Shown piece after piece: positions 1 through 55,742 of a stretch of 55,742 bases of DNA. Each line of letters opens with the position of its first letter. Position 1 is the first letter of the stretch. The notes below the pieces were generated by a model. It was not told the DNA's origin. It searched no databases and saw nothing but the letters and a program-made list of their open reading frames with translations. The stretch comes from a virus, in the IMG/VR virus record IMGVR_UViG_3300033143_000932, positions 1 through 55,742 of that record. One strand, given 5' to 3'. The position numbers were made by a program, and so were the translations under genes.

Positions 1-429
1 ATAAATTGGCAAACTGCATATAAGTATGAAATGACTCCTAGAATATTACTTCAAAGATTAGGTACTGAAGCTGGTAGAGATATTATTCATCCTAATATTT
101 GGGTTAATGCTTTATTTGCTGATTATAAACAAATAGGAACTACTTGGAAAGACGGAAATAATCCTTATAATGGTGAATTTAAAGAAGACAAACCTGTATA
201 TCCAAATTGGTTACTAACTGATATGAGATTTCCTAATGAAATGGAAGCAGTAACTAGTAGAGGAGGTATTACTATTAGAGTTAATAGAGATAATGAGAAT
301 GAATCAAATCACCCTTCTGAAACAGGTTTAGATGATGCTACATTTGATTATACTATTGATAATAATGGTACTATGGAAGATTTAATTGAAAAAGTAAAAT
401 TTATACTAATTAAAGAAAATATAATATGA
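1..429 (+). CDS. Deoxynucleoside monophosphate kinase, C-terminal part (5' end outside window)
   Basis: The reading frame is open from the first base, so the gene starts upstream and the N-terminal P-loop is not visible. What remains matches the C-terminal half of phage dNMP kinases: a 'TPRILLQRLGTE' stretch, then 'NIWVNALF', then 'LTDMRFPNE' followed by 'GGITIRVNR' and 'HPSE', and a closing 'DNNGTMEDLIEKV'. The family phosphorylates dNMPs to dNDPs in the cytoplasm to feed phage DNA synthesis. The stop codon overlaps the next start as ATGA, so the two genes are probably translationally coupled in a plus-strand operon. The first ATG inside the window lies at 31 but is within the conserved region and is not the true start. 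Confidence 0.8.
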   Translation: MNWQTAYKYEMTPRILLQRLGTEAGRDIIHPNIWVNALFADYKQIGTTWKDGNNPYNGEFKEDKPVYPNWLLTDMRFPNEMEAVTSRGGITIRVNRDNENESNHPSETGLDDATFDYTIDNNGTMEDLIEKVKFILIKENII

Positions 430-746
430 ATTTACATAAAGAATATATAGATACTAAAAAACCTAATCTTAAAATACGTATTTCATTATCTTTTAATAAA
501 GATACAATACATTGGGCTACTAACAAACCTAAAGAAAAAGGATATCAAGTTGTAGTTACACCTACTGAAGTAATAGATAAAGGAGATTATAAAGTTGAAA
601 CAACATCTGCTTTTAGTGGATTTTATGAAGTTATATTACCAGTTGAAAGACAATCTAAAAAAAGATTAGAAACTGCAATTAATTTAATAAAAGAAAATAA
701 AGATAGATATATTGAGTATTTTAAACAAAAAGGAATAGAGATATGA
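426..746 (+). CDS. Hypothetical protein, 106 aa
   Basis: I do not recognise this protein. It is lysine-rich, with a predicted beta-rich N-terminal half and a C-terminal helix rich in K, E and N (residues about 80-105). It has no membrane segment or cysteine cluster. It overlaps the genes on both sides by an ATGA junction, so it is certainly part of the same operon and is likely translated by reinitiation. A role in nucleotide metabolism is suggested only by its position between a dNMP kinase and a MazG-like enzyme. Confidence 0.65.
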   Translation: MNLHKEYIDTKKPNLKIRISLSFNKDTIHWATNKPKEKGYQVVVTPTEVIDKGDYKVETTSAFSGFYEVILPVERQSKKRLETAINLIKENKDRYIEYFKQKGIEI

Positions 747-1429
747 ACAGAGACCAAATGGTAATACCATTCTTAGAAATGTCAGGTATGTCAGTAGATA
801 AAAAACCTACTGATGTACTTAGAAAACATAGAGAATTAGCACTATCTTTAATATTTGAAGAAGCTTGTGAAGAATTAGCAGAAGCTAGTGGTGTACAAGA
901 TAAATTGTATTATCTATGTAAAGAATATACTAAACAACATGAATTAAGAACTGATGATTTAGTTACTGATAAAATTGATGTAGTAGAACAATTAGATGCT
1001 CTTGCAGATGCACAATATGTAGTATCTTGGGCAATTAATGTACTAGGACATAAAGAACATTTTGATAAAGCTTATGAAGAAGTATGTAGAAGTAATAATT
1101 CTAAAGCTTGTAAAAATATGGATGAAGCACAAGCTACAGTTGATTTTGTAATGGAGAATACAAATGAAGAATGTACAATTTTCCCTGTAAATGATAAATT
1201 TGTAGTGAAACGTAATTCAGATGGTAAACTAATGAAGAATAAATATTATTCTCCAGCTAATTTTAAACAATTTTTAGAACCATTACAACATAGAGAACTT
1301 AATGATAATGAAGAAATAGAATTTAGAAAATGGGCTAGAGATAATTATATTAAAGGTCAAGATATAAATTCTTTGTGGCATCCTATAACAATAGACGAAT
1401 GTAATAAAATAAATAAGAATGAGAACTAA
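743..1429 (+). CDS. MazG/HisE-like nucleoside triphosphate pyrophosphohydrolase
   Basis: The first 125 residues show the all-alpha NTP-PPase pattern. Acidic helix residues E40 and E43 lie in 'LIFEEACEELAEA', and E82 and D85 in 'VEQLDALADAQYVVSW', giving the ExxE...ExxD metal site. They are followed by 'FDKAYEEVCRSNNSKAC', typical of the phage phosphoribosyl-ATP pyrophosphohydrolase-like branch. These enzymes hydrolyse nucleoside triphosphates to monophosphate plus pyrophosphate and may shape the dNTP pool or counter host alarmones. The C-terminal part (about 130-228) includes 'KFVVKRNSDGKLMKNKYYSP' and looks like the extension often found in phage members. It sits next to a dNMP kinase, which fits nucleotide metabolism. 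The exact substrate cannot be read from sequence. Confidence 0.75.
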   Translation: MNRDQMVIPFLEMSGMSVDKKPTDVLRKHRELALSLIFEEACEELAEASGVQDKLYYLCKEYTKQHELRTDDLVTDKIDVVEQLDALADAQYVVSWAINVLGHKEHFDKAYEEVCRSNNSKACKNMDEAQATVDFVMENTNEECTIFPVNDKFVVKRNSDGKLMKNKYYSPANFKQFLEPLQHRELNDNEEIEFRKWARDNYIKGQDINSLWHPITIDECNKINKNEN

Positions 1430-1604
1430 AGGAAATCAATTAACAGATAATGAAGTTAGAGAAATAAAAACTGAATTAAAAGTTAATGGATTTACAATAG
1501 AAAAATGTGAAGAGTTAGGTATAAAATATAATGTTAGATATCATTCGATATATAATATCGCATTAAAGAAAACATATAAACACATAAAAATAAACTATGA
1601 GTGA
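1419..1604 (+). CDS. Small helix-turn-helix-like protein, 61 aa
   Basis: The pattern 'LTDNEVREIKTEL...GIKYNVRYHSIYNIALKKTYKHI' resembles the short HTH proteins of phages, where 'LT..EV.EIK' is followed by a recognition helix and an 'I..I..G..W'-type ending. This suggests DNA binding, perhaps a regulator. It is basic and has no other domain. It overlaps the upstream gene by 11 bases and the downstream one by 8, consistent with coupled translation. The HTH call is by pattern only. Confidence 0.55.
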   Translation: MRTKGNQLTDNEVREIKTELKVNGFTIEKCEELGIKYNVRYHSIYNIALKKTYKHIKINYE

Positions 1605-2154
1605 AAATAAAGAATTAGCAATATTTAATTTAGATGCACCAATATCTACTAAAGATACTATCGAATCTATTAAAGATAAGATTTTATCAGGAGAGATTGA
1701 TGAAGCTAAAGCAGGTGTTATTTTAAAAAGAATGACAAAAATATCTGAAGAAGTTTTAAAAGATAAAGATGTAAAGAAAGCAATAGAAGAAGAATGTATG
1801 CGTCATATAAATAATCAGAAAAGTGCTGAATATTTTGGAGCAAAGTTTTCTCAAGCTGCTGTACATACATATTATAAATTTGAAGAATGTAATGACCCTC
1901 TATGGGATGCATTAGATTTAGCTGAAAAGCAAATTAAAGCTGCTAAGAAAGATAGAGAAACATTTCTTAAAACATTAATTCCTACAAAAGATACAATACA
2001 ACAAACTAAATTAGGATTTGGTGTTAAGAATACAAGTAAACAAGAAATAATTGAATCAATACCTGTTGTTGAATGGAAAGAAGATGGTGAAATAGCTACT
2101 ATTAAACCACCTATCAAAGGTCAAAAAATGGGTATTAAATACATGAAAATATAA
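1597..2154 (+). CDS. Conserved-looking phage protein of unknown function, 185 aa
   Basis: I do not recognise a defined family. The N-terminal 75 residues are helical and charged, including 'ILSGEIDEAKAGVILKRMTKISEEVLKD'. The middle has 'YYKFEECNDPLWDALDLAEKQIKAAKKDRE', which looks like coiled coil. The C-terminus ends 'GQKMGIKYMKI'. The gene lies three bases upstream of a DUF932 gene, so the two may act together. No membrane segment or catalytic motif is visible. Confidence 0.6.
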   Translation: MSENKELAIFNLDAPISTKDTIESIKDKILSGEIDEAKAGVILKRMTKISEEVLKDKDVKKAIEEECMRHINNQKSAEYFGAKFSQAAVHTYYKFEECNDPLWDALDLAEKQIKAAKKDRETFLKTLIPTKDTIQQTKLGFGVKNTSKQEIIESIPVVEWKEDGEIATIKPPIKGQKMGIKYMKI

Positions 2155-2157
2155 TAT

Positions 2158-3198
2158 ATGGCACATAATTTAAATATACACAAAGGACGTGCTTCGTTCT
2201 TTAGTGTAAAAGAAAAAGCATGGCATGGTTTAGGAGAAGTCCTAGAAGATTGTCCAACAAGTGAAGAAGCAATTAAATATGCAGGTTTAAACTTTGAAGT
2301 AGGTTTATCTCCTTTATTAGCTGATTTAAATAAACAAGCATTTGATGAGAATGGTCAAAAGAAAACTCCTTTTATGGTTAATTATGACCATATGATGGAA
2401 GTACCTGGAAAATTTGCTACTTATCGTAAAGATAATGGTTGTATATTTGGTGTTGTTGGAAGTAGATATGAAATAGTACAAAATAGAGACGCTTTTGAGT
2501 TCTTTGATGCTATTGTTGGAAAAGGTGAAGCAATATATGAAACTGCTGGTGCTTTAGGTAACGGTGAAACTATTTTCATTACTGCTAAATTACCTAGTTA
2601 TATTAGAGTAGGTAAAGATGATGATATAGAGAAGTACCTATTATTGACAATGGCTCATGATGGTTCTAAATCTATACAGGCGATGTTTACTCCAATACGT
2701 GTAGTATGTAATAATACATTATCTGCCGCATTAAAAGGTAAATCTAATAAAGTAACTATTCGTCATACTAAATCAGCACATGAGAATTTAAAGAGGGCGC
2801 ATGAAGCTCTTGGAATTGTTAATATGTTGAGTGATGAACTTGGTGACATATTTAATAATATGGCAAGAAAACCATTATATGGTGACCCTCTTGAAGCATA
2901 TATTGAAAGTTCACTTGGTTTAACTAGAGACGAAGAAGGTTATTTATCTACAAGAGCAAGTAACATTAAACAAAATGTATTAGAATACATGGAAGTTAAT
3001 GAAACTCAAAAAGTAGAAACATGTAGAGGTACTTTATATGGTGCATATAATGCTGTTACAGGTTATCTTTCTAATGTAAAAGATTATAAAGATAACAATA
3101 GTAAGAAAATGCAAAATATGATATTTGGTACTGATGCTACTATAAATAATAGAGCATTGAATTTAGGAGTAAATATATTACAAGGTAAAAATTACTAA
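2158..3198 (+). CDS. DUF932 / phage-plasmid-like protein (TIGR03299 type)
   Basis: The protein has the full pattern of the DUF932 family of phage and plasmid proteins. It has 'AWHGLGEVLEDCPTSEEA' near the start, then 'GSRYEIVQNRDAFEFFDAIVG' and 'IYETAGALGNGETIFITAKLP'. Later comes 'PIRVVCNNTLSAAL', which is also typical. Length (346 aa) is normal for the family. Its biochemical function is not established; family members often sit beside DNA replication or recombination genes. Only three bases separate it from the upstream gene, so it shares that transcript. Confidence 0.8.
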   Translation: MAHNLNIHKGRASFFSVKEKAWHGLGEVLEDCPTSEEAIKYAGLNFEVGLSPLLADLNKQAFDENGQKKTPFMVNYDHMMEVPGKFATYRKDNGCIFGVVGSRYEIVQNRDAFEFFDAIVGKGEAIYETAGALGNGETIFITAKLPSYIRVGKDDDIEKYLLLTMAHDGSKSIQAMFTPIRVVCNNTLSAALKGKSNKVTIRHTKSAHENLKRAHEALGIVNMLSDELGDIFNNMARKPLYGDPLEAYIESSLGLTRDEEGYLSTRASNIKQNVLEYMEVNETQKVETCRGTLYGAYNAVTGYLSNVKDYKDNNSKKMQNMIFGTDATINNRALNLGVNILQGKNY

Positions 3199-3215
3199 TT
3201 TAAAATAAAATAAAA

Positions 3216-3641
3216 ATGAGTAAAGCAGAAGAAAAATTACAAGAAGAAGCAGAACAAGATTTAGCTAAGGTAAAATCAGACAAAGAAATAATAGAAATGT
3301 TTTCTGATATAGTTCCTAATACTAATATGATAGCTATTGTACCACCATTAGTACAAAGGTATTATAATGTTAATCATAAAAATCCCGAAAGAGAACCTAA
3401 ATATCTACAAAAAACAGATGATGTATTTGATAAAGAAACTTTAGAAGCCTTTATGAAACATGGTTGTTTAGTTGTAGCTATTGGACATAATGTAGATACT
3501 AATTATCCTGCTGTAGAAGTAGGTAAAACTGTATATATTAGAGAAAATGGACAAAGAGGAATTAGAGTTGAAGATGAAGGGTATGCTTGTATTGTTATGG
3601 AACCTTTTAATGTAGCTTATATTCAAGATAATAGAGATTAA
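3216..3641 (+). CDS. Hypothetical protein with possible GroES-like C-terminal barrel, 141 aa
   Basis: The N-terminal 45 residues are charged and helical. From 'NTNMIAIVPPLVQRYYN' onward the pattern resembles a GroES-type beta barrel. 'GCLVVAIGHNVD' resembles GroES 'GEVLAVG', 'VEVGKTVYIRENGQRG' resembles 'VKVGDIVIFNDGYG', and 'YACIVMEPFNVAYI' resembles 'VLIMSESDILAIV'. If correct, it would be a phage co-chaperonin partnering host GroEL, in the manner of T4 gp31. The resemblance is at fold level and by eye, so treat it as a hypothesis. A strong terminator follows seven bases after the stop. Confidence 0.4.
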   Translation: MSKAEEKLQEEAEQDLAKVKSDKEIIEMFSDIVPNTNMIAIVPPLVQRYYNVNHKNPEREPKYLQKTDDVFDKETLEAFMKHGCLVVAIGHNVDTNYPAVEVGKTVYIRENGQRGIRVEDEGYACIVMEPFNVAYIQDNRD

Positions 3642-3647
3642 TAATTA

Positions 3648-3671
3648 CCCCCTCTTAATTGAGGGGGTTTT
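3648..3671 (+). terminator. Intrinsic terminator within the plus-strand operon
   Basis: A 7-bp GC-rich stem (CCCCCTC paired with GAGGGGG) with a six-base TTAATT loop is followed at once by TTTT. The T-run is on the plus-strand side only, so it acts on rightward transcription. The next gene starts 13 bases beyond, leaving little space for a new promoter, so the downstream genes probably depend on read-through. Confidence 0.8.
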
Positions 3672-3683
3672 AAAACTTAAATT

Positions 3684-4061
3684 ATGAGTAATAATAAAGG
3701 AGATGAATTAATAGATAGTTTAACAGGTGACGTAACAATACCTGTACAACAATTTATAAGTTTAGTTAATTCTGCTAGTGGGAATGACGCACAATTAGAA
3801 GAACAACATGCTAAACAAATGAATAAATTGATTAAAGAGCATATGAAAATGAAAGAAAATTTTATATGGTTTGCAGATGTATTTGAAAGTGTTATCAATT
3901 CTAGAAGCGAAGTAGAAATAAAAGAAGGAGAATTAATAGGTGATATTTTAAATAAAATACTTACTCCTATAACAATTAATACACCAACTAAAATAATTCA
4001 AATTGGGTTTAGTAATGGTGTAGCTAATTCAAAAGATGTTAAAACAATAGAACTAAGATAA
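3684..4061 (+). CDS. Hypothetical protein, 125 aa
   Basis: I do not recognise this protein. Residues about 35-60 ('DAQLEEQHAKQMNKLIKEHMKMKEN') look like coiled coil, and the C-terminal third is beta-rich. It has no membrane segment or known catalytic motif. It begins 13 bases after an intrinsic terminator, so its level is probably set by read-through. The remaining downstream genes follow closely on the same strand. Confidence 0.6.
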   Translation: MSNNKGDELIDSLTGDVTIPVQQFISLVNSASGNDAQLEEQHAKQMNKLIKEHMKMKENFIWFADVFESVINSRSEVEIKEGELIGDILNKILTPITINTPTKIIQIGFSNGVANSKDVKTIELR

Positions 4062-4071
4062 CTTTACAATT

Positions 4072-4335
4072 ATGGGGAAATTTAGTAATAGATTAATTAC
4101 AACTAATGTTGCAATTAAAAAGAGATTTGAAGAAGTACATGGTATTAAATACTATAGATTTTCTTCTGAAATAGATTTTATACATTTAGTTAAATCTGAA
4201 AGTAAAACTACTCTATGTAGTAGAGAATTACTAGGTCTCAATTATGCTAAATATAAACCTAAAGGAGAGATATGTCCAAGTTGTGAATACGAAGTTTTAA
4301 AAACTAAAAAAGAAAAGAATGGAACAACACAATAA
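4072..4335 (+). CDS. Hypothetical protein with possible zinc-binding cysteines, 87 aa
   Basis: A small basic protein with three cysteines, one in 'TTLCSREL' and a CxxC in 'ICPSCEYEVL' near the C-terminus. Phage proteins of this size with a terminal CxxC often bind zinc, but a fourth ligand is not obvious here. It overlaps the next gene by 17 bases. No function can be assigned. Confidence 0.55.
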   Translation: MGKFSNRLITTNVAIKKRFEEVHGIKYYRFSSEIDFIHLVKSESKTTLCSRELLGLNYAKYKPKGEICPSCEYEVLKTKKEKNGTTQ

Positions 4336-4705
4336 AAAGAAGAAAACAGATATAACAGAAGAACAAAGATTAAATATAGCTACAAACTTTTTTATAGGTG
4401 TTACTCTGTTAAATGAAACAATGTTTGAAGTTTTAGATACCGAGTTATTTAAAGGTAGAAATAAGATTGAAGGTAAAAGATTACTAAATTACTTTTCCCC
4501 TGTAGAGAAGAAGTTATTTAACACGTTCAGAATAAAGAATGAACAAGAAGAGGAAGATGAATTTCAACGTACTATAGGAAATATAGGAAAAATAGTAACA
4601 GAAATAGCTGACTTAAATGGTAGTGATATCCAAGCTATACTAGATGGGATAGAAGTTTATAAAAAAGAACTTCAAAGTGATAAGGTAGAAGAAATAACTA
4701 CCTGA
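4319..4705 (+). CDS. Hypothetical protein, 128 aa (last gene of the plus-strand block)
   Basis: An unrecognised, helical, charged protein. Its acidic tract 'NEQEEEDEF' is followed by helices, and the C-terminus is rich in E and K. It overlaps the preceding gene by 17 bases. Its stop codon lies in the first of three copies of a short repeat that fills the convergent junction. It is the last gene before the terminator that ends the plus-strand operon. Confidence 0.55.
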   Translation: MEQHNKKKKTDITEEQRLNIATNFFIGVTLLNETMFEVLDTELFKGRNKIEGKRLLNYFSPVEKKLFNTFRIKNEQEEEDEFQRTIGNIGKIVTEIADLNGSDIQAILDGIEVYKKELQSDKVEEITT

Positions 4706-4842
4706 GAATTCAATATTCAAAATCAATGTGGGTAATTGTACAGTACGTGAAAAATATGAGATACTTGATATAACTAACTGATTATCAAGTACTTACAAAA
4801 GCGTGTCCTGGAGTCTTAGAGACTTAACTACCTGATTATCAA
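4695..4842. repeat. Three dispersed copies of an 18-19 bp repeat and associated hairpins
   Basis: Copies related to TAACTAMCTGATTATCAA occur at 4695-4713 (diverged, overlapping the stop of the preceding gene), 4771-4788 and 4825-4842. The second copy forms the loop and 3' arm of a 9-bp hairpin (TACTTGATA at 4762-4770 with TATCAAGTA at 4783-4791). A short AGTCT/AGACT hairpin (4812-4824) precedes the third. The region has no gene. The repeats could be protein-binding sites or part of a structured 3' end; function is unknown. Confidence 0.5.
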
Positions 4843-4880
4843 TGAATTACAACAAACTGATGAAAGTTTACAATAGAAGA

Positions 4881-4917
4881 AAGGGTAACTACTATATCTA
4901 GTACGTTACCCTTTTTT
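4881..4917 (+). terminator. Strong terminator at the convergent gene junction
   Basis: A 9-bp stem (AAGGGTAAC at 4881-4889 with GTTACCCTT at 4905-4913) is extended by TACTA/TAGTA across a single-base bulge and closed by a four-base loop. TTTTTT follows on the plus strand. It ends the rightward operon. In the opposite orientation the hairpin is followed by TTCTTC, so it may also weakly stop leftward transcripts from the giant polymerase gene, whose stop codon lies 21 bases beyond. Confidence 0.85.
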
Positions 4918-4937
4918 AAATCATTACGTCTAGTACT

Positions 4938-7900
4938 TTACTTATCAAATACTTGTCTAGATGCAGATATATTTCTATATACTTGTGTTCCAAATGGTAG
5001 ACTTTGCATAGTCTCTCTTAAGAATCTACTATCACCGCTATTTATTCCTCCTTTAATCTCATCTTCACCCATCATAAGTAGAGTAGCAGACTCAATCCAT
5101 TGTCCAGCGTCATTTATTAAACCTAATGCTGGAACTGAATTCTTAGTTAATGATTCAAATGATGCGGGATTAGTATAAAAACTAATATCCGTTTGTAATC
5201 TTAACATTTGGTTCAATGTATAGTTAATTAAGAATTTATTCTTATCTTCATCATCTCCTGCCATTGATTTAAGAAGTAATCCTATACCTAGTAAGTTCAT
5301 ATATATAACTAACTCTGTTAGATTCTTTCTCATATTAGCTGCATCTACTTCACTAAACTTTTCATCAAATTTAGTTGCTCTAAATGTTAACTTACGTACT
5401 AATTGTTTAGCTGTAAATAGTAAGTTAGCCGCAGGACTTTCTTTTACAGTCTCATATAAACTAACATATCTACCTTTTCTAGTATACCCTAATAAACTAT
5501 CAAACTTTTCAGATTCAAATCTATTTGAGAAACCTTCAAACATCCATGTTCTGAATTGAGTTAAAGCTCTACCCATTATCTTTTGTTTAGCAAGTAATGG
5601 AGAATCAGGGTCGTAGTTACCATGAGCAGATTTAATAAGTTGGTCTAACTGTACTTTATAGTTATCTAATAAATCTTGGTCTAACTCAAAGTTCTCTTTA
5701 ACATCACCATTCTCATCATAAGCTTCCCATAAAGTATATTCTTTACCATCTTTACCTGTTACTGGTTTGTTCATCATCAAAGCAATCATCATAGGTGCTT
5801 GATTGACATATTCAGAACGTGCTTGTAGATTATATGGTGAAGCAAATTTAACTCTATTCTTTAAACCTGATTGAGTAGTAGATTCGTATAGTTCATTAGT
5901 AGCATCTTTAAGTACATCAAAGCTATCCATTAAACTTCTAATCTTTTTAGCTTGTTTACTTTCAACAACATTAAAAGTTAAATTCTTACCTATAGAAGCT
6001 TTTACCATCCACATTGCACTTAGGAATTGTTTCTTACTGTATGCTCTACCATCACTAGCTTCAATTAGATTAGATATCACACCAAATCCCATGTTACTAA
6101 ATGCACTAAATACGTTCCAACCCATTCCTTTAAGTTGTACATATTTAAGGACGTTATCTCCTATTTTAGAACCTACAACATTACCACCTAATTCTTCAAT
6201 TTGTGTTTCAAGTGTAATTTTAGTTGTTTCGTATTTAGTTTCATCTATTTCATTAGACTTAAATAATCTCTCATTAATTTCTAATTTAGATTCTAAATCC
6301 TTTTTATCTTCTTTCTCAGTCTTAGTTAATTTTCTAATATCAGAAACACCTTCAAGATTCCTTGTTTTACCATAGAAAGCATCCATGAAATAATCATATT
6401 GTGCTTTAAGTTTAGTAAATGATTCTTCTTGTGTTTTCTTAACTAAGTTTCCACTAGGGTCTACTTTAGGTCTTTTATCAGATGTAAATTCTATTTCAGC
6501 AGTATTATGTAAAATAGAATTAACTAATCTTAATTGGTCTTCTATACCAGCTTTATGCTTATAAGATAATACAGTAGATGTATAAGCTTTTAATACTTTA
6601 CCTAAATCTAATGACTTCTCTTTAGCTAATTCATTCTTAATATCCTTAATCATTTCTTTAACTTCGATAGCTGTTGCTTCTTTACCTGTAGTTTGGAAAT
6701 GATTAATCTTTTTAATTTTTAATAGCTTACTTACAGTAGCAGATTTATCAGATAGATGTTTAATATTTAAACTCTTTTCTACTTCACCTGTTACAGGGTC
6801 ACGTAATGCGAAAGATACATCATCAACATCGTCTGTTAAATTAGATTCTGTAAATTTATCAAATAAACCTCTAAATCCACCTTTCATACCTTTCTCACTA
6901 AACAACTCTAAAGTACTCTTACGTATTTCAGGTATAGTGTTAATTTGCATTTTATCTTGTTTACTTGGTGGTAAATAAGAAGTCATTTCAACAAATGTAT
7001 CTAATATGTACTCATAAAACTCTAACAATGTTTCATTATTAGAAATCTTCTCAAAGTCTTTATCATACCATTCAGTTGCTTTACCTTTTGTATCAACTCT
7101 TCTTGGAGCTTCATAAGTATATTCGTAACCTTTAGGTCTAATAAAATCTTTACCATACTTTAGAACTTGTCCATCAATAGCCATTTTAGAATAGTAATAC
7201 GGAGAATTAGTTAATTCCCATAATTTTAACTCTTCTGCTTTCTCTTTATCTGTTAGTTCTTCAAGACTATCAATTCTTTCTTTAGTATAATCGTAAGTCT
7301 CTTTGTATTTCTTTATCTTATCTTCTAATTCAGTTATTAATTTATTATAACTAGCTTCACCTAAATGACTTTTCAACTCTTCTCTATGTTTATCAGCTAC
7401 AGCTTTATCATATGTTTGGTGAGTATATACTTCTTTATCTGGAAATAACTTTCTTACATCAAATATAATTTCATTTTCTTTTTTCCATTTAAGGTACTTG
7501 TTCCAATCTTCTTTCTTATTAGTAGCTTTAGCTTTTCTTCTAAGTCTAGATTTAGTCTCAAAGAATTTAGTACTATACATATGAACTAAATCACCTGTAT
7601 ATCTACCTTTAGAATCTTGTTGTAAGAACATATCATACTTGTTACTACCTTTAGGTAATAAAGGATTAACACGTTCTAATAAGTTATCAAAGTCTTTAAA
7701 TACTTTTTCACTTTCTTTTCTAGCATTATCATTAGCAACCTTTTGTGATTTTAAAGCAGACTGTAATAATGCATTATCATTTCTACTAATATCTAATGTT
7801 CTACTAGCTAAGAAACTAACATCTTGTTGTTTAGCGAATATCTCTGAAATAGTAGTTTCAACACCTACTTCATCTTTAATAAACTCTTTACCTAATTTAT

Positions 7901-10900
7901 ACTGTAATTTAGTTAATTTATCAGCATAATTTTCAGCATCAATTTGATATATACCGAATGTATGATTTAATTCAGTACTAGTCTTTTCATCTTCATTAAA
8001 GAATAACTCTCTACCTTTTTTCCAAACATTTAATATTCTACTTGCTTCATGTAATTCAGAAGCAGTTACTTTCTCTTTAACTAGAATATTTTTGACTCTA
8101 TTTAAATCTCTCTCTGCTAAAAATTGTATATCTTCTAATTTAGACGCTTCCTCTAACTCACTTATCTCGTCATCTATAACGGCAAGACGAGAATTTAATT
8201 CTTCAAGACGTTTTAAATTGTTTTCTTTCTTAGCTGAAACAATAGATTGTTCAACTTGTCTCTTTCTAAATTGAACTTCATTTATTAAACGTATAAATCT
8301 ATTACCATCGTCCATTAAATCAGGAAGATAATAAAATTCATTTTCTTTCTCACGTTCTATAATTAATGCATCATACATTCTACGGTCACCTTTCTCACCA
8401 GTTTGTTTAGCGAATTTAATAGTATAACCATCAGGTACTCTTGTCATTAATTTTTTACGTAATGCTAGAGTCTTTTCGTAGTTCTTTTCTAAGTATCTTT
8501 TTCTAGTACCATCAGTATGACGTATACCTAATTTAATCTCAATTTCTTGAGTTTGGTTAATCATACTCGGTAAATAATCAGTAGTACTATCAGGTTCAAT
8601 ATTTGATTCTATAATACCAAATACATCAGTAATAACATCTTTCAATGCTGAATCTTTAGTTAAACCTAGTGTTTCTAATACATCTACAATTCTATCTACT
8701 AATTCTTGGAAGAAACTCTTTTCAGGACTATATTTCATAGTCTTTAAGATATCTTGAAATTCAGTAGAAGTCATTGCTAATGCAACAAACTCTTGTAAAT
8801 TATATGCACCATAAGTTACTTCTGCTTCTTCAACAGTTAAGCCTACTTTTTTACCTTGTTTAACTTGTTCTAATTTTTCAACTAATGTTTTAAGTTTAGT
8901 AGGGTCTATATTATTTTTAAGTTCATTAAAGATACCTTGTAAACGAAGTACTTGAGGACTACCACTTTTAATAGCTTGATTAGTAAATGCATGAGTTAAT
9001 TCGTGTAATAATACTTTTTCAAGTTCTTTAGTAGAATTAATTTTACTAGGATTATAATATATTACATTACCTTTAGTAGCTCCTCTTGCATTAAGGTCTA
9101 AATCAGTTTCAATTACAACATTTACTTTATTAACGTTTTCTAATAATTTCTTAGCGTATTCTTTATATAAAGGATTAGTAGAATTTGTAATTACATTACC
9201 TAAGAACCCTAAAGTACGTCTAGTATCATTTTCTTCATTTAAACTATATAAACCTGTAATACCTTCACCTTCTTCATTATCAATATAATATTTATCATAT
9301 ACGTCTTCAGGTATATCTTTAGTTCCTTTAATTTTACTCCTAGACTTGTTCGCCTGTATCAATGAAGAAGAATAACTAATACCTTTATCATATTCTTTAT
9401 ATCCAAAAGTACCTAATGTATCTATTTTATGATAAGTTAGTCCTTCACCTAATTCATATAAGTTAAACTTGTTTCCACTTTTAACATTATACATTGAGAT
9501 ATATCTTGGAGGTCTAGCGTAACCATTCTCTATTTTCCATAATGGTTCAGATTCTTTAATTATAGTTATTGATTCTGTTTTAGAGACATCTTTAATACTA
9601 TCTTTTAAATAAATTGAATCAGATTGTAATATAGTAGCTTTACTAGGATTATGTTGAAAATATTGTCTTTCAAATGTTTTCAACCCTTGTTCATCTAATA
9701 TTAAGTCATTTAAACCTTTAGAAAAACCAATAGTATTTAAATATGATTGAGGAATATATTTAATAAATTGTATTGCTTCTTGTATACCACCTGTAGCATA
9801 TTGTTGTAAGATTAAATCTTGTGCTAAAGTTCTAGTAGTATATTTAATATCGTTAAATTCTCCTATTTCTCTTTCATTTGTAATTAAATCTACAAAACCT
9901 GCATAGATATTCAATTCATCAAAATTTTCTCCTGTAGCAGCGTCAAACTTTATTAAAGAAGGTTTATTACCTTTATGAATATCAGTAGTTAATTTATTTA
10001 AAAAAGGATTTGTTTTACCAACAGGTTGAGTTTTTAAATCTTGTATAATTGAAGCCAACGATTTATTATCTTTAGTATCAAACATTAATCTTTCTCTCTC
10101 AACTGTAATATCTTTATCTTTAGATAACCCTAAATTACCACTAGTATAAATATAAGATTTTATATTTTTCCAAATATTAGTATATAATTCGTCTTTTTGA
10201 TTAATACTTAAATCTCTATTTGTAGATTCTAATTCAATAGCTTTAAACATATCCATTACAGATTTTTCACCGTAAGGTAAAAATTTATCCCATAATTTAC
10301 TATTTAAATTTAAAGCATACATACTAGCAAATCCATTAATTGTATTAGGTTTTACAAGATAATCATTAAGTTTAATGTAACCTTCATTTTTGATAAATTG
10401 TTGTTCTTCATTTATACCTATAAGTTGTCTAGGTATGTAATCTCCAATTAATTTACTCGCATTAGCTACTACTCCTTCATTACCTAATTTATCTAATTTT
10501 CCAGCTTTTAGTTTATTAATTATCATTGATTTATTTAAACCTGCACTATCAGTATTTATAGTAGATTGTAAATCTGCAAGTACTAAACCTAATTCTTTTA
10601 ATCTTTTAAATTTAAATAAAATAGATGCTTGTGTTTTTTGGTACTTTAAGTTGTCTTTATGATTATCACTATTTTGAATCATGTATAAAAGTTCTTTAGA
10701 CCCTATATCAGCAAGTCCAAGAAAGTTTTTATCCATATCTGTTTCTTTCATTAGTGGAGCGTACTTTTTAATTAAAGTACTTACAACATATTCTTCTCTA
10801 CCAGAAAAAGTATCAGATGTAATATCAGCGACTTTAATAGTCTCTTCAACGTAATCTCTAATTATATCTTGATTAATAAAAGCAGTTACTGTATCTTCTT

Positions 10901-13559
10901 CAAATCCTAGTTGATTTAAAACTCTAATAACATCAAATGTATGTTTATTAATATTAAGTTTATCTAGTATTTGTTCTTTTTCATTATCTACAGATGCAGA
11001 TTGATATGCAGAAATAACTTCTGATTTATATCTTTTACCTTTTATTGTTTTAGTACTAGATAAATTACCATTAGAATTTTCATTACCAAATTGAACACTT
11101 ATCCCGACCATTTGTTCAATAGTCTCATCGTACTTTTGTAAACTTAAATTTTTACCTTGTGATATAGCATTAAATACACTATCTAAACTAAATACTCCAA
11201 TACCAGCTTGACCTGCTGTTGCATTAATAAATTTCTGTTTTTGATATTTATCAGATAGAGGGGAAAATTTAACTTTATCTTTATTACGTGCTTTAAGATA
11301 ACCACTAATTTTAGCCGCATCTTCTTTTAATGTACCAAATCCTAAAGGTTCTGCAATTTGACTTTGTATTCTTTCATCAGGATTACTTAGTATATCAAAA
11401 TGTACATCTAATATAGTATTTTGTAATTCAAGTTCTTTAAACTTTGATTTAAAAGTTTCAAATTCATCTGTATGCCAATCTTCACCAAATATTTCAATAA
11501 GAAACTTATCTACTGTAGAATCGTTTTTCTTACTAAATAAAGCATCAATTTCAGATTCATCAAATTCATACTTTGATAATTTACCATTACTATATGTAGT
11601 ATTATACATATAAGAATATAACTTATCAATATCAAAATCAGAACCCATTTGTATAACAAAATCTCTAGGAGCAATTAATAAATCTCCTGAAGTCTTAGGT
11701 AAGAAACCTACTACTTCCATATAAGACATACTATTTAATCCTTGTGTTGGGATTCTAAATCCAAATATCTGTAATAGTTCTTTTGGTAATCTACTTGTAT
11801 CTATTAAACCGTCTTTGATAAAATCTTTAGCATTTAATAAATTACCTTTACTATCTCTAAATTTAAAAGGTATTATAATCTGAGCTGGTTTAACTACTTT
11901 TTTAGTAGATGTTACTTCACCGTAATGACTATTAATTAATTCTAATATTTTTTTAGCTTGTTTTTTATCACCTGCTTCATAATCAACGATATGATTTAAG
12001 TCCTTAGCAGAAATAGTTATATTTTCATCTGCTTTTAATTTCTTAATACCCTCATTAATATTATCTTTAGTATAAGAATCACTTCTAACTTCAACTTCTT
12101 CTGTACGTTGAGGTAATAATTCTCCTGTAAACTCTTTAGTAAATACAATATCAGATTGTTTTACATCTTCTAAGTTAGAAACTTGGAATCCTTCTTCTGT
12201 ACCTAATACAAATGAAGCACCTTTCATCTTTTTCTTTCTAACTCTATTATCAACTATTGAAGATAGTAAAGCTTCTATTTTACTAGATGAAGGGTTATGT
12301 GCTAATGGAATAACAAATCTACCTTTCTTATCTAATTCTAAACCTTGAATTTCATTAATAGAATAATCTCTACTAATAGCTTCTGATTTTAATATATCTT
12401 GAAGTTTTTCAATATCTAAACTACCATCTGGTTGAACTTGTAATTCTCTTAATATATTCTCATAACCTATTTTAAATAACTCATTATAAGCATCTAAATA
12501 TTTAGCTTGTGATTTTTCTACACCTTCTACATCTAGTATATTACTAAATAATAATTTTCTTTGTTGTGAACCATCATTTACTTTAGACTTATTTTCATCA
12601 TAAGGTACTTCTTGTTGTATCTTAAATCCTGTTCTAGGTAATCTCATAGATTTCTCCATAAGATTTATGTCATCTTTTATAGTACCATCTTCATTAAATA
12701 TATTAGTAGGTTTCGCAAAATCTCCTACTTTAACAGCACTACTAAATGCAACTCTATCAATACCTTTTTCAATAGCGACTCTTAATTTATCTATTTCTAA
12801 ACCTTTAGTTATTTGTTCAAATAATGGAAAACTAGATGATTTAATATAAATTCTTTTATCTACATCATTAGCAATATCAAGTTTATTTTGAACGTATACA
12901 GGTTTAGCAGGTTGTAAAACTTCTCCTATTTCATCAATACTTAAATCTTCATTATTAAGTACTTTCTTTTCTATAGAAGCTTTAACCTCGTCAGTTATTT
13001 TACCCATTTTTTCAAGCATATATAAATGCTCTCCTAAACTAGTAAATTCTTGTGCATCTGTACCTTCAAACCCTATATAATCTTTAGCTTTCTCTTTCCC
13101 CAGTATATTGTTGTAGTAATCTTGTACAAGAGAACTACTTTCTTTATCTGATATAAAAGCTTGTACATAATGGTCATTCTCACTATCTGCTAACTCAAGT
13201 CCAGGAGCAATATCTCCAGCAAGTCTTTTACCTATATTGATAAATGTATCTTCTACTTGTGTAATAGCATCTTTAGCTTTACTCTTATAATATATAGCAG
13301 GGTCACCAACAAATAATTGATGTACATTTGCATTACTTATTAAATAATTTACTACAAAATCTGTAGCAGCAAATTTCAACTTATTATTCTTATTTACAAC
13401 AGATATACTATTAACATAATTCATATCCATGAAGTTCATATTTTCAGCAGTAATACCAAAACTATTCCATTCTTGAACTTTATCACTAACTAATGATTCA
13501 ACATGTTCTCTAATTGTATCTTTAAATATTTGTAAACTTTCTGTGTAAACTTTCTGCAT
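4938..13559 (-). CDS. Giant virion RNA polymerase protein, C-terminal portion (catalytic DFDID), with HExxH metallopeptidase motif
   Basis: Residues 641-645 are DFDID within 'QMGSDFDIDKLYSYM'. This is the DxDxD metal-binding signature of the second double-psi barrel of two-barrel RNA polymerases, as described for the phi14:2 virion polymerase. Upstream, K240 in 'YIKSSSFPLF' and K277 in 'SSAVKVGDF' are candidates for the conserved lysines of the first barrel (inference). At 1519-1523 is HELTH in 'LLHELTHAF', a zincin-like metallopeptidase signature. Long helical, charged stretches follow, and a hydrophobic segment lies near 2745-2765. In crAss-like phages such proteins are packaged in the virion and transcribe early genes. 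The start ATG lies in a 13-bp tandem duplication, and a stop codon sits two codons upstream of it in this frame. It is very probably the continuation of the preceding 2013-codon frame. Function of the region beyond residue 1600 is unknown. Confidence 0.85.
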   Translation of the reverse strand: MQKVYTESLQIFKDTIREHVESLVSDKVQEWNSFGITAENMNFMDMNYVNSISVVNKNNKLKFAATDFVVNYLISNANVHQLFVGDPAIYYKSKAKDAITQVEDTFINIGKRLAGDIAPGLELADSENDHYVQAFISDKESSSLVQDYYNNILGKEKAKDYIGFEGTDAQEFTSLGEHLYMLEKMGKITDEVKASIEKKVLNNEDLSIDEIGEVLQPAKPVYVQNKLDIANDVDKRIYIKSSSFPLFEQITKGLEIDKLRVAIEKGIDRVAFSSAVKVGDFAKPTNIFNEDGTIKDDINLMEKSMRLPRTGFKIQQEVPYDENKSKVNDGSQQRKLLFSNILDVEGVEKSQAKYLDAYNELFKIGYENILRELQVQPDGSLDIEKLQDILKSEAISRDYSINEIQGLELDKKGRFVIPLAHNPSSSKIEALLSSIVDNRVRKKKMKGASFVLGTEEGFQVSNLEDVKQSDIVFTKEFTGELLPQRTEEVEVRSDSYTKDNINEGIKKLKADENITISAKDLNHIVDYEAGDKKQAKKILELINSHYGEVTSTKKVVKPAQIIIPFKFRDSKGNLLNAKDFIKDGLIDTSRLPKELLQIFGFRIPTQGLNSMSYMEVVGFLPKTSGDLLIAPRDFVIQMGSDFDIDKLYSYMYNTTYSNGKLSKYEFDESEIDALFSKKNDSTVDKFLIEIFGEDWHTDEFETFKSKFKELELQNTILDVHFDILSNPDERIQSQIAEPLGFGTLKEDAAKISGYLKARNKDKVKFSPLSDKYQKQKFINATAGQAGIGVFSLDSVFNAISQGKNLSLQKYDETIEQMVGISVQFGNENSNGNLSSTKTIKGKRYKSEVISAYQSASVDNEKEQILDKLNINKHTFDVIRVLNQLGFEEDTVTAFINQDIIRDYVEETIKVADITSDTFSGREEYVVSTLIKKYAPLMKETDMDKNFLGLADIGSKELLYMIQNSDNHKDNLKYQKTQASILFKFKRLKELGLVLADLQSTINTDSAGLNKSMIINKLKAGKLDKLGNEGVVANASKLIGDYIPRQLIGINEEQQFIKNEGYIKLNDYLVKPNTINGFASMYALNLNSKLWDKFLPYGEKSVMDMFKAIELESTNRDLSINQKDELYTNIWKNIKSYIYTSGNLGLSKDKDITVERERLMFDTKDNKSLASIIQDLKTQPVGKTNPFLNKLTTDIHKGNKPSLIKFDAATGENFDELNIYAGFVDLITNEREIGEFNDIKYTTRTLAQDLILQQYATGGIQEAIQFIKYIPQSYLNTIGFSKGLNDLILDEQGLKTFERQYFQHNPSKATILQSDSIYLKDSIKDVSKTESITIIKESEPLWKIENGYARPPRYISMYNVKSGNKFNLYELGEGLTYHKIDTLGTFGYKEYDKGISYSSSLIQANKSRSKIKGTKDIPEDVYDKYYIDNEEGEGITGLYSLNEENDTRRTLGFLGNVITNSTNPLYKEYAKKLLENVNKVNVVIETDLDLNARGATKGNVIYYNPSKINSTKELEKVLLHELTHAFTNQAIKSGSPQVLRLQGIFNELKNNIDPTKLKTLVEKLEQVKQGKKVGLTVEEAEVTYGAYNLQEFVALAMTSTEFQDILKTMKYSPEKSFFQELVDRIVDVLETLGLTKDSALKDVITDVFGIIESNIEPDSTTDYLPSMINQTQEIEIKLGIRHTDGTRKRYLEKNYEKTLALRKKLMTRVPDGYTIKFAKQTGEKGDRRMYDALIIEREKENEFYYLPDLMDDGNRFIRLINEVQFRKRQVEQSIVSAKKENNLKRLEELNSRLAVIDDEISELEEASKLEDIQFLAERDLNRVKNILVKEKVTASELHEASRILNVWKKGRELFFNEDEKTSTELNHTFGIYQIDAENYADKLTKLQYKLGKEFIKDEVGVETTISEIFAKQQDVSFLASRTLDISRNDNALLQSALKSQKVANDNARKESEKVFKDFDNLLERVNPLLPKGSNKYDMFLQQDSKGRYTGDLVHMYSTKFFETKSRLRRKAKATNKKEDWNKYLKWKKENEIIFDVRKLFPDKEVYTHQTYDKAVADKHREELKSHLGEASYNKLITELEDKIKKYKETYDYTKERIDSLEELTDKEKAEELKLWELTNSPYYYSKMAIDGQVLKYGKDFIRPKGYEYTYEAPRRVDTKGKATEWYDKDFEKISNNETLLEFYEYILDTFVEMTSYLPPSKQDKMQINTIPEIRKSTLELFSEKGMKGGFRGLFDKFTESNLTDDVDDVSFALRDPVTGEVEKSLNIKHLSDKSATVSKLLKIKKINHFQTTGKEATAIEVKEMIKDIKNELAKEKSLDLGKVLKAYTSTVLSYKHKAGIEDQLRLVNSILHNTAEIEFTSDKRPKVDPSGNLVKKTQEESFTKLKAQYDYFMDAFYGKTRNLEGVSDIRKLTKTEKEDKKDLESKLEINERLFKSNEIDETKYETTKITLETQIEELGGNVVGSKIGDNVLKYVQLKGMGWNVFSAFSNMGFGVISNLIEASDGRAYSKKQFLSAMWMVKASIGKNLTFNVVESKQAKKIRSLMDSFDVLKDATNELYESTTQSGLKNRVKFASPYNLQARSEYVNQAPMMIALMMNKPVTGKDGKEYTLWEAYDENGDVKENFELDQDLLDNYKVQLDQLIKSAHGNYDPDSPLLAKQKIMGRALTQFRTWMFEGFSNRFESEKFDSLLGYTRKGRYVSLYETVKESPAANLLFTAKQLVRKLTFRATKFDEKFSEVDAANMRKNLTELVIYMNLLGIGLLLKSMAGDDEDKNKFLINYTLNQMLRLQTDISFYTNPASFESLTKNSVPALGLINDAGQWIESATLLMMGEDEIKGGINSGDSRFLRETMQSLPFGTQVYRNISASRQVFDK

Positions 13560-16500
13560 TAGTTAATACATCAGGATTTAATTCTTTACCTGTAAATAAT
13601 TCAGTTCTATCATTTAATTCAGGTACAAAAAAGAATAAGTTAGCACCTTTATCGTAACCTTTAATTCCTGTAGATTTAATCTTTTCTTGAAATGCTAAGA
13701 TACGATTTACTTCTGGTAATACTAAAGAATCAAAAATAGAATCTATAGTTTTAACAGATACATTATCATTTAAATCGAATTTAGTATTATGTGCTAATAC
13801 TGTTAATCCTACCATTGTCGTTTTATCCGACATTGTAGGGTACATCATATTAATAACTCTATCTTCTTTACCAATTTTAGTACCTTGATTTTGAAATAAA
13901 CCTACTTTAGTTATCTCATGTTCAGCATTAGACATATCTTTTAGTTTCTTACCTTTCTGATTAGAACCTAATTCAGTTAACGTGTCCATGTAGAAATAAT
14001 TGAAATTTCTAGTAAAGTTATTATTTTGTATCTTACCATCTTTGTACATTTGACTTAACCATGTACTATGACGATTGAAAGATAATTGAGTTAATCCTTC
14101 AAGTAATGTATCATTAGTTTTTAAGTCTCTTACTCTATTAATTAAGTACTTATTATTAGAATACGACCAAGTAGTTTTACCTTCTCCATCTTTAAATGAA
14201 TTACTAAATTGTGTCTTATTATACTTAGCATCTAATAAAGCTAATGCTTGAATAGCAGAACTTGATAATGGTTTAACATCCTCTAAGTTATGTTTTAGAG
14301 CATTTTCTAAATCTTTAGCTAGTATATTGAATACACCACTTGTTGAAGAAAATAATACAGGATATTTCAATCTTTTCCCATTATGTCTTAATCCTTTAGA
14401 TTCTAAATCAGCTAATGTACTATCATGTAAATTAATACCTAATAAGTTTAAAGCTTTATCTAAGTTCTTGATACTAGGATTCTTTTCTTTTAATATAGAA
14501 ATAGCTTTACTAACCTTATCAGTTAATACTAATTCTTTCTCTTCATTTAAAGAAACTACATCGCTATTTTTTAAATTATTGTACCAGTTACTTATAATAC
14601 TTTTTGATATAGAAGTTGAATCACTATTATTAGGAATTAATCTAAATCCTTTCTTATCTTTAGTCCATAATAAATGTTTCATTGGTACATAATGCTTTGC
14701 CATAGCAACAACAAATTCATTCTTAACTTGTTGACTAGCATTATTTAGTTTATCTACTACAGATTTATAATAAGGTTTAGCTTCAATAGAATCTTCTAAT
14801 TTCTTTATCATTAAATCATAATCAGCTCTTGAATTACCTAATACTGCTGATACATCATTATATACTTCATCAAATGGTACAATCTCTTGTAAACCAATAT
14901 AATTAGTTTTAATTGATAAGTCAGAATTTAATCTAGGTACAAAAGCAAAGAACCTTTTAAGTTTACTACTAATAGTATCTTTACTATCTACTTGTAAAGT
15001 AGCACCATCATCAAAATTAGTTTTCTCATATAAAGAACTTATATCTTCTAATCCTGTTAAGTCTTCTCCTTGTTTAATTTTAACACCAGATACTTTACTT
15101 AATTTAGCTAATGTAAAACCTTTAAATTGTTTCCAATTATTTAATATCTTATCTATCTCTTGTACACCTTTCTCACTACCTTTAGCTTTATACGCTTTCT
15201 GTACATTTTTAAAGAACGTTTCCCATCTATTAAATACTTCTTCTTGACTTGCTGATTTCTTATCAATAACAGTATTACTAATATCAGCTGCTATTGCATC
15301 AACAATACTAAATTGTCTATTAGCAGTCATACCTTCTATAAGAAGATTACTTAGTATAGAATTTTCAATTTCTTTTACTTGTTCATCTTCTAATACGTCA
15401 GGTAGAAAATCTACATCATCAATCTCTGGTAAATTAAAATCTTTACCATCAGGAGTTTTAAGATTAGTTTCAGTAGTTTCAACTTTAGTTCCTTCTTCAG
15501 TTGTAGTACTTAATTCATTACTCTTATCTTCTATTGCAAATGATGTTTCTATCTCAATTACAGGCTGAATTGTATATGCATAATTTCCATTATCTAAATC
15601 AAATGATAATAGGTTAGTTGTAGTATGTGATTTAATAAAGTCATTATAGTTATCATAACTCAACTCTGTAATACCAGTTGTTTCAGTTAATAAAGGAATA
15701 GTAAATTCTCCTGTATTTAAATTATCTATATTAACTCTCATGTACATTTTTTGTATATGAGCTTCTAATTTATCTAGTAAACTAGGTATTACATTATCAG
15801 GAGTATTTTTAGAAAGAGATATATTACCTATTCCTTTTCCACTACCAAAATCAATTGAATTACCTGTAACTCTAAGTAAATGTACATCAGACGGTTTACC
15901 ACTTAAATAATCAAATAAACTTTCATCTGTACTAGGATTATAACTATATATAAAGTTTTCTATATAATCTCTTAATCCTTTTTCAGTTAATATATTTACA
16001 TCATAAGTTTCATATAAATCTTTAACAAATTGATTCTCTTTATCTTCTGATAAGTATAAAGATACTGCTTGTTTTATAGATTGACTATATATGTTATTTA
16101 CTTTTTTCTTTCTTAAAGGTACAGACATATGTACTGTATTCTCACCTTCTTTACCAACTGGTAAAACAGCATATACAACACCATCTTTAACATCTTTATT
16201 AAGTATTTTATCTTCAAATACTTCATTTCTATTAGTATGAAATTTACCCTCTTTACCTACTGTAAATTGTAAATCTTTACTAGGAAATGCTTGTATAACG
16301 TCTTGTTGTTCACTATCTTTTGACTTTATAAGTTGACCATAGTTCTTTGATTTTATAGTCGTTATAACGGGCTTATTTGCCTGTATTATGAAGTCACGAA
16401 TTAATTGAAGCTTTTCTTTATTAGTTTTAATATCACCTGATATATTAGATTCTTTAATCCAATTCATATCATGTAAGTAAGCAACTTTCTTACCATCTTT

Positions 16501-19500
16501 CTTAATAACAATAGGAACTAATGAATTAGGAGATTTAGTTTTCTTTTCTTCTGCTAATAAACTATCATAAGTTACTTCATTACCATCCTTATCTGTATAC
16601 TTTAATTCAGTATCTACTTCTAAAGAAATTTCAGTTCCTACTTGATATTCATTAACATCTAATAATGTTTTATCAAATAAGTTATCATTTAAAAGATTAT
16701 CAACATCTTCTTTCGATACAATTACATCATCATTAATACTATCTACAACATCAGTATAGTTTCTTGATAGGTAAGCAAAATTACCAAAACCATCTAGTAC
16801 TCTTTTAGTATCGTATATAATATTATCTCCTTCAATATCAGTAATATGTTGAGGTGTTTCTCCTAGTGTTTCGTTAATACTTTCGGTTTCATTTCCTATT
16901 TCTTTTTGGTCTGATTCAGTATATACTTCTGGTTCAGGATTTTTATTTTCAATATTATCTCTTACATCAATAGCATTATCTCTATCAGTCTTTTTAACTT
17001 TTAATACAGTACCTTGTTGTTTAGCTTGTAATTCTGCTATTTTATTTTCAATTATTTGAGCTTTAGCTTCATCAGGTTCTTGCATACCTGGTAAACCATT
17101 TCTATAAAGATTTACGTAAGGCTTTAATTGATTAATGTCGTTATTAGCTATAGCAGACATAAACATAGAATCATTACTATGCTTTTGCATTTCTTCTCTA
17201 TAATCAATATTAGGATTAGGAAGTTCTGTAACTAATTCTTCTCTTGTAGCTTCTTCAACATCTATACCTTCTTCTTCTTTGATTTGTTCAAGTTCTTTTT
17301 CAACTTCAACTTCTTCTTTAGCTTTACGTACATTAGCTTTAGTTTCTTCTCTTTTAGAAGTAACTTCTTGTTCTTTCTTTTCTTTTTCTAATTTAGCTTC
17401 TTCCTTTTTAATTTGAGAGTTTCTAGCAGATTGTAATTCTTTTTTATACTCTTTACTTTCTAATTTATTAAGATAACTTCTATGTGATTCAGTAGCTTCT
17501 TTATATACTTCTAAATCCGTTTGTAACTCTATAATATCAGGGTTAATAGACTTTAAAAAGTTTTCTGGTTTACTAAGATTAAAACTAACTAAATCTTTAT
17601 ATTTCTTTTCAGTTTCTTTGATACGTTTGTCAACATTCTCAACTCTATCTTTGTAATCACTTTGAGCAAATACTTCTCTTGCTCTACGTAAAGCAACTAA
17701 TTCAACTGCCTCTGAAATACCTTTTTCTTGTTTACTTTGATAATTAACATCATTAGTTTTTTCAGTTGTTAATTTACTTAAAGTATTATTAGCTCTTTCA
17801 CTATTTTTATTAATAAGAAAATTAGTTTTAATAGATTCAGTAATTAAATGATTTTTTACTTCATTTGATTCATTACCTACAAAGAATTTATTATAATATT
17901 TATTATATAATTTCTCTGTTTGTAAAATATCATTTATAGTATGAGTAACTGCTTTATCTACGTCACCTTCGACGGCAACACCACCTTCAATTAGTTGTGT
18001 TTTAAATTCATTTGATTTAACGTGGTCTAATAATATATCAACATTACCAACAGCAGATGCTCTCATTGCTAAATCAGATGCTAGTTCAGATTTTAATTGT
18101 CCTATCAAATCTTGTCTATCTTCTGGTGAGATATTCTCATTAGTTTCAATCTCTTTAATTTTATTAGAAAAAGAATTTAGTATTTGTTTACGTTGTTCTA
18201 TTTCTGTTATCTTATTACTAACTGTATTATCTTTATGTCCTTGTATTCTATTTAATGCTCCAGTACCTGCATCAAACGCTATACCACCTGCTACACCCCA
18301 TGCTGCACTTTCATAAAAATGACCATCTTGTAAGTAACCACTTAATCTTTCTCCGAAAGTATTTGGGTCTTTTGAACCACTTAATACTTTACCATAATAC
18401 TCACCTTCTGCTCCACCTATAAAATTAATACCTTCTTCAATACCCTCTGTACCTTGTCTAGCAATAGGAGATAAAACAGGATTCATAAATCTTCTTACTC
18501 TATCTGCTTTAGTAAAATCTTTACCTAATACTTGAGCAATAGGTTTCTCCATAAACTTATTAGTTCTAGTACCTGCTTTAAAACCTTTAAATAAAGGAGC
18601 AGTTTGTAGTAAGTCAAATACAATATTTGAAGAGTTTATTTTATATGCTCTCCAACCAGCTTTAGCGGCAATAAAATCAGCAAGTGATTCTTTAGTTACT
18701 ACTCTACCATTAGTACGCATTTCTGCACCAACTTCGCCATTTTTTATTTCTTCAAATACTGCATCGTCTTCAAACATTTTTAAAGCATTCTGTCTAGCTT
18801 GTGTAGTTACATTTAAACTCTCTGTCATGTTCTCTGCGTTACGCATTACCATAGCAGATGTACCCATCTTACCCCAATATTTTGTAGCATCACCGACTTT
18901 ATCAGCCATTTTTAATGTTCTACCTAACATTCCTGCTGCTCTAACAGTACCTGCGGCAGGTATCATTAAACTAACTGTACTAGCAACACTTACACCATGA
19001 TTCATCCACCATGCTAAGTCACCCATTTGCCAACTACCTTGAGGATTTTCAGCATATATTGGTACATTCTCTTTACTCCAATCTTTTATACCTTCACCCC
19101 AACCTATTACAAAATTATCAAAATCATCATCTTGTCCAGTCGCAGCATTATATAACATCGAAGGAACTTCAAGAATACTACCTATACCACTAATAGTACC
19201 ACCTACAATTTCACTTACTGCTTGTACACCAAAATTATATACTTGCTCCCAATGACTTTGATTTTCGGCTCTAGCTTCATTTATTTTATTAATAGGCATT
19301 GAACCTCTAAATGTTACGTAATCTTCATAATCACGTAAATCAACACCTGTTTTAAATCCTTTTAATAATGTACTTGGTTTATTAGATTCACCTTCTAATA
19401 TCCCATCGTAAACAGTCTTTTCTTGAATCTTTGGACTAGCATCTGTAAGTTCAGTTGTTAGTTCTGCACCATTAATTCCTTCTGTTGTTACATCGCTTTC

Positions 19501-19563
19501 TTTACCTTCAACATCTAAACTATTGTCAGCACTATTATTTAAAATATCGTTATAATCTGGCAT
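13522..19563 (-). CDS. Giant virion protein, N-terminal portion of the split RNA polymerase polypeptide
   Basis: A 2013-residue protein. Its N-terminal region (about 100-230) has hydrophobic glycine-rich segments such as 'GGTISGIGSILEVPSMLYNAA' and 'VSVASTVSLMIPAAGTVRAAGM', which could contact membrane during DNA injection. A long charged coiled coil lies near 690-770. The C-terminal 300 residues, including 'YPTMSDKTTMVGL', resemble the segment preceding the polymerase barrels in crAss-like phages. The frame ends 'SLHRKFTNI' just past a 13-bp tandem duplication. Without one repeat copy, the frame runs after residue 2006 straight into residue 10 of the 2873-residue downstream frame. It is likely packaged with the other cargo proteins. 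Ancestral unity with the downstream gene is well supported; its separate function now is not known. Confidence 0.75.
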   Translation of the reverse strand: MPDYNDILNNSADNSLDVEGKESDVTTEGINGAELTTELTDASPKIQEKTVYDGILEGESNKPSTLLKGFKTGVDLRDYEDYVTFRGSMPINKINEARAENQSHWEQVYNFGVQAVSEIVGGTISGIGSILEVPSMLYNAATGQDDDFDNFVIGWGEGIKDWSKENVPIYAENPQGSWQMGDLAWWMNHGVSVASTVSLMIPAAGTVRAAGMLGRTLKMADKVGDATKYWGKMGTSAMVMRNAENMTESLNVTTQARQNALKMFEDDAVFEEIKNGEVGAEMRTNGRVVTKESLADFIAAKAGWRAYKINSSNIVFDLLQTAPLFKGFKAGTRTNKFMEKPIAQVLGKDFTKADRVRRFMNPVLSPIARQGTEGIEEGINFIGGAEGEYYGKVLSGSKDPNTFGERLSGYLQDGHFYESAAWGVAGGIAFDAGTGALNRIQGHKDNTVSNKITEIEQRKQILNSFSNKIKEIETNENISPEDRQDLIGQLKSELASDLAMRASAVGNVDILLDHVKSNEFKTQLIEGGVAVEGDVDKAVTHTINDILQTEKLYNKYYNKFFVGNESNEVKNHLITESIKTNFLINKNSERANNTLSKLTTEKTNDVNYQSKQEKGISEAVELVALRRAREVFAQSDYKDRVENVDKRIKETEKKYKDLVSFNLSKPENFLKSINPDIIELQTDLEVYKEATESHRSYLNKLESKEYKKELQSARNSQIKKEEAKLEKEKKEQEVTSKREETKANVRKAKEEVEVEKELEQIKEEEGIDVEEATREELVTELPNPNIDYREEMQKHSNDSMFMSAIANNDINQLKPYVNLYRNGLPGMQEPDEAKAQIIENKIAELQAKQQGTVLKVKKTDRDNAIDVRDNIENKNPEPEVYTESDQKEIGNETESINETLGETPQHITDIEGDNIIYDTKRVLDGFGNFAYLSRNYTDVVDSINDDVIVSKEDVDNLLNDNLFDKTLLDVNEYQVGTEISLEVDTELKYTDKDGNEVTYDSLLAEEKKTKSPNSLVPIVIKKDGKKVAYLHDMNWIKESNISGDIKTNKEKLQLIRDFIIQANKPVITTIKSKNYGQLIKSKDSEQQDVIQAFPSKDLQFTVGKEGKFHTNRNEVFEDKILNKDVKDGVVYAVLPVGKEGENTVHMSVPLRKKKVNNIYSQSIKQAVSLYLSEDKENQFVKDLYETYDVNILTEKGLRDYIENFIYSYNPSTDESLFDYLSGKPSDVHLLRVTGNSIDFGSGKGIGNISLSKNTPDNVIPSLLDKLEAHIQKMYMRVNIDNLNTGEFTIPLLTETTGITELSYDNYNDFIKSHTTTNLLSFDLDNGNYAYTIQPVIEIETSFAIEDKSNELSTTTEEGTKVETTETNLKTPDGKDFNLPEIDDVDFLPDVLEDEQVKEIENSILSNLLIEGMTANRQFSIVDAIAADISNTVIDKKSASQEEVFNRWETFFKNVQKAYKAKGSEKGVQEIDKILNNWKQFKGFTLAKLSKVSGVKIKQGEDLTGLEDISSLYEKTNFDDGATLQVDSKDTISSKLKRFFAFVPRLNSDLSIKTNYIGLQEIVPFDEVYNDVSAVLGNSRADYDLMIKKLEDSIEAKPYYKSVVDKLNNASQQVKNEFVVAMAKHYVPMKHLLWTKDKKGFRLIPNNSDSTSISKSIISNWYNNLKNSDVVSLNEEKELVLTDKVSKAISILKEKNPSIKNLDKALNLLGINLHDSTLADLESKGLRHNGKRLKYPVLFSSTSGVFNILAKDLENALKHNLEDVKPLSSSAIQALALLDAKYNKTQFSNSFKDGEGKTTWSYSNNKYLINRVRDLKTNDTLLEGLTQLSFNRHSTWLSQMYKDGKIQNNNFTRNFNYFYMDTLTELGSNQKGKKLKDMSNAEHEITKVGLFQNQGTKIGKEDRVINMMYPTMSDKTTMVGLTVLAHNTKFDLNDNVSVKTIDSIFDSLVLPEVNRILAFQEKIKSTGIKGYDKGANLFFFVPELNDRTELFTGKELNPDVLTNAESLHRKFTNI
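13531..13556. repeat. Perfect 13-bp tandem duplication inside the polymerase gene
   Basis: The 13-mer TGTAAACTTTCTG (plus strand) occurs twice back to back, at 13531-13543 and 13544-13556. Its length is not a multiple of three, so it shifts the minus-strand reading frame. Deleting one copy gives one uninterrupted frame of 4870 residues between 19563 and 4938. The repeat lies wholly within the 38-base overlap of the two giant frames. Confidence 0.95.
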
Positions 19564-19572
19564 ATTACTTTT

Positions 19573-22467
19573 TTAAGTATTGAATAAATTATTTAAAGAC
19601 TTCCCTCCTTCGTGTTGATACATTTTCTTTATAACTTCTTTCTTTTCGTCATAATTCATATTATCCCAATTATCAATATCTAGGTCACCTGTATAACTCC
19701 ATCTAGGTTTATTATCTTTAGTATAAAATCCTATATTATCTATAACTTTTATAGTCTTTTCAATAGGGTCACCAATTAATGTTGCAGTATTATATGTTCT
19801 ATTTCCACTACCAGAAAATTCATCACCTACAGTATAATCTCTTCCTTCTACTAATCCACCTTGACTAGCAATAGAAGTTGTAAATGCGGCTGGATTATTA
19901 TGTCTATCTGTTCTACTACCTCCTTTATTAGATGAAGTAGAAGTAGAAGGATATTGCATACCTTTCATTTGTTCTAAAGCTCTTTCTACAGATTGTAAAT
20001 CAGGCATTTGTTCTTTATTTCCAACAAGCTTTCTTTGATTAGTTGACATTTCAGTTTCATAAACTTTAACTCTAAACTTAGTAAAACCATTTTCAACATA
20101 CCTTTCAACTTCAGCTTCTGTATTACCATTAATACCGTAAGTTGCTTTTGTGTTTTTACCTTCTACAGCATTTGTGATTCTAAATATATTACCTTGTTGT
20201 TCAATTTCAGTACTCATTATAGCGTCAGCTAATTCAACACCATTACCAAATCTAGAAGGATTATTTCCTTTTTTATTATGCCCACTATAATTGTTTCTTA
20301 GTGAATGTTGTATTAAGTTATTTACACTAGTATTCTCTGTACCTGATATAGGTTTCATTAAAAATTCCTTAAACATTCCTGTAGGTTTGTTATCTTCATC
20401 CATTAGTTTTTCTTTAGCAACTAACATATAACCTTGACCTTCAATATAATCTGTCATACCAGTTATAGTTACATTTGCACTAATTGGTGTCAATGAATTA
20501 TTTTTTACTGCTTGATTAATAAGTCTACCATCTTCTGTATAGATATCATAATCTAATGCATGACCTTGAAATTGGTTAGTTAATGCTCTCGATATAAAAG
20601 AAACTCCTTTATTAGCTCCTTCGGGAGTATCTAAAGCAGGTACACTAAAATCATAATAAGCTGCTGTTCTAGGTTCATGTCGAGCTTGTGTTAAGTATTC
20701 TACAAAATCATCATTACTACCTTTTGCAGTTATAGTTTTTAAACTTTTTAGTTCTTTATGTAATTTTTTTAATTCAACAAGTTCAGGGTCAGGTGTACTA
20801 GTTTCATCTTCTCCAAAAACTATAGCACCTTTACTTCCTTGTCCTTTTGTAGCTTCTTTGAATTTCTCTAATTCAGTTGGACTTAAACCTGATGCATATT
20901 CTAATTGTTCATCTGTTGGTTTAATACTTGAAAAGTTTAAGAATGTTTCATCTAAGTATTCTAAGTTCGGACCAACTAAGTGTTTATATTTTTGAGCTAG
21001 TTCGCCATATCTATCCATTCTATTAGATGTTTGATTATTCAATTCATCTAATTCATCTTTAGATATTTTATTATTCGCATATAACCAATCCCAATATTGT
21101 TCATTTACAACACTATTATAATCTCTATTTTGTGCTTCTCTTAAATGAATATTTCTACTAGTTGAACTAATATCTTTTTCAATATCTGCTTTTTCAACTG
21201 CGCTTAAATTTTCATCTTCTAATTCTTTATATAATCTTGCTAATGTTTGAGTATCATTCTCAATAATTTTATCATTTTGTTCAATAGTTCTTTCGATTCC
21301 AGTTGTTCCTTCATCATCAAGACGTATTTGAATTCTCATTGGATTTAATACTGATGCACTATGTCCCATAGTAACTATAGCAGCAGTTTGTAAGGAACCT
21401 TCAGCAGCAGCTAGTGCTTCTTTATGTGTAAACTCTGTTTTAAGTTTTAATTGCCAATCTGAAAGAGAAGATAATGTTCTTTTTGTATAAGATAATCCAA
21501 CAGCAGACGGGTTAACATATTGGTCAACCTTTTGATTTTTAGCTATATTATTATATATATTTTCTGCTTCTCCTTTAGCTTGTAACTCTTGTAAAGTATA
21601 ACTTTCACCGTATACTCTATCAATATATTCTCTTAAATCTTTTTCATTTAATTGCTTTTCAACATCTTTAAAATCTATTTCTCTATTTGTACCATCTTCT
21701 AATTTAGTAGCAGTGTGTTTATCCATAGATATTTCATAGTTCATTTGTGCTTGATAATTTTGATTAGACATTACTAATCCTCTTAATGCACCTTCTATTT
21801 TACTAGGTTTAACTTCTTCTTCTGAACCTTCATAGATGTAACCATTTTCTTTCCATACTACTCTTTCTGATTGCCCTGTTTTATCATTATATACACTTAA
21901 TGGCATTTCATCTGCTTTAACTTTTTGTCCAAGTGTCCACATCTCATTTGCTATATCGGTATATTTAGGTGGTATTATAGCTCCATATCCACCTTCAAAA
22001 TGTCCTGTCTCTTCATTAAGTGTTACACCTCCATAATTCTCTTTCCCCTTTATAAGTGCGAAGTTAGCGTAATCTTGTGGATAATCACCATTAGCAACAC
22101 CATCATTAAGTTGAGCAATATGTGAATCCATAGCTTTCTTATTAGATATAGCTTTATTTAAAGCTTCATCTGTAGCGAAATCTTTACCAAGACCTCTAAC
22201 TATTTGTCCAGCATTTTCCCAATTACCTTCTTCTCTAACAGCTTCAAGTTCACTATTAAAGTTATCTATAGCTTCTCTTTTAATCCAATCATCTTTTTCA
22301 TCTAATTTAGTATTCTTCAAAAGAATTTCTAACTTATCTGAATTAGATTGATTAACTCTAAACTTCTCATCTAAAGTACTATTTAAAGCTTTTATCTCTT
22401 CTACAGGTTGACCAACATACGTTTGTACATTTCTTGAATATGATAAGTCTGGTGTTAAATTAGGCAT
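19573..22467 (-). CDS. Putative virion cargo/internal protein, 964 aa
   Basis: A large, helical, charged protein with no recognisable catalytic motif. Coiled-coil-like segments occur around residues 380-460, for example 'LARLYKELEDENLSAVEKADIEKD'. A serine/threonine-rich linker is near 855. It lies between the 878-aa cargo-type protein and the giant polymerase pair, the position where crAss-like phages encode proteins stored in the head or tail and ejected with the DNA. That context is the main basis for the call. The start codon is preceded by an 88-base spacer containing a terminator-like hairpin. Confidence 0.55.
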   Translation of the reverse strand: MPNLTPDLSYSRNVQTYVGQPVEEIKALNSTLDEKFRVNQSNSDKLEILLKNTKLDEKDDWIKREAIDNFNSELEAVREEGNWENAGQIVRGLGKDFATDEALNKAISNKKAMDSHIAQLNDGVANGDYPQDYANFALIKGKENYGGVTLNEETGHFEGGYGAIIPPKYTDIANEMWTLGQKVKADEMPLSVYNDKTGQSERVVWKENGYIYEGSEEEVKPSKIEGALRGLVMSNQNYQAQMNYEISMDKHTATKLEDGTNREIDFKDVEKQLNEKDLREYIDRVYGESYTLQELQAKGEAENIYNNIAKNQKVDQYVNPSAVGLSYTKRTLSSLSDWQLKLKTEFTHKEALAAAEGSLQTAAIVTMGHSASVLNPMRIQIRLDDEGTTGIERTIEQNDKIIENDTQTLARLYKELEDENLSAVEKADIEKDISSTSRNIHLREAQNRDYNSVVNEQYWDWLYANNKISKDELDELNNQTSNRMDRYGELAQKYKHLVGPNLEYLDETFLNFSSIKPTDEQLEYASGLSPTELEKFKEATKGQGSKGAIVFGEDETSTPDPELVELKKLHKELKSLKTITAKGSNDDFVEYLTQARHEPRTAAYYDFSVPALDTPEGANKGVSFISRALTNQFQGHALDYDIYTEDGRLINQAVKNNSLTPISANVTITGMTDYIEGQGYMLVAKEKLMDEDNKPTGMFKEFLMKPISGTENTSVNNLIQHSLRNNYSGHNKKGNNPSRFGNGVELADAIMSTEIEQQGNIFRITNAVEGKNTKATYGINGNTEAEVERYVENGFTKFRVKVYETEMSTNQRKLVGNKEQMPDLQSVERALEQMKGMQYPSTSTSSNKGGSRTDRHNNPAAFTTSIASQGGLVEGRDYTVGDEFSGSGNRTYNTATLIGDPIEKTIKVIDNIGFYTKDNKPRWSYTGDLDIDNWDNMNYDEKKEVIKKMYQHEGGKSLNNLFNT

Positions 22468-22488
22468 AATATAAGTTTTTATAACAAC

Positions 22489-22515
22489 AAAAATCCTACT
22501 TAGTTAAAAGTAGAA
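22489..22515 (-). terminator. Candidate intrinsic terminator or attenuator between cargo genes
   Basis: On the minus strand TTCTACTT pairs with AAGTAGGA (8 bp, one G-U pair) around a six-base loop, followed by TTTTT. The stem is AT-rich, so termination may be partial. It would lower transcription of the genes beyond it, including the polymerase. Confidence 0.5.
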
Positions 22516-22555
22516 CTTTTGATAATTGTTTAATATGTATTATATAATTTCAAAA

Positions 22556-25192
22556 TTAAGATATATAAGTACCTTCGAAATCATTTACACCTTCTGGATT
22601 AGCCCATTTGACTTTATCTTTATCCTTAGGTATATCTTTAGTTTCTACTTTACTACTTATTTTATTATTAGGGAATAATATATTCCATTGTTCTATATAA
22701 TCTTTTCGACCACTTGAAATAATTGTTTCTTTCATTTGGTTTTGATTATTTTTATTTAATCTTAAACTATTAACATACTTTTTATCATTTAGTAATTGTC
22801 CACTTACTCCTGTATCAGGATATTTAGCAGCATCTAAAGTAATACGTCTATTATCTAATGCTCTTTGATTCATGTCTCTAATTCCTAATTGTACATCTTC
22901 AACAGCATTAGCAACATTTGCAGATTCTTTTCCTAAAATTTCATTTGTTCTAAGATACTTATTCATTCTAAAAGCTTCTCTTTTAGCAATGTTCTGAGCA
23001 TCTACTCCTTGTTTATTAATTTGTGATTGATTAAATAATCTACTTTCTATATTTTCTTTATTACCTCTAAGTACGTTTTTCTCTCTCATACCTTTAAGGT
23101 TTGCCATAAGTTGATTAGCTCTAGTAACTTGTGGTTGAATAGATGAACGTGAAACTCCTGTATTATATGCTTTAATACTCGAATCAACTTCTTGTAATTG
23201 AGGATTAATATTATATTCAGTATCAAATTCTCTAGCCTTTTGAAATTCAGGTAAAGGAATCTCTGGTATTTTATCTATCTGTTTTTTATTATATAAGTTA
23301 TCTAGTAATGGTATAGCTAATTGTCCTACTTGTCCTGCAACATTTAAAGCAGTACCAGCAACATTACCCCAATTAACTTTTCCTCCTTCAGCTAATTCAC
23401 CACCATAAGCATTAGTTGGAACTTGTTCTCCTTTTTGTGCTTCTTGTTGTGCAAATAAATCTTCTAAATCTTTCTCTAATCTTTCTACCATTCTTTCAGC
23501 AGTAGCACGTTCAAACTTATTTGAAGAATTTAATTTTTCTTCATATTTAGCTTTCTTCTTACCTATCTTTTCAGCTTCATCTGCGTATCCAAGTCTTTCA
23601 CTATAAACATCATTACCATCTTTAATAACTTCTTCACCTTCAACCTCAGCAACCTGTTTGCCGTTTTGATTAGCAAGTATAACTCCTCCTTCTTCATGTG
23701 TATCACCTTCTATTTTTTCAACATTACTAGCTAATGTCTTAGATTGACCTCCTTTAACTACATCTAAATTTTTATCTCTAAGTTTTCCACCATAAGCAAG
23801 ATTACCTTGTAACGCTTCTAATTCTGCTGTTTCATCAGTAGTTAAAAAACTAGAATAATCTTTAATAAAATCAGCTTTTCTTTGATTATATTTATTAAGA
23901 TTTTGTCCGTATAATTCTTTTTTACGTAATTCGTCTTGATATCTATTCTCATTTACTTCGTGTTCCTTACCTGATTTATCAGCATAGTAATAATACTTTT
24001 CATCTTGTGTTCCGATTACTTTAGGTTTCTTTCCACCTCTCCATACAGTCTTACCTGATTTAAGATTTCTTTTACTTGTATCGTAATCTTTATATTTAGG
24101 AACTTGTCGTGTACCTTCTACAACATCTTTATGATATTTCTTAGGAGCAGTATTATTAAATCCAAATTCTGGTATCGCTACTTCTCTACCACTTTCATCA
24201 GTATACTTTTGATATCCTCTTACAGGAGCATTTTCATTTTGTACAAAATCAGCCATTCCGCTAAGAGTAGGGATATCTTTAAATGCTTCTTCTGAAGTAT
24301 GACGTACAATACCTGTTTTCATTTCTTCTTCATTCTTTGCGAATGTAGGATTAGTAGTATATTTACCACCTGGTGTTAACTTACCTTTATAACCAAATGT
24401 TGCAAGTCCTTCAGGGTTATATTTATCACTTGCATAGTATGCTTGTTGTGCTTTATTTCCTTCGCCAAATCTTGCATTGATTTTTTCTATACGTAAATCA
24501 TCAAGTTGTTCTTGTGTCATTGTTTGTGCTGGTGGGTCACCTTCAACACTATCATTTATTCCACCACCATCAGGAAACATTCTACCACCCTTAGCACCGA
24601 AGTAACTTACATTACCTGTACCTTCAGAATTATGTACTTCTTCAAGTTTCTCGTAAGCATCTTTTTGCATTTCAGCCTTACGTTCTTTAAGCTCTAATTC
24701 TCTTTTAGCTTTTTTACCTGCTATTTTACTTTTCTCTTTAGCTAGTTGAGCTTCTTCAAAATCTTTATCGAACTTACCAGTTATACCTCCCATAGCACCA
24801 CCTGCAACAGCTCCTATTGCAGTACCTATAGGACCGAATGTAGAACCTAATGCCATACCTTGTTGTGCACCAGATAATGCAGCTCCACCTACATTTGTTG
24901 TAGCAGTATTATCAAGTCCTTCTCCGTACTCATCTAATTCAGTATTATAATCTTCTAATTCTTCTTCTCCAAAAGTATCTACTTCTTTCATATAATCTGC
25001 ATACGATTGTTCTGCATCACTATATGTATTATCAGCTTCTTCAATGTTACCACCTTCTGCTAGTTTTTTAAGTTCAGTAGTATAACTTTGTTTAGTAGCA
25101 TCGTCCATAGTTATAAAACCACTTCCTTGCTTATAGTATTTACCTTTATTTAAACAACTCTTTAGATATTTTGCTCTATTACTTTTGCTCAT
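22556..25192 (-). CDS. crAss-like virion cargo protein with glycine-zipper segment, 878 aa
   Basis: Residues about 102-138 form a glycine/alanine-rich hydrophobic stretch ('GSTFGPIGTAIGAVAGGAM') of the kind seen in membrane-inserting ejection proteins, followed by a charged coiled coil (about 140-185). Near 490-510 is 'VEKIEGDTHEEGGVILANQNG' with 'VEGEEVI' after it. This G-x-THEEGG ... VEGxEV pattern recurs in large structural proteins of crAss-like phages. It directly follows the tail stabilisation gene and precedes the giant polymerase genes. The likely role is a cargo protein that helps the genome or polymerase cross the host envelope. Exact function is inferred from composition and context. 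Confidence 0.65.
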   Translation of the reverse strand: MSKSNRAKYLKSCLNKGKYYKQGSGFITMDDATKQSYTTELKKLAEGGNIEEADNTYSDAEQSYADYMKEVDTFGEEELEDYNTELDEYGEGLDNTATTNVGGAALSGAQQGMALGSTFGPIGTAIGAVAGGAMGGITGKFDKDFEEAQLAKEKSKIAGKKAKRELELKERKAEMQKDAYEKLEEVHNSEGTGNVSYFGAKGGRMFPDGGGINDSVEGDPPAQTMTQEQLDDLRIEKINARFGEGNKAQQAYYASDKYNPEGLATFGYKGKLTPGGKYTTNPTFAKNEEEMKTGIVRHTSEEAFKDIPTLSGMADFVQNENAPVRGYQKYTDESGREVAIPEFGFNNTAPKKYHKDVVEGTRQVPKYKDYDTSKRNLKSGKTVWRGGKKPKVIGTQDEKYYYYADKSGKEHEVNENRYQDELRKKELYGQNLNKYNQRKADFIKDYSSFLTTDETAELEALQGNLAYGGKLRDKNLDVVKGGQSKTLASNVEKIEGDTHEEGGVILANQNGKQVAEVEGEEVIKDGNDVYSERLGYADEAEKIGKKKAKYEEKLNSSNKFERATAERMVERLEKDLEDLFAQQEAQKGEQVPTNAYGGELAEGGKVNWGNVAGTALNVAGQVGQLAIPLLDNLYNKKQIDKIPEIPLPEFQKAREFDTEYNINPQLQEVDSSIKAYNTGVSRSSIQPQVTRANQLMANLKGMREKNVLRGNKENIESRLFNQSQINKQGVDAQNIAKREAFRMNKYLRTNEILGKESANVANAVEDVQLGIRDMNQRALDNRRITLDAAKYPDTGVSGQLLNDKKYVNSLRLNKNNQNQMKETIISSGRKDYIEQWNILFPNNKISSKVETKDIPKDKDKVKWANPEGVNDFEGTYIS

Positions 25193-25198
25193 AACTTT

Positions 25199-28100
25199 CT
25201 ATTTATCAAATACTCTATTTTTAAAACTAGCATCATTTAGATAAAAATCATTCTGACTACTATTATCGTGAATAAATCTGACAATTCCAAATTTTCCAAT
25301 GAATTTATTCTTGTTTATCCAAGATATTTGTTCACTTAAATTTGTTAATATCAGTTCATTATTACTATCTATAAAAGGTAATGTAGTATCTTTTACAATA
25401 TCTTTAAAAGTATTAAAGAACCATTGTTCATCATCACCACTTGCATTCTTTAAGAACCAAGATTCATTTTTATTTATTTCAATAACTCCACTACATTGAT
25501 AATCATTATATATTAAAATATGTGTGATAGTTTTATTCCTTAGTTTAGTGTTATCTGCCTGTATAATAGAACTATTCCAAAGTACAGCTTCCCATATTTT
25601 AGTTTCTCTAGTATTACCTAAAAATACTACATCAGCAAATGATTGATAAGTCGTTGCACCATAAAATATAGCTTTTTTACTTTCTATATTATGCTTATAT
25701 ATTTCACCTAAATTAGCAATTGAATAAACTTCATCTCTTGTATTAATTAAGTAATTAGTTATATAATCGTGGAACGAAACCCAACCACCTTTACCTTGAT
25801 TAATATTAGTTGAATAACTAACCGTATAGGATACATCATATTTACCACTACCAGCAGTTTTATTTATATTCTTAGATATTATTAATCTATTATACTTTTC
25901 ATCGTAACATGCTGAAATACCCATTTCTATAAATGGATTATCTATATCTTCAGTAGTTTCTAAACTATCTCTAAAGAAATTTCTTAAACCTTTAGCACTA
26001 ATTTCATCAATACCTTGTCCTGAATAAATAAATATTTTACCTTGATTTCTATCTACAGTAACATAACCTAGTTTACATGTAAACGCAGCAAACTTAGATT
26101 GACAACCGATATAACCATTATCTTCTGGTGCTATTTCATCAGGAGTTCTATCAAAAATATCTCCTTCACCTAAATAACTTGTTATATTATCTGCTTTTAA
26201 TACATCTTTTATTGTAGCAGAAAATAAAGCAAATTTATGTTGTATTAATAAAGTTCTATTTAAAGTTTCTAGTTCCCATATTTCGCCTTTATTTCTAGGC
26301 ATAGTATAGAAATTATTTGCTAAAAATGTTCTCCATCCTACTGTTAAGGATTCATTAAAATCTTTTATACTTCTAAATACAGTAAAAGGTAATTTGTCTG
26401 TAATAGCGTATTTAGGATTAAATACAGAAGGTGATTGTAAGTCATTTACCGAATTAAATAAAGGGTCAGGACTCACGTATCTAGGAGAAATATATGTAAA
26501 AATTTCTTGATGTACAACATATCTATCATAATCAGGTGGAACAGTTTGATTATCTGTATTTATATATATATCTTCACTTCTAATAAAAGTATCACCACCA
26601 AATATTACTTCACTATTTTCTAATTGTATTGCACCTTCAATATAATTTATTGTATTAGTACTAGCTAATGATTGCTCATAGTACGGACTAAATATATCAG
26701 TAACTACTTTATGTAATGAAATAATTGGGAAATTCCATGTATTCGCATATACTGGGGGATTAGAACCTATATTACCTGATACAGAACCACCTATTAAAGC
26801 ACCTATAGATTGTCCAGGGTCAGATATTTGAACATGTGGTTCTCTTTCTGGGTTACCTCCTGCACTACCTAATGGTTTATATACTACTGTATCTGGTATA
26901 GTATGTGCTTCTTGTAAAGAAGTAGAAGGTGCACTTATAGCAGATTGGTCTTGATATAAATCAACTTTATAAAAATCAGATTTAAAAGTAGGTTGAAATT
27001 CTAATAACTCTTTAGGATACCACCTTAAACTATCAGGGTCATCAATATCATTTGTAACTGCAAATGTTTTAACAGCTATACTTTGTCCCATTACAGTTTG
27101 ATTACTAGTATCTTTTTTAGCGTAATTTAAAGTATAACCTTTAACCTTTCCTATTAATTCAGCAGGAATTGCTACATCTTCTAATCTTAATCCAAATACA
27201 ATTTGATTAGCATCTAAATTAGTTATAATACCTTCTTGTGTAGCTCTAGTATATACTGAAATATTATTTGGCATTTTATGATGCCTAACATTTTGTCCTG
27301 ATAAATCACCTATTATTGCACCTGTTTCATCACATATTTTTGAATTATCATTATTACCATATGTTTCATTTAAATTTTTCCAAAATCCTAAAGTACCTGT
27401 TGTTTTATCTGCTGTTTCTTTTATATGAAAATTTGAAGTAAGATAATTATTTTCAATTAGTTCATCTTGTGTTGTAGTACGTGAACTAGGAATAATATTT
27501 ATTAATAATTTATCTTCTCCTAAATAATCATTTAAATCAAAAAATTCATACACTCCTACACTAGGTTCTGTAAATGTATTTGGGTCAGTATCTAAAGTAA
27601 CTTTAAATGTAATTATATTTGTATTTATATCACCTGATATTGTTTCATATTTTTTAACATTATATCTTGTACCATTTAAGTCAATGTAATACGTTTGATA
27701 TATATTAAAAGGTGATGCCATTACTATTGAATTAGCAGTTGCAGGAATACCTGAATCATAAGTTATAAATACTTCAACTTCATTACCTACAGTAATATTA
27801 TAATAAGGTACAGTACCTACTGTTCTAGTTACTATAATAAATACACCTGTATCAAGCCAACCAGCTAAATAAACCCAATATGTACCAGTATCACTATTTT
27901 TAGATTCGTCACCATTTTGAGGAGAAGGTAAAGCTAATATTTCAACAGTTGTTCTTTCTGGTTGAGGAATAGCTTCTCTACCTGGTATATGAAAAGCATC
28001 AGTTGTACTTCCATCATTAAATATCCAACTTATATATAAAGCATATACTTCATTAGGCATAAATGTTCTATAGTGAGCTTGACGAAATTCTTCTTTATAA

Positions 28101-29113
28101 TATTCTTTTTTAGTTGTATCGTCACTTGTAATACCTGATGTAGTTGTATTTAGATTAATAGGTTCCCACTTTACTTTAATATTATTTGCATAACATTGGT
28201 AATTAATAGCTTTAGTTTTTACATTTCCAAGTATTAATTCATCTTTTAAAGTAGTCATTGTATGAACTCTTTCAAAAGTATTTGTTGGAATTATTACATC
28301 TTCTATTGTTAAAGTAGTAGGAAAACTTTGTCCACTATAATTTACATATTCTATAGTATCGGAAATAGGAAAATCTCCAATTTCAATTACATTAGTTTCA
28401 GTTGCTAATCTATTTATAGCAACTAATTTAAAACTTCCAAATGAAGTATCTAAATTACTTACTTGTAATATTATACTTTTAGTATCAGAATCATTTGAAA
28501 CAGGATTACTTAATACTAAAAAATTAGTTCTATCATTATTAATATAATTATATGCAATAGCAAATTGTGTTGCACCTTGTGGTGCAAACCCTCCATCTAT
28601 AAAAGAACTAAGACTAATTTTAGGTATCTCAATATCAGGATTTAAATAAGTTAATCTAGCATTAGCACTTGTTACAAATTCTAAATTACCATCTAATACA
28701 AATGGTAAATTAGTTAAATTTAATAATCTAGGTGGAGTTGCAGAATCATTTAAACCATCACACCAAGCAACAATTAACTCTTCTCTAAAATTTCTTTTTG
28801 CAACACCTTCTATTGGATTCTCTTTTAAAAACCCTAAATGAATACTTTCAATTACTTTAACATAATTTCCATTGTCTTCTATAATACCTATTTCACTAGT
28901 TGTATCATCAGTAGAAAATATAATTAAATCATTAGTAGTTTTAACAATACCAATAATAGTTTTATCTGTAACTGTATGATGTAGATTAAAGCCTTCTTCA
29001 TTAGTAATAGAATTAAATCCTTTACTAATTAGAATGTTCTTAGCATGTCTCCAACTATTCTTAGGTTGATGATAAGGTTGTATATCTGTATTTAATCCTC
29101 CGTTTAAACTCAT
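25199..29113 (-). CDS. Tail stabilisation / muzzle-type protein, 1304 aa
   Basis: The start 'MSLNGGLNTDIQPYHQPKNSWRHAKNI', with a following 'NEEGF', is typical of the large crAss-like tail stabilisation protein (P22 gp10-like; the tail muzzle in phicrAss001). The rest is beta-rich, with repeats of strand-rich blocks that could form propellers or Ig-like domains, such as 'NFREELIVAWCDG' and 'YDEKYNRLIISKN'. It probably closes the distal end of the short tail. Its start overlaps the stop of the tail tubular gene as ATGA, so the two are coupled. The last residues, 'NRVFDK', closely match the 'RQVFDK' end of the 2873-aa polymerase protein. Confidence 0.7.
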   Translation of the reverse strand: MSLNGGLNTDIQPYHQPKNSWRHAKNILISKGFNSITNEEGFNLHHTVTDKTIIGIVKTTNDLIIFSTDDTTSEIGIIEDNGNYVKVIESIHLGFLKENPIEGVAKRNFREELIVAWCDGLNDSATPPRLLNLTNLPFVLDGNLEFVTSANARLTYLNPDIEIPKISLSSFIDGGFAPQGATQFAIAYNYINNDRTNFLVLSNPVSNDSDTKSIILQVSNLDTSFGSFKLVAINRLATETNVIEIGDFPISDTIEYVNYSGQSFPTTLTIEDVIIPTNTFERVHTMTTLKDELILGNVKTKAINYQCYANNIKVKWEPINLNTTTSGITSDDTTKKEYYKEEFRQAHYRTFMPNEVYALYISWIFNDGSTTDAFHIPGREAIPQPERTTVEILALPSPQNGDESKNSDTGTYWVYLAGWLDTGVFIIVTRTVGTVPYYNITVGNEVEVFITYDSGIPATANSIVMASPFNIYQTYYIDLNGTRYNVKKYETISGDINTNIITFKVTLDTDPNTFTEPSVGVYEFFDLNDYLGEDKLLINIIPSSRTTTQDELIENNYLTSNFHIKETADKTTGTLGFWKNLNETYGNNDNSKICDETGAIIGDLSGQNVRHHKMPNNISVYTRATQEGIITNLDANQIVFGLRLEDVAIPAELIGKVKGYTLNYAKKDTSNQTVMGQSIAVKTFAVTNDIDDPDSLRWYPKELLEFQPTFKSDFYKVDLYQDQSAISAPSTSLQEAHTIPDTVVYKPLGSAGGNPEREPHVQISDPGQSIGALIGGSVSGNIGSNPPVYANTWNFPIISLHKVVTDIFSPYYEQSLASTNTINYIEGAIQLENSEVIFGGDTFIRSEDIYINTDNQTVPPDYDRYVVHQEIFTYISPRYVSPDPLFNSVNDLQSPSVFNPKYAITDKLPFTVFRSIKDFNESLTVGWRTFLANNFYTMPRNKGEIWELETLNRTLLIQHKFALFSATIKDVLKADNITSYLGEGDIFDRTPDEIAPEDNGYIGCQSKFAAFTCKLGYVTVDRNQGKIFIYSGQGIDEISAKGLRNFFRDSLETTEDIDNPFIEMGISACYDEKYNRLIISKNINKTAGSGKYDVSYTVSYSTNINQGKGGWVSFHDYITNYLINTRDEVYSIANLGEIYKHNIESKKAIFYGATTYQSFADVVFLGNTRETKIWEAVLWNSSIIQADNTKLRNKTITHILIYNDYQCSGVIEINKNESWFLKNASGDDEQWFFNTFKDIVKDTTLPFIDSNNELILTNLSEQISWINKNKFIGKFGIVRFIHDNSSQNDFYLNDASFKNRVFDK

Positions 29114-29838
29114 TCTCTAACTATTGTAAAATTACTTATAAATTTAGTATTAGGGTCATCTGCTTGACTAAGTACTTCTAAATCAGTATTAAATAGTTTT
29201 TTAGCTTTATCAACATCTATAATAATATTATTCCAACTATTTTTAAATTTCTCGTAACCATCTATATCAGGTGCATAAGCTCTATTTCTAGCACGTACTG
29301 CCCACTTTTCCCAAGTAGCTTCCATGAACATAGGGTCTTTATATACTTGATGTTTTGAACCTCTAGCTACTAATCTAAACATTATATACCATGCTAAAGC
29401 TTGTTTAAATTCCATTGAATCTGGAACTAAAGGAAACCCATCACAATCTACAGGTACACTTAAACCATGTATTATTATATCACCTTCTTCAAATGTTGTA
29501 TGAATATAATTAGGATTAATTTTATAACTCTCATTAGTATGTAGAGGTAAATCAATTCCATTCCCCTGTATAGTATTAGATGAACCACTAGGTTGTAAGT
29601 AAGCACCTTCATATTCAATACCTTCTATGAATTCTAATGAACAAGGTAGTTTAGCTTTAAATTCTTTCACTGTTACAGGAAAAGGTTGTAAAACATATTC
29701 AGTATAAGCACCAATATATTCAATAGCTTCTCCCATCCATTCAACTGCATCATTTACCCAGTTACTATCAGAAGGTCTAAAATCTCTATATATTTTAGCT
29801 ATTACTTGCTTAGATGAAACATTCTTATATATTGCCAT
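29110..29838 (-). CDS. Tail tubular / head-closure protein (P22 gp4-like), 242 aa
   Basis: The pattern 'AKIYRDF....WVNDAVEWMGEAIEYIG' in the first 45 residues resembles the crAss-like tail tubular/accessory protein related to P22 gp4. So does 'YKINPNYIHTTFEEGDIIIHGLSVPVDCDGFPLVPDSMEFKQALAWYIMF' split over residues about 105-155. These form a ring between portal or connector and tail. Neighbours are a ring protein on one side and the muzzle-type protein on the other. Its start shares one base with the upstream stop (TAATG), so translation is coupled. Confidence 0.65.
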   Translation of the reverse strand: MAIYKNVSSKQVIAKIYRDFRPSDSNWVNDAVEWMGEAIEYIGAYTEYVLQPFPVTVKEFKAKLPCSLEFIEGIEYEGAYLQPSGSSNTIQGNGIDLPLHTNESYKINPNYIHTTFEEGDIIIHGLSVPVDCDGFPLVPDSMEFKQALAWYIMFRLVARGSKHQVYKDPMFMEATWEKWAVRARNRAYAPDIDGYEKFKNSWNNIIIDVDKAKKLFNTDLEVLSQADDPNTKFISNFTIVRE

Positions 29839-30632
29839 TACATTGTATAATTTAAATCCGCGTATTCGTTATCATTTCTATATCTTGACAACTTCTTTAC
29901 ATTACCATTTTCTCCTGTAGTAGGACTAAAAGAATATAACTCTAAGTTAGCTAATGTTGAATGTGATTTATACCAATACCACCAACAACTATATTCATCT
30001 GTTCTATAAACAAAGTATTTTTCACCACCATTATTCTCTAATGGTTTACCTTCTACATCACGTTTAGTGACTTCATAAGGTGTACCACCTTCATTAATAA
30101 TTTGTTGTTTAAGTTTCTTAGATTCATTCCAATCTATTACAGGTTTTAATAAATTTCTTTTCTTCTTTCTTATTTTTATTATACCAATTCCAAACCCTAA
30201 ATTAAAACTTTCTCCTTTAAGTATCTCATCAACCATTGACTTATTAAATATACTTATAACATCTTTATATATAGTATAACTTAATATTTCTTTTTTTAGT
30301 TTATCTAACTTCTTATATCTCTTATCTAATATTACATTCAATCCGACGACTTTTTCTAACTCGCGAAGTAGCTTAGATTTTGTTAAACCGCCCAATGGTA
30401 CGACAAAAAACTGTGTGTTCGATTCTAAGGACGATAAATTTAGTTCAGTATCATTTTTTATACTATCTAAACTACGTTTTGTTATTAGTAATACGTTATC
30501 TTCATTTGGAGTTAGTTTATTTACTATTATCTTTTTAACTTTATTTAAAGAAGAGATACCTGTTTTAATAACAGATATCTCTCTTTTTAATCCACTTATA
30601 TATTCCTTATAGAAAACTTTACTGTTTACCAT
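29838..30632 (-). CDS. Conserved crAss-like tail-module protein of unknown function, 264 aa
   Basis: The N-terminal half is helical and lysine-rich. The C-terminal half has a distinctive pattern: 'GGEKYFVYRTDEYSCWWYWYKSHSTLANLELYSFSPT' (residues about 205-240) followed by 'KKLSRY'. I recall similar endings in proteins encoded in the tail module of crAss-like phages, but I cannot name a fold or function. It overlaps the upstream gene by 14 bases and shares a base with the downstream start. Confidence 0.5.
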   Translation of the reverse strand: MVNSKVFYKEYISGLKREISVIKTGISSLNKVKKIIVNKLTPNEDNVLLITKRSLDSIKNDTELNLSSLESNTQFFVVPLGGLTKSKLLRELEKVVGLNVILDKRYKKLDKLKKEILSYTIYKDVISIFNKSMVDEILKGESFNLGFGIGIIKIRKKKRNLLKPVIDWNESKKLKQQIINEGGTPYEVTKRDVEGKPLENNGGEKYFVYRTDEYSCWWYWYKSHSTLANLELYSFSPTTGENGNVKKLSRYRNDNEYADLNYTM

Positions 30633-31260
30633 CGTTTTCTATGTTTACTTCTTCATCTGAAATATTCAACATTTTTAATTCTCCTCCTAATAAACCTACA
30701 GTAATACCTCTTAACATATCAGCACTTATTGGAAAAGCACTATCATCTGTATAACAAGGTGCACCACTACAAGCACTATTAACATCTTCAGGAAATTCAA
30801 AAGGAGCTTGAATAGTTACATATTTAACCTTTGTTGTATTAAATACATAAATATGATTATTCTTATAATCATAAGATATTGAATTACCAGTATACTTATT
30901 ATGTTCAGAATAAGTTAGTTCTTCAATTTGTCTGTATGAATATGCTTTACCAAATCCAGCACCACCTACATATTTAAATACTTCTCCTTTCACTCTTACA
31001 GGAGAAGGAATAGGCTTTTCTGTTTTTAATACTGTACATCCTACAGATATAACACAAGTATCTGCTTTATCTACCTTTACTAATTTAGCTGTAAAGGTTT
31101 GTAAGAAATGAGAACTCATTCCATTTCTTTCAACATCTTGTCTTATAAACTCGGCTCTATAATACTTAACACTATATTTAACTCTTTCACGTAATAATAC
31201 GTCATAAGGTTTACCTAAAGCGTCAACTATATTTTGAGATATTTTATTCAGTGTCTGCAT
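30619..31260 (-). CDS. Putative connector/ring protein, 213 aa
   Basis: The N-terminus 'MQTLNKISQNIVDALGKPYDVLLRERVKYSVKYYRAEFIRQDVE' (about 44 residues) has the helical pattern of a conserved crAss-like ring/tail component. A beta-rich remainder includes 'VGGAGFGKAYSYRQIEE' and a CSGAPCY segment. Position next to the tubular and muzzle proteins supports a role in the neck or tail. Exact ring assignment cannot be made from sequence alone. Confidence 0.55.
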   Translation of the reverse strand: MQTLNKISQNIVDALGKPYDVLLRERVKYSVKYYRAEFIRQDVERNGMSSHFLQTFTAKLVKVDKADTCVISVGCTVLKTEKPIPSPVRVKGEVFKYVGGAGFGKAYSYRQIEELTYSEHNKYTGNSISYDYKNNHIYVFNTTKVKYVTIQAPFEFPEDVNSACSGAPCYTDDSAFPISADMLRGITVGLLGGELKMLNISDEEVNIENDGKQ

Positions 31261-31741
31261 CGTCTACTATTATAATAAATAGTGAGTTCATTTGTTGAGC
31301 AGTTATCTCTTCAGGAACGTCACTTAGTTTTATTTTATGTAATTTTACATCTTTAGAAACTTCTTCTTTTAGAAACTTGTTATATCCTTCTTTCTTCTTT
31401 TTAATAGATTCAACGGATTTTTCATGTTTCTTTTGTAATTTTTTAAGTTCTTTATCAAATCCTTCTTGGTCTTCAAATACATATTTTGAACTACCATCAG
31501 GATTATCTACAACCATAGGTTTATCCTTTTCATCTAATTTACATAACTTCTTACATAAAGCAATTCTTGCATCTTCATATTTCTTCTCTTCGTCTGAATG
31601 CTCTAATGTACTATTTATGTGTTTTAGTTCTCCTTTAATTATTTCAATGTTTTTAGAAACAGCATAACAAAATTTTGTTCCTGTTAAGTTTCCTACACTA
31701 TTTAAACCTTGGTATAAATTTACTAATTCTGTATTTTTCAT
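31244..31741 (-). CDS. Hypothetical helical protein in tail module, 165 aa
   Basis: A charged coiled-coil-like protein with a 'TGTKFCYAVSKNIEIIKGEL' N-terminal helix and a long K/E-rich helix at about 95-130. The ending is 'VKLHKIKLSDVPEEITAQQMNSLF'. This resembles small DUF1617-like phage proteins encoded among tail genes, but the match is weak. It overlaps the downstream ring-protein gene by 17 bases. It may be an assembly factor. Confidence 0.5.
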   Translation of the reverse strand: MKNTELVNLYQGLNSVGNLTGTKFCYAVSKNIEIIKGELKHINSTLEHSDEEKKYEDARIALCKKLCKLDEKDKPMVVDNPDGSSKYVFEDQEGFDKELKKLQKKHEKSVESIKKKKEGYNKFLKEEVSKDVKLHKIKLSDVPEEITAQQMNSLFIIIVDDADTE

Positions 31742-31757
31742 TTTTATATATTATATG

Positions 31758-32348
31758 TTAGTTATCATTTAATAATATTTCTACTTCTTCTTTATATATA
31801 CTTCTATTTGCAAAACGTATAAAGTCTTGCGGTGTCATTAATTTACAAAATTCATATGACTTTAGCCCTATATTTTCACAATATTTTTGAATAAATAATG
31901 AACAAATATACTTCTTACTATTAGAAAGACCTGTAATATCTATACCTGTTTTCTTTACAATAGCAATTCTTAAAAGTCTAAAGTAATCATATTTAACTTG
32001 AGCTTCCCACTCATTTAATCCTTCATTTATACCATGTTCAACAAGGTTTATTTTTGTTGGACGTATAACACAAAAGTCTACATAATGTTTTATTCTATGA
32101 CTCATAGGAACATTAGTAATACCTTCATACCAAGCATCACAATTCTCTAATCTATTTCTATGCCAATGTACATAAGATATATGTGTATAATATGAAGGAC
32201 TCTTTATTTTTTCATCATCTGCATTAATATAGAAATTATCAAAGTATCTAATTAAATCAGATGCTAAACTATTAGATTTCCATAATATAATATCACCATT
32301 TCTAGCAGTATTTCTATATAGTTCGTATTTTATTTCTATTGCAGTCAT
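31758..32348 (-). CDS. Permuted papain-like (YiiX / NlpC-P60-type) amidase, 196 aa
   Basis: The order of motifs fits the circularly permuted papain-like family. 'RNGDIILW' (G18-D19) opens the fold. H56 in 'YYTHISYV' is the candidate catalytic histidine. C149 in 'KYICSLFIQKYCENIG' is the candidate nucleophile. 'LMTPQDF' near the end is also typical. Such enzymes cleave amide bonds in peptidoglycan or lipids. In a tail module it could be a virion-associated wall hydrolase, or an endolysin working with the nearby membrane proteins. Substrate is not known. Confidence 0.65.
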   Translation of the reverse strand: MTAIEIKYELYRNTARNGDIILWKSNSLASDLIRYFDNFYINADDEKIKSPSYYTHISYVHWHRNRLENCDAWYEGITNVPMSHRIKHYVDFCVIRPTKINLVEHGINEGLNEWEAQVKYDYFRLLRIAIVKKTGIDITGLSNSKKYICSLFIQKYCENIGLKSYEFCKLMTPQDFIRFANRSIYKEEVEILLNDN

Positions 32349-32362
32349 ATTTATATATTTTA

Positions 32363-33625
32363 TTATTTAATGTCTCCTTTTAATTTACTTATAATATAAG
32401 TTCTTAAACTTATATCCATCATATGTGCAACAGAAGTAAATTCTATTGGAGCAATTACAGTTCTTTGTGGTTCGGGTTGATTAGTTTCATTAGATATTAT
32501 ATTACTTAACCAAGTTGTATCAAAGTCGTTTAGTAAATCATTATATAAAGTTCCTCTTGACGATTGTTGCCACGCATCAAATGCAGAAGAATGTTTTTCC
32601 AATAATAAAGTTAATTTCTCGTGAACATCTGATTCACTAATAAATATACCTGATAATATACTAGCTAAACCAACATTGTCAATTAATTGTTCTTTTATAT
32701 TTTCTCTCCTTTTTATTCCTTCTTTGTGTCTTTTTCTACGAGTATTATATTTTTTAGATTTAATTTTAGTATTTACTTCATCTAAAGTTCCATCTTTTTT
32801 TACGTATTTTCGTGTTTTAGTTCTATTTATAGGAGGATTTCCACTATTATTTAATGTATTATCTGAAGTATCCATATTATAGACTTCTTCTACAACTAAT
32901 ATTAATTCCCCTTTGTTCTCTAAATCTATATACCCTCTATAATAATTTGTTTTATCTAATAATCCAGATTTTACTCCAGTATCGTGTATTATATACTCAG
33001 GAGTATATGATACAAGTGTATTTAATTCTGTTATATAATTTATATTTGTTACTCCTTTTAATAGAACTGCATTATTTACATCTTCTTCAATTCTATAAAT
33101 TACATTATCATTATAAGGTAATTTAATTACACAATAACATCTGAAATCAACATAATTTAAATATCCTCCAGTATTTAAATATTTATAATACCTAATAGTT
33201 TCATTATATTTAATATCATTATTTTCATGTTCCCATATGTCTAGTAAAATAGAATCGTATGTTTGTAAAGGTTTATACATTGTGGCATCTGCTTCGATTA
33301 TTGTTACTCCTTCTAAATATGGTTGCATCATAGCAATAATAGTAGCATCATTTTCAATTACTGTTATACTTTTAACAGTAGGTAAATCTTTAATTGGAAA
33401 AATAGAAAACCCGCAACCTAAACCACATATCAATACATCACCTGTAAGATTATTCATGTGTTGTTCAAATATATTTTTTATTGGTCTATTAACCATATCA
33501 TACATAATCACTTTATTTAATTTTGTAAAATAAAGTGTATTATATCCATCTTTATCAATATGTTCAAATGAATAATCTCCTTGTGCTTCTTCTGAAATTA
33601 TATTTGCTAAATTCGGGAAAGTCAT
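32363..33625 (-). CDS. SAM-binding methyltransferase/spermidine-synthase-like protein with unrelated C-terminal half, 420 aa
   Basis: Residues 61-131 contain a Rossmann-type SAM site: 'GDVLICGLGCGFSIFPI' (motif I, glycine loop about 68-72), 'SITVIENDATII' with acidic E91, 'VTIIEADA' with D113, and 'YDSILLDIW' with D129. This matches the methyltransferase/spermidine synthase fold. The C-terminal half has a very basic stretch near 265-305 (KTRKYVKKDG, RRKRHKEGIKRRE) and then a helical end. Finding such an enzyme between fibre and tail genes is unusual. It may modify a virion protein. The glycine loop is intact, so activity is possible. Confidence 0.6.
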   Translation of the reverse strand: MTFPNLANIISEEAQGDYSFEHIDKDGYNTLYFTKLNKVIMYDMVNRPIKNIFEQHMNNLTGDVLICGLGCGFSIFPIKDLPTVKSITVIENDATIIAMMQPYLEGVTIIEADATMYKPLQTYDSILLDIWEHENNDIKYNETIRYYKYLNTGGYLNYVDFRCYCVIKLPYNDNVIYRIEEDVNNAVLLKGVTNINYITELNTLVSYTPEYIIHDTGVKSGLLDKTNYYRGYIDLENKGELILVVEEVYNMDTSDNTLNNSGNPPINRTKTRKYVKKDGTLDEVNTKIKSKKYNTRRKRHKEGIKRRENIKEQLIDNVGLASILSGIFISESDVHEKLTLLLEKHSSAFDAWQQSSRGTLYNDLLNDFDTTWLSNIISNETNQPEPQRTVIAPIEFTSVAHMMDISLRTYIISKLKGDIK

Positions 33626-33632
33626 AATTTTC

Positions 33633-34817
33633 TTAATAAATTGTTAATGAACTAATTCGGGCATCATCTCCCATACCTCCACCATTTAAAGTTAAAGTTA
33701 TTGAAATAACTGCATTTGCCAAAGGTATATTACTTAGTGTACCTAAATCTGCAATATTTTCTTCTGAACTAGACGTTATACCAAGTAATTGCGCTATCTG
33801 ATTTGAATTTGTTTCATCTGTTATAGTTATATCAACGCTTGTTCCACCGTCATTCCAAACGTTTGCTATTATATTGGTTGGAATACCTAATGTAGTACTC
33901 CCTGCATATGTGATTTTTGCAACAACATCCGTACCTCCTTCTTGTACAAATTCACTATTATTTCTAGTAAAGGCATAAGATTGTGATACTGTTCCTCCGC
34001 TTATTGTAGGTTTATTTTTTATATAATCGTCAGCACCCGTATCAGTTTGACTCCAATCGGATTGAACATTTTCTTCTGCATTTACATTTACATTTCCGAG
34101 CTTTGTTTTTTCTGCATCTGTAAAAGCATTTGTATCTGCATTATTTTCATATTGAGTTTTTATTTCTGCATCAGTTTGATTAACTTGTGCACCTGCTTCA
34201 ATTCCACTTAATTTAGTCCTTTCTGTTCCTGTTATAATTTCACCACTTCCAGCATCTGTAACATCATTCAATTCTGTTACAGAGTGACTTGATAAATCTG
34301 TTATATCAGTAGGTTTATTTTTAATATAATCGTCTGCTCCTGTACTAGTTTGATTCCAATCACTTTGGACATTTGCTTGATATCCTGCATCATTAGTAAA
34401 TAAAGATATATTATCCCCATGTAATGTTATAGTACCATCCTTATCTTGAAGAGTTAATATACGTAATTGAGTTAAATTAGATAATTCAAACTTTGCTTGT
34501 TTAGCTCCATTACCATCATCGTATAATAAGAAGTTATTATCACTAAAATCAAATTGTACAGGAACTACTACCCAATCACTAAGACTACCTGTATCAGTCA
34601 TTTTAGTATATATACCAGCAGGATATTGTGTTACCGTTCCTAATAGTATTTTAACGGGGGATTGTACAAGATATAATGAACCAATTACAGGGTCACCAAG
34701 TGTAGTAGGTAAAAGATTCCTATTATCAACTACATCAGTAAATGATATACCAGAAACTGAAATTAGCTTATCTAATCTTTTAGCAATTTCTTCTAATACT
34801 ACTTCTTCACCTCTCAT
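33633..34817 (-). CDS. Fibre-like virion protein with internal repeat, 394 aa
   Basis: Residues 150-170 and 251-271 are near-identical copies of 'VQSDWxQTxTGADDYIKNKPT'. They flank a region with 'TERTKLSGIEAGAQVNQTDAEI' and 'FTDAEKTKLGNV', motifs found in trimeric phage tail and head fibres. The N-terminal 90 residues may attach to the particle, and the C-terminal 100 are beta-rich. Its start overlaps the stop of a 44-aa gene as ATGA. It is probably a host-contact or head fibre. Confidence 0.6.
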   Translation of the reverse strand: MRGEEVVLEEIAKRLDKLISVSGISFTDVVDNRNLLPTTLGDPVIGSLYLVQSPVKILLGTVTQYPAGIYTKMTDTGSLSDWVVVPVQFDFSDNNFLLYDDGNGAKQAKFELSNLTQLRILTLQDKDGTITLHGDNISLFTNDAGYQANVQSDWNQTSTGADDYIKNKPTDITDLSSHSVTELNDVTDAGSGEIITGTERTKLSGIEAGAQVNQTDAEIKTQYENNADTNAFTDAEKTKLGNVNVNAEENVQSDWSQTDTGADDYIKNKPTISGGTVSQSYAFTRNNSEFVQEGGTDVVAKITYAGSTTLGIPTNIIANVWNDGGTSVDITITDETNSNQIAQLLGITSSSEENIADLGTLSNIPLANAVISITLTLNGGGMGDDARISSLTIY

Positions 34818-34948
34818 TTATTATACTTTATAAATAATTTTTTAATTTCAATAAGTTCAATTTTATTCTCTATTGGGTATTGTACTTTAATATCAATTAA
34901 TTTATCTACTTGCTTTATTATTTGAGTTACTATCCTTTTCTTTGCCAT
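34814..34948 (-). CDS. Small 44-aa protein overlapping the holin-like gene
   Basis: A short frame begins with ATG at 34946-34948 and ends with a TGA that overlaps the ATG of the fibre gene as ATGA. It starts 'MAKKRIVTQIIKQVDKLIDI' and ends 'KKLFIKYNK'. It is basic, helical, and overlaps the 3' end of the 84-aa gene by 47 bases in another frame. It exactly fills an otherwise empty gap of 84 bases, and the coupled junction matches those elsewhere in this operon, which supports it being real. Function is unknown; it could be a lysis accessory or a purely structural peptide. Confidence 0.5.
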   Translation of the reverse strand: MAKKRIVTQIIKQVDKLIDIKVQYPIENKIELIEIKKLFIKYNK

Positions 34949-35156
34949 TTTTCTTCTTTTTAATAAACTTAGCATAAAATGTTAGTACAGCAGTTAAAGC
35001 ACCAAATAATAAAATTATAGTTCTTAATATTTCAATAAATATTTCATATACTTCTTTTACTTCAACATCTAAGTAACTAATACCAAATGAAGCAAGACTA
35101 ACACCAATACTTTCAGGAGCATGTGTATCAATATAATTAATAACAGTTTTAAGCAT
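34902..35156 (-). CDS. Holin-like membrane protein, 84 aa
   Basis: One clear hydrophobic segment at about 38-65 ('IEILRTIILLFGALTAVLTF') is followed by a strongly basic tail (KKKKNGKEKD...). This is the usual layout of small phage holins with a charged cytoplasmic end. It is adjacent to two other membrane proteins, making a candidate lysis cassette. It overlaps the upstream membrane protein gene by 8 bases. Identity as the holin is inferred. Confidence 0.5.
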   Translation of the reverse strand: MLKTVINYIDTHAPESIGVSLASFGISYLDVEVKEVYEIFIEILRTIILLFGALTAVLTFYAKFIKKKKNGKEKDSNSNNKASR

Positions 35157-35496
35157 CTTCAGTTCTTTTAAGTTTTCTTTTTAATGTCTCTATTATTTTA
35201 TCAGATGTAAAACCTGCTAAAAAGGAATTATAAACACTTAGTTTAATTCCTAATAAATCTTCTGTAAAAAGTATACCTAATGTCATAGCTATAATATTTA
35301 GTATCACTCTAAATTTATTATGACTCCACCAATATTTAAATTTAAACTCTTTAGACTTAACATCACTCTTATATAGTTCAAGTACTAAACTAAATAGTAA
35401 ACCAGTAAACGCAAAAAGTAAATATATTGCAAATAATTTAAATGGTACATGAGTACCAAATACAGTTTCTGAAAAATTAATTATTGTATCATTCAT
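35149..35496 (-). CDS. Two-TM membrane protein, possible holin, 115 aa
   Basis: Hydrophobic segments lie at about 18-41 ('FKLFAIYLLFAFTGLLFSLV') and 62-82 ('FRVILNIIAMTLGILFTEDL'), with a basic loop between and a basic C-terminus. Size and layout suit a holin. It lies between a single-TM helical protein and a smaller holin-like protein. Which of the two forms the lysis pore cannot be told from sequence. Confidence 0.5.
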   Translation of the reverse strand: MNDTIINFSETVFGTHVPFKLFAIYLLFAFTGLLFSLVLELYKSDVKSKEFKFKYWWSHNKFRVILNIIAMTLGILFTEDLLGIKLSVYNSFLAGFTSDKIIETLKRKLKRTEDA

Positions 35497-35516
35497 ATCT
35501 TATTATTAATTGGTTA

Positions 35517-36026
35517 TTAAAAACTAGCTCTTACGGTTCTTGAAATTCTCTTTTCAACTTCTTTTTCAATTAAATCTTCTATATCTTTTTTAAATAATAA
35601 CTCCCCGTTATCAATAGATATGAGAAGTTGTACAAACATTGGCATTATTTCTTCATCTCTTAAAGTAGCTCCTACACCTAATGCTCCAATAAAATCTATT
35701 TTACTGCTATCAGCAGCATAAACTTCATTTTTTACTTCTTGTTTCGCTATTTTAACTTGTTTATTTATTTCATAAAGTAGTTTATCACTACTAAAAGCTT
35801 TACTTAACATATTTGCGTCATTCATAGCAGTTTCTATTCTACTATCAATCGCATTATTCATTTTAGTTTCTGCTCCAACAGCTACAGTATCAGTAAAAGC
35901 GTTAACTGCCCAACTACCAACTTGCATAACTAAAAGACCTAATACCGCCCAACCTTTAGCATCAAGAAACTTTTTAGTTTTTGATTCTTCTTTATTATAG
36001 TCTTTATCTTTTAGGTCTTTTGTCAT
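35517..36026 (-). CDS. Single-TM protein with helical domain, possible spanin-like lysis protein, 169 aa
   Basis: One membrane segment at about 26-46 ('GWAVLGLLVMQVGSWAVNAF') follows a basic N-terminus. A long helical region comes after it (about 55-100), then a mixed domain ending in a basic helix. The topology (short inside part, one TM, helical outside part) resembles an inner-membrane spanin subunit, and it adjoins two holin-like genes. No lipobox partner is seen, so the spanin idea is weak. Confidence 0.45.
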   Translation of the reverse strand: MTKDLKDKDYNKEESKTKKFLDAKGWAVLGLLVMQVGSWAVNAFTDTVAVGAETKMNNAIDSRIETAMNDANMLSKAFSSDKLLYEINKQVKIAKQEVKNEVYAADSSKIDFIGALGVGATLRDEEIMPMFVQLLISIDNGELLFKKDIEDLIEKEVEKRISRTVRASF

Positions 36027-36027
36027 A

Positions 36028-36894
36028 TTATGATTTCATTATGTAAGCTATTACAAAATATGGTGGTCTATTCTCGTGAGGATTACCTGCTCCAGATTCT
36101 TCTGTAACAAAATCTAATCCAGCTGTTGCAGAAGAATTAGCAACAATATTTCCACCACTCAATGCTTGATTAGCACCTCCACCTGCTGTACTTTCAAATA
36201 CTCTATGTGAGTGTTGAGCATTTTCAAAAACAGTTAAAGCGTGTTCTTCTTCCCCACCTGTATTACCTATTGTATTATAATCTCCAGGAGTAGCATCATA
36301 ACCAACTACAAATTTAGCTGCTAAGTTAGGTGTACCCAATGAACCATCACATAATAACCAACCTGCTGGTATAGCACCTATAGTACCACTCCACATAATA
36401 ATACCACCAGTAGGTACCAAAAACGCTGCATTATTAGCTATATTAGTTTCATTGTCGTCTACTTGTTGGTCAAGTTTATCAACTGATAGAGTTAATGCTT
36501 CGTCATTGGTAACATAGTTCTCTTCTGTATACTGTCTATCTCCTACTTCTAAAGTAAACTTATCTTTAATATGAGAAGGTTTAGCATGTAATGCAAAATT
36601 ATCTGTTGCATCATTATTTGTACCAGCATCAAATTGAGCTTGTGTAGCTTGTTTACTTAGTCCTTGTTGAGTTTCAGTAGCAGTATCTTCAACATTTAAT
36701 TTAAATGTTAATGATTCTAGAAACTTCTTCATTACCGCTTCATTTGGGAAATGATTTATAAGGAATCTATTTTTTACAGATGCTCCATTTACAATATAGT
36801 CTGTAGGAAAACCTAATTCTTGGTCTTTCTTAGCACCTGTATTAACAGCAGTACTTCTAAGAAAAAACTCTCTAAACTCTTTTATTTCTGCCAT
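36028..36894 (-). CDS. Tail collar domain protein (fibre tip), 288 aa
   Basis: Residues 161-288 match the phage tail collar domain: 'GGIIMWSGTI..IPAGWLLCDGS', then 'FVVGYD', 'IGNTGGEEEHALT', an HSH motif at 228-230, and 'NRPPYFVIAYIMKS' at the end. These domains form the tip of trimeric fibres, with HxH pairs often holding a metal. The N-terminal 155 residues contain a helical stretch with repeated N-D-T residues and probably form a stalk. It is one of several fibre-type genes in the block. Confidence 0.75.
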   Translation of the reverse strand: MAEIKEFREFFLRSTAVNTGAKKDQELGFPTDYIVNGASVKNRFLINHFPNEAVMKKFLESLTFKLNVEDTATETQQGLSKQATQAQFDAGTNNDATDNFALHAKPSHIKDKFTLEVGDRQYTEENYVTNDEALTLSVDKLDQQVDDNETNIANNAAFLVPTGGIIMWSGTIGAIPAGWLLCDGSLGTPNLAAKFVVGYDATPGDYNTIGNTGGEEEHALTVFENAQHSHRVFESTAGGGANQALSGGNIVANSSATAGLDFVTEESGAGNPHENRPPYFVIAYIMKS

Positions 36895-36909
36895 GTCTTA
36901 TAATATTTA

Positions 36910-37341
36910 TTATTCTATTTCTAAATCAGTAGAAACTAAACCATAATATTGTTCATTTCCTATAACTATCTTAGCTGATTCTAATAAGATTTCAATTTGT
37001 TGTAATGTATAAATTGTTTCAGTTAATGTTAAACTATCTACAATTGCACTTAATTCTTCAATTGTAATAGGATTTTTAACTCCAGCATCACCAACTATTT
37101 TCATATGGTCAGCTAAATATTCATAAGTTTCTGGTACAGCAGGTGTATCAGGATTCTCAGCAGTACCTTCTCCAATAATAGCATCAGTACCAGCTATAAT
37201 TTTAGAACTTCTAAATTTTATTACATGGTCTTGTCTATCAGTTCTCATATGAGAATTAAAATTATGGAATAAAATTAATGACGTTTCAGTTGGTCTACTA
37301 GCATCGGTCATTACTGCTTTTGTTGTTCTTATCTGTTTCAT
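36910..37341 (-). CDS. Hypothetical structural-module protein, 143 aa
   Basis: I do not recognise it. The N-terminus is basic, and the middle has 'GTAENPDTPAVPETYEYL', which may be a linker or loop. A helical segment follows at about 95-130. It lies between a long fibre gene and the tail-collar fibre gene, so a role as fibre adaptor or chaperone is possible but unproven. Confidence 0.5.
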   Translation of the reverse strand: MKQIRTTKAVMTDASRPTETSLILFHNFNSHMRTDRQDHVIKFRSSKIIAGTDAIIGEGTAENPDTPAVPETYEYLADHMKIVGDAGVKNPITIEELSAIVDSLTLTETIYTLQQIEILLESAKIVIGNEQYYGLVSTDLEIE

Positions 37342-37368
37342 TTTTCTATTTTTAAATTTATTTATTTA

Positions 37369-39117
37369 TTATAATTTAGTCCATGCCCCACCTTCATAAC
37401 CCCAAAAACCTACGGCAGTAAATGTTGCATCAGTACTAGTTACGTATATTACAAGACCATTAACACCTGTTATTGTTCCTGCTTGTGTATGGGTCATTCT
37501 AGGAAGTAGTACACCTTTATCAGTTGATACTATATCTAATATTGCACTTGCATTAGGACTTGATGTATTAATACCTACACGTCTTTCATCATACATTACA
37601 CTTACTAATCCTGTACCACTTGAATCTTCAAATATAGAATCACCACCTGCAACTCTAAATTTATCTCCAGCTAATAATGTCCCACTTATTGTCATTCTAC
37701 CACTATAATAAGTAGTTCCATCTTCTTTAATTGTAAATTCAATATTTGTCGCTGCATTTAAAAATGTAGCTATTGTAGTTTCAGTAGTAGAATTAGTTAC
37801 AGAAAATTTTGTATTAGCGTATGTAGCACTACCAAATGCAATAAGGTTAGTACTATAATCTAAGTTAATTAAATTAACATCCGCGACACTTTCTACTTTC
37901 CAATCCATTGATTTAGAATGTACTGTTCCACCTAAAGGCGAACTATGTCCAAAACCAAACCCATAAGATGTAGAGCCGTTACCATTCCACCACGAAATCT
38001 CATCTCCAATTCTTACTTTCTCAACTAATCCTGTACCACTATCAAAAATACTAAAGTAGTTATTATTCACACTTGCAATAAAATCAAATGACTTTCTATT
38101 GTCTCCAATAGTCCATTCATTCCATATTGAAAAGGCGGTTCCGTTTGTTCTTACTCTCCTTACTTCTGAACCTCTCGGATTAACAGTAAATAAATGTCCA
38201 TTTTGTCCAACACCAGCATCAAAGTTTCTACTAATACTAGTAGTGAATCCTGTACCTGTTCCATTATCAACATTAAATACTGCAGTACCTACTAAAGCTC
38301 CTACAAAAACTCTATCAGCACTATGGTCAGTTACAAATAATGTAGAATTTGTTAATCCTTGAAGTTTTAAATCACCACCTGTAAAAGTTAATGTATCTGT
38401 TATAGTAGCAACAACACTTGTAGGTACTGTATCTGAACCAGTAAATATACCATTACCATCAGCACCTGCCGCAACATATGTTCCAGCATCAGATAAAAAT
38501 AATGTACCTCCACCTGAATCAATAACATTAGAAGCAGCATGAGCAAGAAATATAGGGTCTGTTTCAGTGTATGATGTTATGTATCCTGTATCATTAGTAA
38601 ATGTACTAATTGGTAAAGCTGTTACAGTACCATAATCAGGAATCCATCTAGGGTCAGCTGTACCAAGTAAAGAATAGTCAAGTGCGTACTTAAATCCGAA
38701 TTCTGATAAACTATCTGTTAATGTACCTCCATTAAAATCCATTGTCAAACCTACACTTCCACTACCAGATTCAATATATGTAAGAGAAGCTTCACTACCT
38801 GTTTCTAGATAAAGAACAGATTCAGTTCCAGCACCATCATTTGATGCGTATACTGCAATATCATTTTCAACTTCTATTGTTACTTCACTTGTACTTACTG
38901 TAGCAATACCCCCTTCATCCATTACAGATTGTAAATCTTGAGCTGGTGGGATAACTGGTGGAGGTACTGGAGGATTATGAGCAAGTAAATTTCTTAAAGT
39001 ATCAAGTGTAACTTTTTTACTTTTACCTAAAGTGTTATCGTATATATACATTAAATCAGTCGATTGTGGACTAATTAATGTAGGTAATGATGTTACGTGT
39101 GTTCCTTCTACTTCCAT
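37369..39117 (-). CDS. Fibre protein with Bacteroidota-type C-terminal tip, 582 aa
   Basis: The C-terminal 70 residues (from about 512) contain 'GINTSSPNASAILDIVSTDKG', 'LLPRM' and 'GLVIYVTSTDATF'. This is the pattern of fibre and surface proteins of Bacteroidota phages, usually just before a trimer tip or peptidase-like end. Near residues 50-60 is a proline-rich hinge (PPVPPPVIPP). The middle is beta-rich with many G, S, T and D residues, as in beta-helical fibres. The N-terminus probably docks to the particle. It likely binds a host surface glycan; whether on head or tail cannot be told. Confidence 0.65.
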   Translation of the reverse strand: MEVEGTHVTSLPTLISPQSTDLMYIYDNTLGKSKKVTLDTLRNLLAHNPPVPPPVIPPAQDLQSVMDEGGIATVSTSEVTIEVENDIAVYASNDGAGTESVLYLETGSEASLTYIESGSGSVGLTMDFNGGTLTDSLSEFGFKYALDYSLLGTADPRWIPDYGTVTALPISTFTNDTGYITSYTETDPIFLAHAASNVIDSGGGTLFLSDAGTYVAAGADGNGIFTGSDTVPTSVVATITDTLTFTGGDLKLQGLTNSTLFVTDHSADRVFVGALVGTAVFNVDNGTGTGFTTSISRNFDAGVGQNGHLFTVNPRGSEVRRVRTNGTAFSIWNEWTIGDNRKSFDFIASVNNNYFSIFDSGTGLVEKVRIGDEISWWNGNGSTSYGFGFGHSSPLGGTVHSKSMDWKVESVADVNLINLDYSTNLIAFGSATYANTKFSVTNSTTETTIATFLNAATNIEFTIKEDGTTYYSGRMTISGTLLAGDKFRVAGGDSIFEDSSGTGLVSVMYDERRVGINTSSPNASAILDIVSTDKGVLLPRMTHTQAGTITGVNGLVIYVTSTDATFTAVGFWGYEGGAWTKL

Positions 39118-39119
39118 TC

Positions 39120-39662
39120 TTATATACTTAAATGAATTTCAACTCCATCAATAACTTCTATTAATAAATGTATACCTAATGAAGCACCATCTTCTATATA
39201 GTTTTCACAACCACTTGTTTCAGCAAGTAGTGTAGTCATATCAAAAGTTGTGTTATCGGGTGGTGTAGTACCTAATGGTTCGATAACAAAATTAGTTTCT
39301 ATTTGCATTCCCCCTATACCATTAGAAGAAACGTAAGGTAAACCGAATATATTTAGTATCTTATCTAAATCTATTCCTTTACATGCAAAAGCATCTCTAT
39401 ATTTATCTACGCAATACTTTTCTTCAAAGTAACTCCATTCTAATAAATTATTAGTTCTACTAACAATATCATTATAAATGAAAACTACATATAAAGTAGC
39501 AATATGATAATTTAATACTTTAAATTGTTTTTTACTTTCTCCACAAATATCTTCTTGATTAAATTGTTCTATATGTAGAGTCATTATATCATCTTCATAT
39601 AATTTATATGATTGAGATATATAGGACTCTAGTACAGTATTTTGATTTAATCTTATAAACAT
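39120..39662 (-). CDS. Hypothetical protein of the head/tail module, 180 aa
   Basis: Not recognised. It has several cysteines (for example in 'QEDICGESKK', 'EKYCVDKY' and 'SGCENYIE') and a beta-rich C-terminal part. It overlaps the upstream 536-aa cysteine-rich gene by 10 bases and probably works with that protein. No catalytic or membrane features are visible. Confidence 0.5.
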   Translation of the reverse strand: MFIRLNQNTVLESYISQSYKLYEDDIMTLHIEQFNQEDICGESKKQFKVLNYHIATLYVVFIYNDIVSRTNNLLEWSYFEEKYCVDKYRDAFACKGIDLDKILNIFGLPYVSSNGIGGMQIETNFVIEPLGTTPPDNTTFDMTTLLAETSGCENYIEDGASLGIHLLIEVIDGVEIHLSI

Positions 39663-41263
39663 CCGCAGTCAGTATCACAAGTTACACAATATTCTTCAAA
39701 TCTATCTAACAATAATTTATGATTGTATAGTTCATCTAACTTATTAGGTGAAATACTATCATACATGTAATTAAAGTTATATTCTGCATTTAACATATTG
39801 AAGTATGTTATAGCAGTAACTATAGCAGCGTTGAAATCATAATATATAGCTTGTAATTTAAATTTATCACAAGTCTCATCTGTATTACAATCGCATATTA
39901 TATTACTAATTTTACTTAATATACAAGTTTGCATTGCACAATAGTTAAATACTAAGTATATAAAAGTTTCTCCACCTCTAATTACTTTGTATTCATATAC
40001 TCCATCTGTTGTATGAACTATATCTTGTGTACTTAGCGTTGGTATTACATAAGTACTCTCTAATACAAATACTTTATTTTCATCTAACTTTGAAACTTCT
40101 AATGTAATATCTTCAAATGCTCTATTTACAACAGTGTAAGAACTACAATCTGTTTTTTGTACTTCATACCAATGACAATTTTTTATTTGAGTATTCTTAA
40201 AACACTCATAGATATCAGTTGCCCCTACTATAACTTTTAATACGAAATCTCCTACATCAGGAATTACGAAATCAGTAAACTCATATAGTAAGAAATCATA
40301 TGTATAAGGTAAAGGATTAATATTAAAGCTATAGCTTTGTTGACTAATCTCTGTACCTGTAAAATCAATTAATTTATATTCTAACGTTTGTTCATTAAAA
40401 GGATGAACTTCGATATCATCTACAAATACTGTAGTAATATCTGTATAATCTATAAATGTAGAAGCTGTATTTTGTGATTCAATAGTTGAGTCACAATCTG
40501 TAGGACAATTTGTATTACATGATACACTAACATTAAATGTTGGTATCCATTGTCTTGAAGAAACTTCTATGAAAGCCGATATACAAGTATCTATTACAGT
40601 TAATACATTATCAACGTAATCTCTTACTACATTTGTTTGTCGTATACTAATTGTATCGTCTTCACAAATATAACCATTCCCACTAACAGGTAATGGGTCT
40701 ATTGCACTATATTCTATAGTCCCTTGAGAACTACACATATTATACATATAAACTCTATCAGTAAAAGGCTTTCTAAATGCTGTTAAAGCACTAAATGCTT
40801 TTTGTTGTTTCCCATTAACTAAGTTATCAGTTTCGTTAATAAGGAAAATATCCATTGAAGGATTATAATCTACAGGGTCACTATTCCCATTTGTCTCATT
40901 AGGATTATTTCCTAAATCATAACCATATACTTCATATGAGTTATTATAAGTCAAGTAACCTGCTTTACTAGCAATAATTCCTACAGAAGTAGAATCATGA
41001 ACGTCATCTAGTTTAATATCCATTTGAATAAAATACGTATTTACTCTTTCGATATTTTCAATAGCAATACCATTATTTGTTGTTACTGTATTAGGTAATG
41101 TATTAAATGTAGACAAATCTACTACATCAATTATATCTTCACCATCAACAACAACTTTTAAAGCAGTATTACTTACTGTAACGTTACTAGAAGCCTGACC
41201 ACATATAATGTAGTCAGGCGCACCAGTGTTATTTGGACTAAGTATTTGAAATCTTAATCTCAT
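39653..41263 (-). CDS. Cysteine-rich beta-structured virion protein, 536 aa
   Basis: A beta-rich protein with many cysteines grouped as 'CNTNCPTDCD' (about 250-260), 'CDCNTDETCDKF' (about 460-475) and 'CVTCDTDCGCL' at the very end. It contains Ig-like stretches but no enzyme motif. Its position after the head auxiliary candidate and before the fibres suggests a head or connector protein. The cysteine pairs could form disulfides or bind metal. I cannot name a family. Confidence 0.5.
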   Translation of the reverse strand: MRLRFQILSPNNTGAPDYIICGQASSNVTVSNTALKVVVDGEDIIDVVDLSTFNTLPNTVTTNNGIAIENIERVNTYFIQMDIKLDDVHDSTSVGIIASKAGYLTYNNSYEVYGYDLGNNPNETNGNSDPVDYNPSMDIFLINETDNLVNGKQQKAFSALTAFRKPFTDRVYMYNMCSSQGTIEYSAIDPLPVSGNGYICEDDTISIRQTNVVRDYVDNVLTVIDTCISAFIEVSSRQWIPTFNVSVSCNTNCPTDCDSTIESQNTASTFIDYTDITTVFVDDIEVHPFNEQTLEYKLIDFTGTEISQQSYSFNINPLPYTYDFLLYEFTDFVIPDVGDFVLKVIVGATDIYECFKNTQIKNCHWYEVQKTDCSSYTVVNRAFEDITLEVSKLDENKVFVLESTYVIPTLSTQDIVHTTDGVYEYKVIRGGETFIYLVFNYCAMQTCILSKISNIICDCNTDETCDKFKLQAIYYDFNAAIVTAITYFNMLNAEYNFNYMYDSISPNKLDELYNHKLLLDRFEEYCVTCDTDCGCL

Positions 41264-41292
41264 GTTTTATTGTTTAGTTTGTAATATTATGC

Positions 41293-42270
41293 TTATGCAT
41301 CAGCACCAGATTCTTCACTACCTCCAGCAGTTCCGAACACACTTGTTTGAACAACGATTAAAGCAGCTTGTCCAGCAGTTCCATCAGGAGAAGCTATAAC
41401 AAGTGTTTTATTAACAGATGCTTTATCTACGATTGGATCACCTTTAACATTAGTCCAAGCCATATTCCATAAATCATATGTTCCACCAGAAGCAGTCTTA
41501 GGTGCTTTACTGAAGTACTTACCTGCCAAGTATAATTTAGAAGTATTACCTTCTCCTGCACTAAACTCTTCTTCAATAGCAGCTACTTGGTCAGCAGTTC
41601 CACTTCCAAACTCAATAGCAACAGAGTTACCTGTACCATTATATTGTTTAGTAGCATCAATCATAATATCATCAGTAGTTACTTCAAAAGTCTTACCGAA
41701 TTCTTTAGCAGTTAATGTAATACCTACACCAGCACCTACTTTAGCAGCAATCATTGGTGATTTAGAATTACCATTAATTTTAGCAACTAAACCATCAATA
41801 ATAGTTTGATTAGTATCACCTGCTGTAACATAATGCTCATATCTAAACTTCTCAAGTCCTAACTCAATTGTTGGGTCTTTTTCAATAATTCTCATACTAG
41901 CAATTGTACCTGCTATTAGAGTACCTGGAAAGTTTAATGCTCCAGTAGATAAATCATTACCAACAGTAACAACTTCTTTAACAGGTGCTAAGTATGCAGC
42001 CGCATCCAATCTAGCACTTGCTCTAGGAATCATTTGTGAAATTATAGCACCTTCTGTAGTATCTTTACCACCAAGTACATAATATACTTTTTTAACATCA
42101 ACTAAAAGAGCATCTACCGCAGCAGCTAGTCCAATTAGTAATGTACCATCTTCAGTGAATACTGCCAAAGCACCATCATCAAGTTGGTCGATTTCATTTA
42201 AATCTGCAATTACACCACCACCTACTTTGGCAGCATATGCAATATCTTTTCCAATTAATATTTGTCTCAT
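41293..42270 (-). CDS. Putative head auxiliary/decoration protein, 325 aa
   Basis: Rich in alanine, glycine, threonine and valine, with alternating strands, such as 'KVGGGVIADLNEIDQL', 'IASMRIIEKDPTIE' and 'GTGNSVAIEFG'. No catalytic residues are seen. The high content of small residues, the lack of low-complexity AT codons, and the place shortly after the capsid gene suit an abundant head protein such as the major auxiliary protein of crAss-like virions. A tail-sheath-like fold is an alternative. The assignment rests on composition and order. Confidence 0.45.
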   Translation of the reverse strand: MRQILIGKDIAYAAKVGGGVIADLNEIDQLDDGALAVFTEDGTLLIGLAAAVDALLVDVKKVYYVLGGKDTTEGAIISQMIPRASARLDAAAYLAPVKEVVTVGNDLSTGALNFPGTLIAGTIASMRIIEKDPTIELGLEKFRYEHYVTAGDTNQTIIDGLVAKINGNSKSPMIAAKVGAGVGITLTAKEFGKTFEVTTDDIMIDATKQYNGTGNSVAIEFGSGTADQVAAIEEEFSAGEGNTSKLYLAGKYFSKAPKTASGGTYDLWNMAWTNVKGDPIVDKASVNKTLVIASPDGTAGQAALIVVQTSVFGTAGGSEESGADA

Positions 42271-42302
42271 TTCAAATTGTTTTTAATTATTAGATTGTTT
42301 AA

Positions 42303-43376
42303 TTATTCCTTAATCAAGTTTTCATTTATTATATTACGATACCCTACATCATTTATTCTAGCTTTTATCAGTTGAACTGCTTCGTCTACAATTTCCTCAT
42401 GTAAGGCTTCATTTAAACTACAACTTTGATTTAAAGATAGCGAAATAAGTCGAGGTTTCCTAATATATTCAACATGTAGCCTATTAAATATAAACCTTTC
42501 GTTGTGGAAGAGGTTCAAAATCTTCTTTGACCTAGTAGTTAAAGGAGAACTATATTTAGTAGTTCCAAAAGAATGATTCATTAAATGTCTTAAATCATCT
42601 GTTTTAACAAGTCTATGAGGATATTTCTTTAATACTGGCGTATTAGTTGAATAAGTAGTGAAAGTTAAATCACTAAAATTATATACTTCAACATTTCCTA
42701 CTTGTAAAGTAGCGGTTATATTTAAAGCACCTTGTGTATCAGTTACAAATATAAATGAATTAGGATAGTATTTACCATTATAGTTTTCCCATCTAACTTC
42801 TAATCCATCTATTCTATTTACAATTTCTTTAACATGTGCTACAATATAAAACCTTTCTTCGTTATCTTTTAATCCACCACCTACTGTTGCATTTTCAGTA
42901 AATGCGTAATCTTGCATATCGAATATTGTAACAAGTCCTGTACCATCATCATAAGCTAAATTATATTCTTCATATAATTTTGTAAGGTCTTCTTTAAAAG
43001 GGACTACACTAATTTTCTTAGTAGTAGTCCCTTCAGTTTTTGTTATACCGTTACAATCATATATTACTTCACTAGTGTTATCTAGTAATATAAAATGGTC
43101 TTGTGGTAATAATGCAAACATTGTCTCACTATCCTTCTTATATACAGGGAGAGATGCAGTTTCAATTAGGTCTTCAATATCTTCATACCTTTTTACAGTA
43201 TCTTGTAAACCATCTTTCTTTGGATTTGATTTTCTACTAGAACGATTTTTTATGTGTCTTAATTGAATTTCATTTAAAACCCAATCTTTTTCTTCTGGTC
43301 CAAAATCTTCTAGTTTCTCGGAGTTCATCTTTTGTAGTCCGATATCAATTCCAATATGCATTTCTCTTACTAACAT
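42303..43376 (-). CDS. Putative portal-adjacent ring/connector protein, 357 aa
   Basis: The N-terminus 'EMHIGIDIGLQKMNSE' followed by 'EEKDWVLNEIQLRHIKNR' (about residues 5-45) matches my memory of a conserved crAss-like connector protein. The rest has mixed beta segments ('FALLPQDHFILLDN', 'VTIFDMQDYAF') and a helical C-terminus. It lies two genes after the capsid gene. It probably forms a ring under the portal. The specific ring is not certain. Confidence 0.45.
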   Translation of the reverse strand: MLVREMHIGIDIGLQKMNSEKLEDFGPEEKDWVLNEIQLRHIKNRSSRKSNPKKDGLQDTVKRYEDIEDLIETASLPVYKKDSETMFALLPQDHFILLDNTSEVIYDCNGITKTEGTTTKKISVVPFKEDLTKLYEEYNLAYDDGTGLVTIFDMQDYAFTENATVGGGLKDNEERFYIVAHVKEIVNRIDGLEVRWENYNGKYYPNSFIFVTDTQGALNITATLQVGNVEVYNFSDLTFTTYSTNTPVLKKYPHRLVKTDDLRHLMNHSFGTTKYSSPLTTRSKKILNLFHNERFIFNRLHVEYIRKPRLISLSLNQSCSLNEALHEEIVDEAVQLIKARINDVGYRNIINENLIKE

Positions 43377-43385
43377 ATAAGTGTT

Positions 43386-44309
43386 TTAAGCGGTTGTTTC
43401 TTCTTCTTTCTTTTCTGTATTTTCAGCATTTTCAGAAGTAACAGTTTCACTATCATTACTAGCTACAGTTTTATCAACACCTTTGTTAGACATATGTTCA
43501 AGTCCAGCACGTAATTGATTATAAATAGCAGTATTTTTCTGATTATTGAAATAAGCTACTGCTTCTTCCATTGTGTTACCTACAACGCTATCTTCATACA
43601 TAATAGTTTGTGTATTAGGAATACGTTTAAGTTTTTGCTTGAATATACAATCTTCAATAAATCCTTTTATTTCTAATGATTTATCGGTAGTAATTTCTAC
43701 GAACTTATGAACATATTGTTCATCTGTAGCGTATGTATCAATAGCAAGTTCTTTTTCTTTTAAACTTAATTTATCTGCATCAATACCGAATAATCTAAGA
43801 ACCATATCTATTTTAGATTCGTTCTCTAGTAATTTTATCATTTCATTAAATGCTTTCTTCTTAACTTTAAGCATTAGATGTTTAGTATTAACTTCTTCGT
43901 CTTTACTATAAAGATAAAATCTAATTTTTGGACTATTGTTAACTGTACTAATATCATTAGCAACTCTACCATATACTAAACAGTATTTCCAAATAATCCA
44001 ATCATGGATATTAATAGGTAATTTGTTCTCACCTATTCCAATTTCTAATTTAAGACCAACTTCGTCATTTGGTACAGATTTTGAAATATTAGCCCAATAC
44101 TCTCTTACTGCTTTATTCCAGCCTTGATTTTGTGGGTCAATTCCTAAAACATTTGGTAAATGTTTTTTCTCTTCTTCAAAAGTAAGACCACTTAGAGGTG
44201 CTTGTCCTTTTAATGATGAACCTATTTTCATAACAGAATCTTGGTCTTGTGAACCAGGTAATTCATCAGTTCTTTTCTTTCTTCTTACGTATATTATTAT
44301 ACTACTCAT
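43386..44309 (-). CDS. Conserved protein downstream of the major capsid gene, 307 aa
   Basis: Starts 'MSSIIIYVRRKKRTDELPGS' and includes 'INIHDWIIWKYCLVYGRVAND' (about 100-120). The C-terminal 30 residues are acidic and low-complexity (many E, T, S, N). Proteins of this size and layout commonly follow the capsid gene in crAss-like phages, but their role is not known. It is preceded by an 82-base spacer carrying a hairpin, so its expression is probably set lower than the capsid gene. Confidence 0.5.
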   Translation of the reverse strand: MSSIIIYVRRKKRTDELPGSQDQDSVMKIGSSLKGQAPLSGLTFEEEKKHLPNVLGIDPQNQGWNKAVREYWANISKSVPNDEVGLKLEIGIGENKLPINIHDWIIWKYCLVYGRVANDISTVNNSPKIRFYLYSKDEEVNTKHLMLKVKKKAFNEMIKLLENESKIDMVLRLFGIDADKLSLKEKELAIDTYATDEQYVHKFVEITTDKSLEIKGFIEDCIFKQKLKRIPNTQTIMYEDSVVGNTMEEAVAYFNNQKNTAIYNQLRAGLEHMSNKGVDKTVASNDSETVTSENAENTEKKEEETTA

Positions 44310-44334
44310 AATTGTATTTATTTTATTGTTTAAT

Positions 44335-44356
44335 GGAGGAACTTAATTGTTCCCCC
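44335..44356 (-). terminator. Hairpin after the major capsid gene (weak terminator or mRNA-stability element)
   Basis: On the minus strand GGGGGAAC pairs with GTTCCTCC (8 bp, one G-U) around a six-base loop. The same position is a mismatch on the plus strand, so the RNA structure favours leftward transcripts. No T-run follows, so full termination is unlikely; it may stabilise capsid mRNA or attenuate. Confidence 0.5.
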
Positions 44357-44391
44357 ATACATTATAATTTACAGTTGTTGTTATGTTCTAT

Positions 44392-45864
44392 TTAAGATAA
44401 GTCACAGTTCAACTCGAAACAGTGTGTATTTCTTCTAATACAGATACCTTTAGAAGATAAGAAGTGTACACTTGACTTATCTTGTTCAGTAGCTATGTTT
44501 CTTTGGTTGTTACCTGCAAAGTCAATCGGTGCTTTAGCCATACCTTGAAGTACACCTGTTACCATTGCTCTACCTTTTTGTGAAACCATTTGTACGTTAG
44601 CTTCTCCGTCATACATAGATTGGTCTAAGAATACCATTCTATAAGACTCCATAGATTTACCTGTTACAGGATGCTTAGGAGCAACTTCTGCTCTAGCTCC
44701 TTGGTCAAATAAAGGAATCTTTTTAACAGTTACTGTATGACCATCTACGTGCTCATAAGTAGTAAAGTATCCACCGTATACTAAGTTTCTACCTTTACCA
44801 GCAACAAATTTATCACCTACATTAGAATTTGCAACCATAGAGAAACCACTACCTTCGGCTTTCATTGCATTATCAAATTCTTCAGCACCACCTTCCCCTG
44901 TATAAAGAGTAACTTGCATAGTTTGTGTATCGGTAGCACCATACATTACATCTGCAACAGTTGTCTTAATCTTTTTAGCAGTAAGGAAAGAATAAGTATC
45001 TTTATTTGGTATTTGGTCTAATACACCTGCTCCAATTGGAATTGGTAAACCGGTATCAGGGTCTTTCAATGGAATACTACCATCAGCTCTTCTATTATAA
45101 GTAGAATACCAGTAGTGTTCTTCACATGATTGTTTGTAAGTTAACATATGTTGCCATCTCTCGAAGTCAATCCAATATGAAGTCTTTTTCCCTTCTACAT
45201 TAAACTGTACTTCTACAGTCTTGTTAGCAAGGTTACCTCCAATATGATAACTCTTACGAAGAATACTAATTTGATTCTTCATTTTTCCAGGCATTACAAC
45301 ATTACTTTCGTTACCCATAGACATAGATTCAGAAACAGATGCTCCACCAATCATTACCCATTTCATCCCTGCTAACAGTTCAGTTGGAGGACAGAATACA
45401 GTAGCATCTCCTGTAGTAAGTTGTAAAGTATATACGTAGTGTAATCCTACTTGTACTGGTTTCCCTTGTACACGAGCAGATACTCCGTTAACTGATTCAA
45501 TAGTATGTTGATTCTTTAGCCAGTTAGTTTTAAAAGTAACTTGGAAATAACTGTTGTTAAGTCCAGGCTTATCTGCACCACTATATGCAGAAGAAATTAC
45601 TTCATCAGTGTTTTTAAGTTTTCTAAATGTATCCCAATCATATTGGATATCATTTATTTCAATTGTTCTATAACCACCTTTTTGACCTTCCGTTAAAAAC
45701 GATAAAGGAAAACGGTTATCTTCTCTACCCGCTAAATGCGTGATAACAGGATTAATAGTATCTGGCTTTGTCAATAAAGCATTAGATAAACTATTCTCAT
45801 TTGTAAAGCCTTTACCATCGAATGAATCGTGATATAAAACTTGTGCTTGATTTTGTGCTGACAT
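44392..45864 (-). CDS. Major capsid protein (HK97-fold, crAss-like), 490 aa
   Basis: Start 'MSAQNQAQVLYHDSFDGKGF', a middle with 'GMKWVMIGGASVSESMSMGNESNV' (about 165-190) and the end 'SVHFLSSKGICIRRNTHCFELNC' fit the crAss-like major capsid protein in sequence pattern and length. It forms the T-number shell. The order portal, scaffold, capsid is as expected. A spacer with a stable hairpin follows. The HK97 fold is known for the family and is not visible by itself in the sequence. Confidence 0.8.
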   Translation of the reverse strand: MSAQNQAQVLYHDSFDGKGFTNENSLSNALLTKPDTINPVITHLAGREDNRFPLSFLTEGQKGGYRTIEINDIQYDWDTFRKLKNTDEVISSAYSGADKPGLNNSYFQVTFKTNWLKNQHTIESVNGVSARVQGKPVQVGLHYVYTLQLTTGDATVFCPPTELLAGMKWVMIGGASVSESMSMGNESNVVMPGKMKNQISILRKSYHIGGNLANKTVEVQFNVEGKKTSYWIDFERWQHMLTYKQSCEEHYWYSTYNRRADGSIPLKDPDTGLPIPIGAGVLDQIPNKDTYSFLTAKKIKTTVADVMYGATDTQTMQVTLYTGEGGAEEFDNAMKAEGSGFSMVANSNVGDKFVAGKGRNLVYGGYFTTYEHVDGHTVTVKKIPLFDQGARAEVAPKHPVTGKSMESYRMVFLDQSMYDGEANVQMVSQKGRAMVTGVLQGMAKAPIDFAGNNQRNIATEQDKSSVHFLSSKGICIRRNTHCFELNCDLS

Positions 45865-45899
45865 TTTTTTTGTTTTTAAGTTAAATTATTAAGTTTTTT

Positions 45900-47246
45900 C
45901 TACGGTAACATATTATCAAGACTAATATCAACTTCATTGGGATTAACATAAGGTGCTTCGGGTTTTTTATGTTCACCTACTTGTTTTTGAGATTGAGTAA
46001 ATCTATCTCTAATAGAAGCAACTCTTTGTTCTCCTGACATGGCTTTTACCATATCTGTAAGTGTATAACCTTTGTACCTATAGTAAGACATCATTAACCT
46101 AGTTTCTAAATCTTCTTTAGAAGCATCAATCATATCTCTACTATTACCTTTACCATCAACATCTAAAGAGATATAACTATAAAAATCTTGTACATCTGCT
46201 TGTGGTATTTTAATATCTTTTAAAGTACCATTGTCAATAGTGGATTTTACATTGTCCCAATGTTTTTTTGCATTATCTTGAGCAGTCACTCTCTTTTGTT
46301 CTATTTGCCTATTTCTTTCTGCTGTTGCGGCTTTACCTATTTCATTTAGTTCTTTTTGTGATGTAATAGACTCATCGAATAACTTTCCTCCTGTTTCTAA
46401 CATAGTAACAAAATCAGCAGCTTTCTCATCACTAAAACCTTTAGCTTTAAGAGCTTCACTAACAACTTGTTTCTGTAGAGCAATATTATCCTTTTTAATC
46501 TCAACATCTTCAAAAGATGTAGCACTATTAAAGAAATCTTCTCTAGTCCCACCTAACTCTAAATGATTAAAGAAATCTTTAACATCAGAATAAGCATCTA
46601 AAAATTCATCAATTTGTTTCTCAGCTATTACACTAGAAACATCATTAACATACTGACCCAACCCTTTAGTTGAATCCTCGTACTCTCTCGGTTTACCGTT
46701 TTCGTCTTTTAACTCATAACCTAACATTGTACTTAATTCCTGTACAACAGGAACTACTTCATTTGATAACTCTGATTCAAATTCTTCAAACTTTTTAATA
46801 ATGTTTCCTTCGGCATCTAAAATGTTACCTTCTCCATCATATGACGTACCTTTGTACTTCTCTAATAAAGTAGTTTTAATTTCAGCGAATTCATCATCAC
46901 CATTTCCACCTTCTGCTTCTGCTAATCTTTTAGCTTCATCTTCAGCTTTCATTGCTGTTATTTCCTCATCAGTTTTACCTGCGAATCTTTCAGCATCAAT
47001 AGCATCTTGTTTAGCTTTAGCTTCTGCTTCTTGTACTTTAGTAGCTTCTTGTGCTTTAGCAGCTGCTATCTCTTCTGGCGTTCCAGTCGGTTCATCACCT
47101 CCTGTTCCACCTTCGGGGATAACATCTTCTCCTAATGCTGTACCACTTAATACACTATCTAGTGGGTCGTTTCTAAAAACTGTACCTACAGTTACCATGC
47201 TCATTGGCTTAGTTATTGCCTTAATTGAGTTTTCATTTATCTTCAT
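45900..47246 (-). CDS. Putative scaffolding protein, 448 aa
   Basis: Very acidic and helical, with a low-complexity A/E/K/Q region (about 55-115: 'AAAKAQEATKVQEAEAKAKQ'). Long helices follow, then a C-terminal part with basic helices and a 'GEHKKPEAPYVNPNEVDIS' end. This is typical of scaffolds that line the inside of the procapsid and bind the shell with the C-terminus. It sits between portal and capsid genes, the expected place. No protease signature is seen. Confidence 0.65.
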   Translation of the reverse strand: MKINENSIKAITKPMSMVTVGTVFRNDPLDSVLSGTALGEDVIPEGGTGGDEPTGTPEEIAAAKAQEATKVQEAEAKAKQDAIDAERFAGKTDEEITAMKAEDEAKRLAEAEGGNGDDEFAEIKTTLLEKYKGTSYDGEGNILDAEGNIIKKFEEFESELSNEVVPVVQELSTMLGYELKDENGKPREYEDSTKGLGQYVNDVSSVIAEKQIDEFLDAYSDVKDFFNHLELGGTREDFFNSATSFEDVEIKKDNIALQKQVVSEALKAKGFSDEKAADFVTMLETGGKLFDESITSQKELNEIGKAATAERNRQIEQKRVTAQDNAKKHWDNVKSTIDNGTLKDIKIPQADVQDFYSYISLDVDGKGNSRDMIDASKEDLETRLMMSYYRYKGYTLTDMVKAMSGEQRVASIRDRFTQSQKQVGEHKKPEAPYVNPNEVDISLDNMLP

Positions 47247-47313
47247 ACTTACGAATTTATGTTTTATTATTTATATATACAAATTTATTTACTGTTTCAA
47301 ACATTTATATAGA

Positions 47314-49656
47314 CTATTTTGACTTTTCATCAAAACGGTTTTTATTCTCTTTAGCTATTCTTTCTTTACTTTCAATTTCTTGTCTTTTAACAGCTATATT
47401 ATCAGAGTGCATAGCTCTATCGAAATCTAATCTCGCGTTATCTAATCTAGCTTTTGCATGTGCTTGGAATTCATTTAAATCATTCATTCCGCTTTCATTA
47501 GGTTCTAATCCATTTTGAGTTAATATACTTTCTAATGTAACATTACCTTTCATGCGTTGTACGTCAATAGCTTTCTTGTATTCAGTATCAATTTTATACT
47601 TATCCATTTCTCTATTGATTCTATTATCTTCAACTTCCATCTGTTTGATTTTCTCAGCAGATGCTCTATTAGCTTCTTCTTGTGCTTGTTGTTGTTGTTC
47701 AAGAACAGCATCCATATCAGCTAAGTGTCCTTTTATTTGACTATAATTGCTACTATCTAATAGTTCAGCTATCACACCTGGTTTAGAACCATTTTGTGCA
47801 AATGAATGTGCATATTGTTTAAGCATATTTAATTTGTCATTTTCTTTACCATTATCTTTAACAAATACAGCATACTCACTTTCCATATGGTCAATACCAT
47901 TTACATTTAATAATGCACGTCTACCATCAGAATTTATATACATTCCTTTCTTACCGTCAATCCAAGCCATTTTAGAATAATCTAATAGACCATTTAAATC
48001 TTTCTCTTCAAATTTCTCGTATCTTCTAAATAACTCTTTAGTTATAATTGCACTTCTATAAATAGCTTGTTCTGTTGCTCCTTTTCCGTCACTCGCTTTA
48101 CTATCTCCATAACGTTGTCTATTCATTCCGACTTGCTCCCACCATTCTTGTTTAATAGCAGCCATTGCTTGTACCATTTCACCAAAGTATTTAGCAAGTC
48201 CCATATCCATTACTTTCATACCTTGCATAGCAGCTGCGGCATTTGGTGCAGATTCATCATACCAACCAATACCTGTAGCTTCTGCGTAATACATAAACTT
48301 ATCCATTGCATCTTTACCAAATTGTTTTGGTACAACACCTAATGGCATCATCATTATTTTATCTTTATTTCGAGCCATTGTCATTTCTGCTCGATACTGA
48401 TATATATTATATTTAGCTTGATACGCTAATCCTTGTTTTACAATACTATTTACTGCTTTAGTTTTGTTAAACCACATTCTACCATTATAAGGTAGTTTAC
48501 AAATAGAACTATTATTAATCTCTCCACGTTGTACTAAACAAGGTCTTCCACCTATATATAATTCTTCGTCTACTCTCCAACCTTCCCATACTTCATCTAC
48601 CCAATCCCATTCAATTGAAACATCACCTGCTTCTTTATTTAATACATAAGTATCATCGACTTCTCTTTCTCTTTCTACACCAACAACATCAACATACTTT
48701 AATATACCTACTTTTCTAAATGTTTTCCAAACAACATGATAAACAGGAACTAAACTATCAGAAAAATTATGTTCTTCTTCGTGTCTGTAATGTACGTAAC
48801 TATTTGCATTATTACTTACAGTTTCTCTTTTACTTTCTAACCAAGTAATATCTTCATCACTAAGTTCGTCTCTAAATCTATCAACAATATCATTGATATT
48901 CATTCGAGTAGCTCTAACAGCCCAATTTCCATCTTCTATAAAATCAGATTGACTACTCTTCGAGAAATGTAATTCTAAAGGAGATATTGTTTCATACTTA
49001 ACATTGTTTCTATATATCTCTTTATATGTATGTACTCTACCAGTTACCAACCAATCATAAAATCCTTGTTGGTTTTTATCCTTCATATCTAAATCATACT
49101 TTAAGTAGTTTAAGGCTTCTTGTCCTTTACTAGCTCTTTCATCAGTATAATTAGACTTATGATTATTTGTAGCTTGTTTAAAGTTAGTAGGTTCAGTACT
49201 ATCTTGTCCTGTCTCTACTCCTAGATTATTTAATTCATTGATATACTCTTGTTTTGCAAGACCAATCATTTCATCATTTAAACTCTCAGTAAACTTATTC
49301 TTTGCATCAGCATTTAAAGCGATAACTTGGTCGTTTTGTGGTAATTCACTTTTCTCACCTAAGAACGAATATATTACAGGACTAATTATATCATAGTTCC
49401 GCATCTTACTTGGATAGTTCTTTAAACTACTCTCTGGAGTATTATATGGATTAAGAACATATTTATAATGTTCTTCATCAAGATGACCTTCAGCTGCTCT
49501 ATATAATAGAACCATTTCGTTTCTATCACTATCTTCATAGTTTGTTTGGTCTATAAAGTAATCAATACTCTGTTGCCCCCATAGAGGGAATCTAGCACCT
49601 TCTTCTTTACGTACCTTTTCAGCATATGTATTCTTCTGACTTGGATAACTACTCAT
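47314..49656 (-). CDS. Portal protein (crAss-like), 780 aa
   Basis: The central part has patterns seen in crAss-like portals: 'CKLPYNGRMWFNKTKAVNSIVKQGLAYQAKYN' over about 390-425, then 'RAEMTMARNKDKIMMMPLG' and 'GSKASDGKGAT'-like wing elements with 'WWEQVGMNRQRYGD'. The last 130 residues form a long coiled coil rich in Q, A, E and K, which would extend the portal barrel into the head. It builds the dodecameric DNA gate. It directly follows the terminase gene, separated by nine bases. Confidence 0.75.
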   Translation of the reverse strand: MSSYPSQKNTYAEKVRKEEGARFPLWGQQSIDYFIDQTNYEDSDRNEMVLLYRAAEGHLDEEHYKYVLNPYNTPESSLKNYPSKMRNYDIISPVIYSFLGEKSELPQNDQVIALNADAKNKFTESLNDEMIGLAKQEYINELNNLGVETGQDSTEPTNFKQATNNHKSNYTDERASKGQEALNYLKYDLDMKDKNQQGFYDWLVTGRVHTYKEIYRNNVKYETISPLELHFSKSSQSDFIEDGNWAVRATRMNINDIVDRFRDELSDEDITWLESKRETVSNNANSYVHYRHEEEHNFSDSLVPVYHVVWKTFRKVGILKYVDVVGVEREREVDDTYVLNKEAGDVSIEWDWVDEVWEGWRVDEELYIGGRPCLVQRGEINNSSICKLPYNGRMWFNKTKAVNSIVKQGLAYQAKYNIYQYRAEMTMARNKDKIMMMPLGVVPKQFGKDAMDKFMYYAEATGIGWYDESAPNAAAAMQGMKVMDMGLAKYFGEMVQAMAAIKQEWWEQVGMNRQRYGDSKASDGKGATEQAIYRSAIITKELFRRYEKFEEKDLNGLLDYSKMAWIDGKKGMYINSDGRRALLNVNGIDHMESEYAVFVKDNGKENDKLNMLKQYAHSFAQNGSKPGVIAELLDSSNYSQIKGHLADMDAVLEQQQQAQEEANRASAEKIKQMEVEDNRINREMDKYKIDTEYKKAIDVQRMKGNVTLESILTQNGLEPNESGMNDLNEFQAHAKARLDNARLDFDRAMHSDNIAVKRQEIESKERIAKENKNRFDEKSK

Positions 49657-49665
49657 ATTATATCG

Positions 49666-51705
49666 TTAAGTATAAAATTGTCTATTAAAAAAACTATCTG
49701 TATTATCTTGTATGGCTTCTTGTATTTCAATGTGTTCAGCTTCTCTATAATCGAACATACCGACAAGCAAACTTGACACCCTGTCAAAGTTACCCTTTTT
49801 ATTCCATTTAAGCAACTCTTTTAGCAAAGCTTCATCATATATATAGTGTAAATTTAAAATGTCGTGACCGTCCTTGTCTACACCGCGCTTAGATATTAGC
49901 CAATCTCTTAAATATATCGCGGCAGTACCTTTACGTTTATCATTCATCATTATACCCTTACTTCTTCCAGTACTTTTAGTTTGCAATTCTTTCTTCCATG
50001 TAACCTCTGGTTCATTAGCAAGTAAATGATATTCTTGTCTCTTTTTAAAATAATTTTTAACATCCCCTCTATCATTCTCAAACATACACTCCCCGTTATA
50101 ATATTTAGTGATAGCGAGTAATTGTTCATTATATTCATCCATTGTAGATGGTCTACCAACAAATGCTCCAACAAGTATATCACCTCTACTTGGAGTAAAT
50201 GTATTAGTCCTTTCATATACATATGTAGAACCTAATGAATCGTATGCTGTAATTTGGTCTTTGTTCTTATCTTGTGCATAAGGGTCATTCCATATCCTAT
50301 ACAATCCTTTAGGTATGTTACCATTACCATCACGATAAGGTGGTTGCCATTCTACAAAACAACCTTCTACATTATCTCCTTTCTTTATTGGGAAGTTTAG
50401 TACAGGCTTATAATCTACATTATTTCCCTTAGTCATTTTAAGTTTATGTCCTCCTTCCTTTGGAATAAGTACTCCATTACGTCCTAAGTATTTTATACTA
50501 GGGTCATTTTGAACTCTCTTTAATTGAGCTTCTAAAAGTAATGTAGGGAATATATTATTAGATGTTCTACTAAATGCTTCTTTAGGACATGAAGGATACT
50601 CCATCATATATGTTACTAAAGTACTATCAGATTTAGCATTCTCTTTAATATGTGTCTTAACTTGTTTTTCAAATTCTAAAGCAGGTTTAATTTGACTATT
50701 ACCATCTTTATCTACGAAACCTGTTAAACATAATTCTTGAGGTATAAAGAAACCACATGAAGTACCATATGAATCATCATCCCAAACATTCTCAAATGGC
50801 ATCATATTGTATAGGTCAGGATTATAGAATATTTCTTCAAATCCGTCCCAATTTGAATCTTCACCCCCACCTGTTCCGAATATCAGTATTTGACCTGTTA
50901 CGAAACCACCATCTTCAACAGTTGGTTTAGTAGATGCTAAAGACTCTAATAGATTAGGGAATTTACCTGCTTCCTCTAACATTATTAGAGTACCATCCTT
51001 ACCCCTTGCGGCACCTGGATTATTTAAACCAAATGTAGCACATATAACTTCAGATAGAAAACCGAATTCAGCATCAACTCCATTTTCTTTATATCCTATC
51101 TTTATGTGGTCATTTCCATTTTTAAGTCTACCTTTATTCCAATCAGTATGTTTATTTATGAAATCTAGATTACTTCTAACCATAGTCATAGTACCTGTTA
51201 GACCAGGATATAAATAAGAACTATCAAAAGCACCTAATACAGTAGTTGTATCTCTATGTAGATTAGCTCTATTAGCAGCAATCCATGCATTCTTAAAACT
51301 ATAACCTTTACGTCTAGCTTTTCCAACACACATATGTTTACCTAGTTTCCTAGCTTTCTCAACAGCTTTAAAATAATGATAATCACCATCATAGAACATT
51401 GGGAAACCTGGTACTTTTTTATCTGCTATCTTCTCTCCTTTAGCAACTTGTTCAATAGTTAATCTAGTAGGATTCTTAATTAATCTGATTCTACCAAAGT
51501 TAAGATAACCATAATGTTCTCCTGTAATAGTTATATCACCTACTTTATAACCTTCTTTGCACCTTCTTTCCTGTTCATCCCAATATTCTATATAATCATT
51601 AGAACCTTTAGGTGCATGAGTGTATACTCCATGTTTATCAAAGTACTTAGCCGCTTCTCTAAAATACTCTGTATTAACAAATGATATGTCTTCGTATTTA
51701 TGCAA
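49666..51705 (-). CDS. terL: Terminase large subunit (crAss-like), 679 aa
   Basis: The motor that packages DNA into the procapsid. A Walker A-like loop lies at 128-136 ('GKARRKGYS', without the usual GxxGxGK form, as often in this family). Walker B is at about 239-245 ('TLIMLEEA', with E244/E245 as candidate catalytic glutamates). The C-terminal nuclease part shows D474 in 'YRIWNDPYAQ', D545 in 'MFENDRGD' and acidic residues near 650. 'FGTGGGEDSNWDGFEEIFY' in the middle is also typical of crAss-like terminases. It is followed by the portal gene. Confidence 0.85.
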   Translation of the reverse strand: MHKYEDISFVNTEYFREAAKYFDKHGVYTHAPKGSNDYIEYWDEQERRCKEGYKVGDITITGEHYGYLNFGRIRLIKNPTRLTIEQVAKGEKIADKKVPGFPMFYDGDYHYFKAVEKARKLGKHMCVGKARRKGYSFKNAWIAANRANLHRDTTTVLGAFDSSYLYPGLTGTMTMVRSNLDFINKHTDWNKGRLKNGNDHIKIGYKENGVDAEFGFLSEVICATFGLNNPGAARGKDGTLIMLEEAGKFPNLLESLASTKPTVEDGGFVTGQILIFGTGGGEDSNWDGFEEIFYNPDLYNMMPFENVWDDDSYGTSCGFFIPQELCLTGFVDKDGNSQIKPALEFEKQVKTHIKENAKSDSTLVTYMMEYPSCPKEAFSRTSNNIFPTLLLEAQLKRVQNDPSIKYLGRNGVLIPKEGGHKLKMTKGNNVDYKPVLNFPIKKGDNVEGCFVEWQPPYRDGNGNIPKGLYRIWNDPYAQDKNKDQITAYDSLGSTYVYERTNTFTPSRGDILVGAFVGRPSTMDEYNEQLLAITKYYNGECMFENDRGDVKNYFKKRQEYHLLANEPEVTWKKELQTKSTGRSKGIMMNDKRKGTAAIYLRDWLISKRGVDKDGHDILNLHYIYDEALLKELLKWNKKGNFDRVSSLLVGMFDYREAEHIEIQEAIQDNTDSFFNRQFYT

Positions 51706-51969
51706 TTATCTATGATTTAGTTCGTAATCAAACGCTTCTTGTATTTTTGCAGTATGTACAATATTTCTAACCTCATTTCCAATACTTGCTACTATCAATG
51801 GTGGGTCATTTCTACCATCAAGTGTGTAATTATTTAAATGTGTAATTCGGAAATTATATTCAGTATGATAATAAACAGGTTCTATAGGAGCAGCTTCAGC
51901 CATTTGTGGGTCTTGCTCTCTCTGTCTTATCGCTTCATAATTTTCCATTATAACTATATCTACTTTCAT
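51706..51969 (-). CDS. Hypothetical protein between amidase and terminase, 87 aa
   Basis: Not recognised. The start overlaps the amidase stop as ATGA, supporting coupled translation. A second ATG seven codons later ('MENYEAIRQ') is an alternative start. The protein has 'APIEPVYYHTEYNFRITHLNNYT', suggesting a small beta domain. Position directly before the terminase gene would allow a small-terminase or packaging role, but nothing in the sequence proves it. Confidence 0.5.
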   Translation of the reverse strand: MKVDIVIMENYEAIRQREQDPQMAEAAPIEPVYYHTEYNFRITHLNNYTLDGRNDPPLIVASIGNEVRNIVHTAKIQEAFDYELNHR

Positions 51970-52598
51970 AATTCTATTTCTCTTTCTATTCTTTCAATTG
52001 CTCTATAATGTAATTCTGCTATTTTTTCTCTACCTTCTTCTTTCATCAATATATCCTTACATTCATGAGGATTTGTTTGAAAGAAGTTTTCAGTAAGTAC
52101 TGCTCTACATTTACTTTTAGCTATAACAGTAAAGTTAGCTTCTTTATCAGGGTCACCATCTTTAGTATCTTTTCTAAATCTTTCTGTAGGGAATTCTTTT
52201 TGTGCTTCTTCGTACATTATAGTAGCAACTGCGTCACTCTTTGTTAAACCTTTAGTACTATATACTTCCCAACCTTTTGCATCAGGGTCGCTAAATCCAT
52301 TTGAATGTACTTCGATTAATACACATCTATCTGTACCATACATTGCACAGTATGCATTAATTACGTCTGCTCTTCTACTTAATCCAGTATCAACTCCCCC
52401 TGTAGTGATTTTATGATGAAGTATACCACATACATCTAGTTTATTACTTATTCTATCTACTATATCTCTATTTCCTACACCTTCATAATAAACACTTCCA
52501 TCTTCCCATATAGGAGAACGTTTTCCAGGTGTTACATACTTACCATTTATAAGACCACCATGACCTGCTAATAACAGGTATATAAATTTACTTTCCAT
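51966..52598 (-). CDS. N-acetylmuramoyl-L-alanine amidase (Amidase_3 type), 210 aa
   Basis: The catalytic pattern of zinc amidases is complete: H13 in 'LLLAGHGG', E39 in 'YYEGVGNRDIVDRI', H98 in 'LIEVHSNGF' and E170 in 'AVLTENFF'. The enzyme cuts the bond between N-acetylmuramate and L-alanine in peptidoglycan. The catalytic domain fills the whole protein, with no wall-binding domain or signal peptide. It probably works as endolysin, released by the holin-like proteins, or as a packaged hydrolase. It is encoded well away from the membrane-protein cluster. Confidence 0.8.
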   Translation of the reverse strand: MESKFIYLLLAGHGGLINGKYVTPGKRSPIWEDGSVYYEGVGNRDIVDRISNKLDVCGILHHKITTGGVDTGLSRRADVINAYCAMYGTDRCVLIEVHSNGFSDPDAKGWEVYSTKGLTKSDAVATIMYEEAQKEFPTERFRKDTKDGDPDKEANFTVIAKSKCRAVLTENFFQTNPHECKDILMKEEGREKIAELHYRAIERIEREIEL

Positions 52599-52600
52599 AT

Positions 52601-53602
52601 CTATTTGTTTTTTGTTTTAGTATAATGTAATATCATTTTATGTACATCTTGTTTTCTATATTCAATATCGTAAAATGTAGGCTCTTGGTTATCCAATAAA
52701 TGACATAGTTCTAATTTAATTACTTTATACCCCCATAACTCACATATATAAGCATATAAGCTTAATTGTATAGTATATATCATACCTTTACATTCAGGTA
52801 CATGATTTAAAGGGTATTTAAGTGTATCATTCTTAGATATCCATTCATTAGTTTTAACACCGTTTACTTTCTTATAATAACCACTAGTAAACTTCATACT
52901 ATCTTTATTAGTCTTCCAATCTAATAAGATAACCTCTTTACCTCTAGTACATAGTACATCTATTGTACCAGCTATTCTATAAAAGTAACTATATATACGT
53001 TTCTCTGCATGTATAGTCCAACCTTCTTTTAATAACTGAATTAATCTTTTATATATAGCAGGATAATGTGTTCTTATCTTACTATTATATAGTGCTTCTT
53101 TATTTAATATCTTTTTAGGACTAGTAAGACCTTTTTGTACCATATCATCGAATCTGATATTCATGGTATTACTAAACTTGTTTATTTCATCCTCAATTAG
53201 ATTATGATGATGATTACCTTTGTCACAAGCGTTCTTATTAGTTATATCCCATTCTTTACGAATAGCATCAGTCTTAATTCTTAAATATCTATCTTCATTA
53301 TCGTATAGATGTTGTAGAGCATATGTTTTACCCTTTATCTTAATCTGTCTCTTATCTAGTATAGGATAAGGTTTATAACCATTACGTTTAATAGCAGTAA
53401 ACATTAACCAATATTCAGAATCAAATGGAGTTTCGTATTTACCAATTAATGTAGTAGCAGATATATAAGGATTTCCGTCTTCATCTGTATAAGCATGTGT
53501 AGGTTCATCAAATACTATATTTCTACGTACTAAATGATTAACCTTAGTGGGGTCACTAGGATTAGGACTGTTCTTACCTCTTATGCCAAATTCCATTTTC
53601 AT
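52601..53602 (-). CDS. PD-(D/E)XK nuclease (Cas4/RecB-like), 333 aa
   Basis: The C-terminal half carries the nuclease core: D215 in 'IAGTIDVLC', then D228-W229-K230 in 'VILLDWKTNKD', and Q279 with Y283 in 'YTIQLSLYAYICELWGYKV'. The upstream 'CDKGNHHHNLIEDEI' (about 126-140) fits the conserved H/E helix of this group. These enzymes cut DNA, often as 5' exonucleases in recombination or in processing packaged DNA. Such nucleases are a common crAss-like feature. It ends with TAG two bases before the amidase start. Confidence 0.7.
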   Translation of the reverse strand: MKMEFGIRGKNSPNPSDPTKVNHLVRRNIVFDEPTHAYTDEDGNPYISATTLIGKYETPFDSEYWLMFTAIKRNGYKPYPILDKRQIKIKGKTYALQHLYDNEDRYLRIKTDAIRKEWDITNKNACDKGNHHHNLIEDEINKFSNTMNIRFDDMVQKGLTSPKKILNKEALYNSKIRTHYPAIYKRLIQLLKEGWTIHAEKRIYSYFYRIAGTIDVLCTRGKEVILLDWKTNKDSMKFTSGYYKKVNGVKTNEWISKNDTLKYPLNHVPECKGMIYTIQLSLYAYICELWGYKVIKLELCHLLDNQEPTFYDIEYRKQDVHKMILHYTKTKNK

Positions 53603-53603
53603 A

Positions 53604-54278
53604 TTAAGCTTCTCTACTCCCTAATTGACGATTACCTCTAATAACATTACCATCTTCCATTTCTTGTTTAACTTTCTCAGTTACTTTTCCAATCTCATCA
53701 ATAGTCTTTGGTAATTTACCTGCGATAGCTAATATCCTATCCAAATGCTTAGTCAGTTTCTCAATCTTTCTCTCAGTACTATTAGGATTTGGTACTGCTT
53801 GACCTTCATCATTAGTTATCCAATCATCTTCTCCATCAATATCGGCTGATAAGAGAGTTTTAATTGTATCTTGCATCTTATCTACAATAATATCTACAAC
53901 TTCACTAGAAGTACTTAAACCTCTCTTTAATGAGGACAATATTTTAAGACTAGGTATATCTAATTGTAACTCTTTGTACTTATCAATAGCTTCTTGTATT
54001 TGCTTATCAATTTTCCAATCTTCAGGAAGTCTACTTTCTTTAATAGCGAAAGTATGAGTTTTATCTTTATTGTATCCTTCTTTATTAGGAATACTTAGAA
54101 TATCTGTTGTATGATATATGTATGCAAATTCACTAAAGGCTCTGAATTTCTTTCTACCTTGTGTATCTCCCTTACTTCCCTTATCTCTTTCTAGTATAGT
54201 TCTAAATTCACTTATAAGGCGTATTTCATCCTTATCTAGTACTAGCATATCACCTTCAATCTTGAATAACTTTAACAT
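53604..54278 (-). CDS. Hypothetical helical protein, 224 aa
   Basis: Not recognised. The protein is largely alpha-helical with charged stretches at about 85-115 and 170-215. An acidic loop, 'GEDDWITNDEG', lies near 150-162. It lies at the start of the minus-strand block, one base upstream of the nuclease gene, so it could assist that nuclease or packaging, for instance as a small terminase. No motif settles it. Confidence 0.5.
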   Translation of the reverse strand: MLKLFKIEGDMLVLDKDEIRLISEFRTILERDKGSKGDTQGRKKFRAFSEFAYIYHTTDILSIPNKEGYNKDKTHTFAIKESRLPEDWKIDKQIQEAIDKYKELQLDIPSLKILSSLKRGLSTSSEVVDIIVDKMQDTIKTLLSADIDGEDDWITNDEGQAVPNPNSTERKIEKLTKHLDRILAIAGKLPKTIDEIGKVTEKVKQEMEDGNVIRGNRQLGSREA

Positions 54279-54472
54279 ATATTGTGTAATCTTGTAATTG
54301 GTTCAAAAACTTCTCCTAGTTTTACCTTTATTCGCTTGATTATATCCTTATCTGTAATATCTAATTTACGTAACTCTTTAATACGTTTAATTAAACTATT
54401 ATAGTCTAGTAATGTATCATCATCTATTACGTATTCATATTCCTCTAGTAAGTATATATGTTCAATTTGCAT
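54272..54472 (-). CDS. Hypothetical protein, 66 aa
   Basis: Small, acidic-to-neutral helical protein ('YVIDDDTLLDYNSLIKRIKELRKL' includes a likely helix). It overlaps both neighbours (11 and 7 bases), so it belongs to the coupled start of the block. No function can be suggested from the sequence. Confidence 0.5.
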   Translation of the reverse strand: MQIEHIYLLEEYEYVIDDDTLLDYNSLIKRIKELRKLDITDKDIIKRIKVKLGEVFEPITRLHNIC

Positions 54473-54698
54473 CTTCTTTCTTTTGATTTAAATAAAATCT
54501 CCTCATTGGTTTTATCTTAAATTTACCAACATAGTCGATTTTAATATCTTCTTCTTGTTCTGTATACTTTTTAAAGTTCTTGAATTGACTGTTTATGATT
54601 TGCTTTATTTCACTTGGTTTTAAATCTATTCCATGTTTAGCTTTAATCTTCTTTTGTATATCTCTTATTATATGAGATACATTGTCAAAATTCTGCAT
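54462..54698 (-). CDS. Small HU/IHF-like protein, first gene of the minus-strand block, 78 aa
   Basis: Residues 29-62, 'SEIKQIINSQFKNFKKYTEQ' with 'DIKIDYVGKFKI' after it, follow the pattern of HU/IHF subunits (helix, then 'V.I.GFG.F.V'). The DNA-binding arms would lie in the basic end but are short. Crass-like phages carry IHF-type proteins, so a DNA-bending or regulatory role is plausible. It is the first gene after the promoter, with a leader of only about 12 bases. Confidence 0.5.
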   Translation of the reverse strand: MQNFDNVSHIIRDIQKKIKAKHGIDLKPSEIKQIINSQFKNFKKYTEQEEDIKIDYVGKFKIKPMRRFYLNQKKEDAN

Positions 54699-54716
54699 AC
54701 TTTATTATTATATACA

Positions 54717-54747
54717 CAAATATAGACCTTTTTTCGACAATACCAAA
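54717..54747 (-). promoter_or_regulatory. Bacteroidota-type promoter driving the minus-strand block
   Basis: On the minus strand TTTG (54747-54744) is followed after exactly 19 bases by TATATTTG (54724-54717). This matches the Bacteroidota consensus TTTG-N19-21-TAnnTTTG read by the host primary sigma factor. The expected start is near 54710, giving a leader of about 12 bases. It means the structural block can be transcribed by host polymerase. Confidence 0.75.
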
Positions 54748-55208
54748 CTATATACAGATTTTCTTATTCTATACCTTATATACTATATACAATAACACCG
54801 TTTAAAAAATATACAATAAAATTAGGATATATCAAAAATTATCCTTAGATTGCAATGCGATAGTAGTTTATGTACCATAATATATAAATTGCATATTGTT
54901 TTTTCATAACAAGTTTTATATGGTTTAACATTAGACCCTATATATAGAAATATATATGGGGTTTTTTGTGTTATAATAAATTATAATTTTACGTATTTTA
55001 CATATAAGTCTATATTATATACCGTATATGGTTTTACATATATTGTAATATTACACCAAAAAAAAATTTCAGCGCAGAAAAAATTATGATTGTATATAGA
55101 TGGTCGTAGACCACCTTATACCAGACCCCCTTACTAAATTTTAAGATGAACATCCCCCGTATGTTCTTCTGTTAATCCAATATAAATCTAAATTTAAAAT
55201 TAAAAGTT
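54725..55208. other. Divergent intergenic control region, very AT-rich, no gene
   Basis: This region separates the leftward block from the rightward gene at 55209. I see no reading frame longer than nine codons that could be a gene. It holds the orphan terminator at 54935-54967, the repeat TATATGGTTTNACAT (54917-54931 and 55025-55039), and hairpins TGGTC/GACCA (55101-55113) and GAACAT/ATGTTC (55148-55166). No plus-strand TAnnTTTG element is present, so the rightward promoter is of another type. Confidence 0.6.
54935..54967 (+). terminator. Orphan intrinsic terminator in the divergent region
   Basis: A 12-bp stem (ACCCTATATATA with TATATATGGGGT, one T-G pair) closed by GAAA is followed by TTTTTT on the plus strand. 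No plus-strand gene lies between it and the minus-strand promoter, so the transcript it ends would be a short untranslated RNA or a leader controlled by attenuation. Confidence 0.7.
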
Positions 55209-55649
55209 ATGAAAAACGTAAAATTAGCAATACTAGACATACAAATCTTTGCAGACGGTGCAGGGGTTATTGTAACAGAGAAGAGTAAGGATAATCCATC
55301 TGATAGTGGAGTATTTAAACAAACAAAAGGACAACTTGACCGATTAGCAAATCGTGCAGGTACTGGTAATGCATTTGCTTTAAAGCATTTGGCATCACTT
55401 GGTGGTTCTTATCTTGCAATGGACACCGAAGAGTGTAAAGCAGGAGATTCTTATGTAGATGATAGAACTGGTGAAGAAGGAACTTATAGTAAGGACTTCA
55501 TCAATACTAGAAATGAATCTGTTGAATTGTCACATGCTGGTAAAGCAATGATTATTCAAGTAGCTTTAGGAAGTGCTTTTGCACAAGCTCCTGTATCTGC
55601 TCCAGCTCCTCAAGCTGAAGTTGATGCTGATGATGCTCCTGAAGCCTAA
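55209..55649 (+). CDS. Hypothetical protein with acidic Ala/Pro-rich tail, 146 aa
   Basis: The first 120 residues form a compact domain of unknown family with 'DRLANRAGTGNAFALKHLASLGG' in the middle. Residues 124-146 are a flexible A/P-rich linker with an acidic end (DADDAPEA). That architecture, domain plus linker plus acidic tip, resembles single-stranded DNA-binding proteins, but no OB-fold pattern is clear. It is the first plus-strand gene after the divergent control region, so probably early and strongly expressed. A candidate terminator follows within 15 bases of the stop. Confidence 0.55.
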   Translation: MKNVKLAILDIQIFADGAGVIVTEKSKDNPSDSGVFKQTKGQLDRLANRAGTGNAFALKHLASLGGSYLAMDTEECKAGDSYVDDRTGEEGTYSKDFINTRNESVELSHAGKAMIIQVALGSAFAQAPVSAPAPQAEVDADDAPEA

Positions 55650-55661
55650 TATACCAATATA

Positions 55662-55714
55662 AACCAATATATCCAATGTAGTACGGTGGGACTACATTAG
55701 GTATTGGGTTTTAA
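55662..55714 (+). terminator. Long hairpin after the 146-aa gene, candidate terminator
   Basis: AATGTAGT (55675-55682) pairs perfectly with ACTACATT (55691-55698) around an eight-base loop. An outer, bulged stem brings AACCAATA (55662-55669) together with TATTGGGTT (55702-55710). TTTT follows near 55709. The position right after the stop suits a terminator, though the T-run is short and a structured RNA is possible. Confidence 0.5.
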
Positions 55715-55742
55715 GGGAAACCTGTTCCTTAGATTTGAATAT

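Follow-up and report, generated by a model that had tools for sequence, protein, structure and literature searches.

The virion RNA polymerase gp66 of Cellulophaga phage phi14:2 (PDB 6VR4, Crassvirales) is described as an enzyme with both barrels in a single polypeptide, which is injected with the DNA and is responsible for early transcription (PMC7886860). In phi14:2, the N- and C-terminal parts of this virion RNA polymerase block are separate genes. Flavobacterium phage FpV4 has a gene of its own for the C-terminal part (gp33), and in p-crAssphage (gp45/gp44) and crAss002 (gp32/gp33) the border is located between an N-terminal virion protein and the polymerase. In the zeta group of crAss-like phages, RNA polymerase ORFs are disrupted by stops and frameshifts in metagenome assemblies (PMC7886860); the disruptions there are many, with introns, inteins and recoded stops. 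The multisubunit RNA polymerases of jumbo phages are made of chains that exist as several polypeptides (PMC7598289), and these splits are old and conserved.

Here, we describe a crAss-like virion RNA polymerase gene that is present as two ORFs in a linear virus record of 55,742 bases, analysed over its full length and referred to as the window. The window encodes a large terminase, a portal and a major head protein, as expected of the Crassvirales structural block. The downstream ORF, P0001 (Table 1), matches the phi14:2 virion RNA polymerase (E 2e-32 against 6VR4; E 7e-35 in a separate comparison with gp66), FpV4 gp32 (E 5e-132) and PHROG 16227, and its span includes the putative barrel regions. 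The DxDxD motif is common to gp66 and the window polymerase, and its aspartates are invariant across six aligned phages. Residues about 98-598 of the upstream ORF, P0002, match the N-terminal virion proteins of crAss002 and p-crAssphage, while its C-terminal part matches the N-terminal domain of the polymerase chain. By sequence comparison, P0001 takes up the chain where P0002 leaves it, the two making up a single crAss-like virion RNA polymerase of ~4870 residues. This is the same chain as gp66 by sequence and also by fold, the latter through the model of a relative described below. Both the similarity and the motif of gp66-type polymerases are found, but chain continuity through both barrels is broken here; membership by descent stands, and single-chain function does not follow from the record. 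A HELTH zinc-protease-like motif is present in a fused domain of P0001 (residues 1519-1523; window 8991-9005, minus strand), a region for which Pfam returns only sub-threshold SprT-like/eCIS matches.

Table 1. Positions of the features discussed, in window coordinates unless a locus is named.
Feature	Position	Strand	Remark
Upstream ORF P0002, 2013 aa	13522..19563	(-)	N-terminal virion-protein part and N-terminal domain of the polymerase chain
TAA stop of P0002	13522..13524	(-)	35 nt past the P0001 ATG
13-bp repeat copy, second in reading direction	13531..13543	(-)	identical to the other copy
13-bp repeat copy, first in reading direction	13544..13556	(-)	identical to the other copy
ATG opening P0001	13557..13559	(-)	poor start context
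Downstream ORF P0001, 2873 aa	4938..13559	(-)	rest of the virion RNA polymerase and fused C-terminal RNAP-associated part
QQEVPYDENKSKVNDGSQQRKLLF, conserved segment of the first beta-rich (putative barrel) region	12546..12617	(-)	
SDFDIDK, catalytic DxDxD motif of the polymerase	11622..11642	(-)	by sequence comparison
Gene interposed between polymerase parts in L118	L118:11545-12018		between ORFs 2489-11545 and 12030-16469
Loci with split polymerase			L118, L025, L033, L040, L044, L049, L113, L116, L122, L123, L124, L129, L143, L149, L150

The arrangement of the window differs from that of the described phages. All parts lie in one gene, which is cut inside the polymerase domain, whereas in phi14:2 the junction falls within one ORF. 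FpV4 gp32 (4287 aa) reads through the junction, covering both of its sides in one ORF, and the duplication is absent from it. The parts and their order in p-crAssphage and crAss002 are those of the window, but the border in these phages lies upstream of the window's. The break occurs within the polymerase chain, ~630 residues upstream of SDFDIDK, in line with an earlier reading of the DNA made without database searches (the sequence-only reading), which had placed it upstream of the catalytic barrel.

Two exact head-to-tail copies, TGTAAACTTTCTG, occupy positions 13531-13556, inside the 38-nt overlap of P0002 and P0001; the coordinates and identity of these copies are as the sequence-only reading had given them. 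That reading also held that the duplication shifts the frame, and P0001 is indeed in frame +1 relative to P0002, the final seven residues of P0002 (HRKFTNI) being out of frame. P0002 ends with TNAESLHRKFTNI before its stop, and P0001 begins with MQKVYTESLQIFKDT. Joining residue 2006 of P0002 to residue 10 of P0001, as was proposed, correctly gives 4870 codons. The array consists of exactly 2.0 copies and is extended by neither flanking base. It is the sole perfect tandem with a unit of at least 10 bp in the window, and first-order Markov-shuffled windows yield 0.025 perfect tandems per window for units of at least 13 bp; the repeat is therefore not due to chance. Across 2.65 Mb of related loci, 23 perfect tandem repeats with units of at least 10 bp were found, with a unit divisible by three in 18. 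Neither the two-copy junction nor a 30-nt flank had an exact match in IMG/VR. The repeat could possibly be a transposon target-site scar, which was considered for a 13-bp repeat that lacks flanking homology. An intron or intein as the cause of the break was rejected, because just 13 nt were gained on balance and no Rfam family matches anywhere in the window.

Relatives were collected in two scans (loci L007-L158), selected by catalytic-domain similarity rather than as a census. A locus was testable when homology flanked the junction on either side, which applied to 128 loci, equal to 106 distinct records (97 after sequence de-duplication) and including reference phages. In all 128, a single ORF holds the two sides, a result that applies to relatives no closer than the nearest, L007 (~50% identical). 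In an all-against-all comparison, the ORFs of 83 relatives span the window's break, and the majority of the remaining flagged ORF pairs are usual gene borders. When one copy of the repeat is counted, the junction spacing is close to that of the best-aligned relatives (6 vs 7 for L007, 6 vs 6 for L008 and 13 vs 13 for L015), and the L007 alignment becomes gapless at the junction, which together place a net gain of 13 nt en route to the window record. The repeat is absent from the relatives aligned there. Judged from these alignments, the split is derived and is seen in the window record only, in contrast to the old splits of jumbo phages.

An ancestral two-gene arrangement, with an incidental repeat, would agree with the one to three ORFs, of varying borders, that make up this block in Crassvirales, but 0 of the 106 testable records have a border at this site and the alignment demands the 13-nt gain; it is rejected for all relatives compared, and its probability overall is close to negligible. 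The sequence-only reading had noted that close relatives with the same two genes would make the split ancestral, and had advised aligning both proteins to crAss-like homologues. These homologues have one continuous ORF across the junction, and its claim of a single former virion RNA polymerase gene is borne out in 106 of 106 testable records.

Several further observations were made on the relatives. A DNA similarity search against phage records gave no match, and a single-protein search for relatives gave none, although alignment-based searches did recover relatives. In bacterial and archaeal genomes, just two matches were found. A polymerase relative (53% identity in the best segment) is carried on L160 (RXKF01000051.1), which was assigned to a Rickettsiales MAG but is probably a misbinned phage contig. 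The virion RNA polymerase block is fused in its entirety, into one ORF of 4.7-5.3 thousand codons, in L015, L031, L034, L046, L047, L068 and L075; the size of the window's fused gene is thus not special, and fusion is recurrent among environmental relatives. The polymerase gene of L107 is also broken, by a perfect 23-bp tandem duplication (L107:13572-13617) with 3 extra bases of repeat continuation, and has a second frame change ~250 nt upstream of it (about 13300-13330); this double breakage looks like error or decay.

Of the 64 positions that at least 90% of relatives conserve, 63 are kept over both halves combined, so that the gene shows no old decay and does not fit an old pseudogene. Where a window gene has an ortholog in the compared parts of the L007 record, it is uninterrupted. 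A lone break of this kind is compatible with misassembly, with a mutation of very recent date and with a newly arisen, working fission. It also differs from the disrupted zeta-group genes, as the window has one clean duplication and its genome, which uses the standard code, is otherwise open.

A working fission, real and fixed, would yield polypeptides of 2013 and 2873 aa that assemble into a functional enzyme, the second produced by reinitiation at the overlapping ATG. The conserved positions retained in both halves are consistent with this, as are the several polypeptides of jumbo-phage RNA polymerases (PMC7598289). The structural position of the break was assessed on an AlphaFold model of the L007 homolog, which is intact across the site, built with 18 relatives and standing in for the window protein (mean pLDDT 79.5). 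The fold of this model corresponds to the single 6VR4 chain (E 1e-44; TM 0.69, normalised to query length); domain names follow PMC7886860 and the fold matches. The junction falls at model residues 515/516, where helix 512-539 makes its first turn, and the loop immediately before this helix varies strongly in length among relatives. A cut at such a loop/helix border could physically be tolerated in the predicted fold, and the two-subunit reading is kept for this reason.

The start of P0001 speaks against fission. In a start-context matrix built from 39 other window genes, its first ATG scores -1.92, with 35 of the 39 other starts scoring higher, and 35% of internal out-of-frame ATGs (n=300) score at least as well. 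A later in-frame ATG, at codon 46 of P0001, scores 1.07, and initiation there would lose the conserved helix at the junction. Coupled reinitiation is further disfavoured by the 35 nt between the ATG and the stop of P0002, which is far for this mechanism. With no relative split at this site either, the option of two working subunits, raised by the sequence-only reading, is weak and we regard it as unlikely. It is quite improbable, too, that the duplication is real and fixed and that a one-chain polymerase has just been divided into an N-terminal domain and a two-barrel core, a fission caught at birth.

The best argument for a working fission in the window is that two polypeptides can make up the polymerase chain. 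A division elsewhere, at the counterpart of P0001 residues about 373-385, is found in 15 loci (11 distinct records; Table 1), where a gene separates the two parts. The interposed gene (~157 aa) is ferritin-like (Pfam Ferritin, E about 1e-12; PDB ferritins, E 4e-8), and the stop of the upstream polymerase part overlaps its start (TAATG). The upstream part ends after a QQxVP...GTQ segment, and the downstream part carries DxDxD, beginning MACQYFVNG in L118. Introns were rejected as an explanation of the ~475-nt gaps in these relatives, since the gaps are the ferritin-like genes. On a second model (pLDDT 82.8), this natural cut is located near residues 245-257 and separates two beta-rich regions (87-200 and 316-478). 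These regions are probably barrels, as suggested by the match to 6VR4 and QDE-1, and the natural split may represent a beta/beta'-like division between the two putative barrel domains. In the passages covered by a literature search on ferritin and RNA polymerase in crAss-like phages, ferritin-like genes are placed in another phage group. A tblastn search also finds a relative of the ferritin-like protein in L030 and in L130; they are not among the loci split at residues about 373-385.

Two further readings would give the duplication a function. In one, gain or loss of one 13-bp copy by slippage toggles the polymerase in part of the population, as a reversible on/off switch. Phase variation by tandem copy number exists in bacteria (PMC12817950), the repeat is perfect with a unit that is not a multiple of three, and the duplication in L107 breaks the same gene at another site. 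However, the array has only two copies, no other allele or copy number was seen, and relatives lack a repeat at the corresponding position, where a phase-variable gene would retain one. The break in L107 is elsewhere, with a second frame change nearby, and there is no evident benefit in silencing an enzyme that is probably necessary early in infection. The switch proposed by the sequence-only reading is therefore very unlikely. In the other, a full-length chain results from ribosomes that move to the +1 frame or jump 13 nt from a codon of one copy to the identical codon of the other. The two copies would offer identical landing codons 13 nt apart, and such a hop would restore the frame; T4 gene 60 bypassing (PMC11194080) and the frameshifts suggested for a Quimbyvirus reverse transcriptase (PMC8008677) are precedents. 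Against this, RNA folding at the junction is no better than in shuffles (z 0.6 to 0.9), no slippery site is evident there and the repeat is not conserved, so that neither the stimulatory structure nor the conservation in relatives that mark a programmed frameshift or bypass is found; recoding is highly improbable.

We consider that one ancestral gene was broken by a derived duplication and that the two-ORF form is most likely no working arrangement (probability roughly 0.8). In the ancestral one-chain polymerase gene, a 13-bp stretch is duplicated head to tail in this record, throwing the frame. An assembly artefact is about an even bet as its origin: the assembly would have set two overlapping pieces end to end, leaving a 13-bp overlap unmerged. 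Two contig ends sharing 13 bp and joined in this way give a two-copy repeat without flanking homology, while ordinary slippage often leaves short flanking homology. Tentatively, and with less weight, the duplication may instead be a real, very recent knock-out mutation in a defective genome; these weightings, like those of the other readings, are judgements and not computed values. In a functional phage, the chain would be read as one protein, as in the relatives. By analogy to the role of the phi14:2 enzyme, the polymerase is unlikely to be dispensable. Its presumed essentiality and the bare two-copy repeat favour an artefact or recent knock-out over a working two-subunit enzyme or a switch. 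Among the outcomes listed by the sequence-only reading, a dead gene and an assembly error thus stand jointly as most likely, with two subunits weak and the switch unsupported. Assembly-derived spurious pseudogenes are frequent in bacterial genomes (PMC11017572).

As it stands, the locus is mainly a caution that, in an assembly, a giant gene can pass for two because of one short tandem repeat. If the duplication were real and fixed, it would provide a direct view of multi-subunit polymerases arising from one chain. More broadly, the comparison reveals several points at which this polymerase family is cut and fused, one of them being, in other relatives, the natural split between the putative barrel domains.
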